Assembly: GCA_902770835.1 (NCBI GenBank) | Contig: CACXUM010000016.1 | Span: forward strand, 1-53,825 | Direction: 5' to 3' | From: an uncultured Bacteroidia bacterium | GTDB taxonomy: Bacteria > Bacteroidota > Bacteroidia > Bacteroidales > F082 | Length of the DNA: 53,825 nt | Shown here: in pieces, positions 1-53,825 of the stretch | How positions within the stretch are numbered: position 1 is the stretch's first letter | Layout: every line of letters starts with the position of its first letter | The notes under the pieces: generated by a model | What the model saw: only the letters and a program-made list of their open reading frames with translations | Databases searched by the model: none | Told to the model about the DNA's origin: nothing | Program-made: the position numbers and the translations under genes

Positions 1-2
1 TC

Positions 3-1073
3 CGCCCTGTTGATTATGTGCGCGTTACAGCCATGAAAGACCATTGCGAGGTGCGCAGGGACGGCACTTTGGTGCGTACCCTCAACGCAGGGCAGTCCTT
101 CGTTTTTGAACTTACCGACGACTATCCCGCCATCTATCTCGAAACCTCTGAACCCGCCATCGTCGGCAAGTTCTTTTATGGCCACGACGATATTCCAGGT
201 GCTATAGGCGACCCCGCCATGGCCACCATACTCCCGATGGAGCAGCAAACAAACCGCGCCCTGTTTTGCGCCCACAACACCCTCATTTCAAAATGGCATT
301 ATCTCAACATAGTGACCGAAACCGCTTCAGTATCAGGGATGCAACTTGACGGCGAGCCTATTGACGACCTTTTTGAAGTGGTGGCAAGTAAGCCCGAATA
401 TGCCTACGCGAGATTCCAAATTGCCGACACGACACACCTCTTGGAGAATACGGAAGGCGGCTTTGTGGCTCATGTTTATGGCATGGGTGGTGCCGAAGCC
501 TATTCCTATTTCCTTGACGCGGCGATGCACACAACCGCGCTGACGGTGAACGACACAAGCGAATGGCTTCACCCCGATGGCTTCTATTTTGACCTGAATG
601 AACCTTTGAACCTCGATTTATACTTGAATTATGAGATGACCGAGGCTCATTGGACATACGGCGATGGCATGACGGAAATCCTCACCGACACGGAGGCTTG
701 GCATACCTATTCCACACAAGGCAACTATCCCGTGACTTGCGAGGTGTTCAGAACCGACGCACAAGGGCGGCGCGTCTTGGCTGGCTATGTGAGCACCATA
801 ATTCACGCGGGCTATGAAAGTGTGGAAAGCCACAACTATACCAAAGAATGTAACCTATTTCCCAATCCAGCCAACTCGAAAGTGAGCATCGAGGGCCAAA
901 GCATCACTTCTGTCCGGCTGACGAACTGCTACGGGCAAGTGGTCATGGAAAAGGCTTGTGAGCCCGCTGACTCTATGACGCTTGACTTAACGGAATTGCC
1001 GATAGGCATTTATATTATTGAAGTCGTTGCATCGAGCTATCATACTATAAAACAATTAGTTATAAGTAGATAA
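3..1073 (+). CDS. Secreted IgGFc-binding-like protein with PKD and T9SS sorting domain (5' partial)
   Basis: The frame is open to the left edge (first full codon at position 3), so the N-terminus and signal peptide lie outside the window. About 357 residues are visible. The first ~120 resemble the IgGFc-binding N-terminal domain, with alternating strand motifs such as RVTAMKDHCEV, TLNAGQSFVFEL and GDPAMATILPMEQQ. A PKD-like segment follows (WTYGDGM...WHTYSTQGNYPV, roughly residues 215-255). The last ~75 residues are a type A T9SS sorting domain: NLFPNPANSKVSIEG, then LPIGIYIIEV and a basic tail KQLVISR. This predicts export to the cell surface. The next gene starts 23 bp downstream and has the same kind of C-terminus, so the two may be co-transcribed. 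The true ligand is unknown; the IgGFc name is only a family label. Confidence 0.72.
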   Translation, partial: RPVDYVRVTAMKDHCEVRRDGTLVRTLNAGQSFVFELTDDYPAIYLETSEPAIVGKFFYGHDDIPGAIGDPAMATILPMEQQTNRALFCAHNTLISKWHYLNIVTETASVSGMQLDGEPIDDLFEVVASKPEYAYARFQIADTTHLLENTEGGFVAHVYGMGGAEAYSYFLDAAMHTTALTVNDTSEWLHPDGFYFDLNEPLNLDLYLNYEMTEAHWTYGDGMTEILTDTEAWHTYSTQGNYPVTCEVFRTDAQGRRVLAGYVSTIIHAGYESVESHNYTKECNLFPNPANSKVSIEGQSITSVRLTNCYGQVVMEKACEPADSMTLDLTELPIGIYIIEVVASSYHTIKQLVISR

Positions 1074-1096
1074 TTGAGAATAAAACCCAAAACACC

Positions 1097-2977
1097 ATGA
1101 AGAGACTAATCACCATCCTCATCGCCCTATGCGCAACATCAGCGCAAGCGCAACTCATCGTCACCTCGGCTGACTCCATCCAGCAATGCACCCCCGAATG
1201 GTTGGTGCGTAACGTGCTGCTCGAAAGCGGCGTGACGGTTTCCAACGTCCACTTCAACGGCTCGCCGGACATCATCAACTGCAACAGCATCGGCTACTTT
1301 GATACAGGCAACAGCCCGACCAATTTGGGCATCGATGCGGGACTTATCCTTGCCACGGGTGGCGTTTCGGTGGCGGTCGGGCCGAATGATCGCGATGACA
1401 AAATCGTGCGAACCAGCTGCGGAGAATACATCGACGAAACCCTCAAAGCCATTTCTTATGCTCCAGATTCGGTCTTCGACATGGCCGTGCTTGAGTTCGA
1501 CTTCGTGCCTTGGGACAAAGAGGTTTCGTTCAACTATGTGTTTGCCTCGGAGGAATATTTAGAGTGGGTTGGCTCGTATTACAACGATGTTTTTGGCTTT
1601 TTCGTCACAGGTATCAACCCCCTTGGCGGCTACTACGAAAACCAGAACATGGCCCTAATCCCAGGCACTGACGAAACAGTGAGCATCAACAGCGTCTATA
1701 CCCAGCACAATTCGGAGTATTTCGTGAACAATGCAGGCGGACAAACCATTCAGTTTGACGGTTTTACGACAGTGTTGACCGTGAGTTTCAGGGTGGAACC
1801 CTTCACGGAATACCATATCAAAATGGGCATTTGCGACGTGGGCGACCCCGATTGGGACTCGGGCGTTTTCCTTGAGGCGCACAGTTTCATGTCGAATTTC
1901 ACCTACGACATGACCATCGACAAGACACCCTATCAGGAAATCACTGAAAACCAATATTTTTGCACGAACCACAGCATCGATTTCAGTACCGTTACCGAGT
2001 GGAATTACGATGATGTGATTTGGTATTTTGGCGACGGCACTTCGGCTCATGGTGCCAATGCCTTGCACACCTACGCCGAAGATGGCGTTTACGAGGTCGT
2101 GAATGTGTTGCGCAATCCCCATCGCGCCCAAGATTCGCTCTTCCTGACCACCACCATCGAAACGAGGTCGTTTTCATCATCGGAGGAGGCTGCCACTTGC
2201 CAAAGCGAGCCTTACCTTTGGCATGGGCAACTTTTGGAGCAAACGGGTGTTTACACAGACACCCTGCCGTCCATTTCAGGTTGCGACAGCATTGTTACAT
2301 TGCATCTTGTTGTCTATGAGGATTATACAACAGAAATTGATGAAACACACTGCGAAAAGTTTGATTGGAACGGCCAAACCTACATGGAGTCAGGAGTTTA
2401 CGAATACCTCGGACAAAGCATCCACGGCTGCGACAGCACGGCCATTTTGAACCTTACCATCAAACACAATTACGTTTCAGCCTTGCAAGGTCCTGAATGG
2501 GTGGTTGCGGAAGGCATCTATAGCTATGCCGTCCCCGACTCCCTGACCATCGCGCCCGGCACCTTGACTTGGACGTGCAGCCGCCCCGAATGGCAAATCA
2601 CGCCTTCCAACGACGGCTATCATTGTGACCTTGAGGCAACTACCCTTGGGCAAGGCACCCTGACCGCTCGAACAGGCGTGGAATGTGACTCAGTTTTCAG
2701 CATTACCGTCAATGCATCAGGGTTTGATGTGGAAGAAAACAAAGCGACCGAAATACAACTTTTCCCCAATCCAGCCCATTCGCAGGTAAGTATTGAAGGC
2801 ACACAAATCAACCACATCCGAATGATAAACAGCCTTGGACAAGTGGTTTTGGAGCATGTTTGCGAATCGGAAAGCCTTGTTGTCTTAGAAATCGGTTCGT
2901 TGCCGAAAGGCGTTTACTCGGTGGAAATCGTCACGGCGAGTGGGAGGACGGTCAAACGGTTATTGTTGTTGCAATAG
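1097..2977 (+). CDS. Choice-of-anchor L / PKD protein with T9SS sorting domain
   Basis: A 626-residue secreted protein. The start ATG is followed by a clear signal peptide (MKRLITILIALCATSAQAQ). Residues ~25-280 match the choice-of-anchor L domain (GIDAGLILATGG, FNYVFASEEYLEWV, VFGFFVTGINP). A PKD segment follows (WYFGDGTSAHGANALHTY, about residues 310-345). Then come two repeats of ~50 residues, at about 364-412 and 417-460, each with Cys...W(H/N)GQ...SGVY/TGVY...GCDS and a valine/leucine-rich strand. The C-terminus is a T9SS type A domain (LFPNPAHSQVSIEG...LPKGVYSVEIV...KRLLLLQ). The protein is probably surface-attached; binding partner unknown. The domain order is common in Bacteroidota surface proteins. 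Confidence 0.75.
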   Translation: MKRLITILIALCATSAQAQLIVTSADSIQQCTPEWLVRNVLLESGVTVSNVHFNGSPDIINCNSIGYFDTGNSPTNLGIDAGLILATGGVSVAVGPNDRDDKIVRTSCGEYIDETLKAISYAPDSVFDMAVLEFDFVPWDKEVSFNYVFASEEYLEWVGSYYNDVFGFFVTGINPLGGYYENQNMALIPGTDETVSINSVYTQHNSEYFVNNAGGQTIQFDGFTTVLTVSFRVEPFTEYHIKMGICDVGDPDWDSGVFLEAHSFMSNFTYDMTIDKTPYQEITENQYFCTNHSIDFSTVTEWNYDDVIWYFGDGTSAHGANALHTYAEDGVYEVVNVLRNPHRAQDSLFLTTTIETRSFSSSEEAATCQSEPYLWHGQLLEQTGVYTDTLPSISGCDSIVTLHLVVYEDYTTEIDETHCEKFDWNGQTYMESGVYEYLGQSIHGCDSTAILNLTIKHNYVSALQGPEWVVAEGIYSYAVPDSLTIAPGTLTWTCSRPEWQITPSNDGYHCDLEATTLGQGTLTARTGVECDSVFSITVNASGFDVEENKATEIQLFPNPAHSQVSIEGTQINHIRMINSLGQVVLEHVCESESLVVLEIGSLPKGVYSVEIVTASGRTVKRLLLLQ

Positions 2978-3003
2978 GAGTGTTGATATTTCTAACTCCT
3001 ACA

Positions 3004-3750
3004 TCACTTCGCCTTCCCTTGGTTGGCGACGGCGGCCATCAGCGCGGCCACTTTTTCAGGGTCGCCGAGGAAGAAGTCCTTTTGCAATTTCATGTTGTCG
3101 TCGAACTCGAAGACGTATGGGATGCCCGTCGGAATGTTGAAGGCGATGATTTCGTCGTTGCTCATGCCTTTCAGCACTTTCACAACACCGCGCAGGCTGT
3201 TGCCGTGAGCCACCACCAACACTTGGTCGTGGGTCTCGAAAGCCTTCATGATGTTGTTCTCATAGTAAGGCATCACACGCTCGATGGTGTCGCAAAGTGC
3301 CTCGGTGAGCGGGATTTGCTCGTCGGTGAGTTCGGCATAGCGCGGATCCATGCGGGGACTCTTAGGGTCGTTCATATCTAACGCAGGCGGACGCACATCA
3401 AAGGCGCGGCGCCACAGGCGCACTTGCTCGTCGCCGTATTTCTCAGCGGTCATCTTCTTGTCCAAGCCTTGCAGCTGGCCATACGACTTCTCGTTGAGTC
3501 TCCACGACTTATACACTGGAAGCCAGTCCATGTCCATAGCCTCAAGAGCGAGGTTCAAGGTCTTGATGGCACGTTTGAGGTAAGAGGTGAAGCAGATTTC
3601 GGGCTTGTAGCCGTTCTCTTTCAGGGTTTTGCCTGCTTCGATGGCTTCTTGGACGCCTTTTTCAGAAAGGTCAACATTGGTCCACCCCGTAAAGAGGTTC
3701 AATTTGTTCCATTCACTTTCTCCGTGACGGATTAGGATTAGTTTTTTCAT
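3004..3750 (-). CDS. gpmA: 2,3-bisphosphoglycerate-dependent phosphoglycerate mutase
   Basis: A 248-residue cytoplasmic glycolytic enzyme that interconverts 3- and 2-phosphoglycerate. The catalytic phosphohistidine motif is at the very start (LIRHGESEWN, His9). The family blocks FTGWTNVDLSEKG, TSYLKRAIKT, LNEKSYGQLQGLDK and VAHGNSLRGVVK follow in order, the last with the second active-site histidine. Length agrees with dPGM enzymes (~248). The ATG at 3750 places RHGE at the usual position. It is transcribed alone, convergent with the T9SS gene to its left (27 bp gap). No clear TAnnTTTG box is seen upstream. Confidence 0.96.
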   Translation of the reverse strand: MKKLILIRHGESEWNKLNLFTGWTNVDLSEKGVQEAIEAGKTLKENGYKPEICFTSYLKRAIKTLNLALEAMDMDWLPVYKSWRLNEKSYGQLQGLDKKMTAEKYGDEQVRLWRRAFDVRPPALDMNDPKSPRMDPRYAELTDEQIPLTEALCDTIERVMPYYENNIMKAFETHDQVLVVAHGNSLRGVVKVLKGMSNDEIIAFNIPTGIPYVFEFDDNMKLQKDFFLGDPEKVAALMAAVANQGKAK

Positions 3751-3794
3751 ATTCGCTTTGGTTTTACAAATTTGTTGTTCAAGAAAAGATTGTT

Positions 3795-3802
3795 TATTTT
3801 TG
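3795..3802 (+). promoter_or_regulatory. Bacteroidota promoter -7 box for the Abi_2 gene
   Basis: TATTTTTG matches the Bacteroidota sigma-ABfr -7 consensus TAnnTTTG (known from Bacteroides promoter mapping). It predicts a transcript start near 3810, leaving a ~110-nt structured leader before the ATG at 3919. Confidence 0.6.
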
Positions 3803-3824
3803 CAACGTTTTTATAAAAACTAAA

Positions 3825-3859
3825 CCTCGAAGTTTGACATTGCGACAGGGACTCCGAGG
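3825..3859 (+). ncRNA. Possible structured leader RNA upstream of Abi_2 gene
   Basis: Between the -7 box and the ATG, CCTCG (3825-3829) can pair with CGAGG (3855-3859) around a 25-nt interior. A second small hairpin, AATTGT/ACAATT (3891-3905), sits just before the start codon. The placement (promoter, closed hairpin, HEPN gene) parallels the AbiF leader at 51984. The primary sequences differ and the stem is only 5 bp, so this is tentative. Confidence 0.25.
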
Positions 3860-3918
3860 GATTACGGTGCAAAGATAAGTAAATAATTCCAATTGTTCGA
3901 CAATTATTCTAAAAAAAG

Positions 3919-4587
3919 ATGAAATATGCTGATTTTGAGAATGCTTTTTCTGCTGCGAGGCTCAACAAATACAGAAAAGCCTGTAACGGGAACGACATAA
4001 AAGCATTGACACTTTATCGTCATAATGTCAAATTATGTCAGAAATTCTATGGCGTTCTCAATGTATTTGAAATCGTATTGCGCAACGCCATCAACAAGCA
4101 TTATACTGCTCATTTCAACGATGCAGATTGGATTTATCATCAGTTGCAAACAGGTGGAATGCTTGAACATTCTCCGCAACAAAAAGATGTATTGAATGAA
4201 ATCCATGCAATGGTAAACAACAACAAATACACGCCTGACAAAGTGGTCTCATCGGTCAGTTTCGGCTTTTGGACTTATATGTTCACAAAAGTTCCTTTCC
4301 GCCTCGGAAACCAATCATTGCTGCAAATTTTTCCGAACCGTCAGATAGGTCTTGGACAGAAAGCCATATTCAAAGAACTTCAGCAAATCAAGCAATTCCG
4401 TAATCGCATCGCCCATCATGAACCTATCTGTTTCGATGCAACAGGTCACAAAAGTATGGTATATACACAAACTAATTATACGCTTATTTTGAAATACCTT
4501 TCGTTTTTTGGTTACAACAAAGAAGAACTTTTCTTTGGCCTTGATGTTATGCCTGATATTGTGATGGATAAAATAATGAAAATGTAA
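3919..4587 (+). CDS. Abi_2 (abortive infection) family HEPN protein
   Basis: A 222-residue cytoplasmic protein of the Abi_2/AbiD-AbiF superfamily. Seen in sequence: the family-typical N-terminal helix region (FYGVLNVFEIVLRNAINKHY, residues ~40-60) and a C-terminal HEPN RNase motif R161-x4-H166 in QFRNRIAHHEPI. HEPN proteins of this kind are RNases that can halt growth on phage infection. This copy is shorter than the ~300-residue relative at 52057. It stands alone between gpmA and the OstA-like gene, whose stop codon lies 2 bp past its own (convergent). It is more AT-rich than gpmA, which suggests transfer. The start ATG at 3919 is preceded by an A-rich stretch rather than a Shine-Dalgarno. 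Confidence 0.72.
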   Translation: MKYADFENAFSAARLNKYRKACNGNDIKALTLYRHNVKLCQKFYGVLNVFEIVLRNAINKHYTAHFNDADWIYHQLQTGGMLEHSPQQKDVLNEIHAMVNNNKYTPDKVVSSVSFGFWTYMFTKVPFRLGNQSLLQIFPNRQIGLGQKAIFKELQQIKQFRNRIAHHEPICFDATGHKSMVYTQTNYTLILKYLSFFGYNKEELFFGLDVMPDIVMDKIMKM

Positions 4588-4589
4588 TT

Positions 4590-6257
4590 CTATTCTTCTC
4601 TCTTAGCCCGATGCCTTCTCGGCCGTTCCTTTTGAACTTCGATTTCTATTTCAGTGGAAATCTCCGTTATCGTTTCTTCGTCCATGACTTCAGATGCAGC
4701 CTGCGGCATTTCGGCTTCAATGCGGCGGAAAATGTCGTCCTTGTCGCGGGGACGAGCCTCGTCGTGCCACTTGAAACCTTGCAAATAGCGACTGCTTTCG
4801 CTTAGGTCGCTTTCGGGATACATGGTTTCCGAAATGGCCTTGAACGACTTGATGATGGAGATGTTTTGGTTTTCCATTTCAATGACCATCGTTTCAGAGT
4901 TCGACACATCGATGCCGATGAGTCCGCCGTCGTCGTCGCGAATCCAATATATGGTTTCGGCCTTGTCGCCGTCCACATTGACGCGGTGTATGCCGCCGTC
5001 CTTGAAGCGCGAGGTGATGTCCGTGCCCTTGATTTGGTTGAAGCCCTCAACGGTATCCTGCGAAATGATGAAAGCGTTGCCCTTTTGCAGCACCCAATCT
5101 ATGGCTTGGTCCTTGATTTTGATGTCGATGTCGGTGCCGGTCATTTGGCTGTCTTCGGCCCAAAGGATGGGATTGACGCGCATCCGAATGGTGGAATCGG
5201 CCACAAGGTAGGTCAAAGTGTCACATTTGCCCTGCATGTCGCTCTTGAAAAAGCGCACATTACGGCGGGCGATGAGTTTTTTGGCCTCCTCTTTTTGTTT
5301 GTCGAAATACATGAACAGCGTGTCGCCGTGGATATAAAGCGAGTCGCCGTTGTCGTTGTCGTAACTGATGGCGTATGCGCTATCGGTGGCAAAGGAAAGC
5401 CCCTTGTTCTCCCACATTTCCACATAGTTGCCTCGCATGACGACCTTGTAGGAGGTATCAATCATATCCACATGGTCGTAGGCCTTGGCCAAGCCTATAT
5501 TGCGGTTGTAGTACATTGAATCCGACTTCATCCGCTGAGTTTCATTGCGCATTACAGGCCTTTTGTCCAAGAAGGCAATATCCTCATCCACAAGGTAATA
5601 GCCATGTTCACCGTCCAAAGTATTCTCTTCGTTGATGATGATTGTCGGCCCCTCAAACCACATCTTCTCGATGTTCGTGTTATAATATAAGGTGTCGGTG
5701 AACATTTGGTATTTCGGGCTGGTGACCTCAACGTTTTCGAAAAACGAGAACTCCTTGAGGTCGTCGCGGTAATAACCGATGCAACTGATGAGGGTCTTGT
5801 CGCCGCGATAGGTGGTCGCGCTGTCGGGATAGCAGGCCAAATGCAGGTTGCGGTCGTAGGTCAGGTATTCGGTGAGCAAAGTCGTGGAATCGTCCATCAG
5901 TTTCACATGGTCGAAAAACTCGGCAAAGCGCGTATTGCCGTCATAATCAAGCAAATCGCTGAAGATTTCAACGCTATCGTTGACGATGATATGCACATTC
6001 TGGAAAGCGTTGAAACTGTTGGTTTTCTCGAAGAAATAGGCCGAGTCGCAAAAGAAATAGGCCGAGTCGTGGCGCATTTTGACATTGCCGATGAGCCGCT
6101 GCATGTCGCCCATGCTTTTGGAGAACGTGGCCACATCGTAATGCTCGATATGGATGCGGGTTTTCTTACGTTGCACAGTGTCTTGCTCCTGAGCCACAAC
6201 GATTTGCGACAACAGGAGGAAAAACGATGCTATGAGCAACAATTTGGATTTCATCAC
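4590..6257 (-). CDS. OstA-like / LptA-related outer-membrane biogenesis protein
   Basis: A 555-residue exported protein with a signal peptide (MMKSKLLLIASFFLLLSQIVVAQ); ATG at 6257 or, one codon later, 6254. The body is built of repeated OstA/LptA beta-jellyroll strands, seen as phrases such as RLIGNVKMRHDSAYFFCDSAY, ADLLDYDGNTRFAEFFDHV, KTLISCIGYYRDDLKEF and GLAKAYDHVDMIDT. The Bacteroidota OstA-like family is thought to act in the periplasm in lipopolysaccharide transport, like LptA. The ~60 C-terminal residues are charged (DEARPRDKDDIFRRIEAE...RPRRHRAKREE) and probably disordered. It is divergent from the MazG-like gene, with its own -7 box at 6272-6279. Confidence 0.8.
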   Translation of the reverse strand: MMKSKLLLIASFFLLLSQIVVAQEQDTVQRKKTRIHIEHYDVATFSKSMGDMQRLIGNVKMRHDSAYFFCDSAYFFEKTNSFNAFQNVHIIVNDSVEIFSDLLDYDGNTRFAEFFDHVKLMDDSTTLLTEYLTYDRNLHLACYPDSATTYRGDKTLISCIGYYRDDLKEFSFFENVEVTSPKYQMFTDTLYYNTNIEKMWFEGPTIIINEENTLDGEHGYYLVDEDIAFLDKRPVMRNETQRMKSDSMYYNRNIGLAKAYDHVDMIDTSYKVVMRGNYVEMWENKGLSFATDSAYAISYDNDNGDSLYIHGDTLFMYFDKQKEEAKKLIARRNVRFFKSDMQGKCDTLTYLVADSTIRMRVNPILWAEDSQMTGTDIDIKIKDQAIDWVLQKGNAFIISQDTVEGFNQIKGTDITSRFKDGGIHRVNVDGDKAETIYWIRDDDGGLIGIDVSNSETMVIEMENQNISIIKSFKAISETMYPESDLSESSRYLQGFKWHDEARPRDKDDIFRRIEAEMPQAASEVMDEETITEISTEIEIEVQKERPRRHRAKREE

Positions 6258-6271
6258 TTCAATTAATGCCG

Positions 6272-6279
6272 CAAAATTA
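6272..6279 (-). promoter_or_regulatory. -7 box for OstA-like gene
   Basis: On the minus strand this reads TAATTTTG, 14 bp upstream of the ATG at 6257, implying a very short leader. Confidence 0.55.
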
Positions 6280-6320
6280 AGATTATTGTCTGAATTGAGC
6301 CAACGAAACGAAAAATCCTT

Positions 6321-6328
6321 TATTTTTG
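6321..6328 (+). promoter_or_regulatory. -7 box for MazG-like gene
   Basis: TATTTTTG. A transcript starting about 7 nt downstream would begin at or after the ATG at 6334, which argues for translation starting at 6376 or 6382 instead. Confidence 0.55.
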
Positions 6329-6375
6329 ACGCAATGAAATACCATCACAAAACCTACAAAACTTGCAAAACCTCA

Positions 6376-6708
6376 ATGAAAATGACGATAAAAGAAGCCC
6401 AAGCCGCCGTCGATGAATGGATTAAGACTTACGGCGTGCGTTATTTCAACGAATTGACCAACATGGCATTGCTGACCGAGGAAGTCGGCGAATTGGCCCG
6501 CATCATCGCCCGCACATACGGCGAGCAATCCTTCAAGGAATCGGACAAGAACCGCGACCTCGGCGACGAAATGGCCGATATCCTTTGGGTGCTGATTTGC
6601 CTTGCCAACCAAACCGGCGTTGACCTAACTGAGGCTTTTGCCAAGAATATGGAGAAAAAGACACAGCGGGATAAGGAGCGGCATTGGAAGAATGAGAAAT
6701 TGAAATGA
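6376..6708 (+). CDS. MazG-like nucleotide pyrophosphohydrolase
   Basis: About 110 residues, counted from MKMTIKEAQ. The fold is the MazG/all-alpha NTP-PPase single domain: EEVGELARIIAR (first metal-binding EExxE-type helix) and DLGDEMADILWVLICLAN (ExxD helix). Such enzymes cleave non-canonical or surplus NTPs to NMP and pyrophosphate, in the cytoplasm. The open frame extends back to 6232, but the extra residues lack family similarity and precede the predicted transcript start. The start could also be 6382 (MTIKEAQ). The gene is followed by a palindromic repeat cluster. Confidence 0.82.
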   Translation: MKMTIKEAQAAVDEWIKTYGVRYFNELTNMALLTEEVGELARIIARTYGEQSFKESDKNRDLGDEMADILWVLICLANQTGVDLTEAFAKNMEKKTQRDKERHWKNEKLK

Positions 6709-6733
6709 AGTCACAGAGTGACGGCGGATATTA

Positions 6734-6764
6734 GGCAGGGGTGGAATGCAATGAAACCCCTGCC
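6734..6764. repeat. GGCAGGGGT palindromic repeat
   Basis: A perfect 9-bp inverted repeat, GGCAGGGGT (6734-6742) and ACCCCTGCC (6756-6764), lies 25 bp past the MazG-like stop. No T-run follows. A related element with the same AGGCAGG...CCTGCCT arms lies at 46470-46494. Confidence 0.6.
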
Positions 6765-6770
6765 AAAAAA

Positions 6771-6829
6771 CACGTATTAGCATAAATGTATCACGAATTA
6801 TTTACGAAATAAATTTCTGATAATACGTG
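6771..6829. repeat. Inverted repeat with CACGTATTA arms
   Basis: CACGTATTA (6771-6779) pairs with TAATACGTG (6821-6829). The AT-rich interior has further self-complementarity (AATTATTTACGAAATAAATT). It could be a small MITE-like element; no flanking duplication was identified. Confidence 0.4.
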
Positions 6830-6875
6830 GTCAATTGATGGTAATTAATGTTGAAATTCAAGAATACAAAAAATA

Positions 6876-6940
6876 TGGAGGCGGTGTGCACACCGCCTCC
6901 ACAAGACAATGAATTCAAGATGATTACAAATCACATTGTC
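6876..6940. repeat. 65-bp dispersed palindromic repeat, copy 1
   Basis: It begins with a perfect 26-bp palindrome (6876-6901; half-site TGGAGGCGGTGTG) and continues with a 39-bp tail that includes GAATTCAAGATGATTACAAA and ends CATTGTC. The same 65-bp unit with about three differences occurs at 8710-8774. The palindrome alone occurs at 7408-7433. Confidence 0.8.
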
Positions 6941-6950
6941 GATTTCCATA

Positions 6951-6978
6951 GTAGAGACGGTGCATGCATCGTCTCTAC
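6951..6978. repeat. GTAGAGACG palindromic repeat
   Basis: A 28-bp near-perfect palindrome with half-sites GTAGAGACGGTGCA and TGCATCGTCTCTAC (one mismatch), directly after the 65-bp repeat. Elements of this type are frequent in Bacteroidota intergenic DNA, from general familiarity. Confidence 0.65.
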
Positions 6979-7042
6979 ATAAATACAATAAATAGGGAAA
7001 ATCTGGATTACACAATTGGAAAAGAAACATATTTTGCCAATA

Positions 7043-7073
7043 GCGAACTTTTGATGAACTTTTGGCGAACTTT
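7043..7073. promoter_or_regulatory. Paired GCGAACTTT sites upstream of broken wHTH gene
   Basis: GCGAACTTT occurs at 7043-7051 and 7065-7073, 22 bp apart (about two helical turns). The same nonamer forms half of a 16-bp perfect palindrome at 7218-7233. The sites lie just upstream of the -7 box at 7107. They could be operator half-sites for a DNA-binding protein; the protein is unknown. Confidence 0.3.
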
Positions 7074-7106
7074 CGAACATAGATTTCTCATCATAACACT
7101 TTTTTA

Positions 7107-7114
7107 TATTTTTG
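7107..7114 (+). promoter_or_regulatory. -7 box for wHTH remnant
   Basis: TATTTTTG, with TTTC at 7084-7087 as a possible -33 element (19-bp spacer). The next ATG is at 7138. Confidence 0.5.
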
Positions 7115-7137
7115 CACCGATTTACAACATTTTCAGT

Positions 7138-7390
7138 ATGTTAAGCATAGAAGAAATCAAAAATATGGTAAAGGATGGGAAGGCTATCACGCAGATTTCA
7201 AGCGGAGTGTTCCTCCTAAAGTTCGCGAACTTTCAGAGGAAGTTTGCGGCTTTGCACCATGAATGAATTGGCCAATGAAATTGGAATCGGGCGAACAAAA
7301 ACCTATCAAAACATCAAAGTTCTACGGGAAAAAGGTCTTTTGACCCGAAAAGGAAGAAAATCCGATGGAGAGTGGATCGTCACGATATGA
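7138..7390 (+). pseudogene. Broken winged-helix regulator remnant (two overlapping frames)
   Basis: Two short frames run in sequence. The first (7138-7266) reads MLSIEEIKNMVKDGKAITQ and stops after 42 residues. The second (7259-7390, a different frame, 8-bp overlap) has 43 residues with a winged-helix look: ANEIGIGRTKTYQNIKVLRE then KGLLTRKGRKSDGEWIV. The latter resembles the C-terminal wHTH of AlbA-type/RecG-like transcriptional regulators. The simplest reading is a degraded, frameshifted gene that kept its promoter. A pair of genuine small genes is possible. The 16-bp palindrome 7218-7233 lies inside it. Confidence 0.4.
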
Positions 7391-7407
7391 ATATCTGCAA
7401 AAAACCG

Positions 7408-7433
7408 TGGAGGCGGTATACACTCCGCCTCCA
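7408..7433. repeat. 26-bp palindromic repeat, copy 2
   Basis: TGGAGGCGGTATAC and CACTCCGCCTCCA: the same palindrome as 6876-6901 with a few changes at the centre. The 39-bp tail seen in the other copies is absent or diverged. Confidence 0.75.
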
Positions 7434-7474
7434 CAAAATGAATAAATGAAGTCGTAACATTGGAAAAACACTAT

Positions 7475-8605
7475 TCAAAGGATGTTTTTGCGTTTCAGCC
7501 AAATGGTAAAAAACTTGTCGTAAACAGAATAGACGTTCTTGTCTTGTGTGATGAAATCCTTTTCCAAGAGACCTTTGACCGCAGAAAGCACCGAACTGGC
7601 CGAAACAAGACTATGTTTCCTAACGAATGTACTGCCAGAGATGTTCTTTACATCACTTTCCTTGGCTATGGCCAAAAAAACTTCTCGCTGTTTTTCAGGC
7701 ATTTGGTACAACAGTGACTCGTATGTGTCAGACGAGAAATCAATTAATTCATTGATGCATGGGTTCACCATTTGCATTTTGCAGGTCGCTCCAACGGGAG
7801 TATAAGTGAACAACAGGTTCATAATGCGCTGCATGTAGGAAGTGATGCCTTGGAAACGCTCATAAATATCCTCAACCACTTCTTTTTCAATATGTTTTCC
7901 TGCTTCCTCGAATTTCTCAACGACAAAATCGGTATATTTCTCCAAAGGAATGGGAGGCAGGTTGATGATGCTCACGGATTGGTAGAACGGGCGGGAAGGA
8001 GATGTGAAAATGGCACCCATCAGATGACGCTGCGAGCCCGAGAACACGAAATGCGCGTTGTTACAACGTTGGATGTAGGTGCGCAAAGCCGCTTCCACGT
8101 TGGCCGCATCAGGATAGCGCGTGATTTGCTGGAACTCATCAAAAGCCACAAGGCAAGGCTTGTCGGCATGGTTGAGGTATGAGAAAATTTCGTCCAAAGA
8201 GACAGAGGGATTGGAAATTGCGCCGATGCTCATACCCCATGTGGGCAACCCCGCCCCGTCGTAAGTGATTTCGGAGCGCAAAGAACTCAGGGTTTGCAGG
8301 AACAGGTTCCACGCTCTTTTCCCTTTTGATTTCAGTTCGTCGAGCACCGATTTGCCAAACACATTGATGAAGTCGCGCATCGAAGTGGTGGCATAAATGT
8401 CGATAATAAAAGTGTAATAATGCTCCTGTATCTCCGGCTGGGTGAAGCAGTGATGAAGCAAATCCGTCTTGCCTAACCTGCGAGGCGAAATCAATGCCAC
8501 ATTGTTCTCATTGGTTAGCAGGCGAGTAAGCATTTCTGTTTCGCGCAAGCGGTCACAAAAATACTGGGGTTCGGAATAACCATTGGTGATGAAGGGGTTG
8601 TTCAT
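7475..8605 (-). CDS. AAA ATPase of the archaeal-type (ATPase_2) family
   Basis: A 376-residue cytoplasmic P-loop ATPase. Walker A is SPRRLGKT (residues 40-47), Walker B is CLVAFDEFQ, and a sensor-like FSGSQRHLM follows. The C-terminal ~90 residues form a winged-helix region (EKQREVFLAIAKES...SVLSAVKGLLEKDFITQ). These proteins form large paralogous families in Bacteroidota and archaea with no settled function; roles in mobile elements or stress have been suggested. It is an isolated minus-strand gene in the repeat-rich patch. Its -7 box is at 8630-8637. No nuclease-type C-terminal domain is seen, unlike the ATPase at 31456. Confidence 0.75.
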   Translation of the reverse strand: MNNPFITNGYSEPQYFCDRLRETEMLTRLLTNENNVALISPRRLGKTDLLHHCFTQPEIQEHYYTFIIDIYATTSMRDFINVFGKSVLDELKSKGKRAWNLFLQTLSSLRSEITYDGAGLPTWGMSIGAISNPSVSLDEIFSYLNHADKPCLVAFDEFQQITRYPDAANVEAALRTYIQRCNNAHFVFSGSQRHLMGAIFTSPSRPFYQSVSIINLPPIPLEKYTDFVVEKFEEAGKHIEKEVVEDIYERFQGITSYMQRIMNLLFTYTPVGATCKMQMVNPCINELIDFSSDTYESLLYQMPEKQREVFLAIAKESDVKNISGSTFVRKHSLVSASSVLSAVKGLLEKDFITQDKNVYSVYDKFFTIWLKRKNIL

Positions 8606-8629
8606 AGTCTAAAGTCTTATTTTTCACCG

Positions 8630-8637
8630 CAAAAGTA
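8630..8637 (-). promoter_or_regulatory. -7 box for AAA ATPase gene
   Basis: Minus-strand TACTTTTG, 24 bp upstream of the ATG. An inverted repeat CATAAAAT/ATTTTATG (8657-8679) covers the expected -33 region and may be an operator. Confidence 0.5.
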
Positions 8638-8709
8638 CACATTTTTTTGATTTCGTCATAAAATGATGATTATTTTATGATGAAAAAAACAATAGTTGAC
8701 AAAAAACAA

Positions 8710-8764
8710 TGGAGGCGGTGTGCACTCCGCCTCCACAAAACAATGAATTCAAGATGATTACAAA

Positions 8765-8774
<10 letters not shown>
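8710..8774. repeat. 65-bp dispersed palindromic repeat, copy 3 (supplies the glnS stop)
   Basis: The near-perfect palindrome (8710-8735) plus the same tail as copy 1. The tail runs into glnS: the last codons ACA ATG and the TAA stop (8765-8773 on the minus strand) lie inside the repeated sequence. Confidence 0.8.
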
Positions 8775-10510
<1,736 letters not shown>

Positions 10511-10537
10511 AGTTCAATTAGGATTAAAAACAAGGCG

Positions 10538-10545
10538 CAAAAATA
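10538..10545 (-). promoter_or_regulatory. -7 box for glnS
   Basis: Minus-strand TATTTTTG, 27 bp upstream of the glnS ATG. Confidence 0.6.
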
Positions 10546-10557
10546 GTAATAATTGGA

Positions 10558-11058
10558 TTAACTTAACACTTTATAATACAGATTCCTCACCAGCCCGCCA
10601 TATTTTTCCTCTGTCTTGGCATAAACATAGCCTTCTTTCAGGAAATTGTTGATACTGAAATCGTTATTGGGCGCAACCGTGGTGCAAAGCAGATTGTAGC
10701 CTCGTGCCACGGCGATTTTTTCGACCTCTCGGATGAGTTTCCGTTGCAAGCCCAAGCCGCGATAACCGTCGCGCACGAGAAACAGTTTTTGGTTTGCCGA
10801 CTTGAAGTCGCCCTTCAAGCCAAGGTCATGGAAATGGTCTTCCTCCAAGCATTGTGGCACATAAAGCATCCCAATGGCTACCAGCAAGTTACCTTCCCAA
10901 ATGCCCAAAGTGACATTCGGCTCCTCCAAACAGGAAGCAATCATTTCTGGCGAATTGTGCCGCAGCACCGTCTTGTCGGGCAGGGCGGCATAAACCGTCT
11001 CGTTCAAGTCGATGATAGTCTGTAAATCAGCGGGATAGCATTGGCGCAGTTCCATCAT
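10558..11058 (-). CDS. GNAT family N-acetyltransferase
   Basis: About 166 residues, counted from MMELRQ. GNAT features: N-terminal ELRQCYPADLQTI; a central strand GIWEGNLLVAIGMLYV; the acetyl-CoA-binding motif RDGYRGLGLQRKLI (Q/RxxGxG/A type), then the late helix FLKEGYVYAKTEEKYGG. Substrate unknown. The start ATG at 11058 overlaps the adenine deaminase stop by 4 nt (ATGA), so the two are translationally coupled in one operon. The open frame continues 18 bp further upstream, but the coupling makes 11058 (or 11055) the natural start. Confidence 0.8.
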   Translation of the reverse strand: MMELRQCYPADLQTIIDLNETVYAALPDKTVLRHNSPEMIASCLEEPNVTLGIWEGNLLVAIGMLYVPQCLEEDHFHDLGLKGDFKSANQKLFLVRDGYRGLGLQRKLIREVEKIAVARGYNLLCTTVAPNNDFSINNFLKEGYVYAKTEEKYGGLVRNLYYKVLS

Positions 11059-12689
11059 TCCTCGTAAATTGAACAAACGGCAAATTTTGACACATCAAAC
11101 AGCCCTCGGTCGCTGAGTTTCAGTTCGGGGATGACGAGCAAAGCCATGAAAGCCAAGGTCATAAACGGCGCGTAAAGTTTTGAACCTAAGCGTTTTGCCA
11201 AGGCAGTGGCGTTTTCGTAGGCGGCAGCCACCTCGTAGCCGTCTTCGTTGCTCATCAGTCCGGCCACGGGCAGGGGAACCGCCACCATTTCGGTGCTGCA
11301 ATAGGCCGTCACGCCGCCCGTATGCTCAATGAGCAGGTTGACGGCATGAAGAATATCGCTATCGGTAACACCCACAGCCACAATGTTATGGCTGTCGTGC
11401 GCCACACTCGAAGCCAAGGCACCGCGCCGCAGCCCAAAGCCCTTGATGAAAGCCACGGCGGGCTTGGCGGGATGGTATCGGTTGATGACCACTATTTTCA
11501 GAATATCGTTCTCCACATCGCTGACAATGCCGCCATTCACCACTTTCGGATCGGTTGTGAAACAGTTTGTAATCAATTGGCCGTCAATACATTCTATAAC
11601 CTTGATTTTCTTGCCCTTGTCGGGAACGAAAAGGTCGTCAGCATGGATGAAATTGGCCTTGAAAATGTTGGGCGTTTGGGTTTCCTCATATTTGATGTTC
11701 GCCACACCGTTTTCAGCCACTAAAACACCTTTTATATAAGTCTGACGCGCCACCGGACTCTTGAAATCGTCCACCACGATAAAGTCGGCATCGTCGCCCT
11801 CTTGCAGCATCCCGACATTCAAATGGTAATGCCTTACCGCATTGAGCGAGGCGGCTTTCAGCACATCCATCACATTGTAACCTAATGAAATAGCCTTTCT
11901 TACCAACACATCAATATGACCATCATCCAATTCATCAGGATGTTTGTCGTCGGAACAAAACATCAGTTTGTCGGGATGTGTAGCCATCAACGGAATCAAG
12001 CCATCGAAGTTTCGGGCCGCACTGCCTTCGCGGATGAGGATTTTCATGCCGAGGCTGATTTTCTCCAGGGCTTCTTCAAGTTGGAAACATTCGTGGTCGG
12101 TGGTGATGCCCGCGCTGACATATTTCTGCAAGTCCTTGCCTGTCAGGGTAGGCGCATGGCCATCGATAGGCTTGCCATGTTTCTTGGCGGCGGCGATTTT
12201 CCGCATCAGTTCAGGGTCCTTGTGGATGACACCGGGATAGTTCATCACCTCCGAGAGGTAATAAATATCGGGCGAGGCCATCAGTTCCTCTATGTCGTTG
12301 GCATCCAATGAGGAACCAGCCGATTCAAAGGCGGTGGAAGGCACACAACTCGGCGCACCGAAATAGAACTTGAACGGCACTTTCTTGCCGTTTTCAATCA
12401 TGTAGCGGATGCCATCTTTCCCAAGCACATTGGCGATTTCGTGTGGGTCGCTGACGGTGGCCACCGTGCCGTGGCAGACCGCCAAACGCGCAAACTCGGA
12501 CGGAATCAACATGGAGCTTTCGATATGCACATGCGCATCCACAAAGCCCGGCATGATATAGCGCGTGTTGCCCACGGGCTGTTCCTCAATCTTGGCAATC
12601 TTGCCGTCGTTGACGACCACCACACCTGAGAAAATCCTTGAATTGATGAGGTCAACGATTTGACCTCCTATGGTGAAACTGTTGTTCAT
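11055..12689 (-). CDS. ade: Adenine deaminase
   Basis: A 544-residue metal-dependent amidohydrolase converting adenine to hypoxanthine and ammonia (purine salvage). Motifs: PGFVDAHVHIESSML (metal-binding HxH strand 1), GTVATVSDPHEIANV, DGHAPTLTGKDLQKYVSAGITTDHE, FCSDDKHPDEL, and the C-terminal VAHDSHNIVAVG typical of bacterial Ade. I chose the ATG at 12689 (MNNSFTIGGQIVDL); the open frame reaches 12995 but that part lies beyond the promoter at 12706-12713 and lacks similarity. The stop overlaps the GNAT start by 4 nt. Confidence 0.94.
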   Translation of the reverse strand: MNNSFTIGGQIVDLINSRIFSGVVVVNDGKIAKIEEQPVGNTRYIMPGFVDAHVHIESSMLIPSEFARLAVCHGTVATVSDPHEIANVLGKDGIRYMIENGKKVPFKFYFGAPSCVPSTAFESAGSSLDANDIEELMASPDIYYLSEVMNYPGVIHKDPELMRKIAAAKKHGKPIDGHAPTLTGKDLQKYVSAGITTDHECFQLEEALEKISLGMKILIREGSAARNFDGLIPLMATHPDKLMFCSDDKHPDELDDGHIDVLVRKAISLGYNVMDVLKAASLNAVRHYHLNVGMLQEGDDADFIVVDDFKSPVARQTYIKGVLVAENGVANIKYEETQTPNIFKANFIHADDLFVPDKGKKIKVIECIDGQLITNCFTTDPKVVNGGIVSDVENDILKIVVINRYHPAKPAVAFIKGFGLRRGALASSVAHDSHNIVAVGVTDSDILHAVNLLIEHTGGVTAYCSTEMVAVPLPVAGLMSNEDGYEVAAAYENATALAKRLGSKLYAPFMTLAFMALLVIPELKLSDRGLFDVSKFAVCSIYEE

Positions 12690-12705
12690 AGATTCAAATT
12701 TGGCG

Positions 12706-12713
12706 CAAAGGTA
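12706..12713 (-). promoter_or_regulatory. -7 box for ade
   Basis: Minus-strand TACCTTTG, 16 bp before the ade ATG. Confidence 0.55.
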
Positions 12714-12765
12714 AGGATTTGGAGAGAAAACTACCATTAATTTGCCCCTTGTAAAAAAAATTCTG

Positions 12766-12773
12766 TAATTTTG
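12766..12773 (+). promoter_or_regulatory. Promoter of small membrane protein gene
   Basis: TAATTTTG at 12766-12773 with TTTG at 12741-12744 and a 21-bp spacer: one of the best full matches to the Bacteroidota -33/-7 pattern in this window. Divergent from the ade promoter. Confidence 0.65.
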
Positions 12774-12801
12774 CAGCGAAATTTCTTTGTAGGACTTTAT
12801 A

Positions 12802-13098
12802 ATGAAAGGTAATTCCCAACAGCAGGTGTCGTTGATATGGTTTGTCATGTTTGCCATCATAGCATTCCTCCTCGCAAGTATCGCAGTGGTGTCGCAGAAT
12901 GATACGGACGAGAAGAAATGGTTTTCCAAAAAGGCAAAACAGAAAACAGAATTGACTGAGGATGAAGAGATTAACGAATTGAATAGTCTCATCAACGACT
13001 ACGAATATACCGACCCCGAGGAAACCATGAGGGAAAAGGTGATTCGGGAAACCAATGAACGGTTTGCTATCATCGTCGGCCTTCAAGAAATAGAATAG
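12802..13098 (+). CDS. Small single-pass membrane protein, unknown function
   Basis: A 98-residue protein I do not recognise. Residues ~10-31 form one membrane segment (LIWFVMFAIIAFLLASIAVV). It is preceded by a short polar N-terminus and followed by a lysine-rich stretch and an acidic helical tail (ELTEDEEINELNSLINDYEY...ETMREKVIRETNERF). The layout suggests a membrane anchor with a cytoplasmic or periplasmic helix. It has its own strong promoter and is convergent with polA (11 bp between stops). Confidence 0.65.
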   Translation: MKGNSQQQVSLIWFVMFAIIAFLLASIAVVSQNDTDEKKWFSKKAKQKTELTEDEEINELNSLINDYEYTDPEETMREKVIRETNERFAIIVGLQEIE

Positions 13099-13109
13099 CA
13101 CTGTGCTTT

Positions 13110-15980
13110 TTAATGCGCTTTGAGCCAGTTGTTTCCCGTATTCATCTCCACCACCACCGGCACCGACAGCGGCAAGGCGTTCACCATCTTATCATTGACG
13201 ATGGCTTTCAGCGTGTCGAGTTCGTCCAAATGCGCGTCGAAGACCAATTCGTCGTGCACTTGCAGCATCATTTTCGACTGCATTTTCAGCCGTTGCAGTT
13301 CCTTGTGGATGCCAATCATGGCGATTTTGATCATGTCGGCACTGCTGCCTTGTATGGGCGCGTTGATGGCGTTGCGCTCGGCGAAACCGCGCACTACACT
13401 ATTCGCCCCGTTGATGTCGCGCAAATAGCGGCGGCGGCCCAAAATGGTCTCGGCATAGCCGCGTTCACGCGCCAAGGCTATGCTACGGTTCATGTATTCC
13501 TTGATGCCCGCATATTCCTCGAAATACTTCTTTATGATGTCGGCGGCTTCGCTGCGCGAGAGTTCCATCCTTTCGGCCAAGCCGAAAGCCGACATGCCAT
13601 AAATAATGCCGAAATTGACCGCTTTGGCCCGGCTGCGCTGCTCCTTAGTGACTTCATCCATCGGCACGTGGAACACCTTGGCAGCCGTGGCCGCATGGAT
13701 ATCGTGGCCGAGGTTGAAGTCAGCGACCATAGCGGGGTCTTGGCTCAAGTGTGCGATGATGCGCAACTCGATTTGGCTGTAGTCGGCGGCAAGCAATGTG
13801 TATGCCTCACTACGCGGCACGAAGGCGCGACGGATTTCGCGGCCTTGCGCGGTGCGCACGGGTATGTTTTGCAGGTTCGGGTTGTTGGAACTCAGTCTTC
13901 CTGTTGCCGTAACTGCTTGATTATAAGAAGTATGTATCAGTCCGTCTTTCGGGTTGACCAACGCTGGAAGCGCGTCAAGGTAAGTCGATTTCAGTTTGGT
14001 GAACGAGCGGTAGTCCAAAATCTTCTGGATGATGGGATGCTTGTGCAAGAGTTTCTGCAAAACCTCCTCGCCCGTGGCATATTGTCCGGTCTTGGTTTTC
14101 TTGGCCTTCTCGTCGATTTTCAGTTTCTCGAAAAGGACTTCGCCCAACTGTTTCGGCGAAGCTATATTAAAAGGTGTGTCCGCCAAAGCATAGATTTCTT
14201 CCTCGATTTTTTGGATTTCGCCGCCAAACTCATCGCTGATTTGCTGCAAGTTTTGCGTGTCGATTTTCACGCCGTTGGCCTCCATTCGGCTCAGCACGGG
14301 CACGAGCGGCATTTCGATCTCGTAAAACAGTTTTTCCACTCCGTTTTCTTTGAGCAGCGGCAACAGTTTTTCATAGAGTTGCAAGGTGATGTCGGCATCT
14401 TCAGCGGCATATTCCTTGACGGTTTCCACGGGCACCTCGCGCATGGTTTTCTGTTGCCGGCCCTTGCCAATCAGGTCCTCGATGGGGATGGTGATGTAGT
14501 TGAGATAGACTTCGGCCAAATAGTCCATGTTGTGGCGTTGTTCGGGCTCCAAAAGGTAATGCGCTAACATCGTGTCGAACATCTTGCCTTTCACGTTGAT
14601 GCCATATTGCGCCAGCATGGAGATGTCATATTTCAGGTTTTGCCCGATTTTCAGGATGGTTTCATCCTCAAACAAAGGCCTTAGCAATTCCAGTTTTTTC
14701 TGGCACGCCTCGCGCTCGGCGGGCATAGGCAGATACCAAGCCTCGTGCGACTTTATCGCAAACGAAACGCCCACCAAATCAGCGGAATACACATCCACAT
14801 TGGTCGTTTCTGTATCAAAAATGAATTGCTTTTGCGACTTCAATAGTTCCACCAAGGCCTTGATGTCGGCTTCGGTTTCCACCAGTTTGTAGTCGTGCTG
14901 CACCGTCTTTGCGGAGTTCTTGTCGCTGAACTCCAGCAGATTGCCATTGTTTTCGCTTGGGCTGAAAAGGTCGAATTGGTCAGCGTTGGAGAACAGGTCG
15001 GGTGTTTGACTCCCCTTTGCGGTTGGGAGGGTTTGACTCCCCCCTGCCCCCCTCTCAGAGGGGGAAGCCTGCCGGGGGCTGTCTGTATGGGCCTTTTTGT
15101 AATCCTCCAAAAAGCGTTTGGCGAAAGTCTTGAACTCCAATTCCTCGAACAAGGCCATCAGCGCGGGCAGGTCGGGTTCCTTGGCTTTCAATTCCTCTTC
15201 GTCGAACTCGACGGGCACTTCCAAATTGATGGTTGCCAGCATTTTCGACATCATCCCTTGCTCGGCAAAGTTGATGACGTTCTCTTTTTGTTTGCCTTTC
15301 AGTTCGTCGGCGTGGGCGATGAGGTTTTCCACGCTGCCGTATTTCTGCACCAATTGCGCGGCAGTCTTTTCGCCAATGCCCGGAATGCCTGGGATATTGT
15401 CGGCGGCATCGCCCCAAAGCCCCAGAATGTCAATCAGTTGCTTGGGTTCTTGTATGCCGTAACGCTCACAGACTTCCTTTGGTCCCCAAACCTGAGCCGG
15501 CTCGCCGAACTTGGCAGGCTTGTAGAGCAAAACTTTGTCCGTAACGAGTTGCCCGAAGTCCTTGTCGGGGGTCATCATATAGGTGGTAAAACCTTCTTTT
15601 TCAGCCTTTTTCGACAAAGTTCCAATCACATCGTCGGCTTCGTAGCCTTCCACGCCGTAAATCGGAATGTTGAAAGCCTCGATGAGCCTTATTATATAAG
15701 GTATGGACTCGCGGAGGTCGTCGGGCATCTTTTCGCGGTTGGCCTTGTATTCGCTGTATTCGGCCTGCCGTTGCGCGGTGCCGGCCACGTCGAAGGCCAC
15801 ACCTATGTGGGTGGGTTTCTCGTTCTTCAGGATTTCATAAAGCGAGTTCAAAAAACCCATCACCGCCGAGGTGTTGAGGCCTTTCGAGGTCATCCGAGGG
15901 TTCTTGTTCATGGCGAAGAAAGCCCTGTAAATCAAGGCGTAGGCATCCAAAAGGAAGAGTTTTTTTTCTGTGGTTTCCAT
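13110..15980 (-). CDS. polA: DNA polymerase I
   Basis: A 956-residue three-domain enzyme for Okazaki-fragment processing and repair. The 5'-nuclease domain is N-terminal ([49 protein letters not shown]). The 3'-5' exonuclease domain follows ([34 protein letters not shown]), with catalytic carboxylates present. The family A polymerase comes last ([49 protein letters not shown]). ATG at 15980 gives the usual N-terminus. The linker between the first two domains carries an in-frame GC-rich repeat insertion (15005-15079, residues ~301-326). Divergent from acpP across a region with three 15-bp repeats. Confidence 0.97.
15005..15079. repeat. GC-rich palindromic repeat inserted in frame in polA
   Basis: Contains a direct repeat TTTGACTCCCC (15005-15015 and 15032-15042) and a palindrome CCCCCTCT-C-AGAGGGGG (15048-15064), with flanking CCTGCC/GCCTGCC blocks. 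On the polA strand it encodes roughly [18 protein letters not shown] and then TAKGSQTPD: low-complexity, unlike the surrounding linker. G/C runs are unlike the rest of the gene. Confidence 0.6.
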
Positions 15981-16021
15981 CTCTGTTGAATTATGGTGTA
16001 AAAATACACATTTTTCAAATT

Positions 16022-16066
16022 ACACAAACTTGTGTAACACAAACTTGTGTAACACAAACTTGTGTT
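16022..16066. repeat. Three tandem 15-bp near-palindromic repeats
   Basis: ACACAAACTTGTGTA occurs three times head-to-tail (16022-16036, 16037-16051, and 16052-16066 with the last base T). Each unit has inverted arms ACACAA/TTGTGT. It lies 41 bp upstream of the polA ATG in the polA-acpP divergent region and could be an array of operator sites or a slippage-prone repeat. Confidence 0.85.
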
Positions 16067-16219
16067 AATCGTAAAACATTGATAATTATTCATATACATA
16101 ACGGTTTTGTGGAAAAACGAAGTTGGTTTTTGCCATTTCGGGAGAGCTTCAAATCCGATGGGCTTCTGCCCGTGACCAACCAAAAAAACGAAAAAATATG
16201 CCGTTACAAAAAAAAGTCG

Positions 16220-16227
16220 TACATTTG
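16220..16227 (+). promoter_or_regulatory. -7 box for acpP operon
   Basis: TACATTTG, 43 bp upstream of the acpP ATG. Confidence 0.5.
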
Positions 16228-16270
16228 CCGCCGAAAACGAGTATTATTTATTCACTTAAAATTGAAAACT

Positions 16271-16516
16271 ATGCAAGAAATTTTGAATGAAATCGTTCCG
16301 ATTATCGCCGAAAAACTTGGCGTTGACCCTTCGGAAGTGACTATGGAAGCCAGTTTCACCAATGACCTCGGTGCCGATTCATTGGACACCGTAGAACTGA
16401 TGATGGAATTTGAAAAGAATTTCAACCTCTCCATCCCGGACGACCAACAAGAAAGCATCGTCACCGTGGGCGATGTCGTCAAACTCATCGAAAAGATGCG
16501 TGCTGAAAACAATTGA
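16271..16516 (+). CDS. acpP: Acyl carrier protein
   Basis: An 81-residue acidic protein that carries growing fatty-acyl chains on a phosphopantetheine arm. The attachment motif is [10 protein letters not shown] with Ser37, and the helices match ACP ([27 protein letters not shown]). The ATG at 16271 gives the standard length; the frame is open back to 15986 but that region holds the tandem repeat and the promoter. It is followed after 33 bp by fabF and then rnc, the common acpP-fabF-rnc order. Confidence 0.97.
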
Positions 16517-16549
16517 TTTTCAGTTGATTAAAAATCAATAAAAATTTAA

Positions 16550-17803
16550 ATGGAATCGAAACGAGTAGTGGTCACTGGCCTCGGTGCCATCACACCCATC
16601 GGAAACACCACCAAGGATTTCTGGGAAGGTTTGGTGAAGGGCAAAAACGGTGCAGGTGAGATTACCCGTTTCGATTCTACTTTATACAAGACGCATTTCG
16701 CCTGCGAGGTGAAGGGCTACAACCCCGACGACTTCTTCGACAAGAAAACTGCAAGGAAATACGACTTGTTCGCCCAGTTCGACATCGTGGCCGCTGACGA
16801 GGCCATCGCCGACTCGGGCATCTCACCCGAAAACACCGACTTCGACAATGTGGGCGTGCTGCTGACTTCGGGTATCGGAGGCGTCAACCATTTCTTCAAC
16901 GAATTGAAGGAATTTTTCCAAGGTGATGGCACTCCGCGTTTTAGCCCCTTTCTCATCACGAAGATGATTGCCAATATGCCAGGAGGCGTGATTTCAATCA
17001 AATACGGCTTCTGCGGCCCCAACTTCGCTACCGTTTCGGCCTGCGCCTCGTCGGCACACGCCATCACGGAAGCGTTCAACTATATCCGCTACGGCAAATG
17101 CGATGTCGTCATTGCGGGCGGTGCAGGAGCGGCCATCGGCGAGTGCGGCATTGGCGGCTTCAATTCCATGAAAGCCCTCTCGACGCGCAACGACGACTAC
17201 ATGACCGCCTCGCGCCCCTTCGACCTCAACCGCGACGGCTTTGTCATGGGCGAAGGTGCCGGTTGCCTCGTGCTTGAAGAATACGGACACGCCAAGGCGC
17301 GTGGAGCCAAGATTTACGCTGAATTGGTGGGCTGTGGCGCTTCAGCCGATGCCTACCACATCACCGCTCCGCATCCCAAAGGCAAAGGCGGCGCACTTAG
17401 TATGCAACGCGCCTTGAAGGATGCCGAAATCGCACCCGAGGCCATAGACCACATTAATACGCACGGCACTTCGACACCAGCGGGCGACTTGGCCGAACCA
17501 ATCGCCATCAAGGATGTGTTTGGCGAACATGCCTACAACATCAGCATTAATTCCACGAAGTCAATGACGGGCCACCTTTTGGGCGGCGCGGGTGCCATCG
17601 AAGCCATCGCTTGCGTGCTGGCCTTGAAACATGGCATCATCCCGCCCACCATCAACCATTTCGACGACGACCCTCAAATCGACAACCGCCTCGATTTCAC
17701 CTTCAACCAAGCCCGAAAGCGCGACATCCACTACGCACTTTCCAATTCATTTGGCTTCGGCGGACAAAACGCCACCTTGATTTTCAAAAAGTTTGAATCC
17801 TAA
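16550..17803 (+). CDS. fabF: Beta-ketoacyl-ACP synthase II
   Basis: A 417-residue condensing enzyme that elongates acyl-ACP with malonyl-ACP. The catalytic triad is visible: Cys165 in TVSACASSAHAI, His in INTHGTSTPAGD and His in KSMTGHLLGGAGAIEA. The N-terminal VVVTGLGAITPIG and C-terminal SNSFGFGGQNATLIF are hallmark blocks. Full length. It is in an operon with acpP (upstream) and rnc, whose ATG follows after 1 bp. Confidence 0.97.
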   Translation: MESKRVVVTGLGAITPIGNTTKDFWEGLVKGKNGAGEITRFDSTLYKTHFACEVKGYNPDDFFDKKTARKYDLFAQFDIVAADEAIADSGISPENTDFDNVGVLLTSGIGGVNHFFNELKEFFQGDGTPRFSPFLITKMIANMPGGVISIKYGFCGPNFATVSACASSAHAITEAFNYIRYGKCDVVIAGGAGAAIGECGIGGFNSMKALSTRNDDYMTASRPFDLNRDGFVMGEGAGCLVLEEYGHAKARGAKIYAELVGCGASADAYHITAPHPKGKGGALSMQRALKDAEIAPEAIDHINTHGTSTPAGDLAEPIAIKDVFGEHAYNISINSTKSMTGHLLGGAGAIEAIACVLALKHGIIPPTINHFDDDPQIDNRLDFTFNQARKRDIHYALSNSFGFGGQNATLIFKKFES

Positions 17804-17804
17804 G

Positions 17805-18530
17805 ATGGCTTTCCACTCGCTTTTCGCACCCAAAGACCCTCTGGACAAGGCTCTCTACGACTATATCCACAGCATTTTGGGCTTCTACCCGAAGAACATT
17901 TCTTTGTATCGCGTGGCTTTCACGCACAAATCGATGGCGGAGGAAACGGTGGGTCATTATCGCGTCAGCAATGAACGGATGGAATATTTAGGCGATGCGG
18001 TGCTGAGCGTGGCCGTGGCCGACTTCCTTTTCCACACCTACCCTACCCAGCCCGAAGGTTTCCTTACCGAGATGCGCTCGCGCATTGTGAGCCGCAGTTC
18101 GCTCAACAAATTGTCGCAAAAATTAGGCTTCGAGAATTACATCCGCCACGCCCCAAACACGGGCAATGGAATGAGTTTCAAGTCGGTGGGAGGCAATGCT
18201 TTCGAGGCCTTGATGGGTGCCATCTATTTGGACAGAGGCTTTGAGTTTGCCAAAAAGGTCATCATCGAGCGCATCATCCGGGTACATATCGATGTGGACG
18301 AGTTGCAGCATACCGAAATCAACTTCAAGAGCAAGTTGCTGGAATGGGCACAAAGGCAACACAAGCACTTGGAATACAAATTGATAGGTGAAATTGGTGA
18401 AGGCCAAAAGAAATTGTTCCATGTCCAAATCTTCATCGACGAAAAGCCTTACGCCGATGCCCAAGACCGTTCCATTCGCGGAGCCGAGCAACAAGCAGCA
18501 GAAAAAACCCTCAAAACCCTTGCGTCATAA
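17805..18530 (+). CDS. rnc: Ribonuclease III
   Basis: A 241-residue double-strand-specific RNase that processes rRNA precursors and structured mRNAs. The RNase III signature NERMEYLGDAVLSV is present, along with the second acidic cluster AFEALMGAIYLDRG. A C-terminal double-stranded RNA-binding domain follows (residues ~170-241; NFKSKLLEWAQRQ...GAEQQAAEKTLKTL). The ATG at 17805 is 1 bp after the fabF stop; an in-frame TTG at 17793 lies inside fabF and is less likely. Its end overlaps the convergent polyprenyl synthase end by 6 bp. Confidence 0.95.
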   Translation: MAFHSLFAPKDPLDKALYDYIHSILGFYPKNISLYRVAFTHKSMAEETVGHYRVSNERMEYLGDAVLSVAVADFLFHTYPTQPEGFLTEMRSRIVSRSSLNKLSQKLGFENYIRHAPNTGNGMSFKSVGGNAFEALMGAIYLDRGFEFAKKVIIERIIRVHIDVDELQHTEINFKSKLLEWAQRQHKHLEYKLIGEIGEGQKKLFHVQIFIDEKPYADAQDRSIRGAEQQAAEKTLKTLAS

Positions 18531-19319
18531 ATCCCGTGTTGCGCAAAACACCGACAGGTCTTTCAACGCCTCCCGTGTTTCGCCCTCGGGGAAAGATTCC
18601 AACAATTTTAGCGTTTCTTGCTGATATACAGGTAATAATTCCGTTGCCATTTTGACATTTTCAGGACTGTCGGCATCAAGGATGTCGTCACGCATTTGGA
18701 ACAACTGGCCGAAATGCAGCCCGAAGTCAGAAATCCGTTGGATTTGTTCCTCCGCCGCCCCGACCGACATGGCCCCGATGACGCAACACGAGCGCATCAA
18801 CAAAGCAGTTTTGCGGGTGATGATTTCAAGATAATCGTTCAATCCCGACAATTGCATCAATTCCCCTTCGCTCATGGCAGCAGTGGTGCGAAGCATTTCA
18901 TTCAGGATGTCGGTATCGTTGGCAATGAGCAACATGGCCTTTGCCAAAAGATAATCACCAGCAAGGACGGCCGAAAGGTTGTCGAATTGGGCTTTCACCG
19001 AGGCATGACCACGGCGTTGGTCGTCGTTGTCCACCACGTCGTCATGGATTAACGTGGCGGAATGAATCATTTCCACGAAAGTGGCCGCACGCAGGGTTTG
19101 TTCATTAATCTCGCCGAAAAGTTTCGCTGAAAACAAAACCAAAATCGGGCGCAGGCGTTTGCCCCGCGAGTCCAAAACATAGCGCATGATGGAGTTCATC
19201 GGCTCGGTTTCGGCTTTCAGAGTCTGCCCGAAAAAGGCCTCGAATTGCTGCAATTCGTCGGCGATGGGGGATATGATTTGATCTAAGGTTTTCACGGCTA
19301 TAATAGTATTCTTTATCAC
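18525..19319 (-). CDS. Polyprenyl (isoprenoid) diphosphate synthase
   Basis: 264 residues. The first aspartate-rich motif is DDVVD (residues 93-97) in LIHDDVVDNDDQRRG, and the second is QMRDDILD. GKRLRPIL binds isopentenyl diphosphate. Such enzymes build the prenyl chain of menaquinone or related lipids from FPP and IPP. The protein ends about 55 residues after the second motif, so it is shorter than the usual ~320, and the classic downstream GNDxxEGKxTLP block is absent. The ATG at 19319 overlaps the upstream gene's TGA (4-nt overlap), so it is coupled to it. Confidence 0.85.
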   Translation of the reverse strand: MIKNTIIAVKTLDQIISPIADELQQFEAFFGQTLKAETEPMNSIMRYVLDSRGKRLRPILVLFSAKLFGEINEQTLRAATFVEMIHSATLIHDDVVDNDDQRRGHASVKAQFDNLSAVLAGDYLLAKAMLLIANDTDILNEMLRTTAAMSEGELMQLSGLNDYLEIITRKTALLMRSCCVIGAMSVGAAEEQIQRISDFGLHFGQLFQMRDDILDADSPENVKMATELLPVYQQETLKLLESFPEGETREALKDLSVFCATRDL

Positions 19320-20071
19320 CCTTTATTCTCCTTCATCAGGAATTCCTTTATCTTTTCCTTGCTCGGCAACTGAAGTTCGTAGTAGTTGGAATCTATTTGG
19401 CGCTGTAGTTCTCGGTAACTCCACGGACCACGCATAGCTTCAATAGCATAAAACGCACGTTTCAAAGGATTATTAATGTGAAGTAGCAATGTCAGATGCG
19501 AAAATGACATTCTATCAAAAACCATTTGTGGAACAGGCATTACTTCGCCGTCTTCGGTTTGCATGGCAAAACCATCGGATGAAATCACGGCAGTTCCTGC
19601 TGGCTCATTAAAAAGGCTAATCAGCGATTGGCTTTTCGAAGAACCTTTGCTATTTCGTAAATCCAAAAGGTCAGACAGTGTCTGACTTTTTTCAAAAGAT
19701 TGACAATCAGTTAATAACAAAAGGTCAGACAGTGTCTGACTTTTTTCAAATTTTTGTTTTAGATATCGCACTATAGGATAACCCACCTCTGGAAATAATA
19801 AATAAAAAGAACGGTAGTTTTTAAGGTTTGTCAGACTAAAACTTTTATCATCAAGTCGTTTCGCCAAACGTTTCAACAATTTGTCGCCATACTTTGCCCT
19901 GTCGTTGCCGTGTTGTTCGTATTCCACAATATAAAAGCCTGTCAGCCAAGCTCGTGCCGTCACATTCCGATTGATGACAAGTCGGGCATCCTCTTGTAAA
20001 GCACTGCTCGTTGACTGAATCTTTCCAACGAGTGACTCAAAGTCTCCCCTGTTTTTATCAAATTCGTTCAT
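19316..20071 (-). CDS. DUF1016 N-terminal (YhcG-like) protein lacking nuclease domain
   Basis: 251 residues. The DUF1016_N domain is visible: ARAWLTGFYIVEYEQHGNDR, YGDKLLKRLAKRL, LTNLKNYRSFYLLFP, and after an insert SFSHLTLLLHINNPLKRAFY and WSYRELQRQIDSNYYE. The C-terminal PD-(D/E)XK nuclease found in full YhcG proteins (as at 48736) is missing; the gene stops soon after the N domain. Between the two halves lie three 18-residue repeats with core KSQTLSDLL, encoded by 54-bp units bearing a palindrome. It overlaps the polyprenyl synthase start by 4 nt. Function unknown; it may be a DNA- or partner-binding remnant of a defence gene. Confidence 0.75.
   Translation of the reverse strand: MNEFDKNRGDFESLVGKIQSTSSALQEDARLVINRNVTARAWLTGFYIVEYEQHGNDRAKYGDKLLKRLAKRLDDKSFSLTNLKNYRSFYLLFPEVGYPIVRYLKQKFEKSQTLSDLLLLTDCQSFEKSQTLSDLLDLRNSKGSSKSQSLISLFNEPAGTAVISSDGFAMQTEDGEVMPVPQMVFDRMSFSHLTLLLHINNPLKRAFYAIEAMRGPWSYRELQRQIDSNYYELQLPSKEKIKEFLMKENKG
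19618..19750. repeat. 54-bp tandem repeats with GTCAGACA palindrome in DUF1016 gene
   Basis: Two identical 32-bp blocks (19665-19696, 19719-19750) are spaced exactly 54 bp apart, each containing the palindrome GTCAGACAGTGTCTGAC (19670-19686, 19724-19740). A third, diverged unit at the same phase (~19618-19645) encodes SSKSQSLISLF. At protein level the period is 18 residues. Confidence 0.8.
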
Positions 20072-20104
20072 TTTGTCTCTCGTTTATACTGTGTTTTGCG
20101 GGTG

Positions 20105-20112
20105 CAAAGGTA
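20105..20112 (-). promoter_or_regulatory. -7 box for DUF1016/polyprenyl synthase operon
   Basis: Minus-strand TACCTTTG, 33 bp upstream of the ATG at 20071. Confidence 0.55.
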
Positions 20113-20160
20113 CTTAAAAATCTACAATCTCTCCGACAGACAATGTCAATATTGACTCGT

Positions 20161-20208
20161 TAGGTTGCACTTCCGAAAGCGGAAACATGAACCTGCCTAG
20201 GGGTGCAG
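20161..20208. other. Possible structured RNA or hairpin cluster
   Basis: In the ~295-bp gap between two minus-strand genes (20072-20367) this is the only ordered feature beyond the promoter. TTCCG-AAAG-CGGAA (20171-20184) is a tight hairpin. TGCAC (20166-20170) can pair with GTGCA (20203-20207), or AGGTT (20162-20166) with AACCT (20190-20194). No promoter or T-run was found beside it, so its expression is unproven. The remainder of the gap to 20367 shows nothing recognisable. Confidence 0.2.
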
Positions 20209-20367
20209 AAGTTCTTCTTTGGTCATAGGCTTATATGGTTTTGTTTGGTGCAAATAACACATTGTTGCTTGTCTTATTATCATTATTCCCTTACAACTTT
20301 CTTTTTCCAATTCCCACACCGTCCATTATCTCACTTTTCATCCCACACCTATGTATATATGGTACAA

Positions 20368-22704
20368 TCATTCTGTAGACTGCAAACTTTCTAGAATTAA
20401 ATGAAGTTCATCTACTTGGCTACGAGTCAAAAGTTTTGGTTTTGTTGATGTCCATGAATTACGATATGAAATCACGTCATTTAGCCATTTTAATTTATCT
20501 TTTCGCGATCTGAATGGCTCATTATCTGACAATCGAATTGAAAATTCAGTTTCAAAAGTTACGTAAGTATTATCATCTTCTTTAGTCAATATCCAGTTCT
20601 TTTCTATGATTTCTTTATAGTCCGAAGCCTGTAGGTAGTCCGGCCAATTATTTTCGTCAAAATCAGAATCATCTGGAAAATCAGAAGACATTCTTTGTAG
20701 GCATTTCGCCTTGATTTCGAACACGGTCTTCTCCCATTTATCACCATAAAAATCCTGAAGTTTATTGAGTACTCTGTCGTGGAGAATCTGTTCTATCTGT
20801 TTACCATAATTCTGACCTTCTTGCTGCAAATTCTCGTCCTGAGATTCTTTCCATTCTTTAAGACCATCAGGCTGGTATTCTGGTTGTTTTTCATTGATAG
20901 AATTTTCAAACATATGCAACCAAGTGGTATCTGCACCTTGACCCTTTACAACAAACAACATACTTCGATGTTCTGCGGGGAGGTTTGTAAGATAGTTTAT
21001 CAAGGTGTCAAAATATGGGGACATTGCCTGAATTTGTTGTTCTGTTGTAGATTTCTGACTTAATAGCCCCTTATGAATCAAATGTCTATTTAATGAACCT
21101 ATTATCACAATGAATGCATATGTACCCCTATTATCCTCAAAAAAACTCTTAAAGGTGTCCTCATCAAGTTTTTCGTACATATATGCATAACAGTCTCGAA
21201 GTAAATTCGAAATACGCTTTTTAGCATCATTCATTGCTTTGTTATGGTCTAAATTGTTGCAATCGTACAAGCACACATCAGTATCTTGAGTGTATGTCTT
21301 ATTGGATGCTTTCGGTAAAAGACTCGATTTGCTCAGCGCAGTTATGAATGGCTTGAGAGTAAGTTTCGCACTATCTTCGCCTACTGATATTTTAGTATAA
21401 AGTACACTATTTGAATCACGTGTCAAAACTTTAATAATGGATGAGCGTAAAGCGAGCATTCTCGAATCAGCACGTTCAGAATCCCAATTAATATCTTCAG
21501 CAAGATCTAATCTCAAACTCGGATTAACAGACTTTTGATTCTCATTAATATCCATGAAAATTTTCAACTGCTCTTGAGAATCAATATTATCGAATGCCAC
21601 AACGGGAATTGTATTGGTGTCTTTATATTTTGAACCTGCATAACCATATACACGATGCTGGCCATCAATTATAAAAGCAACTCCATAGGCGTTAGGGATA
21701 GAAAGAATTCCGAATCGAGAATTTGTGTCACCGACATTAGATGATGGTTCAAATTGTACTTTTAATTTCTTATTTGAATTTGAAGAATCGAAATTGACAA
21801 TAATAGAATTGGGGAAATACCCACCGTCGTCAATAAACTTTGTTATGCCTTTGAGTCGAGACGGAACCAATAATCGTTGGTAAGTGGGAGCCATCGAGTC
21901 ATTAACTTTTGTACGATGGAGCACAAATCCAATTTTGAGTAGTTTACTTGGCTCAATTGAAAGCATATAATAATCATGTCCTCCCATAGTACCTTTAAGT
22001 GCAGGAACTTTAATCCTTTCATTATTAATCAGTTCATTTTTGAACATCAGCCCATAGAACTGATATTTTACAGAGGTTTTATATGCTTTTATCAAACTGT
22101 TTATGTAGTTGAAACTATTTTCGTTAAAATGATAGACTTTGTTACCATTCAGGCGTTGAAGATCTTCGCTTGATTCTGAGAATTTATAATTTCGGGTAGC
22201 AAAAACAAATTTCACTTTCTTTTCACCATAAATCTGACGAAGGGCTTTTGTCACCCCTTCTTTGTATTGGCACAGATTATCAATATCCTTCTTGAAATTG
22301 GCATTTCTTGGCTTGTCAGAAGCCTTACATTCTACTACAAAGATTGCTTCTTCATCAACTGCGACCACATCTAGTTGATGATGATCACCGGGTCCTGGTC
22401 CCCATTGTACTTCCAGATGCTCATCGTAATTCAATGTCTTGAATCCTAGGTTATAAAACAAGCACCACATATCATCTTCAAATTTTCTGCCTGAGTCTTT
22501 CTCTCGCTGTATTTTTACTTTTCGTTTCAGTGTAGCGATTACTTCCCACCCATCACTTTCGCAATCATCGACTTCATTTAGGTCTATGGTCCGTAAATCG
22601 TATGGGGTGTTTTTAGACTTGAACTTCCTATTGAGCATGGCTGTATCTTCCGAGATCATATGCTCTTTGATCATCTGTACCTGTGATTCTGTTAGAAATG
22701 CCAT
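20368..22704 (-). CDS. PD-(D/E)XK nuclease-like / DGQHR (DndB-like) fusion protein
   Basis: 778 residues. The N-terminal ~210 look like a restriction-endonuclease fold: FEDDMW (Glu76), HQLDVVAV (Asp112) and FVVECKAS (Glu125-x-Lys127). The middle carries DGQHR (residues 347-351, IIDGQHRVYGY) and FMDINENQKSVNPSL (384-398), hallmarks of DGQHR/DndB proteins. DndB acts with phosphorothioation genes as a regulator; other DGQHR proteins are uncharacterised. The C-terminal ~350 residues are not recognised. The gene starts 1 bp after the wHTH gene's stop and is third in a tight operon behind an adenine methylase. It is markedly AT-rich compared with its flanks. Likely role: restriction or regulation in a DNA-modification system (inference). 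Confidence 0.7.
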   Translation of the reverse strand: MAFLTESQVQMIKEHMISEDTAMLNRKFKSKNTPYDLRTIDLNEVDDCESDGWEVIATLKRKVKIQREKDSGRKFEDDMWCLFYNLGFKTLNYDEHLEVQWGPGPGDHHQLDVVAVDEEAIFVVECKASDKPRNANFKKDIDNLCQYKEGVTKALRQIYGEKKVKFVFATRNYKFSESSEDLQRLNGNKVYHFNENSFNYINSLIKAYKTSVKYQFYGLMFKNELINNERIKVPALKGTMGGHDYYMLSIEPSKLLKIGFVLHRTKVNDSMAPTYQRLLVPSRLKGITKFIDDGGYFPNSIIVNFDSSNSNKKLKVQFEPSSNVGDTNSRFGILSIPNAYGVAFIIDGQHRVYGYAGSKYKDTNTIPVVAFDNIDSQEQLKIFMDINENQKSVNPSLRLDLAEDINWDSERADSRMLALRSSIIKVLTRDSNSVLYTKISVGEDSAKLTLKPFITALSKSSLLPKASNKTYTQDTDVCLYDCNNLDHNKAMNDAKKRISNLLRDCYAYMYEKLDEDTFKSFFEDNRGTYAFIVIIGSLNRHLIHKGLLSQKSTTEQQIQAMSPYFDTLINYLTNLPAEHRSMLFVVKGQGADTTWLHMFENSINEKQPEYQPDGLKEWKESQDENLQQEGQNYGKQIEQILHDRVLNKLQDFYGDKWEKTVFEIKAKCLQRMSSDFPDDSDFDENNWPDYLQASDYKEIIEKNWILTKEDDNTYVTFETEFSIRLSDNEPFRSRKDKLKWLNDVISYRNSWTSTKPKLLTRSQVDELHLILESLQSTE

Positions 22705-22705
22705 A

Positions 22706-23158
22706 TTATTTGTGTTTTAAATTCATGTAATTGATGATGCGTTTACACCAAAGCACAATATTGCGAGCTCTGCGTTCAATTGTTGAACTTGAGATAATTT
22801 CTGGATGATAATATGAAACTAATTCTTGGGCAAAAGTATCAAGATCCGAATCTGGTAATACGAATGCTCTTGCGAAAACTTGCCCCATTAATTCATCTGT
22901 AATAATCCTTTCGTAAACTCTTTCCGTAATATTTTCTGAACTATTCTTGAAGATATCTTCACATATCCTAGACGGTTTTCTGTCTTCTATTACAAGATCC
23001 AAATAAACACAAGCATCCGTATAATATTTTGCCTGTCGCTCAGCAAAACCTAAATAATTAGCTATATCATTATAGCCACAGCCTGGATGATAGTGAATAT
23101 AAGTCATCACATCTATCACTTTATCCAAATCGTTTGCTTGTGGTAGTATTTTCTTCAT
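22706..23158 (-). CDS. Winged-helix DNA-binding-like protein of modification cassette
   Basis: 150 residues, no named family recognised with certainty. The N-terminal half reads as a winged helix: DKVIDVMTYIHYHPGCGYND, then IANYLGFAERQAKYYTDACV and YLDLVIEDRKPSRI. The C-terminal half is helical (ITERVYERIITDELMGQVFA...IERRARNIVLWCKRIINY). Similar wHTH modules accompany some type II restriction enzymes. It lies 2 bp after the methylase and 1 bp before the nuclease/DGQHR gene, so it is almost certainly co-translated. It may be a target-recognition subunit or a regulator of the cassette. Confidence 0.6.
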   Translation of the reverse strand: MKKILPQANDLDKVIDVMTYIHYHPGCGYNDIANYLGFAERQAKYYTDACVYLDLVIEDRKPSRICEDIFKNSSENITERVYERIITDELMGQVFARAFVLPDSDLDTFAQELVSYYHPEIISSSTIERRARNIVLWCKRIINYMNLKHK

Positions 23159-23160
23159 TA

Positions 23161-24102
23161 TTATAGAATTAGTGGCAATGGTTTATTGGGATTATCATAG
23201 TTTGTAATAAGAATTTCTATTTGTTTCTCTCGTTTTTCGGCATATGCATTAATGAAACGTGGTGCCAAAACTTTGTTGAAGAAATAACCATTATAAAGGT
23301 TCTCAAAATACGAAGTTCCGTCTTCGTTAATGCTATCAGAATTACTTAACATCAACTTACAATTTCTGGCCGTTAATTTGTCACAGAATCTTTTCAGTTC
23401 TACTTGTTCACCATCGCCAAAATCACTTTTTGAATATTGCTTGAAATTTCCTGAACCTAATAGAGGTCTATAAGGGGGATCAAAATATATAAAATTGTAG
23501 CCAATGCTTAATTGCTGAAATACACTCTTGTAGTCCCCACAACAGATTTCAACATTTGTTAGAGCCTCATGATCTGCCATAATGACATCTATATTACAGA
23601 TTTTTGGGGTTTTATAGCACCCAAATGGTACATTAAAGCCACCATTTGCATTCTCGCGATACAGACCATTAAAACAAGTTTGATTCAGGAAAATTAAGTG
23701 AGCGGCTCTATGATCGTCATCGAGATCCATATTATTGTATTCGTTACGAACTTCGTAGAAATAAGTTTTTTTTGCCACCTCGCTCAATTGGTAGTACTTT
23801 TGTTCAAAAAATGTCAATAGTTCAATTAGTTTCTGTGGATTTTCCTTGACAAGCAGGTAGCACCTGATGAGATCTTTATTGATATCATTTATCACAACAC
23901 GACCGATATTCTTGTGTGTTTTGAGCATGTGAAATAGCATAGCCCCACCTCCTACAAAAGGCTCAATATAAGTTACATTTTTTTGCAAATCGAAATCATC
24001 AGGTAACTGTGACTCAAGTATATTCAACAAATTACCCTTGCCTCCAGCCCATTTTACAAACGGTTTGGCTATAACAGTTTTTTTATGGTCGTTTTTAGTC
24101 AT
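23161..24102 (-). CDS. D12-class adenine-specific DNA methyltransferase (Dam-like)
   Basis: 313 residues. N6-adenine methylase of the alpha (D12/Dam) class: the AdoMet-binding motif KWAGGKGNLL (residues 17-26), EPFVGGGAMLFH (47-58) and the catalytic DPPY (208-211, FIYFDPPYRPL). The block TCFNGLYRENANGGFNVPFG is typical of Dam/DpnM-type enzymes that recognise GATC, so GATC is the best guess. It is first in a three-gene operon (23161-24102, 22706-23158, 20368-22704) with 1-2 bp gaps, under a TAATTTTG box at 24142-24149. Confidence 0.9.
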   Translation of the reverse strand: MTKNDHKKTVIAKPFVKWAGGKGNLLNILESQLPDDFDLQKNVTYIEPFVGGGAMLFHMLKTHKNIGRVVINDINKDLIRCYLLVKENPQKLIELLTFFEQKYYQLSEVAKKTYFYEVRNEYNNMDLDDDHRAAHLIFLNQTCFNGLYRENANGGFNVPFGCYKTPKICNIDVIMADHEALTNVEICCGDYKSVFQQLSIGYNFIYFDPPYRPLLGSGNFKQYSKSDFGDGEQVELKRFCDKLTARNCKLMLSNSDSINEDGTSYFENLYNGYFFNKVLAPRFINAYAEKREKQIEILITNYDNPNKPLPLIL

Positions 24103-24141
24103 TGTTTATTTCATCTACCTATCATATAAACTATGCGCCTG

Positions 24142-24149
24142 CAAAATTA
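24142..24149 (-). promoter_or_regulatory. -7 box for methylase cassette
   Basis: Minus-strand TAATTTTG, 39 bp upstream of the methylase ATG. The region just upstream carries 33-bp tandem repeats. Confidence 0.5.
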
Positions 24150-24235
24150 CACCTTTTCCCCAACAAATCCCAATTCATTCCTTTCCAACCACCGCCTAAG
24201 CAAAAACGCACAAAAAAGCGTTATCGACCCTTTTT

Positions 24236-24325
24236 CACATTTTATGAACCATTTTCGCGGCAAATTTACACAATTTATGAACCATTTTCACCCCAATTTC
24301 ACACATTTCATGAAAATCATCGGAA
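24236..24325. repeat. Three degenerate 33-bp tandem repeats upstream of methylase cassette
   Basis: The core TTTATGAACCATTTTC recurs at 24242 and 24275, with a third, weaker TTTCATGAAAATC at 24307; the spacing is exactly 33 bp (three helical turns). The stretch 24109-24423 otherwise holds no convincing gene: a plus-strand frame (24133-24408) merely reads through the repeats as FMNHF-like units and has no promoter box. Confidence 0.6.
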
Positions 24326-24423
24326 AACCGTTCACAAAGAATGTCGGCAATTCTATCCAAAATGAGTTTTGCATGACAAATCCAGAAGAATTTGCAGATG
24401 ATTTGTGATGCAGTTTTATGCAT

Positions 24424-24840
24424 TCATTCAAGGGATAACTGCATAAAATCAGTCGGAGATAACACAATGATTCCGCTTTGCGGAAAATGCCGCTCATTTC
24501 GTGTTACAATATGACTACATCCAGCAGCCAATGCTGCATAGTATTGTAACATGTCTTCAAAATCGGGAGCGACAGCATAAAGAGCTTCATGGAGTTGTGT
24601 GGAATCCATGGTGGCGACATTGATATGATGTTCTAATATCTTCAATGCTTCCAAAGCGTTGGCATATCCTAACATCTTGCGAGCCACAAACATACACGTG
24701 GAGAACGAAAGTGGAGTGGAATATAACGCAATCTCGCCTTTGAACCCCCTATTCAGTACATGTGCCGAATCATGTACAAACGGTTCGCGATGGAGCAACA
24801 CATCAAGCAACACATTGGTATCGAGAAAAACACGTGTCAT
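24424..24840 (-). CDS. PIN-domain toxin (VapC-like)
   Basis: 138 residues with a PIN RNase fold. Acidic active-site positions are visible: Asp7 in VFLDTNVLLDVLL, a mid-protein Glu/Asp helix (DFEDMLQYYAALAAGC) and the closing VTRNERHFP strand-loop. VapC toxins cleave tRNA or rRNA when freed from their antitoxin. The ATG at 24840 overlaps the antitoxin TGA by 4 nt, the classic arrangement with the antitoxin first. Confidence 0.85.
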   Translation of the reverse strand: MTRVFLDTNVLLDVLLHREPFVHDSAHVLNRGFKGEIALYSTPLSFSTCMFVARKMLGYANALEALKILEHHINVATMDSTQLHEALYAVAPDFEDMLQYYAALAAGCSHIVTRNERHFPQSGIIVLSPTDFMQLSLE

Positions 24841-25115
24841 AAGGCGTATTTTTCTTTCATGTGGTCGATTCGTGCATACTCGCCATTGAGACCCACCTCT
24901 GAATCGTCAAGCAACGGCATTGCAAGTATGGCCTCCAAATCTGGTGCATAGTGCTCTGTGGTGTCTTTTGAATCACGTTGCGTAGTGGTGGCAAGGCGAA
25001 TCAAAATCATCTCCATCTGACGCTGCATCCATTTTGAGATGTCGGTATCGGCTCCGATGGCGGGACGTGCCTGTTCAATGAGAGTGTCGCTTAGTGTAAT
25101 ACTATAGGTGCACAT
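24837..25115 (-). CDS. Antitoxin partner of PIN toxin
   Basis: About 92 residues, counted from MCTYSITLSDTLIEQ at 25115; an upstream ATG at 25139 would add 8 residues but overlaps the promoter box at 25137. The N-terminal half resembles a ribbon-helix-helix DNA-binding domain (YSITLSDTLIEQARPAIG...ISKWMQRQMEMI). The C-terminal half is acidic and would wrap the toxin (DLEAILAMPLLDDSEVG). It probably autorepresses the operon. Confidence 0.75.
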   Translation of the reverse strand: MCTYSITLSDTLIEQARPAIGADTDISKWMQRQMEMILIRLATTTQRDSKDTTEHYAPDLEAILAMPLLDDSEVGLNGEYARIDHMKEKYAL

Positions 25116-25136
25116 GATGTATAACTGTTTCGTGTG

Positions 25137-25144
25137 CAAAAATA
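25137..25144 (-). promoter_or_regulatory. -7 box for toxin-antitoxin operon
   Basis: Minus-strand TATTTTTG, 21 bp upstream of the antitoxin ATG at 25115. Confidence 0.55.
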
Positions 25145-25222
25145 CGCTTTTTTTTTCGATAAGGCTCCCAAAAATGCACGATATTTGCAGAGCCTACGTT
25201 ATTCTTCAAAAACGCATCAACC

Positions 25223-28200
25223 ATGAAACGCACCATCATCATCGCGACTGTGGCTTTAGTGGCCATCGGTTTGTTGGCATTTGCCACGCCTGACAAAACT
25301 CCCGACAATCCCAAAACGCCTAAAAACAACTATGAGACTATGTGGAAAAAAGTAAAGGAAAACCTTGAGAAAAACCTGCCGGAATCGGCTGAAAAAGAAT
25401 TGGTAGCCATCGAGCAGCAAGCCTCGAAGGACAAGAACCCAACCCAACTGCTGAAGACTTGGCTCTATCGGCAGAACATTATGCGGTTTACCGTGGAGGA
25501 AGACCCGCAACAGGCTTTCATCCAATACATTGAGGAGAAAGTAGGGCAGTTGGACGAGGTGCATAATGCCCTGCTGCACGAGGAAATCGCCAAGGCTTAC
25601 GCTGATTATCTAAGCGACAACGAATGGCGCATCCGCGAGAACCTGCCCATCGACGGCGACATTTCCAAGGTGGAGATGAAATATTGGGACAAGGAGAGCT
25701 TCAAAACGCGCATCAACCAGCATTATGACGAAGCCTTGAAGCCCGTCGAGGCCATGAAAAAAGCCAAGACAGAGGATTTTATGGCCTTGTACGAAAACAC
25801 GAACAACAACGCGGATTACATTGAGTATGAGGCTTCTATGTTTGAGTTCGTATTCCACCGAGTGGCGAATTATTATCAAGAAGAGGCCAACGCCGACCAA
25901 GCCGAGGGCGACACGGAAAAGTGGTGGTTGCCCGCCAAGGATTTCGTGAAGGCCGACTTGGGCGATTTCGACAACCCGCTCATCAAATGCCTGAAAATCT
26001 ATCAAGAGCTGATTGCCTACAACCTCAAAAACTCGAATGAAAACATACTGATTTACAACGACTTCAAGCGTTTTGGCTTCGTTAATTCCATATTAAAGAA
26101 TGATGCGCAATACCAAGCCGCAATGGAGAACCTGAAAGCGCAACACGAAAGCAATCCGCTTTCGGCAGAAATCACGGCATTGATGGCGCGGAACCTGATG
26201 AACCAATACGAGAACAATATTGAGGACAGCACCCTTTTCGACAACTACAAGAAAGCCAAGGCGATGTGTGAAGAAGCCATTGCCAAGTTCCCGAAGTCAA
26301 AGGGCGCAAAAAACTGTGAAAACCTCATCAAACGCATCGAAGAGCCGCAAATCGACATCACGCTGAACTCGGTGCAACTGCCCAACGAAGCCATCCCCGC
26401 CGTGTTGGAATACAAGAACACGACTGCTCCTTATTATAGAATTGTGAAAGTCAGCGAGAAAGAGTTGAGCAAACTGAACAATATGCAAAAGGAGGATTTG
26501 CTCAACGAATTGAACAAGAAGACCGCCGTTGCGGAGCAGGAACTCATCTTGCCCGCCGAGACCGACTATCGCAATCACTCCACCTTAATTGCTTTGCCCG
26601 CCTTGCAGGAAGGCATCTACTACCTGACCGCCACCACCAAACAAGGTGTCAAGAGCGAGGATAAAACGCTGGTACTCAATTTCCAAGCCTCCAACCTCGG
26701 CTACATCGTTGACCAAAAAGACGAAAAAATGACCGTGGTGACCGTTGACCGCAAAACGGGGAAAACTGCGGAAGGCGTCACCGTGGAACTTTTCCGCCGC
26801 GAGTGGGACTACAAAGCCCGCGAGCAAAAGACCATCATCCTTACCACGATGAAGTCCGACAAAAACGGTCGCGTCGTGCTTGATGGAAAAGTGGGCAGCA
26901 ACAATTCTTTTGGCATCAACCTGCGCAAAGGCGATGACAACCTATTTTCAGAAAGGCACTTCCGCCTCAATGAGCGGTACAAGAACAACAGCGAAACCTA
27001 CGAAACGAAACTCTTCACCGACCGCGCCATCTATCGTCCCGGACAAACCGTCTATTTCCAAGGCATTACGACCCGCCGCCAAGGTGAGGACTTGAGCCTT
27101 GTGAACAATTACCCGGAAAAGATTTCTTTCCGCGATGCCAACTGGCAAGAGATTACTTCGGCGAACTTCAGCACCGACGAATACGGCTCGTTCAGCGGCT
27201 CTTTCGTCATCCCCACCGACAGGCTGAACGGCGTGTTCCACCTCAATGCCAACCGAGGCAGCGTGACCATCCGCGTGGAGGAATACAAACGCCCGACCTT
27301 CGAGGTGACTTTTGAACAGCCGAAAGAGCAATACAAACTGAACCAAGAAGTTACGGTGCGCGGCGACGTGAAAGCCTACGCCGGTTTCGGCTTGGACGAT
27401 GTGGAATACACCTATCGCGTCGTCCGCAAGACCTCCTTCCCGTGGCGTTGCTGGTGGTGGTGGTACCCCATCGTCGATGACGAGCAAATCACCCACGGCA
27501 AGGCCCACACCGACGAGAACGGCAAGTTCGCCGTCACCTTCAACCTGAAGCCTTCCAAGACCATCGCGCCCGAAAAACAGCCGATGTTCACCTACGAAAT
27601 CGAGGTGACCGCCACAAGCAAGCAGGGTGAGACCCACGCCGACACTTACAGCATCCGTGCGGGCTACAACGAAATCGCCATCAGCACCGACTTGCCCCGC
27701 ACCATCGAGAAATCAGACCTCGGCAAGTACCAAATCACCGTGAGCAACCTCAGCTGGCAGCCCGCCAAGAGCCGCATCTCGCGCAAGATTTACCGCTACG
27801 ACGACAAGGCCAAGATTAATTATTTTGAAGCCATGCAACATCTGGAAATCCTTGACCGACAATTGCTTAGCGATGAACAATTGAACAAACTCTTCCCTGA
27901 ATACAGTTTCTATGACAAGCGAACCAAGACTTTGGTCGATGAGGCTGAAATTATGGTGGACGACAAGGCCAAGTTCTTGGAAAGCAAGACTTTGGAACCT
28001 GGAAAATATGTGGTGGAACTGAAGAGTTTGGACGACCCCTTGGCCGTTACGACAGAGGAATTCACCCTATACGAAAACGAGACCAAAAAGATGCCTTACA
28101 CCGCTATGGTTTGGAGCGATTTGGACAAATCGACCGCCCATCCCAGCGAGGAAATCAAGTTCAGCATTGGCAGTTCGGCCAAGGATGTGGACATTTGGGT

Positions 28201-31200
28201 GCAGCTGCTCCACGGCGACGAAATCCGTTTTGACAAGAAAATCACGGTCAGCAACAGCGTGCAGACCTTTACTTATAAAGTAACCGAAGGCGACCGTGGC
28301 GGCCTCAATTTCCGTTATGTCCTTGTGAAGGAAAATGCTTTCAGGACTGGTGACAATCATATTTCCGTGCCTTTCGACAACTATGATTTGGACGTGAAAT
28401 TGGCCACCGTGCGCGACAAACTCAGTCCCGGAGCTGAGGAGACTTGGGAAGTGACCGTCAGCGACTACAAGAAAAAGCCTTTGGAAGCCGCTTTGCTGGC
28501 TGGAATGTATGATGCCTCGTTGGATGAATTTGCCCGCAATTACTGGAGTTTCAGTATGTCGCCTTGGGGCACTCGCAGTTACAGATTTTCCACCTGTGTA
28601 CACGACTTCACCTCGTCCAACACGGGGATTGATTACTTTACATTCATTGAACTCTTCAATTTCAGCCTGCCCTCGGATGCGCCTTTCTTCGATTTCGGAT
28701 ATGGCTTCGGAGCACGCCGTTATAGAAAAGGTGGGCGTGTGCTTTATGATTATGTTGAGGAATCAGCACCTATGATGACTGGTGCAGTATTGGAAAAGTC
28801 CTCCAATGCTGCAGTGGATTATGAAATTCCCTTGGTGGCACAAAACGCTGCGGATGAAGAAATGGTTGAAATAAAGAAACAAGAAGGTTCCTATCCTTAT
28901 GAAACAGGAGGCCAGAACGAAAAACCCGAAGAACCCGCCGAGCCAACCCTCCGCGAGAACTTTAACGAGACGGCCTTCTTCTTCCCGCAACTGCGTACCA
29001 ACAAGGACGGCAGCGCGACCTTCAGCTTCACTATGCCCGATGCCCTCACGCGCTGGCGCCTGATGCTGTTGGCCTTCACCAAAGACCGCAAGACGGGCAG
29101 CAAGGACTATACCTTCACTTCCTCGAAGCCCGTGATGATTATGGCCGATATGCCGCGCTATATGTACGACAACGATGAACTTTGGTTCGTGGCCAACGTC
29201 ATCAACACGGGCGACGAGCCTGTCACGCCCAAGGCGAAACTCGAAATCTTTGATGCGGGAACGATGCAACCCATTAATATGATTGTCTCCGACGCCACAA
29301 TCCCGATGGAAACCATCCAACCCGGTCGCAGCAAGGAAGTGCGCTGGAAGGTAAAGGGACAGTATGATTTGAGCCTCTTGGCCTTCCGCTTCACAGCCTA
29401 CGCTGGTCAGTTCAGCGATGCCGAGCAGCACCTTCTGCCCATGCTGAGTAGCGAAATCTTCATGACGCAAACCCTGCCCATCACCGTGAAGGCTGAGACT
29501 GAAAAGACCTTCGACTTTGAGGCCATCGCCAACCCCGACAGCCACGAGCGTGACTACAGCCTAACCTTGAACTTCAGCACCAACCCCGTGTGGTACGCCG
29601 TGCAGGCTCTGCCCTATTTGGCCAACGTCAGCACCGACCGCGCTGAGACCGCCTTTTACGTGTTCTACGCCAACACGCTCTCGTCCTACATCGCCGACCA
29701 CATTCCGAACCTCTTGAACTACATCAAGAAGTGGCAAATCGAAACGCCTGATGCGCTGCTCTCGCAACTTGAGAAAGACCAAGACTTGAAGGCCATTATG
29801 CTGCAAGAAACGCCGTGGGTTTTGGAGGCCAAGAGCGAGACCGAGCAGCGCAGCCGCATCGCCACACTTTTTGAGGTGAACACGCTCCGCAACCAGCAAA
29901 CCAACGCCTTGAAACTCATCGCACAAAAGCAAAAATACAACGGCGGTTGGCCTTGGATGGACGGTATGCCCGAAAGTCCCTACATCAGCACCTATATTTT
30001 GAGCGGCTTCGGCAAGTTGCAGAAAATGGGTGCTTGGAGCTCGTTGAGCCAGGCCGACCAAAATACCGCCCAAAGCATCTGCGACAAGGCCGTGCGTTAC
30101 CTCGAATATGAAGTGGCCGAGACCTACCGCAAAATGAAACGTTACAGCAAAGGCAAGGACTGGCCCATCGGCTCCAGCACTTTGAATGAACTCTATGCCT
30201 TGAGTTTCTTCAAGGAGCAAAACTCCGACAAGGACTTTGCCACGGCGAAGAAATACTATCTCGGCAGCCTCGACAAGGAATGGACTTCGTTCAACTTCAA
30301 CGACCGCTCGAAGGGTGCTTTGGTGCTCTACCGCAACGGCAACGAAAAGACTGCCAAACTGATGATTCAGAGTTTCAAGGAGTGCGCCCAGAAGAACGAG
30401 CAAATCGGGATGTACTGGCCAAAGAAATACTTCTCGTTTGAGTCGCACATCGCAACCCACGCCAACATTATGGCGGCTTTCGCCGAAATCGACCAGAACC
30501 AAGAGATGATTGACGAATTGCGCGTGTGGCTGCTCACCCAAAAGCAGACCAACAAATGGGAAAACTCCGCTTCCACCGCCGATGCCATCTATGCCCTGCT
30601 GATGCGCGGCAGCGACTGGTTCGAGGAAGGCAAGGAAGTCACCCTCCGCTTCGGCAACACGCCCATCAGCACCGAGGGCGGCGTGGCCGGAACAGGCTTC
30701 ATCCAACGCCGTTGGAATGCCAACGAGGTGACCCAAGAAATGCGTCAGCTCACCGTCAACAATCCAACGAACCACTTGGTCTGGGGCGGTCTGTTCCGCC
30801 AGTATTTCGTCCCGATTGACGAAGTGAAGAGCGACGAATCGGGCTTCACCATCAAGCGCGAATTGTTTGTGGAAAAAGTAACTGATAAAGGAAAGAAGTT
30901 GGTACCAGTGGGGTCGGCCCTTCGACAGGCTCAGGGGCCTGCGGGGGCTGCGGTCGTTGAGCCTGTCGAAACGCCGCTCAAGGTTGGTGATAAAGTTACT
31001 GTGAAAATCACCTTCACAAACCAGCAGGATATGAGTTTCGTCTTCGTCAAGGACCTACGCGCCGCCGGTTTCGAGCCGATTGAGCAAATCTCGCGCTACG
31101 AGTACAACGACCGAATGAGTTACTACCAAAGCAACACCGACACCGATATGCAATTCTTCATCGAGCATCTGCCCAAGGGCACGCACCAGTTGGAATACAG

Positions 31201-31315
31201 TATGTTCGTGACCAAGGAAGGCTACCTGAATAATGGCTACGCCTTGATCCAGTGCCAATATGCGCCGGAGTTCAGTGCGTATTCGGATGGAATGCGGGTG
31301 AAGGTTGGAAATTGA
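25223..31315 (+). CDS. Alpha-2-macroglobulin family protein (large, thioester-less)
   Basis: A 2030-residue exported protein; the signal sequence is MKRTIIIATVALVAIGLLAF. The N-terminal ~350 residues are helical. Macroglobulin (MG) domains follow, with the MG2-like KLFTDRAIYRPGQTVYFQG near residue 595, a bait-like region and the A2M core (ETAFFFPQLRTNKDGSATFSFTMPDALTRWRLM near residue 1250). A helical solenoid follows (QKYNGGWPWMDGMPESPYIS). The thioester motif CxEQ is absent; the equivalent place reads STDRAETAFY, so covalent trapping is unlikely. Bacterial A2Ms are thought to protect the envelope from proteases. A palindromic repeat is inserted in frame near residues 1900-1916. A strong terminator hairpin follows at 31331. 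Confidence 0.9.
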   Translation: MKRTIIIATVALVAIGLLAFATPDKTPDNPKTPKNNYETMWKKVKENLEKNLPESAEKELVAIEQQASKDKNPTQLLKTWLYRQNIMRFTVEEDPQQAFIQYIEEKVGQLDEVHNALLHEEIAKAYADYLSDNEWRIRENLPIDGDISKVEMKYWDKESFKTRINQHYDEALKPVEAMKKAKTEDFMALYENTNNNADYIEYEASMFEFVFHRVANYYQEEANADQAEGDTEKWWLPAKDFVKADLGDFDNPLIKCLKIYQELIAYNLKNSNENILIYNDFKRFGFVNSILKNDAQYQAAMENLKAQHESNPLSAEITALMARNLMNQYENNIEDSTLFDNYKKAKAMCEEAIAKFPKSKGAKNCENLIKRIEEPQIDITLNSVQLPNEAIPAVLEYKNTTAPYYRIVKVSEKELSKLNNMQKEDLLNELNKKTAVAEQELILPAETDYRNHSTLIALPALQEGIYYLTATTKQGVKSEDKTLVLNFQASNLGYIVDQKDEKMTVVTVDRKTGKTAEGVTVELFRREWDYKAREQKTIILTTMKSDKNGRVVLDGKVGSNNSFGINLRKGDDNLFSERHFRLNERYKNNSETYETKLFTDRAIYRPGQTVYFQGITTRRQGEDLSLVNNYPEKISFRDANWQEITSANFSTDEYGSFSGSFVIPTDRLNGVFHLNANRGSVTIRVEEYKRPTFEVTFEQPKEQYKLNQEVTVRGDVKAYAGFGLDDVEYTYRVVRKTSFPWRCWWWWYPIVDDEQITHGKAHTDENGKFAVTFNLKPSKTIAPEKQPMFTYEIEVTATSKQGETHADTYSIRAGYNEIAISTDLPRTIEKSDLGKYQITVSNLSWQPAKSRISRKIYRYDDKAKINYFEAMQHLEILDRQLLSDEQLNKLFPEYSFYDKRTKTLVDEAEIMVDDKAKFLESKTLEPGKYVVELKSLDDPLAVTTEEFTLYENETKKMPYTAMVWSDLDKSTAHPSEEIKFSIGSSAKDVDIWVQLLHGDEIRFDKKITVSNSVQTFTYKVTEGDRGGLNFRYVLVKENAFRTGDNHISVPFDNYDLDVKLATVRDKLSPGAEETWEVTVSDYKKKPLEAALLAGMYDASLDEFARNYWSFSMSPWGTRSYRFSTCVHDFTSSNTGIDYFTFIELFNFSLPSDAPFFDFGYGFGARRYRKGGRVLYDYVEESAPMMTGAVLEKSSNAAVDYEIPLVAQNAADEEMVEIKKQEGSYPYETGGQNEKPEEPAEPTLRENFNETAFFFPQLRTNKDGSATFSFTMPDALTRWRLMLLAFTKDRKTGSKDYTFTSSKPVMIMADMPRYMYDNDELWFVANVINTGDEPVTPKAKLEIFDAGTMQPINMIVSDATIPMETIQPGRSKEVRWKVKGQYDLSLLAFRFTAYAGQFSDAEQHLLPMLSSEIFMTQTLPITVKAETEKTFDFEAIANPDSHERDYSLTLNFSTNPVWYAVQALPYLANVSTDRAETAFYVFYANTLSSYIADHIPNLLNYIKKWQIETPDALLSQLEKDQDLKAIMLQETPWVLEAKSETEQRSRIATLFEVNTLRNQQTNALKLIAQKQKYNGGWPWMDGMPESPYISTYILSGFGKLQKMGAWSSLSQADQNTAQSICDKAVRYLEYEVAETYRKMKRYSKGKDWPIGSSTLNELYALSFFKEQNSDKDFATAKKYYLGSLDKEWTSFNFNDRSKGALVLYRNGNEKTAKLMIQSFKECAQKNEQIGMYWPKKYFSFESHIATHANIMAAFAEIDQNQEMIDELRVWLLTQKQTNKWENSASTADAIYALLMRGSDWFEEGKEVTLRFGNTPISTEGGVAGTGFIQRRWNANEVTQEMRQLTVNNPTNHLVWGGLFRQYFVPIDEVKSDESGFTIKRELFVEKVTDKGKKLVPVGSALRQAQGPAGAAVVEPVETPLKVGDKVTVKITFTNQQDMSFVFVKDLRAAGFEPIEQISRYEYNDRMSYYQSNTDTDMQFFIEHLPKGTHQLEYSMFVTKEGYLNNGYALIQCQYAPEFSAYSDGMRVKVGN
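30921..30970. repeat. Palindromic repeat inserted in frame in A2M gene
   Basis: Perfect 13-bp inverted arms TTCGACAGGCTCA (30921-30933) and TGAGCCTGTCGAA (30958-30970) with a GC-rich centre. The coding frame is kept and reads LRQAQGPAGAAVVEPVETP. The arm sequence is a familiar intergenic palindromic repeat in many bacterial genomes. Confidence 0.8.
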
Positions 31316-31330
31316 TTTCAAAAATGCCAC

Positions 31331-31389
31331 TTATGGGGCTTTATACGGTAAAAATATGCCTATAAAGCCCCATAACTCATTTTTTTTTT
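31331..31389 (+). terminator. Intrinsic terminator after A2M gene
   Basis: A perfect 15-bp stem TTATGGGGCTTTATA (31331-31345) / TATAAAGCCCCATAA (31361-31375) is followed by a run of ten T (31380-31389). The 3' arm (CATAACTCA) can also pair with TGAGTTATG at 31389-31397, giving a mutually exclusive alternative hairpin. Confidence 0.75.
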
Positions 31390-31416
31390 GAGTTATGGGG
31401 GGCTATACGGTAATTT
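31331..31416. repeat. ~88-bp direct repeat A (left of ATPase gene)
   Basis: Contains TTATGGGGCTTTATACGGTA twice (31331 and, as TTATGGGGGGCTATACGGTA, 31393). The same two-part arrangement, with 62-63 bp between the cores, recurs at 32922-33008 on the other side of the ATPase gene. Confidence 0.75.
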
Positions 31417-31420
31417 TCCC

Positions 31421-31428
31421 TATTTTTG
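31421..31428 (+). promoter_or_regulatory. -7 box for ATPase gene
   Basis: TATTTTTG. The expected -33 region falls in direct repeat A, so the repeat may affect expression. Confidence 0.55.
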
Positions 31429-31455
31429 CATCGAAAACAAGAAAAATGATGCGCT

Positions 31456-32901
31456 ATGTTGATTGGAAGGAAAAAGGAGCAAGCCATTTTGCGTAACCTG
31501 TTGGAAAAAGAGGAAGCCCAATTCTGTGCCGTCTACGGACGGCGGCGTGTGGGCAAGACCTACCTCATCCGCGAGACCTTCAACTATCAGTTTGCCTTTC
31601 AGCACACTGGATTTGCCAAGGCACCTTTGTCGAAGCAGTTGGCGGGCTTCCGCGACTCTTTGCAACGCGCCAGCAGCAAGCGTTTCCGCATCCCGCGCTC
31701 GTGGATGGAGGCCTTCGGAATGTTGGAGGAGGTGCTTTCGGAGCGGACGGAGCAGAAAAAAGTGGTGTTTTTGGACGAGTTGTCGTGGATGGACACGCCC
31801 AAGTCGAATTTCGTCAGTGCGTTGGAGCATTTCTGGAACAGTTGGGCCACCGCCCGCCGCGAAAAAGACATCGTGCTCATCGTTTGCGGCAGCAGCAGTT
31901 CTTGGATCACGAAGAAAATCTTCCGCAACCGTGGCGGACTGCACAACCGCCTCACCGAGCGCATCCACCTTGCCCCGTTCAATCTTGCTGAATGTGAGCA
32001 TTATGCCGAAGTCGCTGGCCTGAATATGTCGCGAAAGGAAATCACGGAGGCTTATATGATTTTAGGCGGCGTGCCGTATTATTGGAGCCTGCTCAACCGC
32101 GAATACAGCCTCGCGCAAAACATCGACAGGCTGTGTTTCGGCACCGACGGCAAACTGAAAGGCGAGTTCAACGACCTGTACGCCTCGCTTTTCGAGAACA
32201 CGGAGCCGTATCTGTCCATCGTGGAAGCCTTGGGCGAGAAAAAAGTCGGGATGACGCGCACCGAAATGGAGGAAATCATCGGGAAAACGAGCAGCGGCAC
32301 CCTCACCAAACGCCTCGACGACTTGGAATTGAGCGGTTTCATACGCCGATATGCCTGCCTCGGCAAGAAGGAACGAAGCACGCTGTATCAACTCATCGAC
32401 CCGTTCACCTTGTTCTATTTCAGTTTTATGAAAAACAACAAAGGAGCAGACGAGCATTATTGGAGTGCCAAGTTGGAGTCGCCCGTCCATAACACTTGGG
32501 CGGGATTGGCTTTCGAGCGGGTTTGCCTCTGGCACGTGCCGCAAATCAAGCAGGCATTGGGCATTGCGGGCGTGTCGAGCCAAGTGTATTCCTGGACGTA
32601 TCAGCCTAAGAAAGAGCAAGAAGAAGGCGAAGAAAAGGAGGAGGGCGCACAAATCGACCTGCTCATCGACCGCAACGACAAGGTCATCAACCTTTGCGAG
32701 ATGAAATACGCCGATTCTGATTTCCTGATGACGGCCAAGGAAGAGGAACGGATTCGCCATCGCAGGAGCAAGTTTGTTGAAATCACCAAGACACGGAAAG
32801 CCGTGCATATCACCTTGGTGACCACTTACGGACTGAAGCGCACCGCCCACGCGGGAATTGTCCAACAGGTGGTGACGATGGAAGACCTGTTCAAGGAATA
32901 A
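31456..32901 (+). CDS. ATPase_2 / DUF234 family ATP-binding protein
   Basis: 481 residues. N-terminal P-loop ATPase: Walker A GRRRVGKT (28-35) and Walker B VVFLDELSWMD, then SSSSWITKKIF. A winged helix lies in the middle (MTRTEMEEIIGKTSSGTLTK). The C-terminal DUF234 part carries a PD-(D/E)XK-like core: QIDLLIDRND then INLCEMKYAD. A glutamate/lysine-rich insert (KKEQEEGEEKEEG) sits just before it. The family is abundant and unassigned in function. The ATG at 31456 is used because other upstream ATGs are out of frame. The gene is bracketed by ~88-bp direct repeats. Confidence 0.8.
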   Translation: MLIGRKKEQAILRNLLEKEEAQFCAVYGRRRVGKTYLIRETFNYQFAFQHTGFAKAPLSKQLAGFRDSLQRASSKRFRIPRSWMEAFGMLEEVLSERTEQKKVVFLDELSWMDTPKSNFVSALEHFWNSWATARREKDIVLIVCGSSSSWITKKIFRNRGGLHNRLTERIHLAPFNLAECEHYAEVAGLNMSRKEITEAYMILGGVPYYWSLLNREYSLAQNIDRLCFGTDGKLKGEFNDLYASLFENTEPYLSIVEALGEKKVGMTRTEMEEIIGKTSSGTLTKRLDDLELSGFIRRYACLGKKERSTLYQLIDPFTLFYFSFMKNNKGADEHYWSAKLESPVHNTWAGLAFERVCLWHVPQIKQALGIAGVSSQVYSWTYQPKKEQEEGEEKEEGAQIDLLIDRNDKVINLCEMKYADSDFLMTAKEEERIRHRRSKFVEITKTRKAVHITLVTTYGLKRTAHAGIVQQVVTMEDLFKE

Positions 32902-32918
32902 AAACAAAACAGAAAATC

Positions 32919-32978
32919 GAGTTATGGGGCTTTATACGGTAAAAAATACGCTATAATCCGCCGTAACTCGGTTTTTTT
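32919..32978 (+). terminator. Probable terminator after ATPase gene (in repeat B)
   Basis: GAGTTATGG (32919-32927) pairs with CCGTAACTC (32961-32969) with one G-T pair, followed by GGTTTTTTT. Weaker than the homologous hairpin in repeat A. Confidence 0.5.
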
Positions 32979-33008
32979 ATAGGGTTATGGGGCTTTATAC
33001 GGTAATTT
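32922..33008. repeat. ~88-bp direct repeat B (right of ATPase gene)
   Basis: Cores TTATGGGGCTTTATACGGTA at 32922 and 32985, separated by a hairpin and T-run as in repeat A. It ends just before the stop of the convergent gene at 33010. Confidence 0.75.
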
Positions 33009-33009
33009 C

Positions 33010-34308
33010 TTAGTTTTTTACCATTTTCAGGGTTTGTTTCCAGCCATCACTATGGCTCATCCGAAGCAGATAAAAACCATTCGGAATGTCGTGAAGGTCA
33101 AGTTCAAACTGCTGCGAACCGATGTTGTAATGGTTCGTGGCTCTCGAAACCCTTTGGCCTTGAAGCGAATACACTTCAAAACTGACTTCCCCGTCTGATG
33201 GATTGAAGAAACTGACTTGGGTCATATCAGTGGCGGGATTGGGAGCCACAAATGCCTGCAATGCCGCTTCTTCAGCTTCATCCACACCGAGTTTGGCATC
33301 CACCGCAATTTTCATCGTCACAGGGAGGTGGTCAGAGGCATCGAAAAGAGCTTCGGCGACGGCTGCTGGCACCGATGCGTTGTAGCCTTGGTCAACGCTC
33401 ATGTTGAAGTGGTAACCATCGTTGCCCACGGCTTTGTAAGAATTGTTCACATAGCGCAAGTGGTTGTAACTGAACTTGATTTCATCCGCCATCAGAATGA
33501 AATCGAAGCGGTCGTCCAAACCACCTGGGGAAAAACATTCATCGGAATAACTGCGCGTGGACTGCGTATGAAACGGGGCAAACTGACTGTTGTTGTTCCA
33601 CTCGCCCACGCCTGCCATGCCAACCGGGTCGACGAAACAAATGTTAGGGTTGCTGTAGGTTTGAGTGAGCAGTCGATAGCCGCTCTCGCTCGCGCCATAC
33701 ATATTGAAATCACCCATAATCAGCACATTGTCAGTTGGATAGTGTTGGTTGACATAATCCATCGCTATCTGCATCTGGGCGCGGCGCGAGGCCTCATAGC
33801 CTTGTCCAGCCTTGGGATGGGCCACAATGCACACCAATTTGATAGTGTCGCCAGCAGCCAAACTCGGGGTTTTCAAATACAGTTCGTAAACATCCGTGTC
33901 GCGCGGATTGGTACGCAAAGCCACATGCTTTTTTAGGCCCATTTTGCGAGAGTCATAGAAGATATGGTTGATGATATTGCTGCCCGCGTAGTTAATGATA
34001 TTGTCTGATTGCCAATAGTTTGCGCCATTGATGTTGAGGTTGTGGCTGATGAATGCATTTTGGAGTGCCTGAGTAGCACCAAACTCACAAACGGTGAAAA
34101 TGTCAGGCTTCACATAGTCAACGATAGTGCGGATACATTCGTCCTTGCGTTGGGTGTTGTTGTTGGTTTCAAAACATTCGGCGAAACCGCTGTTGTAGTT
34201 GCCGTAATTCAGCAGATTATATTGCATCACCGTCAGCGTGTCTTGCGCCATCGCGGGCCAGGTCAATTGGAGGGCCAGTATAATAATAAGGTGGATTTTA
34301 CGTTTCAT
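33010..34308 (-). CDS. Secreted endonuclease/exonuclease/phosphatase-fold protein with T9SS domain
   Basis: 432 residues with signal peptide MKRKIHLIIILALQLTWPAMAQ. The EEP fold is recognisable: VMQYNLLNYG (Asn), DIFTVCEFG (catalytic Glu), VCIVAHPKAG, LIMGDFNMYG (Asp-Asn) and the final ASDHLPV (Asp-His). Such enzymes are Mg-dependent nucleases or phosphodiesterases; the substrate here may be extracellular DNA (inference). The last ~75 residues are a T9SS type A domain (FVAPNPATDMTQVSF...IPNGFYLLRM...LKMVKN). Divergent from the lipoprotein gene at 34387. Confidence 0.85.
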   Translation of the reverse strand: MKRKIHLIIILALQLTWPAMAQDTLTVMQYNLLNYGNYNSGFAECFETNNNTQRKDECIRTIVDYVKPDIFTVCEFGATQALQNAFISHNLNINGANYWQSDNIINYAGSNIINHIFYDSRKMGLKKHVALRTNPRDTDVYELYLKTPSLAAGDTIKLVCIVAHPKAGQGYEASRRAQMQIAMDYVNQHYPTDNVLIMGDFNMYGASESGYRLLTQTYSNPNICFVDPVGMAGVGEWNNNSQFAPFHTQSTRSYSDECFSPGGLDDRFDFILMADEIKFSYNHLRYVNNSYKAVGNDGYHFNMSVDQGYNASVPAAVAEALFDASDHLPVTMKIAVDAKLGVDEAEEAALQAFVAPNPATDMTQVSFFNPSDGEVSFEVYSLQGQRVSRATNHYNIGSQQFELDLHDIPNGFYLLRMSHSDGWKQTLKMVKN

Positions 34309-34327
34309 TTTCTTGAAAATTAGACAG

Positions 34328-34335
34328 CAAAATTA
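34328..34335 (-). promoter_or_regulatory. -7 box for EEP gene
   Basis: Minus-strand TAATTTTG, 19 bp upstream of the ATG at 34308. Confidence 0.5.
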
Positions 34336-34365
34336 GAAATTTTGGCGCGATATTTGAATAAATCC

Positions 34366-34373
34366 TATTTTTG
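34366..34373 (+). promoter_or_regulatory. Promoter of lipoprotein pair
   Basis: TATTTTTG with TTTG at 34341-34344, spacer 21 bp: a full consensus promoter immediately upstream of the ATG at 34387. Confidence 0.65.
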
Positions 34374-34386
34374 CAACCAATTTCGT

Positions 34387-34869
34387 ATGGAAAAAAAGAC
34401 TCATTTCGGATTTTTGGCTTTGATGGCCGTGGTTTTGGTAGCGGTGACTTCCTGCCGCAAACCAAACAAGTATGAGGGTTCGCCCATCGTAGGTCATTGG
34501 GGATGCGAGCAATACATCAGTTGCCGCACTGACAGCACAGGCGTTGAACAATGGGATACTTTGCATTATGAGGTGGCAACGGGTCGTGGCTACGAGGTGT
34601 ATTTCAATGCCGACGGCTCAGGGCGTTTGCTGCTGAACGACAGTCCAGCCTTAATCAAGAAGTTCAATTGCAATTACGACTATAACTCAGAAAACCATAT
34701 ACTTACGATTTACAATACCTCTTGGATCATTTCGATGTTTTCGGATGCAACAAGTGCCGATATGGTCATTGAGGAGATTACCGACACCAATATCGTGGCA
34801 TCATGGATCAACTATTTTTCGGAGCCAGAGCCTTTCTTTGAACGATTTTTCTTGAACAGAATCAATTAA
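34387..34869 (+). CDS. Putative lipoprotein, unknown function
   Basis: 160 residues, counted from MEKKTHFGFLALMAVVLVAVTSC; the frame opens earlier (34342) but overlaps the promoter. Lipobox with Cys at about 23. The body has a GxWGCEQY...GRGYEVYFNADGSGRLL pattern of beta strands, like small lipocalin-type lipoproteins. The paralogue-like gene 22 bp downstream has the same layout (GTWGVEKIEYY...HLVFREDKTGEM), so they form an operon. No family name assigned. Confidence 0.65.
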   Translation: MEKKTHFGFLALMAVVLVAVTSCRKPNKYEGSPIVGHWGCEQYISCRTDSTGVEQWDTLHYEVATGRGYEVYFNADGSGRLLLNDSPALIKKFNCNYDYNSENHILTIYNTSWIISMFSDATSADMVIEEITDTNIVASWINYFSEPEPFFERFFLNRIN

Positions 34870-34891
34870 CTAACAACAAATTACAATAAAA

Positions 34892-35479
34892 ATGAAAAAA
34901 CTGACCTTATTCGCAACCTTGGCCATTGCAGCCTTGATGTTCACCTCATGCAACAAAACCAATTACAAATCTTTTGTTGGCACATGGGGTGTGGAAAAAA
35001 TTGAGTATTACAACATTGACTACGCGGGCAACCCGATTGCGGGTTCCATGGAAACCTACATCTATGACCCCAACGATACTGGCAACGGTATCCATTTGGT
35101 TTTCAGAGAGGACAAAACCGGTGAGATGCGCGACAGCGCCATCGACAGCGTATGGCTGTATAACGAGGAAACCCAAGAGTACGATACGTGCATCTATCGT
35201 CCTGACACTGTGTTGGTTTACACCTTCACCTACACTTACGACGCAAGCGAATCGTCGCTGATTATGAAGACAAGATACACCTATCCATACGAGTATATGC
35301 GCACTTTCATGATGAAGGTTTCCGACATGACCGACAATTCTTTCATCTATGAAAACGAGTACGATGTCAACTATGTGGAGCGGGCCTATCTGAAGCGCGT
35401 CAACAACGCGACCTCGAAAGCGACAAGGCAAACGCCGAAACATCCGAACAAACGCGGAGCGTTCTTAGGTGGCAAATGA
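34892..35479 (+). CDS. Putative lipocalin-like lipoprotein
   Basis: 195 residues with lipoprotein signal MKKLTLFATLAIAALMFTSC. Strand motifs (FVGTWGVEKIEYYN, LVFREDKTGEMRD, YTFTYTYDASESSLIMK, YVERAYLKRV) suggest a lipocalin-like beta barrel. The C-terminus is basic and low-complexity (TSKATRQTPKHPNKRGAFLG), possibly a late extension. It is second in the operon with 34387 and followed by a strong bidirectional terminator. Confidence 0.65.
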   Translation: MKKLTLFATLAIAALMFTSCNKTNYKSFVGTWGVEKIEYYNIDYAGNPIAGSMETYIYDPNDTGNGIHLVFREDKTGEMRDSAIDSVWLYNEETQEYDTCIYRPDTVLVYTFTYTYDASESSLIMKTRYTYPYEYMRTFMMKVSDMTDNSFIYENEYDVNYVERAYLKRVNNATSKATRQTPKHPNKRGAFLGGK

Positions 35480-35480
35480 T

Positions 35481-35515
35481 AAAAAAATCGGGCTGAAATT
35501 CAGCCCGATTTTTTT
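35481..35515. terminator. Bidirectional intrinsic terminator
   Basis: A perfect 16-bp stem (AAAAAAATCGGGCTGA / TCAGCCCGATTTTTTT) with a 3-nt loop serves both the lipoprotein operon and the convergent RlmI-like gene. It overlaps the last codon region of the latter: the TAA at 35514-35516. Confidence 0.9.
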
Positions 35516-36719
35516 ATTCCACATAGAGCAGCAAACCCTTCAAGTACGCCCCTTCGGGGTGGAAAATGTTGATGGGATGGTCGGCGGGCTGCGAAAGTTG
35601 GTCGATGATGCGCACATTACGCTTGGCCTCAATCGCGGCGGCAGTGACAATGCCTTGGAAAGTGGCCTTGTCGACAGCCTGCGAGCAACTAAAAGTGAAC
35701 AACAATCCGCCTTTGGCAATGCGCTTGATGGCTTCCGCATTGATGAACTTGTAGCCGCCCAAGCCACGATGTCGGTCTTGGTGTCGCTTGGCAAACGCTG
35801 GCGGGTCGAGAATGATCAGGTCGAAAGCTCCTTCGCGCATGTCGGTCACATAATCTTTCATGTCGGCAACATAGCAAGGATTTTCCTCAATGGAATAGTC
35901 ATTCAACTTCAAATTGGCCTCTGCTGCGGCGACGGCCTTTTTCGACGAATCCACGGTGATGGCCCGACGTGCGCCGCCTTTCAGTGCCGTAACTGAAAAA
36001 CCGCCCGTATAGCCGAAAGCGTTGAGCACGGTCTTGCCTTTAGCAAAATAGCGCACAAGTTCGCGGTTTTCGCGCTGGTCGAGGAAAAAGCCCGTTTTTT
36101 GGCCTTCTTCCCAGTTGGGCAAAAAGCGGCTGTCGTTCTCCAAAATCACTTCATCAAGTTGGCCTCCAAACAGATAGTCGTCCTCAATGATGGCATCTTC
36201 CTTGCCCATACGCTGCATGGCTTCAGCACTTTTGTTGTAGATGGCCTGCAGCCCAAGGTCGGGCATGAGTTTCAAGGCGCGGACAATCTCTTTCAAATGA
36301 AGCGCCATGCCTTCGGTTTGGGCCTGCACCACGGCGGTATGGCCATAGATGTCGACAATCAGGCCAGCCAAACCGTCACCCTCGGAATGGACGAGGCGGA
36401 AGCAGTTGGTGTTCGGATTGTCGGTCAAGCCCATGATTTTGCGGACTTCGTAGGCATGGTTGAGCTTATTAAGGAAAAACCACTCATCGATTCTGCAATT
36501 CTCGAAACTGAGCATTTTCACGGCAATGCTCTCCGACTCGCAAAAGCCGGTGCCGAGGATTTCGCCATTATAATCGGTCACAGTGACCGTATCACCAGCC
36601 TGCAAGCCTTTGGCGGCATCGTGGATGGCACCCGAAAACACCCAAGGGTGGAAACGGCGTAGAGCATCGTCTTTGCCGGGATTCAGTCGGATAACGGGAT
36701 AAAAGGGGGATTGTGGCAT
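35514..36719 (-). CDS. rlmI: RlmI-type class I rRNA (cytosine-C5) methyltransferase
   Basis: 401 residues. An N-terminal PUA-like RNA-binding domain (RLNPGKDDALRRFHPWVFSGAI) is followed by the EEHEE-like linker and a Rossmann methyltransferase domain: VLNAFGYTGGFSVTALKGGA (AdoMet loop), DLIILDPPAFAK (catalytic DPP) and TFSCSQAVDKATF (motif VI Cys). This is the architecture of RlmI, which methylates C1962 of 23S rRNA (E. coli numbering). It starts 35 bp after the upstream minus-strand gene, so may be co-transcribed with it. The exact target base is inferred from family. Confidence 0.85.
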   Translation of the reverse strand: MPQSPFYPVIRLNPGKDDALRRFHPWVFSGAIHDAAKGLQAGDTVTVTDYNGEILGTGFCESESIAVKMLSFENCRIDEWFFLNKLNHAYEVRKIMGLTDNPNTNCFRLVHSEGDGLAGLIVDIYGHTAVVQAQTEGMALHLKEIVRALKLMPDLGLQAIYNKSAEAMQRMGKEDAIIEDDYLFGGQLDEVILENDSRFLPNWEEGQKTGFFLDQRENRELVRYFAKGKTVLNAFGYTGGFSVTALKGGARRAITVDSSKKAVAAAEANLKLNDYSIEENPCYVADMKDYVTDMREGAFDLIILDPPAFAKRHQDRHRGLGGYKFINAEAIKRIAKGGLLFTFSCSQAVDKATFQGIVTAAAIEAKRNVRIIDQLSQPADHPINIFHPEGAYLKGLLLYVE

Positions 36720-36754
36720 ATTATTCGAATTTTTAAAAACTAAAAAACCTTACC

Positions 36755-38329
36755 TCACTTGACAACTTTTGACACCAAAACCTTGTCCTTCGTCTTGATT
36801 ACCAAGAGATAAGTCCCTTGCGAAAGCAAGTCAAACATCTCCCCTATCCCAATACGGTTGAAACCTTTCTGGGTCATCCATAAATCATTGTTAAACAATA
36901 TCTTGCCTTCCATTGAGATAATTTTTGCAGTTGCCCTGCAAGGGGTCTCAATGTTGATTTCTACATAACTTGAGGCTGTGATGGGATTGCCGACGACACG
37001 AATAAACTGGTCGTTTTGTGTCATTTCCTCAGTGCCTATAGCAGTGTATTCGTAAGCCCCAATGTCGATACGTTCACCGCAAACGCGCCAATTGCCATCA
37101 AGGTCACAACCCATGTCAGGTGCCATAGTATAGCCTGCGTTGATGCAAGGACTGTTGGCAGTCAGATGGAAATCCTCGTTTCCAGGGTCGACGAAAAGCG
37201 GGTCTTCGTCAAGGCAACCTTCATAAACAGTGACGACCTCGTTGTTGGAGATGTTTTCCAATCCGTACTGTATCAGGCAACCATAGAATTGCGGCCCGGA
37301 TTCATCGTATGTCCATGACCAAATCTGCACAGGTTCGTCCAATGGTATTTCGTTGGTGTTGCCATACACGATGCAATTCCACAGGATAGGTTCGCTGTAT
37401 TGATAGAAAAAGATGCCCCCGCAGTTGACGCCGATGGAATGGTTGTTGACCACGGTGAGGTTGCTGATCCAAGGCGACGCTTCGCAAACAGCCAAGCCAC
37501 CGCCGAAGTGCTCCGATGTGTTGTTGGCAAAGAGCGAGTTGGTGATGATGTCCCTTCCGAGGTGGTTGCTGCGCATGACGTAAAGGCCGCCTCCATTGAT
37601 GCCATAGTTGTGCTCAAACTTGCAGCGGTCGATTTTGGTGGCGCAACTGTCGAGGCTCAAGGCACCGCCGATGGCACTTTCACCAACATTGTAGCGGAAA
37701 TCCGTGCCGCTAATGTCAACATCGCATTTCAGGAAGCGAAGGCCACCACCGTACATGCCATAAACCGTATCCAATTTGGTGTAAGTCAAGTTGTTGAGGA
37801 CATCGCAATCGTGTATTACCACCTTCGAGTTTTCGGCACTCAAGGCACCGCCGTGTTCGCGTGAGAAGTTGCAAAACAGGGTGCTGTTGCCGATTTCCAC
37901 CTCGTCACAATTGAAAATGCGCAATGCGCCGCCGTCTTGGTCATGGTCGAGGGCGGCTTTGCCGTATTGGAAGCGGCAGTAGTCGAACTCGGAACGGCCT
38001 GCCTTGCTCAGGCGGATGCCGTTCCAGCCGCCGCGACCCGCATTGAAGATGTGGAAACCTGTTGTGTCGGTCACGGTGAAAGTGATGGAGTCGGTTTCCG
38101 TGCCGATGGCTTTCAGCGAAGCGTCGTTTTCGACAGCTATCTGGAAGAAGCCTTTGAAAACCACCGTCGTCCCCGGAAGGATGCGCAGCGAGTCCTGTAC
38201 TTTGACATCACCTTTGACAATTACCGTTTCGGCATCCCAAACACCTGATTGTGTGCCTGATACCTCAATGGTCTGTGCTTTTGCGAAAAGGCCGCAAAGC
38301 ACGAAGAGAAGTAAAAATCTTGTTTTCAT
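36755..38329 (-). CDS. Right-handed beta-helix (choice-of-anchor Q) protein with T9SS domain
   Basis: 524 residues, counted from the signal peptide MKTRFLLLFVLCGLFAKAQ at 38329; the frame extends to 38518 but that part overlaps the promoter and the divergent gene. Residues ~30-400 have parallel beta-helix rungs with repeated GGAL/GGGL turns (HGGALSAENSKVVIHDCDV, GGGLYVMRSNH, GGGLAVCEASPWISNLTVVN). DPLFVDPGNEDFHLTANSPC is the choice-of-anchor Q signature. The C-terminal ~90 residues are T9SS type A-like (VVGNPITASSYVEIN...SQGTYLLVIK...VSKVVK). It probably binds polysaccharide at the surface; a lyase activity is possible but no catalytic residues were assigned. Confidence 0.8.
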   Translation of the reverse strand: MKTRFLLLFVLCGLFAKAQTIEVSGTQSGVWDAETVIVKGDVKVQDSLRILPGTTVVFKGFFQIAVENDASLKAIGTETDSITFTVTDTTGFHIFNAGRGGWNGIRLSKAGRSEFDYCRFQYGKAALDHDQDGGALRIFNCDEVEIGNSTLFCNFSREHGGALSAENSKVVIHDCDVLNNLTYTKLDTVYGMYGGGLRFLKCDVDISGTDFRYNVGESAIGGALSLDSCATKIDRCKFEHNYGINGGGLYVMRSNHLGRDIITNSLFANNTSEHFGGGLAVCEASPWISNLTVVNNHSIGVNCGGIFFYQYSEPILWNCIVYGNTNEIPLDEPVQIWSWTYDESGPQFYGCLIQYGLENISNNEVVTVYEGCLDEDPLFVDPGNEDFHLTANSPCINAGYTMAPDMGCDLDGNWRVCGERIDIGAYEYTAIGTEEMTQNDQFIRVVGNPITASSYVEINIETPCRATAKIISMEGKILFNNDLWMTQKGFNRIGIGEMFDLLSQGTYLLVIKTKDKVLVSKVVK

Positions 38330-38357
38330 GAAGCGTTGACTTTGAAGTTTTGTTGCG

Positions 38358-38365
38358 CAAAGATA
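38358..38365 (-). promoter_or_regulatory. -7 box for beta-helix gene
   Basis: Minus-strand TATCTTTG, 28 bp upstream of the ATG at 38329. Confidence 0.5.
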
Positions 38366-38406
38366 GGAGTTATTTTTGTTTGTTGGAGGATTTCGCCGAT
38401 TTTGAT

Positions 38407-38414
38407 TATTTTTG
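38407..38414 (+). promoter_or_regulatory. -7 box for GH3-like gene
   Basis: TATTTTTG with TTG at 38383-38385 at a 21-bp spacer; the ATG follows at 38439. Confidence 0.6.
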
Positions 38415-38438
38415 CACCCGTTTTTTATTGCGATTTTT

Positions 38439-40022
38439 ATGAAACTACCGATTATTGGAAGACGAAACATGCCCATTCCCGTTGTGGGTGCCTTGGTGAA
38501 GGCCGCAGCGGAAATCAAGAATATACCTGTCGAAATCCGTCAGAACCACACCGACCCGATTCGTGCGCAGCGGCGCGAGTTGCGCAAGTTGTTGGTGAAG
38601 GCACAGTTCACGGAGTTCGGAAAATTCTATCATTTTGACGAGATTCTGCTGTCGGCCAACATCTTGGAGGAATACCGCAGGCGCGTTCCCGTGTTCGACT
38701 ACAACAAGATGCACGACGAGTGGTGGTACCTCAACCTGCAAGGCAAGCGCAACATCGCATGGCCAGGCAAAATCAAGTATTTCGCGCTCAGTTCGGGCAC
38801 ATCCGAGGCGGCCTCGAAATACATCCCCATCACCAAGGGCCTGAACAACAAAATCACCCGCGCAGGCATCCGCCAATTGGTTTCGGCCACGCGCTACGAT
38901 TTCCCCGTGGGATTCTACAACCGTGGCATCCTGATGATTGGCGGCAGCACCGACTTGCAATATAATAAGGAGTTCGGCTACTATGCCGGCGACCTTTCGG
39001 GCATCTCGGCGGGCAAGATTCCGTCGTGGTTCGAGGCGTTCTACAAGCCCGGACAGAAGATTTCGAAGGTGAAGGACTGGGGCGAAAAGATGGATTTGAT
39101 GGTGAAGGCGGCCCCCAAGTGGGACATTGGCGTCATTGTGGGCGTGCCGGCTTGGGTGCAAATCCTTTTGGAGCGCATCATCAAGGAATACCATCTGAAA
39201 ACCATCCACGACATTTGGCCGAATCTGATGGTGTATGTGCATAGCGGCGTGGCTTTTGCCCCCTACGAAAAAAGTTTTGAGCGCATCTTCGGCAAGGAGG
39301 TGCTGTTTGTGGAAAGTTATTTGGCCTCAGAGGGTTACATCGCCTATCAGGTCGACTTGAAGAAGCGCGTCATGCAACTTTTGGTCGACAACGGCATCTA
39401 TTTCGAGTTTGTGCCGTTCAACGAGGAAAATTTCGACGAAGACGGCACCATTGTCGAGAATCCCAAGACTTTGCTGCTATCGGAAGTGCAGACCGGAGTG
39501 GATTACGCCTTGCTGCTCTCCACATGCGCCGGCACATGGCGCTACCTCATCGGCGACACCATCAAGTTCCTGAATACCAAGGACTGCGAAATCGTCATCA
39601 CGGGACGCACGAAGCAGTTTTTGAGCATCACGGGCGAGCATCTTTCGCAAGACAACATGACCCGCGCCGTGGATATGATGGCGGAGGAACTTGGCGTTGA
39701 AATCACCGAGTTTACCGTGGCAGGCATCCGCCACGACACGATGTATGCCCACCATTGGTATCTTGGTTGCGATGAACCGATTGACAAGGAATTGGCTATC
39801 AAAAAGATAGACGAAAACCTCTGCAAGTTGAACGACGATTACGCCGTGGAGCGCACCCAAGCCATCAAGGAGTTGTTTGTCGATGTGCTGCCCACTAAGC
39901 AATTCTATGAGTTCATGGAGCAGAAAATCGGCAAATGGGGCGGTGCCACCAAGTTCCCGCGCGTGCTGAAAGGCAAGCGTTTGGAGATGTGGGAAGAATA
40001 TGTGAAAGGACTTAAAGCATAA
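38439..40022 (+). CDS. GH3 auxin-responsive promoter-family protein (acyl-adenylating fold)
   Basis: 527 residues, counted from MKLPIIGRRN; the frame opens at 38412 but that overlaps the promoter. The family resembles plant GH3 acyl-acid amido synthetases: KIKYFALSSGTSEAASKYIP (ATP-binding loop), NLMVYVHSGVAFAPYEKSF, ESYLASEGYIAYQ and TGRTKQFLSITGEHLSQDNM. Bacterial members are common in Bacteroidota; their substrate is unknown, possibly amide conjugation of a carboxylic acid. A LysE-type exporter gene starts 6 bp after the stop, so product export is an attractive but unproven idea. Confidence 0.85.
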   Translation: MKLPIIGRRNMPIPVVGALVKAAAEIKNIPVEIRQNHTDPIRAQRRELRKLLVKAQFTEFGKFYHFDEILLSANILEEYRRRVPVFDYNKMHDEWWYLNLQGKRNIAWPGKIKYFALSSGTSEAASKYIPITKGLNNKITRAGIRQLVSATRYDFPVGFYNRGILMIGGSTDLQYNKEFGYYAGDLSGISAGKIPSWFEAFYKPGQKISKVKDWGEKMDLMVKAAPKWDIGVIVGVPAWVQILLERIIKEYHLKTIHDIWPNLMVYVHSGVAFAPYEKSFERIFGKEVLFVESYLASEGYIAYQVDLKKRVMQLLVDNGIYFEFVPFNEENFDEDGTIVENPKTLLLSEVQTGVDYALLLSTCAGTWRYLIGDTIKFLNTKDCEIVITGRTKQFLSITGEHLSQDNMTRAVDMMAEELGVEITEFTVAGIRHDTMYAHHWYLGCDEPIDKELAIKKIDENLCKLNDDYAVERTQAIKELFVDVLPTKQFYEFMEQKIGKWGGATKFPRVLKGKRLEMWEEYVKGLKA

Positions 40023-40028
40023 GCAGTT

Positions 40029-40757
40029 ATGGAAAACTCTCCCGTAATTTTCGATAGGATTCCCGAGTTTAGCCGTATCGGGTCGTTCAGTTTCTTGTTT
40101 TGGGCCATCGTGATAGGCGTGTTCCTTTCCGTGGTCGTCAACATGGGTCCGGCGTTTATCACATTGGTACAGACGAGTTTGCACCGTGGTTTCCGCTCGG
40201 CGGCGTGGTTTGCCACCGGCGTGATTCTCAATGATGCCATGGTCGTCACCATCTGCATCCTCGCATCGGTGCAAATCGTGATGCGATCCTCGTTTGAGGC
40301 GGCTTTGGCGTGTATCGGCGCGGGCATCATACTTCTATTGTTTGGCATTTTCACCTACCGAAAAAAGGTACAAGACCAGAAGAAGCGTGATGAATTCATA
40401 GAAGAACGCACCAATGAGGTAATCAAGAAGCAAGACCAAAAGCCAGCATGGTTTGTTTTCCTCGCCAAAGGCTTCGTGCTCAACATCTTGAATCCTTTTG
40501 TCTGGTTTTTCTGGTTCTCAGCCGTGGCGATGGTGGCGGGCAACATGGGTGGCAACAAACTCAGCACTTTCGTGTTTTTTGCCATCATTCTCGGCACCAC
40601 ACTCTTTTTGGAACTGCTGAAGGCATGGGGCGCAGCCAAGTTGAAGAAATTCCTCGATGCCGAGCGCACCACCATAATGAACAGAATCGCGGGTGTTCTT
40701 CTGATGCTCTGCGGGGCTTACTTCATCATTTTCAGGGGAATAGTCCACCTGTTTTGA
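40029..40757 (+). CDS. LysE-family-like membrane transporter
   Basis: 242 residues with about six hydrophobic segments: FLFWAIVIGVFLSVVVNMGP, AAWFATGVILNDAMVV, ALACIGAGIILLLFGIF, WFVFLAKGFVLNILNPFVWF, FVFFAIILGTTLFLELL and IAGVLLMLCGAYFIIF. The NMGPAF and LNPFVWFFW elements and the topology match LysE/RhtB exporters. A charged cytoplasmic loop (KKVQDQKKRDEFIEERTNEV) separates the halves. Cargo unknown. It is in a likely operon with the GH3-like gene upstream and the HdeD-like gene 34 bp downstream. Confidence 0.75.
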   Translation: MENSPVIFDRIPEFSRIGSFSFLFWAIVIGVFLSVVVNMGPAFITLVQTSLHRGFRSAAWFATGVILNDAMVVTICILASVQIVMRSSFEAALACIGAGIILLLFGIFTYRKKVQDQKKRDEFIEERTNEVIKKQDQKPAWFVFLAKGFVLNILNPFVWFFWFSAVAMVAGNMGGNKLSTFVFFAIILGTTLFLELLKAWGAAKLKKFLDAERTTIMNRIAGVLLMLCGAYFIIFRGIVHLF

Positions 40758-40791
40758 AATATTGGAATCTGAATCATAAATACATAACGCT

Positions 40792-41352
40792 ATGGAAATA
40801 AAAACTTCAAATTCGGGCTGGTGGTCGTTCATGGTGAGCGGCTTGGTGGCCATCATTTACGGCCTGTTGGCCTTGTTGCTGCCGAAAGACATCATCAAAA
40901 CCGTGATGATTGTTTCGGGTATCGTGCTGATTGTCATTGGATTGGTTTGCCTCATCTTCAGTTTGAGGCGCAAGAAGATGGAATTGCCTTGGGGCATGTT
41001 GCTGTTCGAGTCCATTGCTTTGGTGGCTTTGGGCATCGTGGCCATCGTTTGGTCGAAAGAGACGGTGAAACTGCTCATTTTCGTCATAGGGCTGTGGTCG
41101 GTCATCATCGGGGCCTTGATGTTAGGCTCCATCTTGGGTATGCCCCGCCTTGGCAATCGCGGTTTCTACATCGTCAGTGCCATATTGAGCATCCTTTTCG
41201 GTGTGCTGCTCATGGTCAATCCTTTCGAGTCGGTCGAGGTGTTTGTTGCGCTCACGGGCGTTCTTGCCCTCGCCTTCGGCATCATTATGATGATGTTCGG
41301 CTTCACACTGCGGAAAGTGGACAAGGAGTTCAAAGTTGAACTAATGGATTGA
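40792..41352 (+). CDS. HdeD-like (DUF308) membrane protein
   Basis: 186 residues with six predicted membrane helices arranged as three repeated pairs, each with a short glycine-rich turn: SGLVAIIYGLLALLLP, IVLIVIGLVCLIFSL, ESIALVALGIVAIVW and so on. This is the DUF308/HdeD fold, linked to acid resistance in E. coli and otherwise uncharacterised. The 3' end overlaps the convergent pseudouridine synthase gene by 23 bp. Confidence 0.8.
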   Translation: MEIKTSNSGWWSFMVSGLVAIIYGLLALLLPKDIIKTVMIVSGIVLIVIGLVCLIFSLRRKKMELPWGMLLFESIALVALGIVAIVWSKETVKLLIFVIGLWSVIIGALMLGSILGMPRLGNRGFYIVSAILSILFGVLLMVNPFESVEVFVALTGVLALAFGIIMMMFGFTLRKVDKEFKVELMD

Positions 41353-42025
41353 ATGCCGTCCAAGGCGAAACATCCGGCAACGGTGCAGTCACCTCGATTT
41401 GCGTTTTCAAAACGGGATGCTCAAAGGCGATGCGCCAAGCGTGCAGGCTGATGGAAGCGTCGAGGTTGCTACGCGGATAGCCATATTTCAGGTCGCCACG
41501 AATGGGGCAACCAATGTTCGCCAACTGGCAACGGATTTGGTGATGCCGCCCCGTAAACAACTCGACTTCAAGCAGATAAAAAGTTTCCGATTTTCCAACC
41601 ACGCGATAACTCAGTCGTGCTAATTTGGCTTCTTTCGTGCCTTCGGGAACGATGAATGACTTGTTCATCTTCTCGTTTTTCACGATAAAGTCTTCTAACA
41701 CATCGGCTTGCTTGGGTGGATGGTTTTTCACGAGGGCGAGATAGGTCTTGCGAAAGTCGCGGTCTTTCACCTTGACGGTCATCCGCGAGAGGGCTTTGCT
41801 CGTCTTGGCGAACACGACGGCACCGCTCACGGGACGGTCGATGCGGTGGACGAGGCCGGCGAAGACATTGCCGGGCTTGTCGTACTTTTCCTTGATGTAT
41901 TCCTTCACGTCGTCGAGCAGGCACTTGTCGCCCGTCTTGTCGCCTTGCACGATTTCGGAGGGCAACTTGTTGACGATGATGAGGTGATTGTCTTCGTAGA
42001 GGATGCGGTTGGAGATGTTGTTCAT
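41330..42025 (-). CDS. RluA-family RNA pseudouridine synthase
   Basis: 231 residues. Catalytic motif HRIDRPVSGAVVFAKTSKA with the active-site Asp (HRxDxxxSG), then RKTYLALV, ETFYLLEVELFTGRHHQIR and LHAWRIAFEHP, all RluA-family blocks. There is no S4 domain. The target uridine (rRNA or tRNA) cannot be told from sequence. It starts 2 bp after the mnmA stop and is last in a four-gene minus-strand operon. Confidence 0.9.
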   Translation of the reverse strand: MNNISNRILYEDNHLIIVNKLPSEIVQGDKTGDKCLLDDVKEYIKEKYDKPGNVFAGLVHRIDRPVSGAVVFAKTSKALSRMTVKVKDRDFRKTYLALVKNHPPKQADVLEDFIVKNEKMNKSFIVPEGTKEAKLARLSYRVVGKSETFYLLEVELFTGRHHQIRCQLANIGCPIRGDLKYGYPRSNLDASISLHAWRIAFEHPVLKTQIEVTAPLPDVSPWTAFNPLVQL

Positions 42026-42027
42026 AG

Positions 42028-43104
42028 TCAGTTAGTTTTAGGTTCACAAATCACCCCACTCCCCACCACAAACGGCTTCACCTCATGATAAACCACCCCA
42101 AACTGCCCGGGTGCCACGCCCGAAATGGCCACCTCCGACTCAATGTCGGCACCTCGCTCCGTGAGGTGCAACGTCCCGTAGGTAAACTCCGGCTGGTGCC
42201 GTATCTTGAAGCGAACCCGCTGACCGTCAACGAACTGCAAGGCAGGGTTCATTGGTTGCAGGTCACCCAAAGGGATGATGTTGGTGTATTGCGAAATCGG
42301 GTCGTAGCCCTGCGACACATAGACGATATTGTTCAGGATGTCCTTCTTCACCACAAACCACGGCCCGCCACTGAGACCTAAGCCCTTGCGCTGCCCGATG
42401 GTGTGGAACCAAAAACCCTTGTGACGGCCTAATTTCTTGCCCGTTTCCATTTCAACGATGTCGCCGGGCATTTCGCCGAGGTACTCGCGGATGTAGTCGT
42501 TATAATTGATCTTACCCAAGAAGCAAATCCCTTGGCTGTCATGGCGTTCCGCGCTTGGAAGCTTGTATTTTGCTGCCAATTGGCGCACCTCGGGCTTAGG
42601 AATATCGCCGATGGGGAAGATGACCTTTGAGAGTTGCGCGTAGGTGATGCGACCCAAGAAATAAGTCTGGTCCTTGAAGGTGTCGGCAGCCGTGCCGAGC
42701 CAGAAGATGCCGTTTTCGTCCTCCCACGAGCGGGCGTAATGCCCTGTCGCGATTTTGTCGAAGTTGTGGCCTTCCTTTTCCTCGAAGGCACCGAGTTTGA
42801 TCCAGCGGTTGCACATCACATCGGGGTTGGGCGTGAGGCCCTTGCGCACCATCTCCATCGTGTATTTCCCGACGGTCTCGAAATACTCGTGCTGCAAATC
42901 GACAATATCAAATTTGCAACCGTATTTCTTTGCTATATAGGTCGTTATCTCAATATCCTCCTCCGATGGGCAACTCGACAATTCCTCCTTCCCTTCCATC
43001 CCAATCTTGATATAGAAGATATGCGGGTCGTAGCCTTGCTCCTTCAGCAGCGGTACCACCACCGAACTATCGACACCACCCGAAACCAATGCGGCTATGT
43101 TCAT
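42028..43104 (-). CDS. mnmA: tRNA 2-thiouridine(34) synthase
   Basis: 358 residues. An ATP-dependent thiolase that installs the 2-thio group on U34 of tRNA-Lys, -Glu and -Gln. The PP-loop is SGGVDSS (8-14). The two active-site cysteines are Cys98 (TPNPDVMCNR) and Cys194 (DSQGICFLG), and both are present. The C-terminal barrel has HTIGQRKGLGLSGG. Its ATG overlaps the upstream nucleotidyltransferase stop by 4 nt, an unusual coupling of a tRNA-modification gene to a toxin-like gene. Confidence 0.95.
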   Translation of the reverse strand: MNIAALVSGGVDSSVVVPLLKEQGYDPHIFYIKIGMEGKEELSSCPSEEDIEITTYIAKKYGCKFDIVDLQHEYFETVGKYTMEMVRKGLTPNPDVMCNRWIKLGAFEEKEGHNFDKIATGHYARSWEDENGIFWLGTAADTFKDQTYFLGRITYAQLSKVIFPIGDIPKPEVRQLAAKYKLPSAERHDSQGICFLGKINYNDYIREYLGEMPGDIVEMETGKKLGRHKGFWFHTIGQRKGLGLSGGPWFVVKKDILNNIVYVSQGYDPISQYTNIIPLGDLQPMNPALQFVDGQRVRFKIRHQPEFTYGTLHLTERGADIESEVAISGVAPGQFGVVYHEVKPFVVGSGVICEPKTN

Positions 43105-43736
43105 TGTTCAATGTATTTGTTCCAATCAAATTGCCTTACTTCCTTTGAAATGGCTTCTTTGACTTTTTTCCAGTCCAATTTTTCAAACAATACAGGACTT
43201 TCTTGATTTTCAGCATCTTCAAAATAGGTCAAAGCCATTCTTGTCCTAAACATGGAATAATTGGGATATTTTTGTGTATAGAAATCAAGTATACTTTCAA
43301 GCGAAAAATGTTGTAAAAGGAAATACAAGTCAATGAAGTCTTTTTTGGAACCTCTGTTTTGAATGGCATAGATTTTCATTGCGGCAATATCTTTCGGCGA
43401 GGCCAAACGCAGCCCATCTTCCTCGAGCGCATCGTCAATCCAAGGGTATCGGGAATAGTTGACGAAATCAACCTTGATGCTGTCAACAACGAAAGATTTG
43501 ATGTATTTTGAGGTCTTTTGGGCTTGAACTTGGCCAAAATGCTCTACAATATCCAACAAAGCCTGGTCATCATCAGGAACATCACCAAACAAATCCAAAT
43601 CCACAGACGAGCGATGTCCATATTGCAAAGCAAGGGAAGTGCCACCCACCAATCGACAGTCCTTCAGATAAGGATTTTTCATCAGGTGTTTTAAGAGTTC
43701 CAAGGTGTGGGGTTTGATTGTGCGAAATGATAGCAT
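43101..43736 (-). CDS. AbiEii-type nucleotidyltransferase (toxin-like)
   Basis: 211 residues with the nucleotidyltransferase core CRLVGGTSLALQYGHRSSVDLDLFG (GGTxLxL...R.S.DLD) and the helical LASPKDIAAMKIYAIQNRGSKKDFIDLYFLL typical of AbiEii toxins. These add nucleotides to tRNA or another target to stop growth. It overlaps the preceding DUF6922 gene by 46 bp (antitoxin-like partner) and mnmA by 4 nt. The region is AT-rich relative to mnmA, suggesting later insertion. Confidence 0.8.
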   Translation of the reverse strand: MLSFRTIKPHTLELLKHLMKNPYLKDCRLVGGTSLALQYGHRSSVDLDLFGDVPDDDQALLDIVEHFGQVQAQKTSKYIKSFVVDSIKVDFVNYSRYPWIDDALEEDGLRLASPKDIAAMKIYAIQNRGSKKDFIDLYFLLQHFSLESILDFYTQKYPNYSMFRTRMALTYFEDAENQESPVLFEKLDWKKVKEAISKEVRQFDWNKYIEQ

Positions 43737-43996
43737 CTATAGTTCTCCTTTTTTGTACCTGAAATGAAACATAAAAACGATAAGGCTACAGGATCTAATG
43801 TTCTGAAATTCTGACCGTAAGAAACAATACTTTCAATTCCGAAATGGTCTTCGATAATGCTCCAATCCTTCATATCGCCGTATTCCAGCACTCGTTGGAT
43901 AATCCAAGCGGCATTCTTGTTTATGTCGAAGTTTTGGGTATCAATATCCCAAAACAAACGCTGATTCAAACCACAAAGATTAGAAATCTGTGCCAT
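43691..43996 (-). CDS. DUF6922-like partner (probable antitoxin)
   Basis: 101 residues, counted from MAQISNLCGLNQRLFWD at 43996; an upstream start at 44044 would lie above the promoter box at 44013-44020. The pattern RLFWDIDTQNFDINKNAAWI then RVLEYGDMKDWSIIEDHFG resembles the DUF6922 domain found upstream of AbiEii-type nucleotidyltransferases. The role as antitoxin is inferred from position. Its last 46 bp overlap the toxin-like gene. Confidence 0.65.
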   Translation of the reverse strand: MAQISNLCGLNQRLFWDIDTQNFDINKNAAWIIQRVLEYGDMKDWSIIEDHFGIESIVSYGQNFRTLDPVALSFLCFISGTKKENYRCYHFAQSNPTPWNS

Positions 43997-44012
43997 TGCG
44001 ATGATTTTTTTG

Positions 44013-44020
44013 CAAAAATA
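44013..44020 (-). promoter_or_regulatory. -7 box for DUF6922/AbiEii/mnmA/rluA operon
   Basis: Minus-strand TATTTTTG, 16 bp upstream of the ATG at 43996. No other clear box is seen before mnmA, so mnmA may depend on this promoter. Confidence 0.55.
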
Positions 44021-44063
44021 GACATTTTCCCTAAAACAAAGCACTTTCGACTGAAAACTATAC

Positions 44064-46409
44064 CTATTCCGTCATCGAATAAGGCTTGTCCTCCACCCTC
44101 AAACCACGCTCCAAATTCGGCTCAGAACCCATTTCAAAAACCAGTTCCCCGCCTTGCATCAGTTGGGCGTGTGTTAGATACAATTGGCTGATTTCCTGTC
44201 CGTTGAGTGTCACTTTCTGTACATAACGGTTCTCATCGCTCACCTTCGGAGCCTTGATTTCGAGGGTCTTGCCGTTGCCCAAACTTACTTTTAGATAAGG
44301 CAGATAAGGCGCACCGAGTACATACTGGTCGCTGCCCGGACAAACGGGGTAGAAGCCCATCGCGGAGAAGATGTACCACGCCGACATCTGGCCGCAGTCG
44401 TCGTTGCCGCAAAGCCCGTCGATATTGTTTTTGTAGAAACGATTCATGATTTCGCGCAGCCAGTATTGAGACTTGTAAGGCTTTGAGGTCCAGTTGTGTA
44501 GGTAGGCAATATGGTGTGCGGGTTCGTTGCCGTGGTTGTAGCAGCCCATCAAGCCCTCTTCGGTCACGTCCTCTGTGTGCTCGAAAAACTCGGTGGGCAG
44601 GTGCATAATAAATAAGGTGTCCAAGTTGTGGATGAACTGCGCATCGCCGCCCATCGCCTTGATGAGGCCCTTCACATCGTGCGGCACATAAAACGAATAC
44701 ACCCACGAGTTGCCTTCCACAAAGCCCTCACCCTCAGTGTCTAACAGGCTGAAAGGCTCCTTCCAATTGCCGTCGCTCATCTTGGGTCGGGCAAAGCCCA
44801 AACGGGTGTCGAAAGTGTTGCGCCAATTGGAGGCGCGTTGCTTGTATTGCTCCGCAAGTTCTTGGTTTCCAGCCTTCAGCGCGGATTGGTAGATGGCCCA
44901 GTCGTCGTATGCATATTCCAAAGTCACCGAAACGCAGCCGCTGTTCTTGTCAAAAGGCACATAGCCAAGCCGCTGATAATCGTCAAGGTTGACATAATAC
45001 GGGCAGGTGGAACTTCTTTGCATCGCTTTCAACATCGCATCTTTCTGGTTTGCAACGCCTTTCGTGTAGGCATCGGCCAAAACAGAAACGGCGTGATAGC
45101 CAATCATACACCAGTTCTCGTTGCCATTATGCGACCAAACGGGCAGCAGTCCGTGGACGCTTTGCTCGCTGTGTTTCAGCATCGAAGCCACCATATCGGC
45201 ATTGCGTTGCGGCTGCAAAAGATTGAACAACGGATGCAAAGCACGGTAGGTGTCCCAAAGCGAAAAAACGGTGTAATTCGTGAAGCCTTCGGCCCGATGG
45301 ATGTTGTGGTCGATGCCGCGATATTGGCCGTCCACGTCCATATAGACGGACGGATTAATCATCGTGTGATAGAGCGAAGTGTAAAGCATCGCCTTTTGGT
45401 CTTCTGTTCCATCTGCTTGAATGATAGACAGTTCCTTGTTCCATTTGGCTTGGGTTTCGGCCAAAAGTTGCTCAAAACTGCGCCCATCGGTCTCGGCGTG
45501 AAGGTTGCGCAAAGCTCCTTCGGTGCTCGTGGCGGAAAGGGCGACTTTCATCTCCAAAGTTTCAGGCTGATTGAAAGTGAAATACGCCACAATCTTGCGC
45601 CCCGTCATTTCTGGGAAATTATGCTTGACATCAAACTTGCCCCACATCCCGTTGTATTTTGGCTTCTGCAACTCGCGGTAGCCATAGTCGGCAATGGGTT
45701 GGTTGAAACTGATGGCAAAATAAGTGTAATTCGTTCTTGCCCAACCGTTTGTGATCCGATAGCCTGTCAGCAAAGTGTCATTTTCCACGCGAAGGTTGGC
45801 CCACAAAGTCTTGCCGTCATAATTGTAAATACCGTGCTGCAAGTCAAGGATGATGCTGCCGTTCTCGCCTTTCGGGAAGGTATAGCGGTGGATGCCAGCG
45901 TGTTCCGTGGCGGTCAGTTGGGCTTTGATGCCATAATCCTGCAAAAACACTTCGTAATAGCCGGGCTCAGCTTTCTCGGTTTCGTGGCTGAAACGGGAAC
46001 GATAACCCGCATCGGGGTCGGTTTGCGTCCCCGGATTGAATTTGATTTCACCCGTGACAGGCATCACCAAAATATCACCCAAGTCGGAATGGCCTGTGCC
46101 GCTGAAATGGGTGTGGCTGAACCCCACAATGGTGCTATCTTTATGCTGATAACCAGCGCAATACTCATACACACGCGGCTGATATTTGCCGTCAATGTTG
46201 TGCGGCACAGTGTCTGTGTCGGGGCTTAGTTGCACAATGCCGAAGGGCGCACAAGCCCCCGGAAAAGTGTGCCCCATACCGTTGGTTCCTATGATGGGAT
46301 TGACGTATTGGAGGTAGTCAGTGGTAAGTTCTTCGGTGGCGGATGGTTGTTCGCCACAGCCAAAGCACACCAAAAGAAGCAGAGCCAAATAAAGATGTTT
46401 AGTTTTCAT
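44064..46409 (-). CDS. GH92 family alpha-mannosidase, lipoprotein
   Basis: 781 residues with lipoprotein signal MKTKHLYLALLLLVCFGC (Cys18), so membrane-anchored and perhaps surface-exposed. GH92 blocks: YVNPIIGTNGMGHTFPGACAPFG, VGFSHTHFSGTGHSDLGDIL, WDTYRALHPLFNLLQP, ENWCMIGYHAVSVLADAY and near the end GNDDCGQMSAWYIFSAMGFY, which holds catalytic/calcium-binding positions. GH92 enzymes are calcium-dependent exo-alpha-mannosidases acting on N-glycans or yeast mannan. It is a single gene with no SusCD pair beside it. Confidence 0.93.
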   Translation of the reverse strand: MKTKHLYLALLLLVCFGCGEQPSATEELTTDYLQYVNPIIGTNGMGHTFPGACAPFGIVQLSPDTDTVPHNIDGKYQPRVYEYCAGYQHKDSTIVGFSHTHFSGTGHSDLGDILVMPVTGEIKFNPGTQTDPDAGYRSRFSHETEKAEPGYYEVFLQDYGIKAQLTATEHAGIHRYTFPKGENGSIILDLQHGIYNYDGKTLWANLRVENDTLLTGYRITNGWARTNYTYFAISFNQPIADYGYRELQKPKYNGMWGKFDVKHNFPEMTGRKIVAYFTFNQPETLEMKVALSATSTEGALRNLHAETDGRSFEQLLAETQAKWNKELSIIQADGTEDQKAMLYTSLYHTMINPSVYMDVDGQYRGIDHNIHRAEGFTNYTVFSLWDTYRALHPLFNLLQPQRNADMVASMLKHSEQSVHGLLPVWSHNGNENWCMIGYHAVSVLADAYTKGVANQKDAMLKAMQRSSTCPYYVNLDDYQRLGYVPFDKNSGCVSVTLEYAYDDWAIYQSALKAGNQELAEQYKQRASNWRNTFDTRLGFARPKMSDGNWKEPFSLLDTEGEGFVEGNSWVYSFYVPHDVKGLIKAMGGDAQFIHNLDTLFIMHLPTEFFEHTEDVTEEGLMGCYNHGNEPAHHIAYLHNWTSKPYKSQYWLREIMNRFYKNNIDGLCGNDDCGQMSAWYIFSAMGFYPVCPGSDQYVLGAPYLPYLKVSLGNGKTLEIKAPKVSDENRYVQKVTLNGQEISQLYLTHAQLMQGGELVFEMGSEPNLERGLRVEDKPYSMTE

Positions 46410-46432
46410 GGAAATGAGGTGTTTATGATTTG

Positions 46433-46440
46433 CAAAAGTA
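46433..46440 (-). promoter_or_regulatory. -7 box for GH92 gene
   Basis: Minus-strand TACTTTTG, 23 bp upstream of the ATG. Confidence 0.55.
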
Positions 46441-46448
46441 TAAAAAAG

Positions 46449-46571
46449 TCCCGTAGGGAAGAAAGAAAATAGGCAGGTGGTGTAAACCCCTGCCTGAAAT
46501 AGGTATTTCGATTTCCAATGAACCCCGTAGGGGTGACATATCAGTAAGCAGGCGACGTGAGTCCCTGCTTA
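46449..46571. repeat. Cluster of palindromic repeats between GH92 and metG
   Basis: Three or four palindromes in a row: CCCGTAGGG (near 46450), AGGCAGG...CCTGCCT (~46470-46494), ACCCCGTAGGGGT (46522-46534) and TAAGCAGG/CCTGCTTA (46545-46571). The last abuts the metG stop codon (46572-46574) without a single spare base. Such linked elements are familiar in Bacteroidota intergenic DNA. Confidence 0.7.
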
Positions 46572-48632
46572 TTAACCTACGCTGCACCCCGCCGCAACCA
46601 AATCGCTCGGCGTGAGAAGCACGAGGCGACCGTCTTTGTCCTCGGCGGAAAGAATCATGCCCTCGCTCACCACACCCTTCAGCTTGCGCGGCTCGAAGTT
46701 GGCGATGAAGCACACCTGCTTGCCTACAAGTTTCTCAGGCTCAGTGTAATACTTGGCGATGCCGCTCACGATGGTGCGCTTGTTCATACCATCGTCGATG
46801 AGGAACTGCAAGAGTTTGTCGGCCTTTGGCACCTTTTGACACTCGAGGATGGTGCCCACGCGAATATCGACCTTCATAAAGTCGTCGAAAGTGACGGTCG
46901 GCTTGATGTCATTGGGTTTCCAAGCGTTCAGTTCGTTGGCCTTCTTGGTGTCTTCCAGTTTTTGCAATTGGGCAGCCACCACGCTATCCTCGACCTTCTC
47001 AAACAGCAGCTCAGGCTGGTTGATAACATGGCCTTCGGGCAGCAAAACGGTGTTTTCGGCATCGTTCCAGCCCTTCACTTCCAGGCCAATCATTTGCTGT
47101 AACTTTTTCGCGCTGAAAGGCAGGAAAGGCTCGCTCAAAATGGCCAAATGCGCCACAATCTGCAACGAAACCGCCATCACCGTTTTCACCCTTTCAGGGT
47201 CTGTTTTGATTTGCTTCCACGGCTCATTATCAGTAAGATACTTGTTGCCAAGGCGGGCCAGGTTCATCAGATCGTTCAAGCCTTCGCGGAACTTGTAAGT
47301 GTCAAGCAAGTGGCCGATTTTGGCGGCATAGCCGTTCATCTCGGCGATGGCGGCTTGGTCGGTGTCGTTGAGGTTTTCCATGGCGGGAACGGCACCTTCA
47401 TAGTATTTGTGCGTCAAGACCAAAGTGCGGTTCACGAAGTTGCCGAAGATGGCCAAAAGTTCATTGTTATTGCGGTCTTGGTAGTCCTTCCAGGTGAAGT
47501 TGTTGTCCTTTGTCTCAGGGGCGTTAGCGGTCAAAACGTAACGTAGAACATCCTGTTTTCCAGGAAATTCCTGCAAATATTCGTGCAGCCAAACGGCCCA
47601 ATTGCGCGAGGTTGAAATCTTGTCGTTTTCGAGGTTGAGGAACTCGTTGGCGGGCACGTTTTCAGGCACGATGTAGTCGCCGTAGGCCTTCAACATACAC
47701 GGGAAAATGATGCAGTGGAACACGATGTTGTCCTTGCCGATGAAATGCACCAACTTGGTTTCGGGGTCTTTCCACCATTTTTCCCAGTCCTCGCCGCGCT
47801 GTTCGCAAATCTCCTTGGTGTTGCTGATGTAGCCGATGGGCGCATCGAACCAAACGTAAAGCACCTTGCCGTCGGCACCTTCGAGCGGAACGGGAACGCC
47901 CCAGTCCAAGTCGCGGGTGACGGCGCGAGGCTGCAAACCGCCATCGAGCCAGCTCTTCACCTGACCGTAAACATTGGGTTTCCATTCCTTATGGCCTTCG
48001 AGAATCCACTCGCGGAGCCACGTTTCGTATTGGTCCAAAGGCAGATACCAGTGTTTGGTGGGCTTTTTCACCAAGGCCGCGCCGCTGAGTTGCGAATGGG
48101 GATTAATCAATTCGTCGGGACTCAGTGAAGAGCCGCATTTCTCGCATTGGTCGCCGTATGCACCATCCGCACCGCATTTCGGGCAAGTGCCGACTATGTA
48201 TCTGTCGCTCAGGAATTTCTGTCGTTCAGGGTCGAAATATTGCTCGGTTTCCTTCTCGATGAACTTGCCCTCGTCGTAGAGTTTCTTGAAAAACTCTTGC
48301 GCCGTGGCGCGGTGCATCTTGGAAGAAGTGCGCGAATAAATATCGTAGCTGATGCCCAACTCCTCAAACGATTTCTTGATGATGCCGTGGTAGCGATCCA
48401 CAATATCTTGAGGCGTAACGCCCTCTTTTTCAGCCTTGATGGTAATCGGAACGCCGTGCTCGTCGGAACCACCGACAAACAAGACCTCCTCGCCGCGCAT
48501 CCTGAGATAGCGGACGTAGGTGTCGGCAGGGATATAAACGCCGGCCAAGTGACCAATGTGGACGGGGCCGTTGGCGTAAGGAAGTGCAGTGGTTACCGTG
48601 TAACGCTTGAAGTGTTTGTTCGTTGATTCCAT
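46572..48632 (-). CDS. metG: Methionyl-tRNA synthetase
   Basis: 686 residues, counted from [20 protein letters not shown] at 48632; the frame opens at 48728, which overlaps promoters. Class I features: [14 protein letters not shown] (HIGH), a zinc knuckle [18 protein letters not shown] and [12 protein letters not shown] (KMSKS). The C-terminal ~110 residues are an OB-fold tRNA-binding domain ([39 protein letters not shown]), as in dimeric MetRS. Full length. Its stop codon touches a palindromic repeat. Confidence 0.97.
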
Positions 48633-48658
48633 AGTTTTATGATTTTGAAAAACGGGTG

Positions 48659-48666
48659 CAAAGGTA
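48659..48666 (-). promoter_or_regulatory. -7 box for metG
   Basis: Minus-strand TACCTTTG, 26 bp before the ATG at 48632. Confidence 0.55.
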
Positions 48667-48706
48667 GTGAAAAATCCATAAAAAAATATAATTCGGATAA
48701 TTTGCG

Positions 48707-48714
48707 TATTTTTG
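48707..48714 (+). promoter_or_regulatory. -7 box for YhcG-like nuclease gene
   Basis: TATTTTTG, 21 bp upstream of the ATG at 48736. Back-to-back with the metG promoter. Confidence 0.55.
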
Positions 48715-48735
48715 CGAAACGGAAACAAGTATAAT

Positions 48736-49833
48736 ATGGCAAAAAAACAAGCATTTACAGTATTCGATAAGGCTTATTTTGATTGGATTTCGGAATTGAG
48801 TCAACGTTATCGGCAAAGCCAGATAAAAGCATCGATTAGAATAAACAGCGAAATGTTGAAATTCTATTGGTCGGTTGGGAAAGACATCGTGGAACGTCAA
48901 TTCGACAACAAATACGGATCCCATTTCTATGAAAATCTGAGTAGGGATTTATCGACAGCACTGAACAACAAAAAGGGAATGGCTCCGACAAGCCTCCGTT
49001 ATGCCAAATATTTTTATACCCTTTATTCCCCTTTGTTCGAAAATCATCGGCACGATGCCGAAAATTTGGTCAAGCCAATTCCAATTTATCGGCAAGTTGC
49101 CGAAGATTTTGAATTGTTGTTTTGCATACCGTGGACACATCACCAAAAAATCATTGACAAAGTCAAGGGAAACAGCCAAAAAGCCATTTTCTTTGTGCGC
49201 AAGACTTGGGAAAACCAATGGGGACGTGGATTGCTGATGAATTTTTTGGATACGGACTTGTTCGAAAGGCAAGGGGCGGCGCAAACCAACTTTCAAACAA
49301 CCTTACCCGCCGTTGAAAGTGACCTTGCCCAACAATTGCTGAAAGATCCTTACCATTTTTATTTTGCCCAATTGAAAGAGTCTTATTCCGAAAAAGAACT
49401 GAAAGATGAATTGACGAACAAATTGTCTCAGTTTTTGCTGGAACTCGGCAAAGGGTTTTCGTTTGTAGGTCGCGAATACAGGTTGTCAGTCAATGGAAAA
49501 GACAAATACATCGACCTTCTGTTTTACATCATTCCGCTCCATCGCTATTGTGTGATAGAAGTGAAAGCAACAGAGTTTGATTTTCAAGACATTGGGCAAT
49601 TAGCAGGATACACTGCTATGGTTGACGATTTGCTGAACACTGAGCAAGACAATCCGTCGATTGGTCTTTTGATTTGCAAGGAAAAAAACGTTGTCTTGGC
49701 GCATTATGCCTTGTCGCGGGTGAATGTACCCATAGGAATTTCAGAATATGAACTTGAGCGTCAGCAGCTACCTGAAGAATTGCAAGGCTCTTTGCCTTCT
49801 GTAGAAGAAATTGAAAACGGACTAAACAAATAA
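48736..49833 (+). CDS. YhcG-like DUF1016 / PD-(D/E)XK nuclease protein
   Basis: 365 residues, counted from [10 protein letters not shown]. The N domain (DUF1016_N) spans ~1-190: [54 protein letters not shown]. The C-terminal nuclease domain has [21 protein letters not shown], with Asp and Glu-x-Lys of the PD-(D/E)XK core, then [18 protein letters not shown]. Full length for YhcG. Such proteins occur in defence islands and beside type I restriction genes, but none is here. The following gene starts 17 bp later. AT-rich. Confidence 0.88.
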
Positions 49834-49849
49834 TCCAACACAATTGAAA

Positions 49850-50719
49850 ATGAAACTAAAACAATTGTTCCTTACGGTCATTTTCCTGTTGACCCTACAA
49901 ACCTTCGCCCAGCAACCCACCCGCAATGACATGGCGGGAACACCCATCATTGCGGAGGAATTCCAACCGTTGGAGCCACACTTGTACAACCCTTGGAAGA
50001 GCAAAGTGCCCATTTGGTTGGACTTGTCGGCGGGCGCGAATTATGCCGAATGTTTCGACAAAGGCACCATCCCGTTCCGCTATACCGGCTTCGGCGCGAA
50101 TGTGCAAGGCGGCGTCACCATCGAGTGGGAAAGCTGCCGAGTGAATGTTGAAGGACAAGGTTTTTATACCTCGCTTGCCTCAGTGTCAGGAACGGCATAT
50201 AATGTCAGCCTTTCTGCCGAGTTCCTTTACCATTGCGTCATCGTCAAGCGTTTCAGTTTTTGGGCGGGCGGCACGCTGCAAGGCTTTATGGACAACAAAG
50301 AGATTCCCGCTTTGATGAATGCTTCGTCGAGCATTTCCTTGTTCGGCAACCTTTGCGCCACGGGGTTGGTGGAATACGATTTTGTTTTCATCCATGAGGG
50401 CATGTACAATTTGCGCCCCTTGTTGACCGCTTACGGCAAACTGAGCCTGCCTTTGGTGGGCGCCGTGAACCGTCCGGGCTTTGCCTACATCGGCAACCCG
50501 ACCATCAACAACGATGACTGGTTGGAGGGCAGCGAGACTTTTGCCAAATTCTTCTCGGGCGCTGTCACCGAATTGGGCCTTTTCCTGAACCTTCCCAACG
50601 ACAACCGAATCGGCCTCGCCTACCGTTGGAACTACCTCAGCACGGGCAAAAAAGGCACCTATCGCTACGACAATGCCCTCCACAGCATCAACTTATCCTT
50701 TATGTTCAGAATCAATTGA
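49850..50719 (+). CDS. Putative outer-membrane beta-barrel protein, unknown function
   Basis: 289 residues, counted from MKLKQLFLTVIFLLTLQTFA at 49850; a TTG two codons earlier is less likely. The body shows alternating aromatic/polar strands and ends in an aromatic-rich strand (SINLSFMFRIN), as outer-membrane beta barrels do. Recognisable strands: PIWLDLSAGANYAE, FGANVQGGVTIEWES, VNVEGQGFYTSLASV and NRIGLAYRWNYLSTG. I cannot name a family. It is followed 8 bp downstream by the S41 peptidase lipoprotein, probably one operon. Confidence 0.65.
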   Translation: MKLKQLFLTVIFLLTLQTFAQQPTRNDMAGTPIIAEEFQPLEPHLYNPWKSKVPIWLDLSAGANYAECFDKGTIPFRYTGFGANVQGGVTIEWESCRVNVEGQGFYTSLASVSGTAYNVSLSAEFLYHCVIVKRFSFWAGGTLQGFMDNKEIPALMNASSSISLFGNLCATGLVEYDFVFIHEGMYNLRPLLTAYGKLSLPLVGAVNRPGFAYIGNPTINNDDWLEGSETFAKFFSGAVTELGLFLNLPNDNRIGLAYRWNYLSTGKKGTYRYDNALHSINLSFMFRIN

Positions 50720-50727
50720 TTGTAGCC

Positions 50728-51753
50728 ATGAAAAGACCATTTTTCCTCATTGTTTTGGCTTTTGCCTTCACCTCTTGCGAGCGTGCCTTTATGGAGCAAG
50801 ACGAACCCTCGAACCCCGTCAATGTGTTCGACTACCTTTGGAACCAAGTGGACCAGCAATATGCTTTTTTCGATGTGAAAAACATTGATTGGGACTCGGT
50901 GCGCGAAGTGTATCGCCCGATGGTGAACGACAACATGTCGAATGACAGCCTTTTCCGCGTGTGCGCCGCCATGCTCAACACCTTGCAGGACGGCCACACC
51001 AACTTGATTGCAGGCTTCGACGTGTCGCGCAACGACTCGGTGTATTACAAGATGTATGCGGAAAAAAACATAGACGAAAACGTTGTTTTGCTAAACTATT
51101 TGACTGTCAATCATCACACTACGGGGAGTTTTATGCACAACGCCATCCGCAACGGCGCGGTGGCCTATATCCGCTATTCGTCGTTCAGCGACTACATCAG
51201 CGAGGGAAGTTTGAAGTATTTGGTGAATCGTTACAAGAACTGCAAGGGTATGGTCATCGACTTGCGCCAAAACAGTGGCGGCAGCATCAGCAACATTGCT
51301 GCTTTGCTTAGCATTTTCGACAACCACAAGCAACTTTTGTATCAATCCCAAGCGAAATTGGGACCTGAACATGATGCGTTTTCGGAGGCTTTATCGGTAT
51401 ATGCCGCCGACAGCAGCCTTTTAGGGAAGCACAACGCCTACACCAAGCCCGTGGCGGTGCTCATCGACCGTGGCTCCTACAGCGCGACTTCGTTTTTTGC
51501 CATTTGCACGATGGCTTACGACAACATCCGACTTTTCGGCGACTACACTGGCGGCGGCCTCGGCCTGCCCAACGGCGGCGCCTTGCCCAACGGCTGGATC
51601 TACCGTTTCAGCACGACCCGAACCCTTGCCATCGATGGACAGAATTATGAAAACGGCGTGCCGCCTGATGTGCGCGTCTTGTTAGACCCTGCCTGCACCG
51701 CGCAAGGCGTTGACAATGTGATTGAGGTGGCGGCGGAGTGGATTCTTGAATAG
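50728..51753 (+). CDS. S41 family peptidase, lipoprotein
   Basis: 341 residues, counted from MKRPFFLIVLAFAFTSC at 50728, with a lipobox Cys at 17; the frame opens upstream inside the previous gene. S41 (C-terminal processing peptidase/tricorn-like) features: an N-terminal helical part (MLNTLQDGHTNLIAGFD), AYIRYSSFSDYI, GMVIDLRQNSGGSISNIAAL, and the nucleophile region VLIDRGSYSATSFFAICTM with Ser in GSYSAT. GNENGVPPD-like PDVRVLL closes the domain. A canonical PDZ domain is not obvious. Probably periplasmic or surface protein processing. Confidence 0.85.
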   Translation: MKRPFFLIVLAFAFTSCERAFMEQDEPSNPVNVFDYLWNQVDQQYAFFDVKNIDWDSVREVYRPMVNDNMSNDSLFRVCAAMLNTLQDGHTNLIAGFDVSRNDSVYYKMYAEKNIDENVVLLNYLTVNHHTTGSFMHNAIRNGAVAYIRYSSFSDYISEGSLKYLVNRYKNCKGMVIDLRQNSGGSISNIAALLSIFDNHKQLLYQSQAKLGPEHDAFSEALSVYAADSSLLGKHNAYTKPVAVLIDRGSYSATSFFAICTMAYDNIRLFGDYTGGGLGLPNGGALPNGWIYRFSTTRTLAIDGQNYENGVPPDVRVLLDPACTAQGVDNVIEVAAEWILE

Positions 51754-51837
51754 TTGAGAGTTTAGGGTTTAGAGTTTAGGGTTGTAGGGCTGTCACACCG
51801 TGGCAGCCGAACTATTGTTTTGGGTTTAGGGATTAGA
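51754..51837. repeat. TTTAGGG-type short repeats and a palindrome
   Basis: GAGTTTAGGGTTTAGAGTTTAGGG (51757-51780) is a run of GTTTAG(G/A)G-like units, echoed at 51821-51837. Between them, GGCTGTCAC (51788-51796) pairs with GTGGCAGCC (51800-51808) with one mismatch. From 51838 to ~51940 nothing recognisable is seen. It lies in the ~300-bp gap before the AbiF locus. Confidence 0.55.
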
Positions 51838-51969
51838 GAAAGGAAAGCCAAAATTTTATGCTGACAGAATTATTTTTTTAGCATAAAAATTCAAAGTGCG
51901 ATTTTCTTGATTTTCAGGGTGAAAAAGAATTATTTTCATCAAAACGTTTCCAGAAAGGGAAAATGTTTG

Positions 51970-51977
51970 TATTTTTG
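51970..51977 (+). promoter_or_regulatory. Promoter of AbiF leader RNA and abiF
   Basis: TATTTTTG with TTTC at 51946-51949 (20-bp spacer) as a -33 element. The predicted transcript start near 51984 is at the foot of the leader hairpin. Confidence 0.65.
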
Positions 51978-51983
51978 CAACGT

Positions 51984-52034
51984 CAGATTCCACCCGCGCT
52001 TCCCGCCGAACAGCGTACCAGGGTGGAACTTTTT
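51984..52034 (+). ncRNA. abiF-type structured leader RNA
   Basis: A compact ~50-nt RNA: TTCCACCC (51988-51995) pairs with GGGTGGAA (52021-52028), closing an interior of CGCGCTTCCCGCCGAACAGCG-type sequence with its own CGC/GCG pairing, followed by CTTTTT. Computational surveys have described a conserved 'abiF' RNA motif upstream of Abi_2 genes in Bacteroidota and other phyla, and this matches by position, size and shape. The T-run suggests it can end as a separate small RNA, so it may act as an RNA antitoxin to the downstream HEPN protein. Confidence 0.6.
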
Positions 52035-52056
52035 GTATATGGAGGATGATTAAACT

Positions 52057-52944
52057 ATGGAATACATCAAACCCGCCCTTAGCATCACTGACCAACTCGT
52101 TGCCTTGCAACAACGAGCTCTTACTATCAACGACTTGACGCAGGCCGAACAGTTTCTCAACAATGTCAGTTATTTTCGCTTTGCTGCTTATCTGCGCATT
52201 TTTGAGCAACCCGACCGCTCGTTTCGTGCCGGTTCTACATTTGAGCAGGTGGCCACGCTCTACACATTCGATGTGGAATTGCGCAAATTGCTGTTTGGTG
52301 CCGTACAACGGATAGAAATCGCATTGCGGTCGCGTGTCATCCATGAGTTCTCACTGTCTCACGGACCATTCTGGTTTCTTGATGCGTCGCTGGCCATAGA
52401 CAAGCGGATGTTTGCTGAGAACTTAGCGACACTTCAACGGGAGTTGGAACGGTCAAAAGAGGAGTTCATCAAGGCGCATACGGTGAAGTACGGCTCGGCG
52501 AATTTTCCTCCGGCTTGGAAAATGCTGGAGTTGGTGTCTTTCGGCTGTCTGACGCGGCTCTACCGTAATTTCAATGATACACCTGCTAAGAAGCGCATTG
52601 CCCGCAGTTTTGGGGTATCGAAGTCCGAGGCGTTGGAGAGTTGGATGGTTGCCATTACCGTGTTGCGCAATCACTGTGCCCATCACGCTCGCGTTTGGAA
52701 TCGTTATTATCCGAATATCCCTAAACTTCCTCCAGTGCTCCACAATGCATGGATTAATGTGAGCGGCATTGCCCCTTACAGCCTCTACGCCATCCTGTGC
52801 TGCATTGCCTACTGGCTTCGCGGCATCGATCCGCAGACCACTTTCGTCACCGACATGAAAGCACTATTGGCCAAGTATCCGACAATCAGCCCTTCGGCTA
52901 TGGGCTTCCCAAAAGGCTGGCGACAGGAACCTTTGTGGCAGTAG
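52057..52944 (+). CDS. AbiF/AbiD-like Abi_2 family HEPN protein
   Basis: 295 residues, full length for Abi_2. The N-terminus has the family block LSITDQLVALQQRALTIND and FLNNVSYFRFAAYLRIFEQ. VELRKLLFGAVQRIEIALRS is the first HEPN helix pair. The RNase motif is R204-x4-H209 in VLRNHCAHHARVWNR. Family members mediate abortive infection by RNA cleavage. A GGAGG Shine-Dalgarno (52041-52045), rare in this phylum, precedes the ATG at 52057. The structured leader RNA at 51984-52034 is transcribed from the same promoter. Confidence 0.88.
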   Translation: MEYIKPALSITDQLVALQQRALTINDLTQAEQFLNNVSYFRFAAYLRIFEQPDRSFRAGSTFEQVATLYTFDVELRKLLFGAVQRIEIALRSRVIHEFSLSHGPFWFLDASLAIDKRMFAENLATLQRELERSKEEFIKAHTVKYGSANFPPAWKMLELVSFGCLTRLYRNFNDTPAKKRIARSFGVSKSEALESWMVAITVLRNHCAHHARVWNRYYPNIPKLPPVLHNAWINVSGIAPYSLYAILCCIAYWLRGIDPQTTFVTDMKALLAKYPTISPSAMGFPKGWRQEPLWQ

Positions 52945-53004
52945 CCCCACAATAATTCCCCCATCTCTCCGTTAAAACGAATGTTTTAAACCATTTGAAT
53001 TGAA

Positions 53005-53825
53005 ATGAAACACCATTTTTTCCGCCAATGGCTCATGGTCATTGGCTTTGCGTTGGCCTGTTTGCCGGCTTTGGCCCAACGGCGCACCATCAGTGGCTAT
53101 GTGATGGATGCAGCCAGCAAGGAAACCCTCATTGGGGCGACCATTTTCGACAAGAACTCAGGGAAAGGCTGTGCCACAAACAGTTACGGCTTCTATACGC
53201 TGACTTTGAACCAAGGCCAAGTGGATTTGCAAATTTCCTACGTGGGCTATACCCAACAGAACCAAACCCTCGACCTGAAGGAAAACACGAACCTCAACTT
53301 CATGCTCGAAACCAACACCACTTTGGACGAAGTGGTTGTGGAGGCCTCGCGAGCCACGGTGAGTGCCCGCAGCCCGCAGATGAGCGTGGTGGAACTGCCT
53401 GTGCAGCAAATCAAAAGCATCCCGACTTTGTTTGGCGAGACGGATGTCTTGAAAGCCATTCAGTTGCTGCCCGGAGTGCAGAACGGCTCGGAAGGCTCGG
53501 CGGGCATGTATGTGCGTGGCGGCGGTCCCGATGAGAACCTTTTGCTTTTGGACGGGGTGCCGGTCTACAACGTCAACCACATGCTGGGCTTTTTCTCCGT
53601 TTTCAATCCCGACGCGCTTAAAAACGTCACCTTATATAAAGGTAGTTTCCCGGCGCATTTCGGAGGCCGTCTTTCGTCGGTGGTCGACATTCGCATGAAG
53701 GAAGGCGACATGCAGAAATACCACGGCAACGCCAGCATCGGCCTCATTTCGTCGAAGTTCAACTTTGAAGGCCCGATTGTGAAGGACAAGCTGTCGTTCA
53801 ACCTCTCGTATCGCCGCACCTACGG
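53005..53825 (+). CDS. TonB-dependent receptor with carboxypeptidase-regulatory-like domain (3' partial)
   Basis: The frame from ATG 53005 is open to the right edge (273 residues seen). The signal peptide is HFFRQWLMVIGFALACLPALA. Residues ~25-110 are a CarboxypepD_reg-like domain (RRTISGYVMDAASKETLIGA...LQISYVGYT). The plug domain follows (SIPTLFGETDVLKAIQLLPG, MYVRGGGPDENLLLLDGVPV, NPDALKNVTLYKGSFPAHFG, RLSSVVDIRMKEG), then the first barrel strands. It imports an unknown ligand across the outer membrane using TonB energy. The plug reads like general TonB receptors rather than SusC/RagA. It is 60 bp after abiF; no -7 box was found. Confidence 0.9.
   Translation, partial: MKHHFFRQWLMVIGFALACLPALAQRRTISGYVMDAASKETLIGATIFDKNSGKGCATNSYGFYTLTLNQGQVDLQISYVGYTQQNQTLDLKENTNLNFMLETNTTLDEVVVEASRATVSARSPQMSVVELPVQQIKSIPTLFGETDVLKAIQLLPGVQNGSEGSAGMYVRGGGPDENLLLLDGVPVYNVNHMLGFFSVFNPDALKNVTLYKGSFPAHFGGRLSSVVDIRMKEGDMQKYHGNASIGLISSKFNFEGPIVKDKLSFNLSYRRTY

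What the first reader, a model, noticed from the sequence alone, without database searches (positions are those of the whole stretch)
20368..24149. Compact AT-rich cassette: Dam-like methylase, winged-helix protein, and PD-(D/E)XK-DGQHR fusion
Three minus-strand genes with 1-2 bp gaps share one promoter. Seen: a D12 adenine methylase with DPPY, a 150-residue wHTH protein, and a 778-residue protein joining a restriction-type D112...E125xK127 core to a DGQHR motif and an INENQKSVNPSL block. Known: DGQHR/DndB proteins usually go with phosphorothioation (Dnd) genes, yet no dndACDE is present. Inference: a self-contained modification-restriction or modification-sensing defence system in which a GATC-type methylase replaces Dnd. 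The lower GC content than the flanks suggests horizontal gain. I know no described system with exactly this trio.
Basis: partly seen in the sequence, partly recalled or inferred. Interest (0 to 1): 0.78.

Follow-up and report, generated by a model that had tools for sequence, protein, structure and literature searches.

The report
Dam methylase paired with nuclease-NTPase fusion
A bacterial genome carries a recently acquired gene cluster that looks like a little-known kind of restriction-modification defence, in which a Dam-type DNA-marking enzyme is paired with a large protein joining a DNA-cutting domain to a nucleotide-binding domain; the pair recurs across several bacterial phyla, and this copy lacks two genes that its closest known relative has.

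Summary
The three genes are real and intact. The constant unit is two of them: a Dam/DpnM-type D12 adenine methylase and a ~780-residue fusion. The best 80 of 383 genome relatives of the fusion were examined; in 75 of the 77 that could be tested a D12 methylase is adjacent. The predicted structure supports a PD-(D/E)XK nuclease fold (residues 71-206), then a ParB/Srx fold carrying DGQHR (about 235-391). The C-terminal tail has a HEPN-like motif in 45 of 79 family rows, not here. The winged-helix protein is optional (11 of 80 loci); it is a stand-alone DUF7226, elsewhere the C-terminal domain of a type II restriction enzyme beside Dam methylases. The trio is not the full operon of its clade: 22 of 23 clade relatives have an SF2 helicase after the fusion, and five of them, the nearest included, a DpnA-like second methylase. 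Both are absent here; at most a 12-base trace of the second methylase remains. The cassette is an insertion between polyprenyl synthetase and alpha-2-macroglobulin genes. Most likely it is an m6A (GATC) restriction-modification system whose effector resembles the modification-sensing nucleases SspE and DndI. Specificity, restriction and sensing are inferred, not shown.

The parts
24140..24149 (-). TAATTTTGCA, a match to TANNTTTGCA, the Bacteroidetes -7 promoter element (recalled); the only one for the three genes
   Evidence: 15 in the window, 2.5 expected from shuffles, none inside the operon
23161..24102 (-). Dam/DpnM-type D12 N6-adenine methylase, 313 aa, DPPY at residues 208-211, FNGLYR...NVPFG recognition segment
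   Evidence: PF02086 1.1e-54; closest solved structure DpnM 2dpm 1.1e-47; DPPY and the Arg of NG-x-x-R in 73 of 73 aligned members
22706..23158 (-). stand-alone DUF7226 winged-helix protein, 150 aa; optional third gene
   Evidence: DUF7226 7.9e-14; in 11 of 80 related loci, between methylase and fusion; elsewhere the C-terminal domain of ~430-aa type II restriction enzymes beside Dam methylases; model pLDDT 92.5
20368..22704 (-). 778-aa effector: PD-(D/E)XK + DGQHR (ParB/Srx fold) + helical C-terminus
22087..22494 (-). PD-(D/E)XK nuclease domain, residues 71-206 (D112, E125, K127)
21532..22002 (-). ParB/Srx-fold domain, residues 235-391, with P273-x-Y275-Q276-R277, D347GQHR351 and F383xxxN387
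20371..20937 (-). helical C-terminal region, residues 590-778; HEPN-like RX4H in 45 of 79 family rows but not here (R748, no His)
20360..20371 (-). possible 12-base trace (ATGATTGTACCA, MIVP) of the start of a DpnA-like second methylase gene, 10 of 12 bases as in L015; homology to L015 stops at 20359
19316..20071 (-). internally deleted DUF1016_N (PDC-S02) gene, 251 aa; the nearest same-genus genome examined has a longer open copy at the same place
24424..25139 (-). PIN_3 toxin gene and upstream 100-aa putative antitoxin gene, part of the same inserted segment
   Evidence: PIN_3 1e-16; no family for the 100-aa protein
20125..25174 (.). 5,050-bp segment absent at this site in the nearest same-genus genome examined (G412)
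   Evidence: L140 2238 pairs with window 25175 and L140 2273 with window 20124

Best explanation
It is a mobile restriction-modification system based on N6-methyladenine. The Dam/DpnM-type methylase marks host DNA, most likely at GATC. The 778-residue fusion is the restriction effector: its PD-(D/E)XK domain cuts DNA, and its DGQHR (ParB/Srx-fold) domain binds and probably hydrolyses a nucleotide and ties cutting to the methylation state, as the DGQQR domains of SspE and DndI do with phosphorothioate. In part of this clade a separate winged-helix protein, the free form of a restriction-enzyme domain, probably helps the effector find its sites, and an SF2 helicase and sometimes a DpnA-like methylase complete the operon. 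This copy arrived recently, keeps methylase, winged-helix protein and effector intact, and lacks the helicase and second methylase. Shown: gene content, adjacency, conserved catalytic residues, absence of the helicase, empty site; folds by prediction. Inferred: GATC specificity, cleavage, NTP use, sensing, anti-phage role, that the missing genes were lost rather than never present, and whether this copy works.
For: D12 methylase adjacent in 75 of 77 testable loci: 74 upstream on the same strand, one convergent (L041), three of 80 at contig edges, two without (L045, L073). The two full-length homologues besides the window (L002, L003) also have it, as do 4 of 5 long virus-contig homologues. No D12 gene lies in the eight fetched loci with short DGQHR proteins (L004-L006, with 1.5 kb flanks only, and L010-L014). 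Catalytic residues of methylase (73 of 73) and nuclease are conserved; folds. Non-synonymous divergence is far below synonymous against the nearest relative (pN 0.09-0.20, pS 0.72-0.87). GATC link: closest structure is DpnM; DpnA-like methylases in L015, L024, L025, L026, L032, L073 and L092; DpnII restriction genes in L073 and L092; DUF7226 sits in restriction enzymes beside Dam genes. No DpnII-family enzyme found in this genome, in G412 or in four clade genomes, so the fusion is the obvious nuclease partner. Mechanism template: passages of PMC11662687 and PMC13251355.
Against: No activity is shown. In L092 and L073 a DpnII enzyme coexists with the fusion, so the fusion need not be the sole cognate nuclease. 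Nuclease residues depart in 8 of 79 rows. The genus avoids GATC also without a cassette at this site (o/e 0.21 in G412), so avoidance is no evidence for it. The clade's helicase is missing here, so this copy may be impaired; one other clade member, L020, also lacks it. DndB, a DGQHR protein with a studied function, is a transcription regulator (passages of PMC4507180).
Confidence: 0.6

Rival explanations
1. Decaying remnant. The cassette lost its helicase and second methylase, and the remaining methylase now acts as an orphan Dam with the effector idle.
For: 22 of 23 clade relatives have the helicase and this copy does not; the second methylase of L015 is reduced to at most a 12-base trace; the genome shows only partial hits of 25-39% identity to either gene; the neighbouring DUF1016 gene is internally deleted.
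Against: The three genes are open and keep their catalytic residues; the HEPN-like His is missing from all 24 rows of the clade. Loci outside the clade occur without this helicase, and so does L020. The genome is a draft (85.8% complete), though the missing genes would belong inside the contig.
Confidence: 0.25
2. Abortive-infection effector. The fusion senses infection or loss of methylation and damages host nucleic acid or nucleotides (HEPN-like RNase, ParB/Srx NTPase), rather than acting as a classic restriction enzyme.
For: RX4H in 45 of 79 C-termini, sub-threshold HEPN_Apea hits in L076 and L073. PMC10853773 passages suggest DndB might degrade nucleotides.
Against: The HEPN-like His is absent in all 24 rows of the window's clade, in L038 and L039 and in all eight rows of a Bacillota clade; the PD-(D/E)XK residues are far better conserved than RX4H.
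Confidence: 0.17
3. Regulator. The DGQHR protein is a DndB-like regulator that tunes the methylase or its promoter, with the nuclease domain as a DNA-binding remnant.
For: DndB of Salmonella binds its own promoter and limits phosphorothioation (PMC4507180 passages). In three radical-SAM-linked fusions the catalytic lysine is replaced.
Against: In the 79-row set, nearly all methylase-linked, D, E and K are conserved in 78, 75 and 73 rows, and the gene is far from the DndB equivalog cut-off (38.6 against 328 bits).
Confidence: 0.1
4. Methyl-directed (type IV-like) nuclease that cuts m6A-marked DNA, paired with a methylase that marks invaders.
Against: A methylase in the same operon would mark the host too (general reasoning, not tested).
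Confidence: 0.05

Closest known systems
DpnII/MboI-type GATC restriction-modification (DpnM, DpnA, R.DpnII)
   Same: DpnM-type methylase (closest structure 2dpm); DpnA-like second methylase in seven related loci; two related loci carry a DpnII-family gene beside the fusion
   Different: No DpnII-family nuclease found in this genome; the nuclease candidate is a PD-(D/E)XK-DGQHR fusion
SspE and DndI (phosphorothioate-sensing DGQQR NTPase-nucleases), and GmrSD
   Same: ParB/Srx-fold domain with DGQ[QH]R, the P-x-Y-Q pattern and FxxxN motif, joined to a nuclease
   Different: Nuclease is PD-(D/E)XK at the N-terminus instead of HNH at the C-terminus; partner is an adenine methylase, not phosphorothioation genes
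DndB / DpdB (DGQHR proteins of the Dnd and Dpd modification systems)
   Same: Homologous DGQHR domain (PF14072 4.6e-17; DpdB 8.4e-16; DndB 6.4e-10)
   Different: Scores far below equivalog cut-offs (57.8 of 300; 38.6 of 328), extra nuclease and helical parts, no dndC found in the genome
DUF6996-DUF6997-DUF7226 type II restriction enzymes (PADLOC PDLC03513) beside Dam methylases
   Same: Their C-terminal DUF7226 domain is the window's 150-residue protein as a separate gene; same Dam-type partner
   Different: Here the DUF7226 domain is separate and the nuclease is a different fusion

Membership tests
D12 (Dam/DpnM) adenine methylase | PF02086 over cut-off, DPPY and FxGxG-type SAM motifs, NG-x-x-R and NVP recognition residues | tested here: met
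D12 (Dam/DpnM) adenine methylase | methylates adenine in GATC | not testable with these tools
   recognition residues match DpnM/Dam in alignment; that those residues read GATC is recalled
Type II restriction-modification system | methylase gene adjacent to a nuclease gene | tested here: met
   75 of 77 testable loci; PD-(D/E)XK fold by prediction
Type II restriction-modification system | nuclease cuts the site that the methylase protects | not testable with these tools
   needs biochemistry
PD-(D/E)XK nuclease | alpha-beta core with D and (E/Q)xK in place | tested here: met
SspE/DndI/GmrSD (DUF262-HNH) | ParB/Srx domain with DGQ[QH]R and P-x-Y-Q | tested here: met
   motifs from passages
SspE/DndI/GmrSD (DUF262-HNH) | C-terminal HNH (DUF1524) nuclease | tested here: not met
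   no DUF1524 match up to E = 1; nuclease fold is PD-(D/E)XK
Dnd system (DndB) | DndB equivalog score and dndC/D/E genes | tested here: not met
   38.6 of 328 bits; no dndC found in the draft genome; dndD and dndE not searched
Dpd system (DpdB) | DpdB equivalog score | tested here: not met
   57.8 of 300 bits; other dpd genes not searched
DpnII restriction enzyme | PF04556 protein | tested here: not met
   none found in the draft genome; present in relatives L073 and L092
HEPN ribonuclease | RX4-6H motif in the C-terminal helical domain | tested here: not met
   absent in the window, RX4-5H after the conserved Trp present in 45 of 79 rows
FokI-type DNA-recognition module (for the 150-aa protein) | whole-length structural match to FokI recognition domains | tested here: inconclusive
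Any PADLOC 2.0.0 defence system | specific model for the fusion | tested here: not met
   five fusions scanned (window, L051, L091, L102, L103): only DpdB or DndB domain-level hits, plus one weak PDC-M34B hit (18.6 bits, L091)

The most novel reading that the evidence does not exclude
The family is an m6A counterpart of SspE/DndI: a ParB/Srx-fold NTPase reads N6-methyl-GATC through the same P-x-Y-Q pocket that reads phosphorothioate, and NTP hydrolysis switches or releases an attached PD-(D/E)XK nuclease. It would be a class of nucleotide-dependent restriction built on an ordinary Dam methylase. A sister branch would couple the same fusion to radical-SAM enzymes and so perhaps to an undescribed DNA mark: in the three such loci seen, the pocket proline and the catalytic lysine are both changed.
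Probability: 0.33. Interest if true: 0.82.

Novelty: new variant of a known kind. Interest (0 to 1): 0.6.

Why it matters
If right, the modification-sensing logic worked out for phosphorothioate systems also runs on a very common bacterial DNA mark, m6A, with a different nuclease. The fusion occurs in records titled Bacteroidota, Pseudomonadota, Bacillota, Campylobacterota and Cloacimonadota (many are metagenome bins), five members had no specific PADLOC model, and the idea could be tested with two genes. It also gives DUF7226 a likely role, and it suggests DGQHR domains are parts of restriction systems rather than only Dnd regulators.

Tried and rejected
GATC avoidance as proof of GATC restriction. 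The window is strongly depleted of GATC (o/e 0.14 outside 19300-25200), but the nearest relative without the cassette at this site is nearly as depleted (G412, 0.21; one search shows no Dam-like D12 gene there, only a 22-bit partial hit) and the cassette itself is not (0.86). I use this only as evidence of recent arrival.

A link between loss of the HEPN-like His and gain of the helicase: only 3 independent pairs on the tree, no test possible.

A viral-contig search with the winged-helix protein alone found nothing. phmmer of the fusion against PDB sequences gave one chance-level hit and a profile search none. Foldseek on the whole fusion gave no match at E <= 0.001 (best 1.3e-3, Cdn1); the fold statement rests on VIA-align rows. 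Foldseek for the winged-helix model also gave none at E <= 0.001, and its top 50 rows hold no FokI chain. The C-terminal region was barely covered by the fold rows, so HEPN is a motif-level guess.

The 12-base trace of the second methylase is short, so it may be chance; the second methylase is in only 5 of 23 clade relatives (L015, L024, L025, L026, L032), and after the helicase in four of them, so the window may never have had it.

Literature: searches for DGQHR (6 papers), DUF7226 (0), DndB with methyltransferase/defense system/domain (17), DpnA+DpnM+DpnII (2), DndB with adenine methylase and restriction (3), SspE+DGQQR+restriction (5) and a five-term search (0) gave listings in which I saw no described Dam-DGQHR nuclease system. 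I read passages, not whole papers, of eight. Subscription papers and REBASE are not covered.

Rows dropped: of the 80 loci, six fusions shorter than 740 aa (L048, L054, L074, L075, L079, L080: split, cut or at contig edges) were left out of the 79-row alignment, which also holds the window, L002, L003, L007 and L008. Methylases under 240 aa were left out of the 73-row alignment. The scan found 383 relatives but returned only 80, so all counts concern the best 80. Of 28 genomes with a polyprenyl synthetase match, six sites were fetched and compared.


Full report
What is there. Three abutting minus-strand genes lie at 20368-24102 behind one TANNTTTGCA box at 24140-24149. They encode a D12 methylase (PF02086 1.1e-54; TIGR00571 5e-77; nearest solved structure DpnM 2dpm, 1.1e-47), a 150-residue DUF7226 protein (7.9e-14) and a 778-residue DGQHR protein (TIGR03187 5.4e-35). 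Cassette GC is 0.34-0.37 against about 0.5 around it.

The constant unit is methylase plus fusion. A scan of one genome for each of 84,980 species gave 383 relatives of the fusion, of which the best 80 were returned. A D12 methylase lies upstream on the same strand in 74 (in L080 beside the first piece of an interrupted fusion, in L092 with a DpnII gene between); L041 has it convergent; L050, L054 and L079 start at or inside the fusion at a contig edge; L045 and L073 have none. So 75 of 77 testable loci have it. Of 395 same-phylum genomes, 6 match at E <= 1e-10: the window's own, two with full-length fusions (L002, L003), both with the methylase, and three with short DGQHR proteins. Of five long homologues on virus contigs, four have it, two of them downstream. 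The eight fetched loci with only a short DGQHR protein (three with 1.5 kb flanks) have no D12 gene. Protein distances of methylase and fusion correlate (r = 0.51, 69 rows; 0 of 2000 permutations as high). All 73 aligned methylases keep DPPY and the NG-x-x-R and NVP residues that align with Dam and DpnM.

The operon is shorter here. The window falls in a clade of 24 fusions (SH-aLRT 100). Of the other 23, 22 have an SF2 helicase (ResIII/Helicase_C for L015's; phmmer 447 bits or more) directly after the fusion, or after the second methylase in L015; L020 lacks it. The nearest relative L015 (84% identical fusion) reads methylase, DUF7226, fusion, DpnA-like methylase, helicase. Window DNA matches L015 from 24069 to 20359 (73.6%) and then diverges; the window has the same four first codons of the second methylase (10 of 12 bases), perhaps a trace of it. 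That methylase is in 5 of the 23. The genome shows only partial hits of 25-39% identity to either gene; it is a draft at 85.8% completeness. Over all 80 loci, DpnA-like methylases occur in eight (seven above 280 bits) and DpnII enzymes in L092 and L073. No DpnII-family enzyme was found in this genome, in G412 or in four clade genomes.

How it got here. In five same-genus genomes (G413, G398, G415, G414, G406) the polyprenyl synthetase gene lies next to the alpha-2-macroglobulin gene. In the sixth and nearest one examined (G412) a DUF1016 gene lies between, longer than the window's, and window 20125-25174 is absent. The window's DUF1016 copy is internally deleted. The cassette has 13 GATC sites in 3.7 kb against 25 in 47.9 kb of the window outside 19300-25200. 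The genus avoids GATC with or without the cassette at this site, so this points to a recent arrival but does not prove the specificity. Non-synonymous change against L015 is far below synonymous, which suggests that the genes were under selection before arrival.

Mechanism. DndI cuts unmarked DNA and is released from marked DNA by ATP hydrolysis; SspE is switched on by the mark (passages). The fusion has the same reader-NTPase domain type joined to a different nuclease, beside a methylase that would supply the mark. I therefore favour m6A restriction-modification with a nucleotide-dependent effector (0.6). Rivals: a decaying remnant (0.25), an abortive effector (0.17), a regulator (0.10), a methyl-directed nuclease (0.05); the numbers overlap, since the remnant reading of this copy can be true together with the best explanation of the family.

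Against. No activity is shown. Two loci pair the fusion with a DpnII enzyme, one of them without a D12 gene. HEPN is a motif-level guess and fails in the window. Only the best 80 of 383 relatives were seen. Literature absence rests in an open-access library without REBASE.

Novelty. Each part belongs to a known kind. The combination recurs in records of five phyla, had no specific PADLOC model in the five members scanned and was not seen in the papers searched: a new variant of a known kind.

Noticed in passing
L007 (8863-17313), L008 (5191-15579), L105 (5986-9511): In three loci the same fusion has no D12 methylase but lies next to or near a radical-SAM gene (so annotated in L007 and L008; Pfam hits below cut-off in all three); L007 and L008 also have a second DGQHR-type gene, ATP-binding proteins and a PIN-like protein.
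   Followed up: partly
L012 1-4303, L010 6953-8823, L011 5016-6995, L014 6986-8915: Short DGQHR proteins come paired with a ~300-residue downstream protein carrying an RN-x-x-NY motif; in Acinetobacter pTR3_4 the pair directly follows a methylase and a NotI-family enzyme.
   Followed up: partly
window 19316-20071: DUF1016_N (PDC-S02) gene of 251 aa that has lost an internal stretch present in the same-genus copy in L140; it sits in the same variable site.
   Followed up: partly
window 24424-25139: PIN_3 toxin and a 100-aa putative antitoxin lie in the same segment that is absent from G412.
   Followed up: no
own genome G000:C1:89308-90048 (L191): A second D12 methylase with a 465-residue partner of unknown kind after it, perhaps another restriction-modification system.
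   Followed up: no
window and 200 kb of other own contigs: Strong depletion of CTAG (o/e 0.04 in the other contigs), GATC (0.18) and AGCT (0.39); AGCT is much less depleted in G413, G415, G406 and G398 (0.78-0.91), hinting at an AGCT-specific system in this lineage.
   Followed up: no
L017 8409-9239, L019 12025-12852, L069 5727-6569: Related proteins follow or flank the operon in three clade loci; the one of L017, the only one scanned, matches GIY-YIG/DUF4357 and PADLOC PDC-S14.
   Followed up: no
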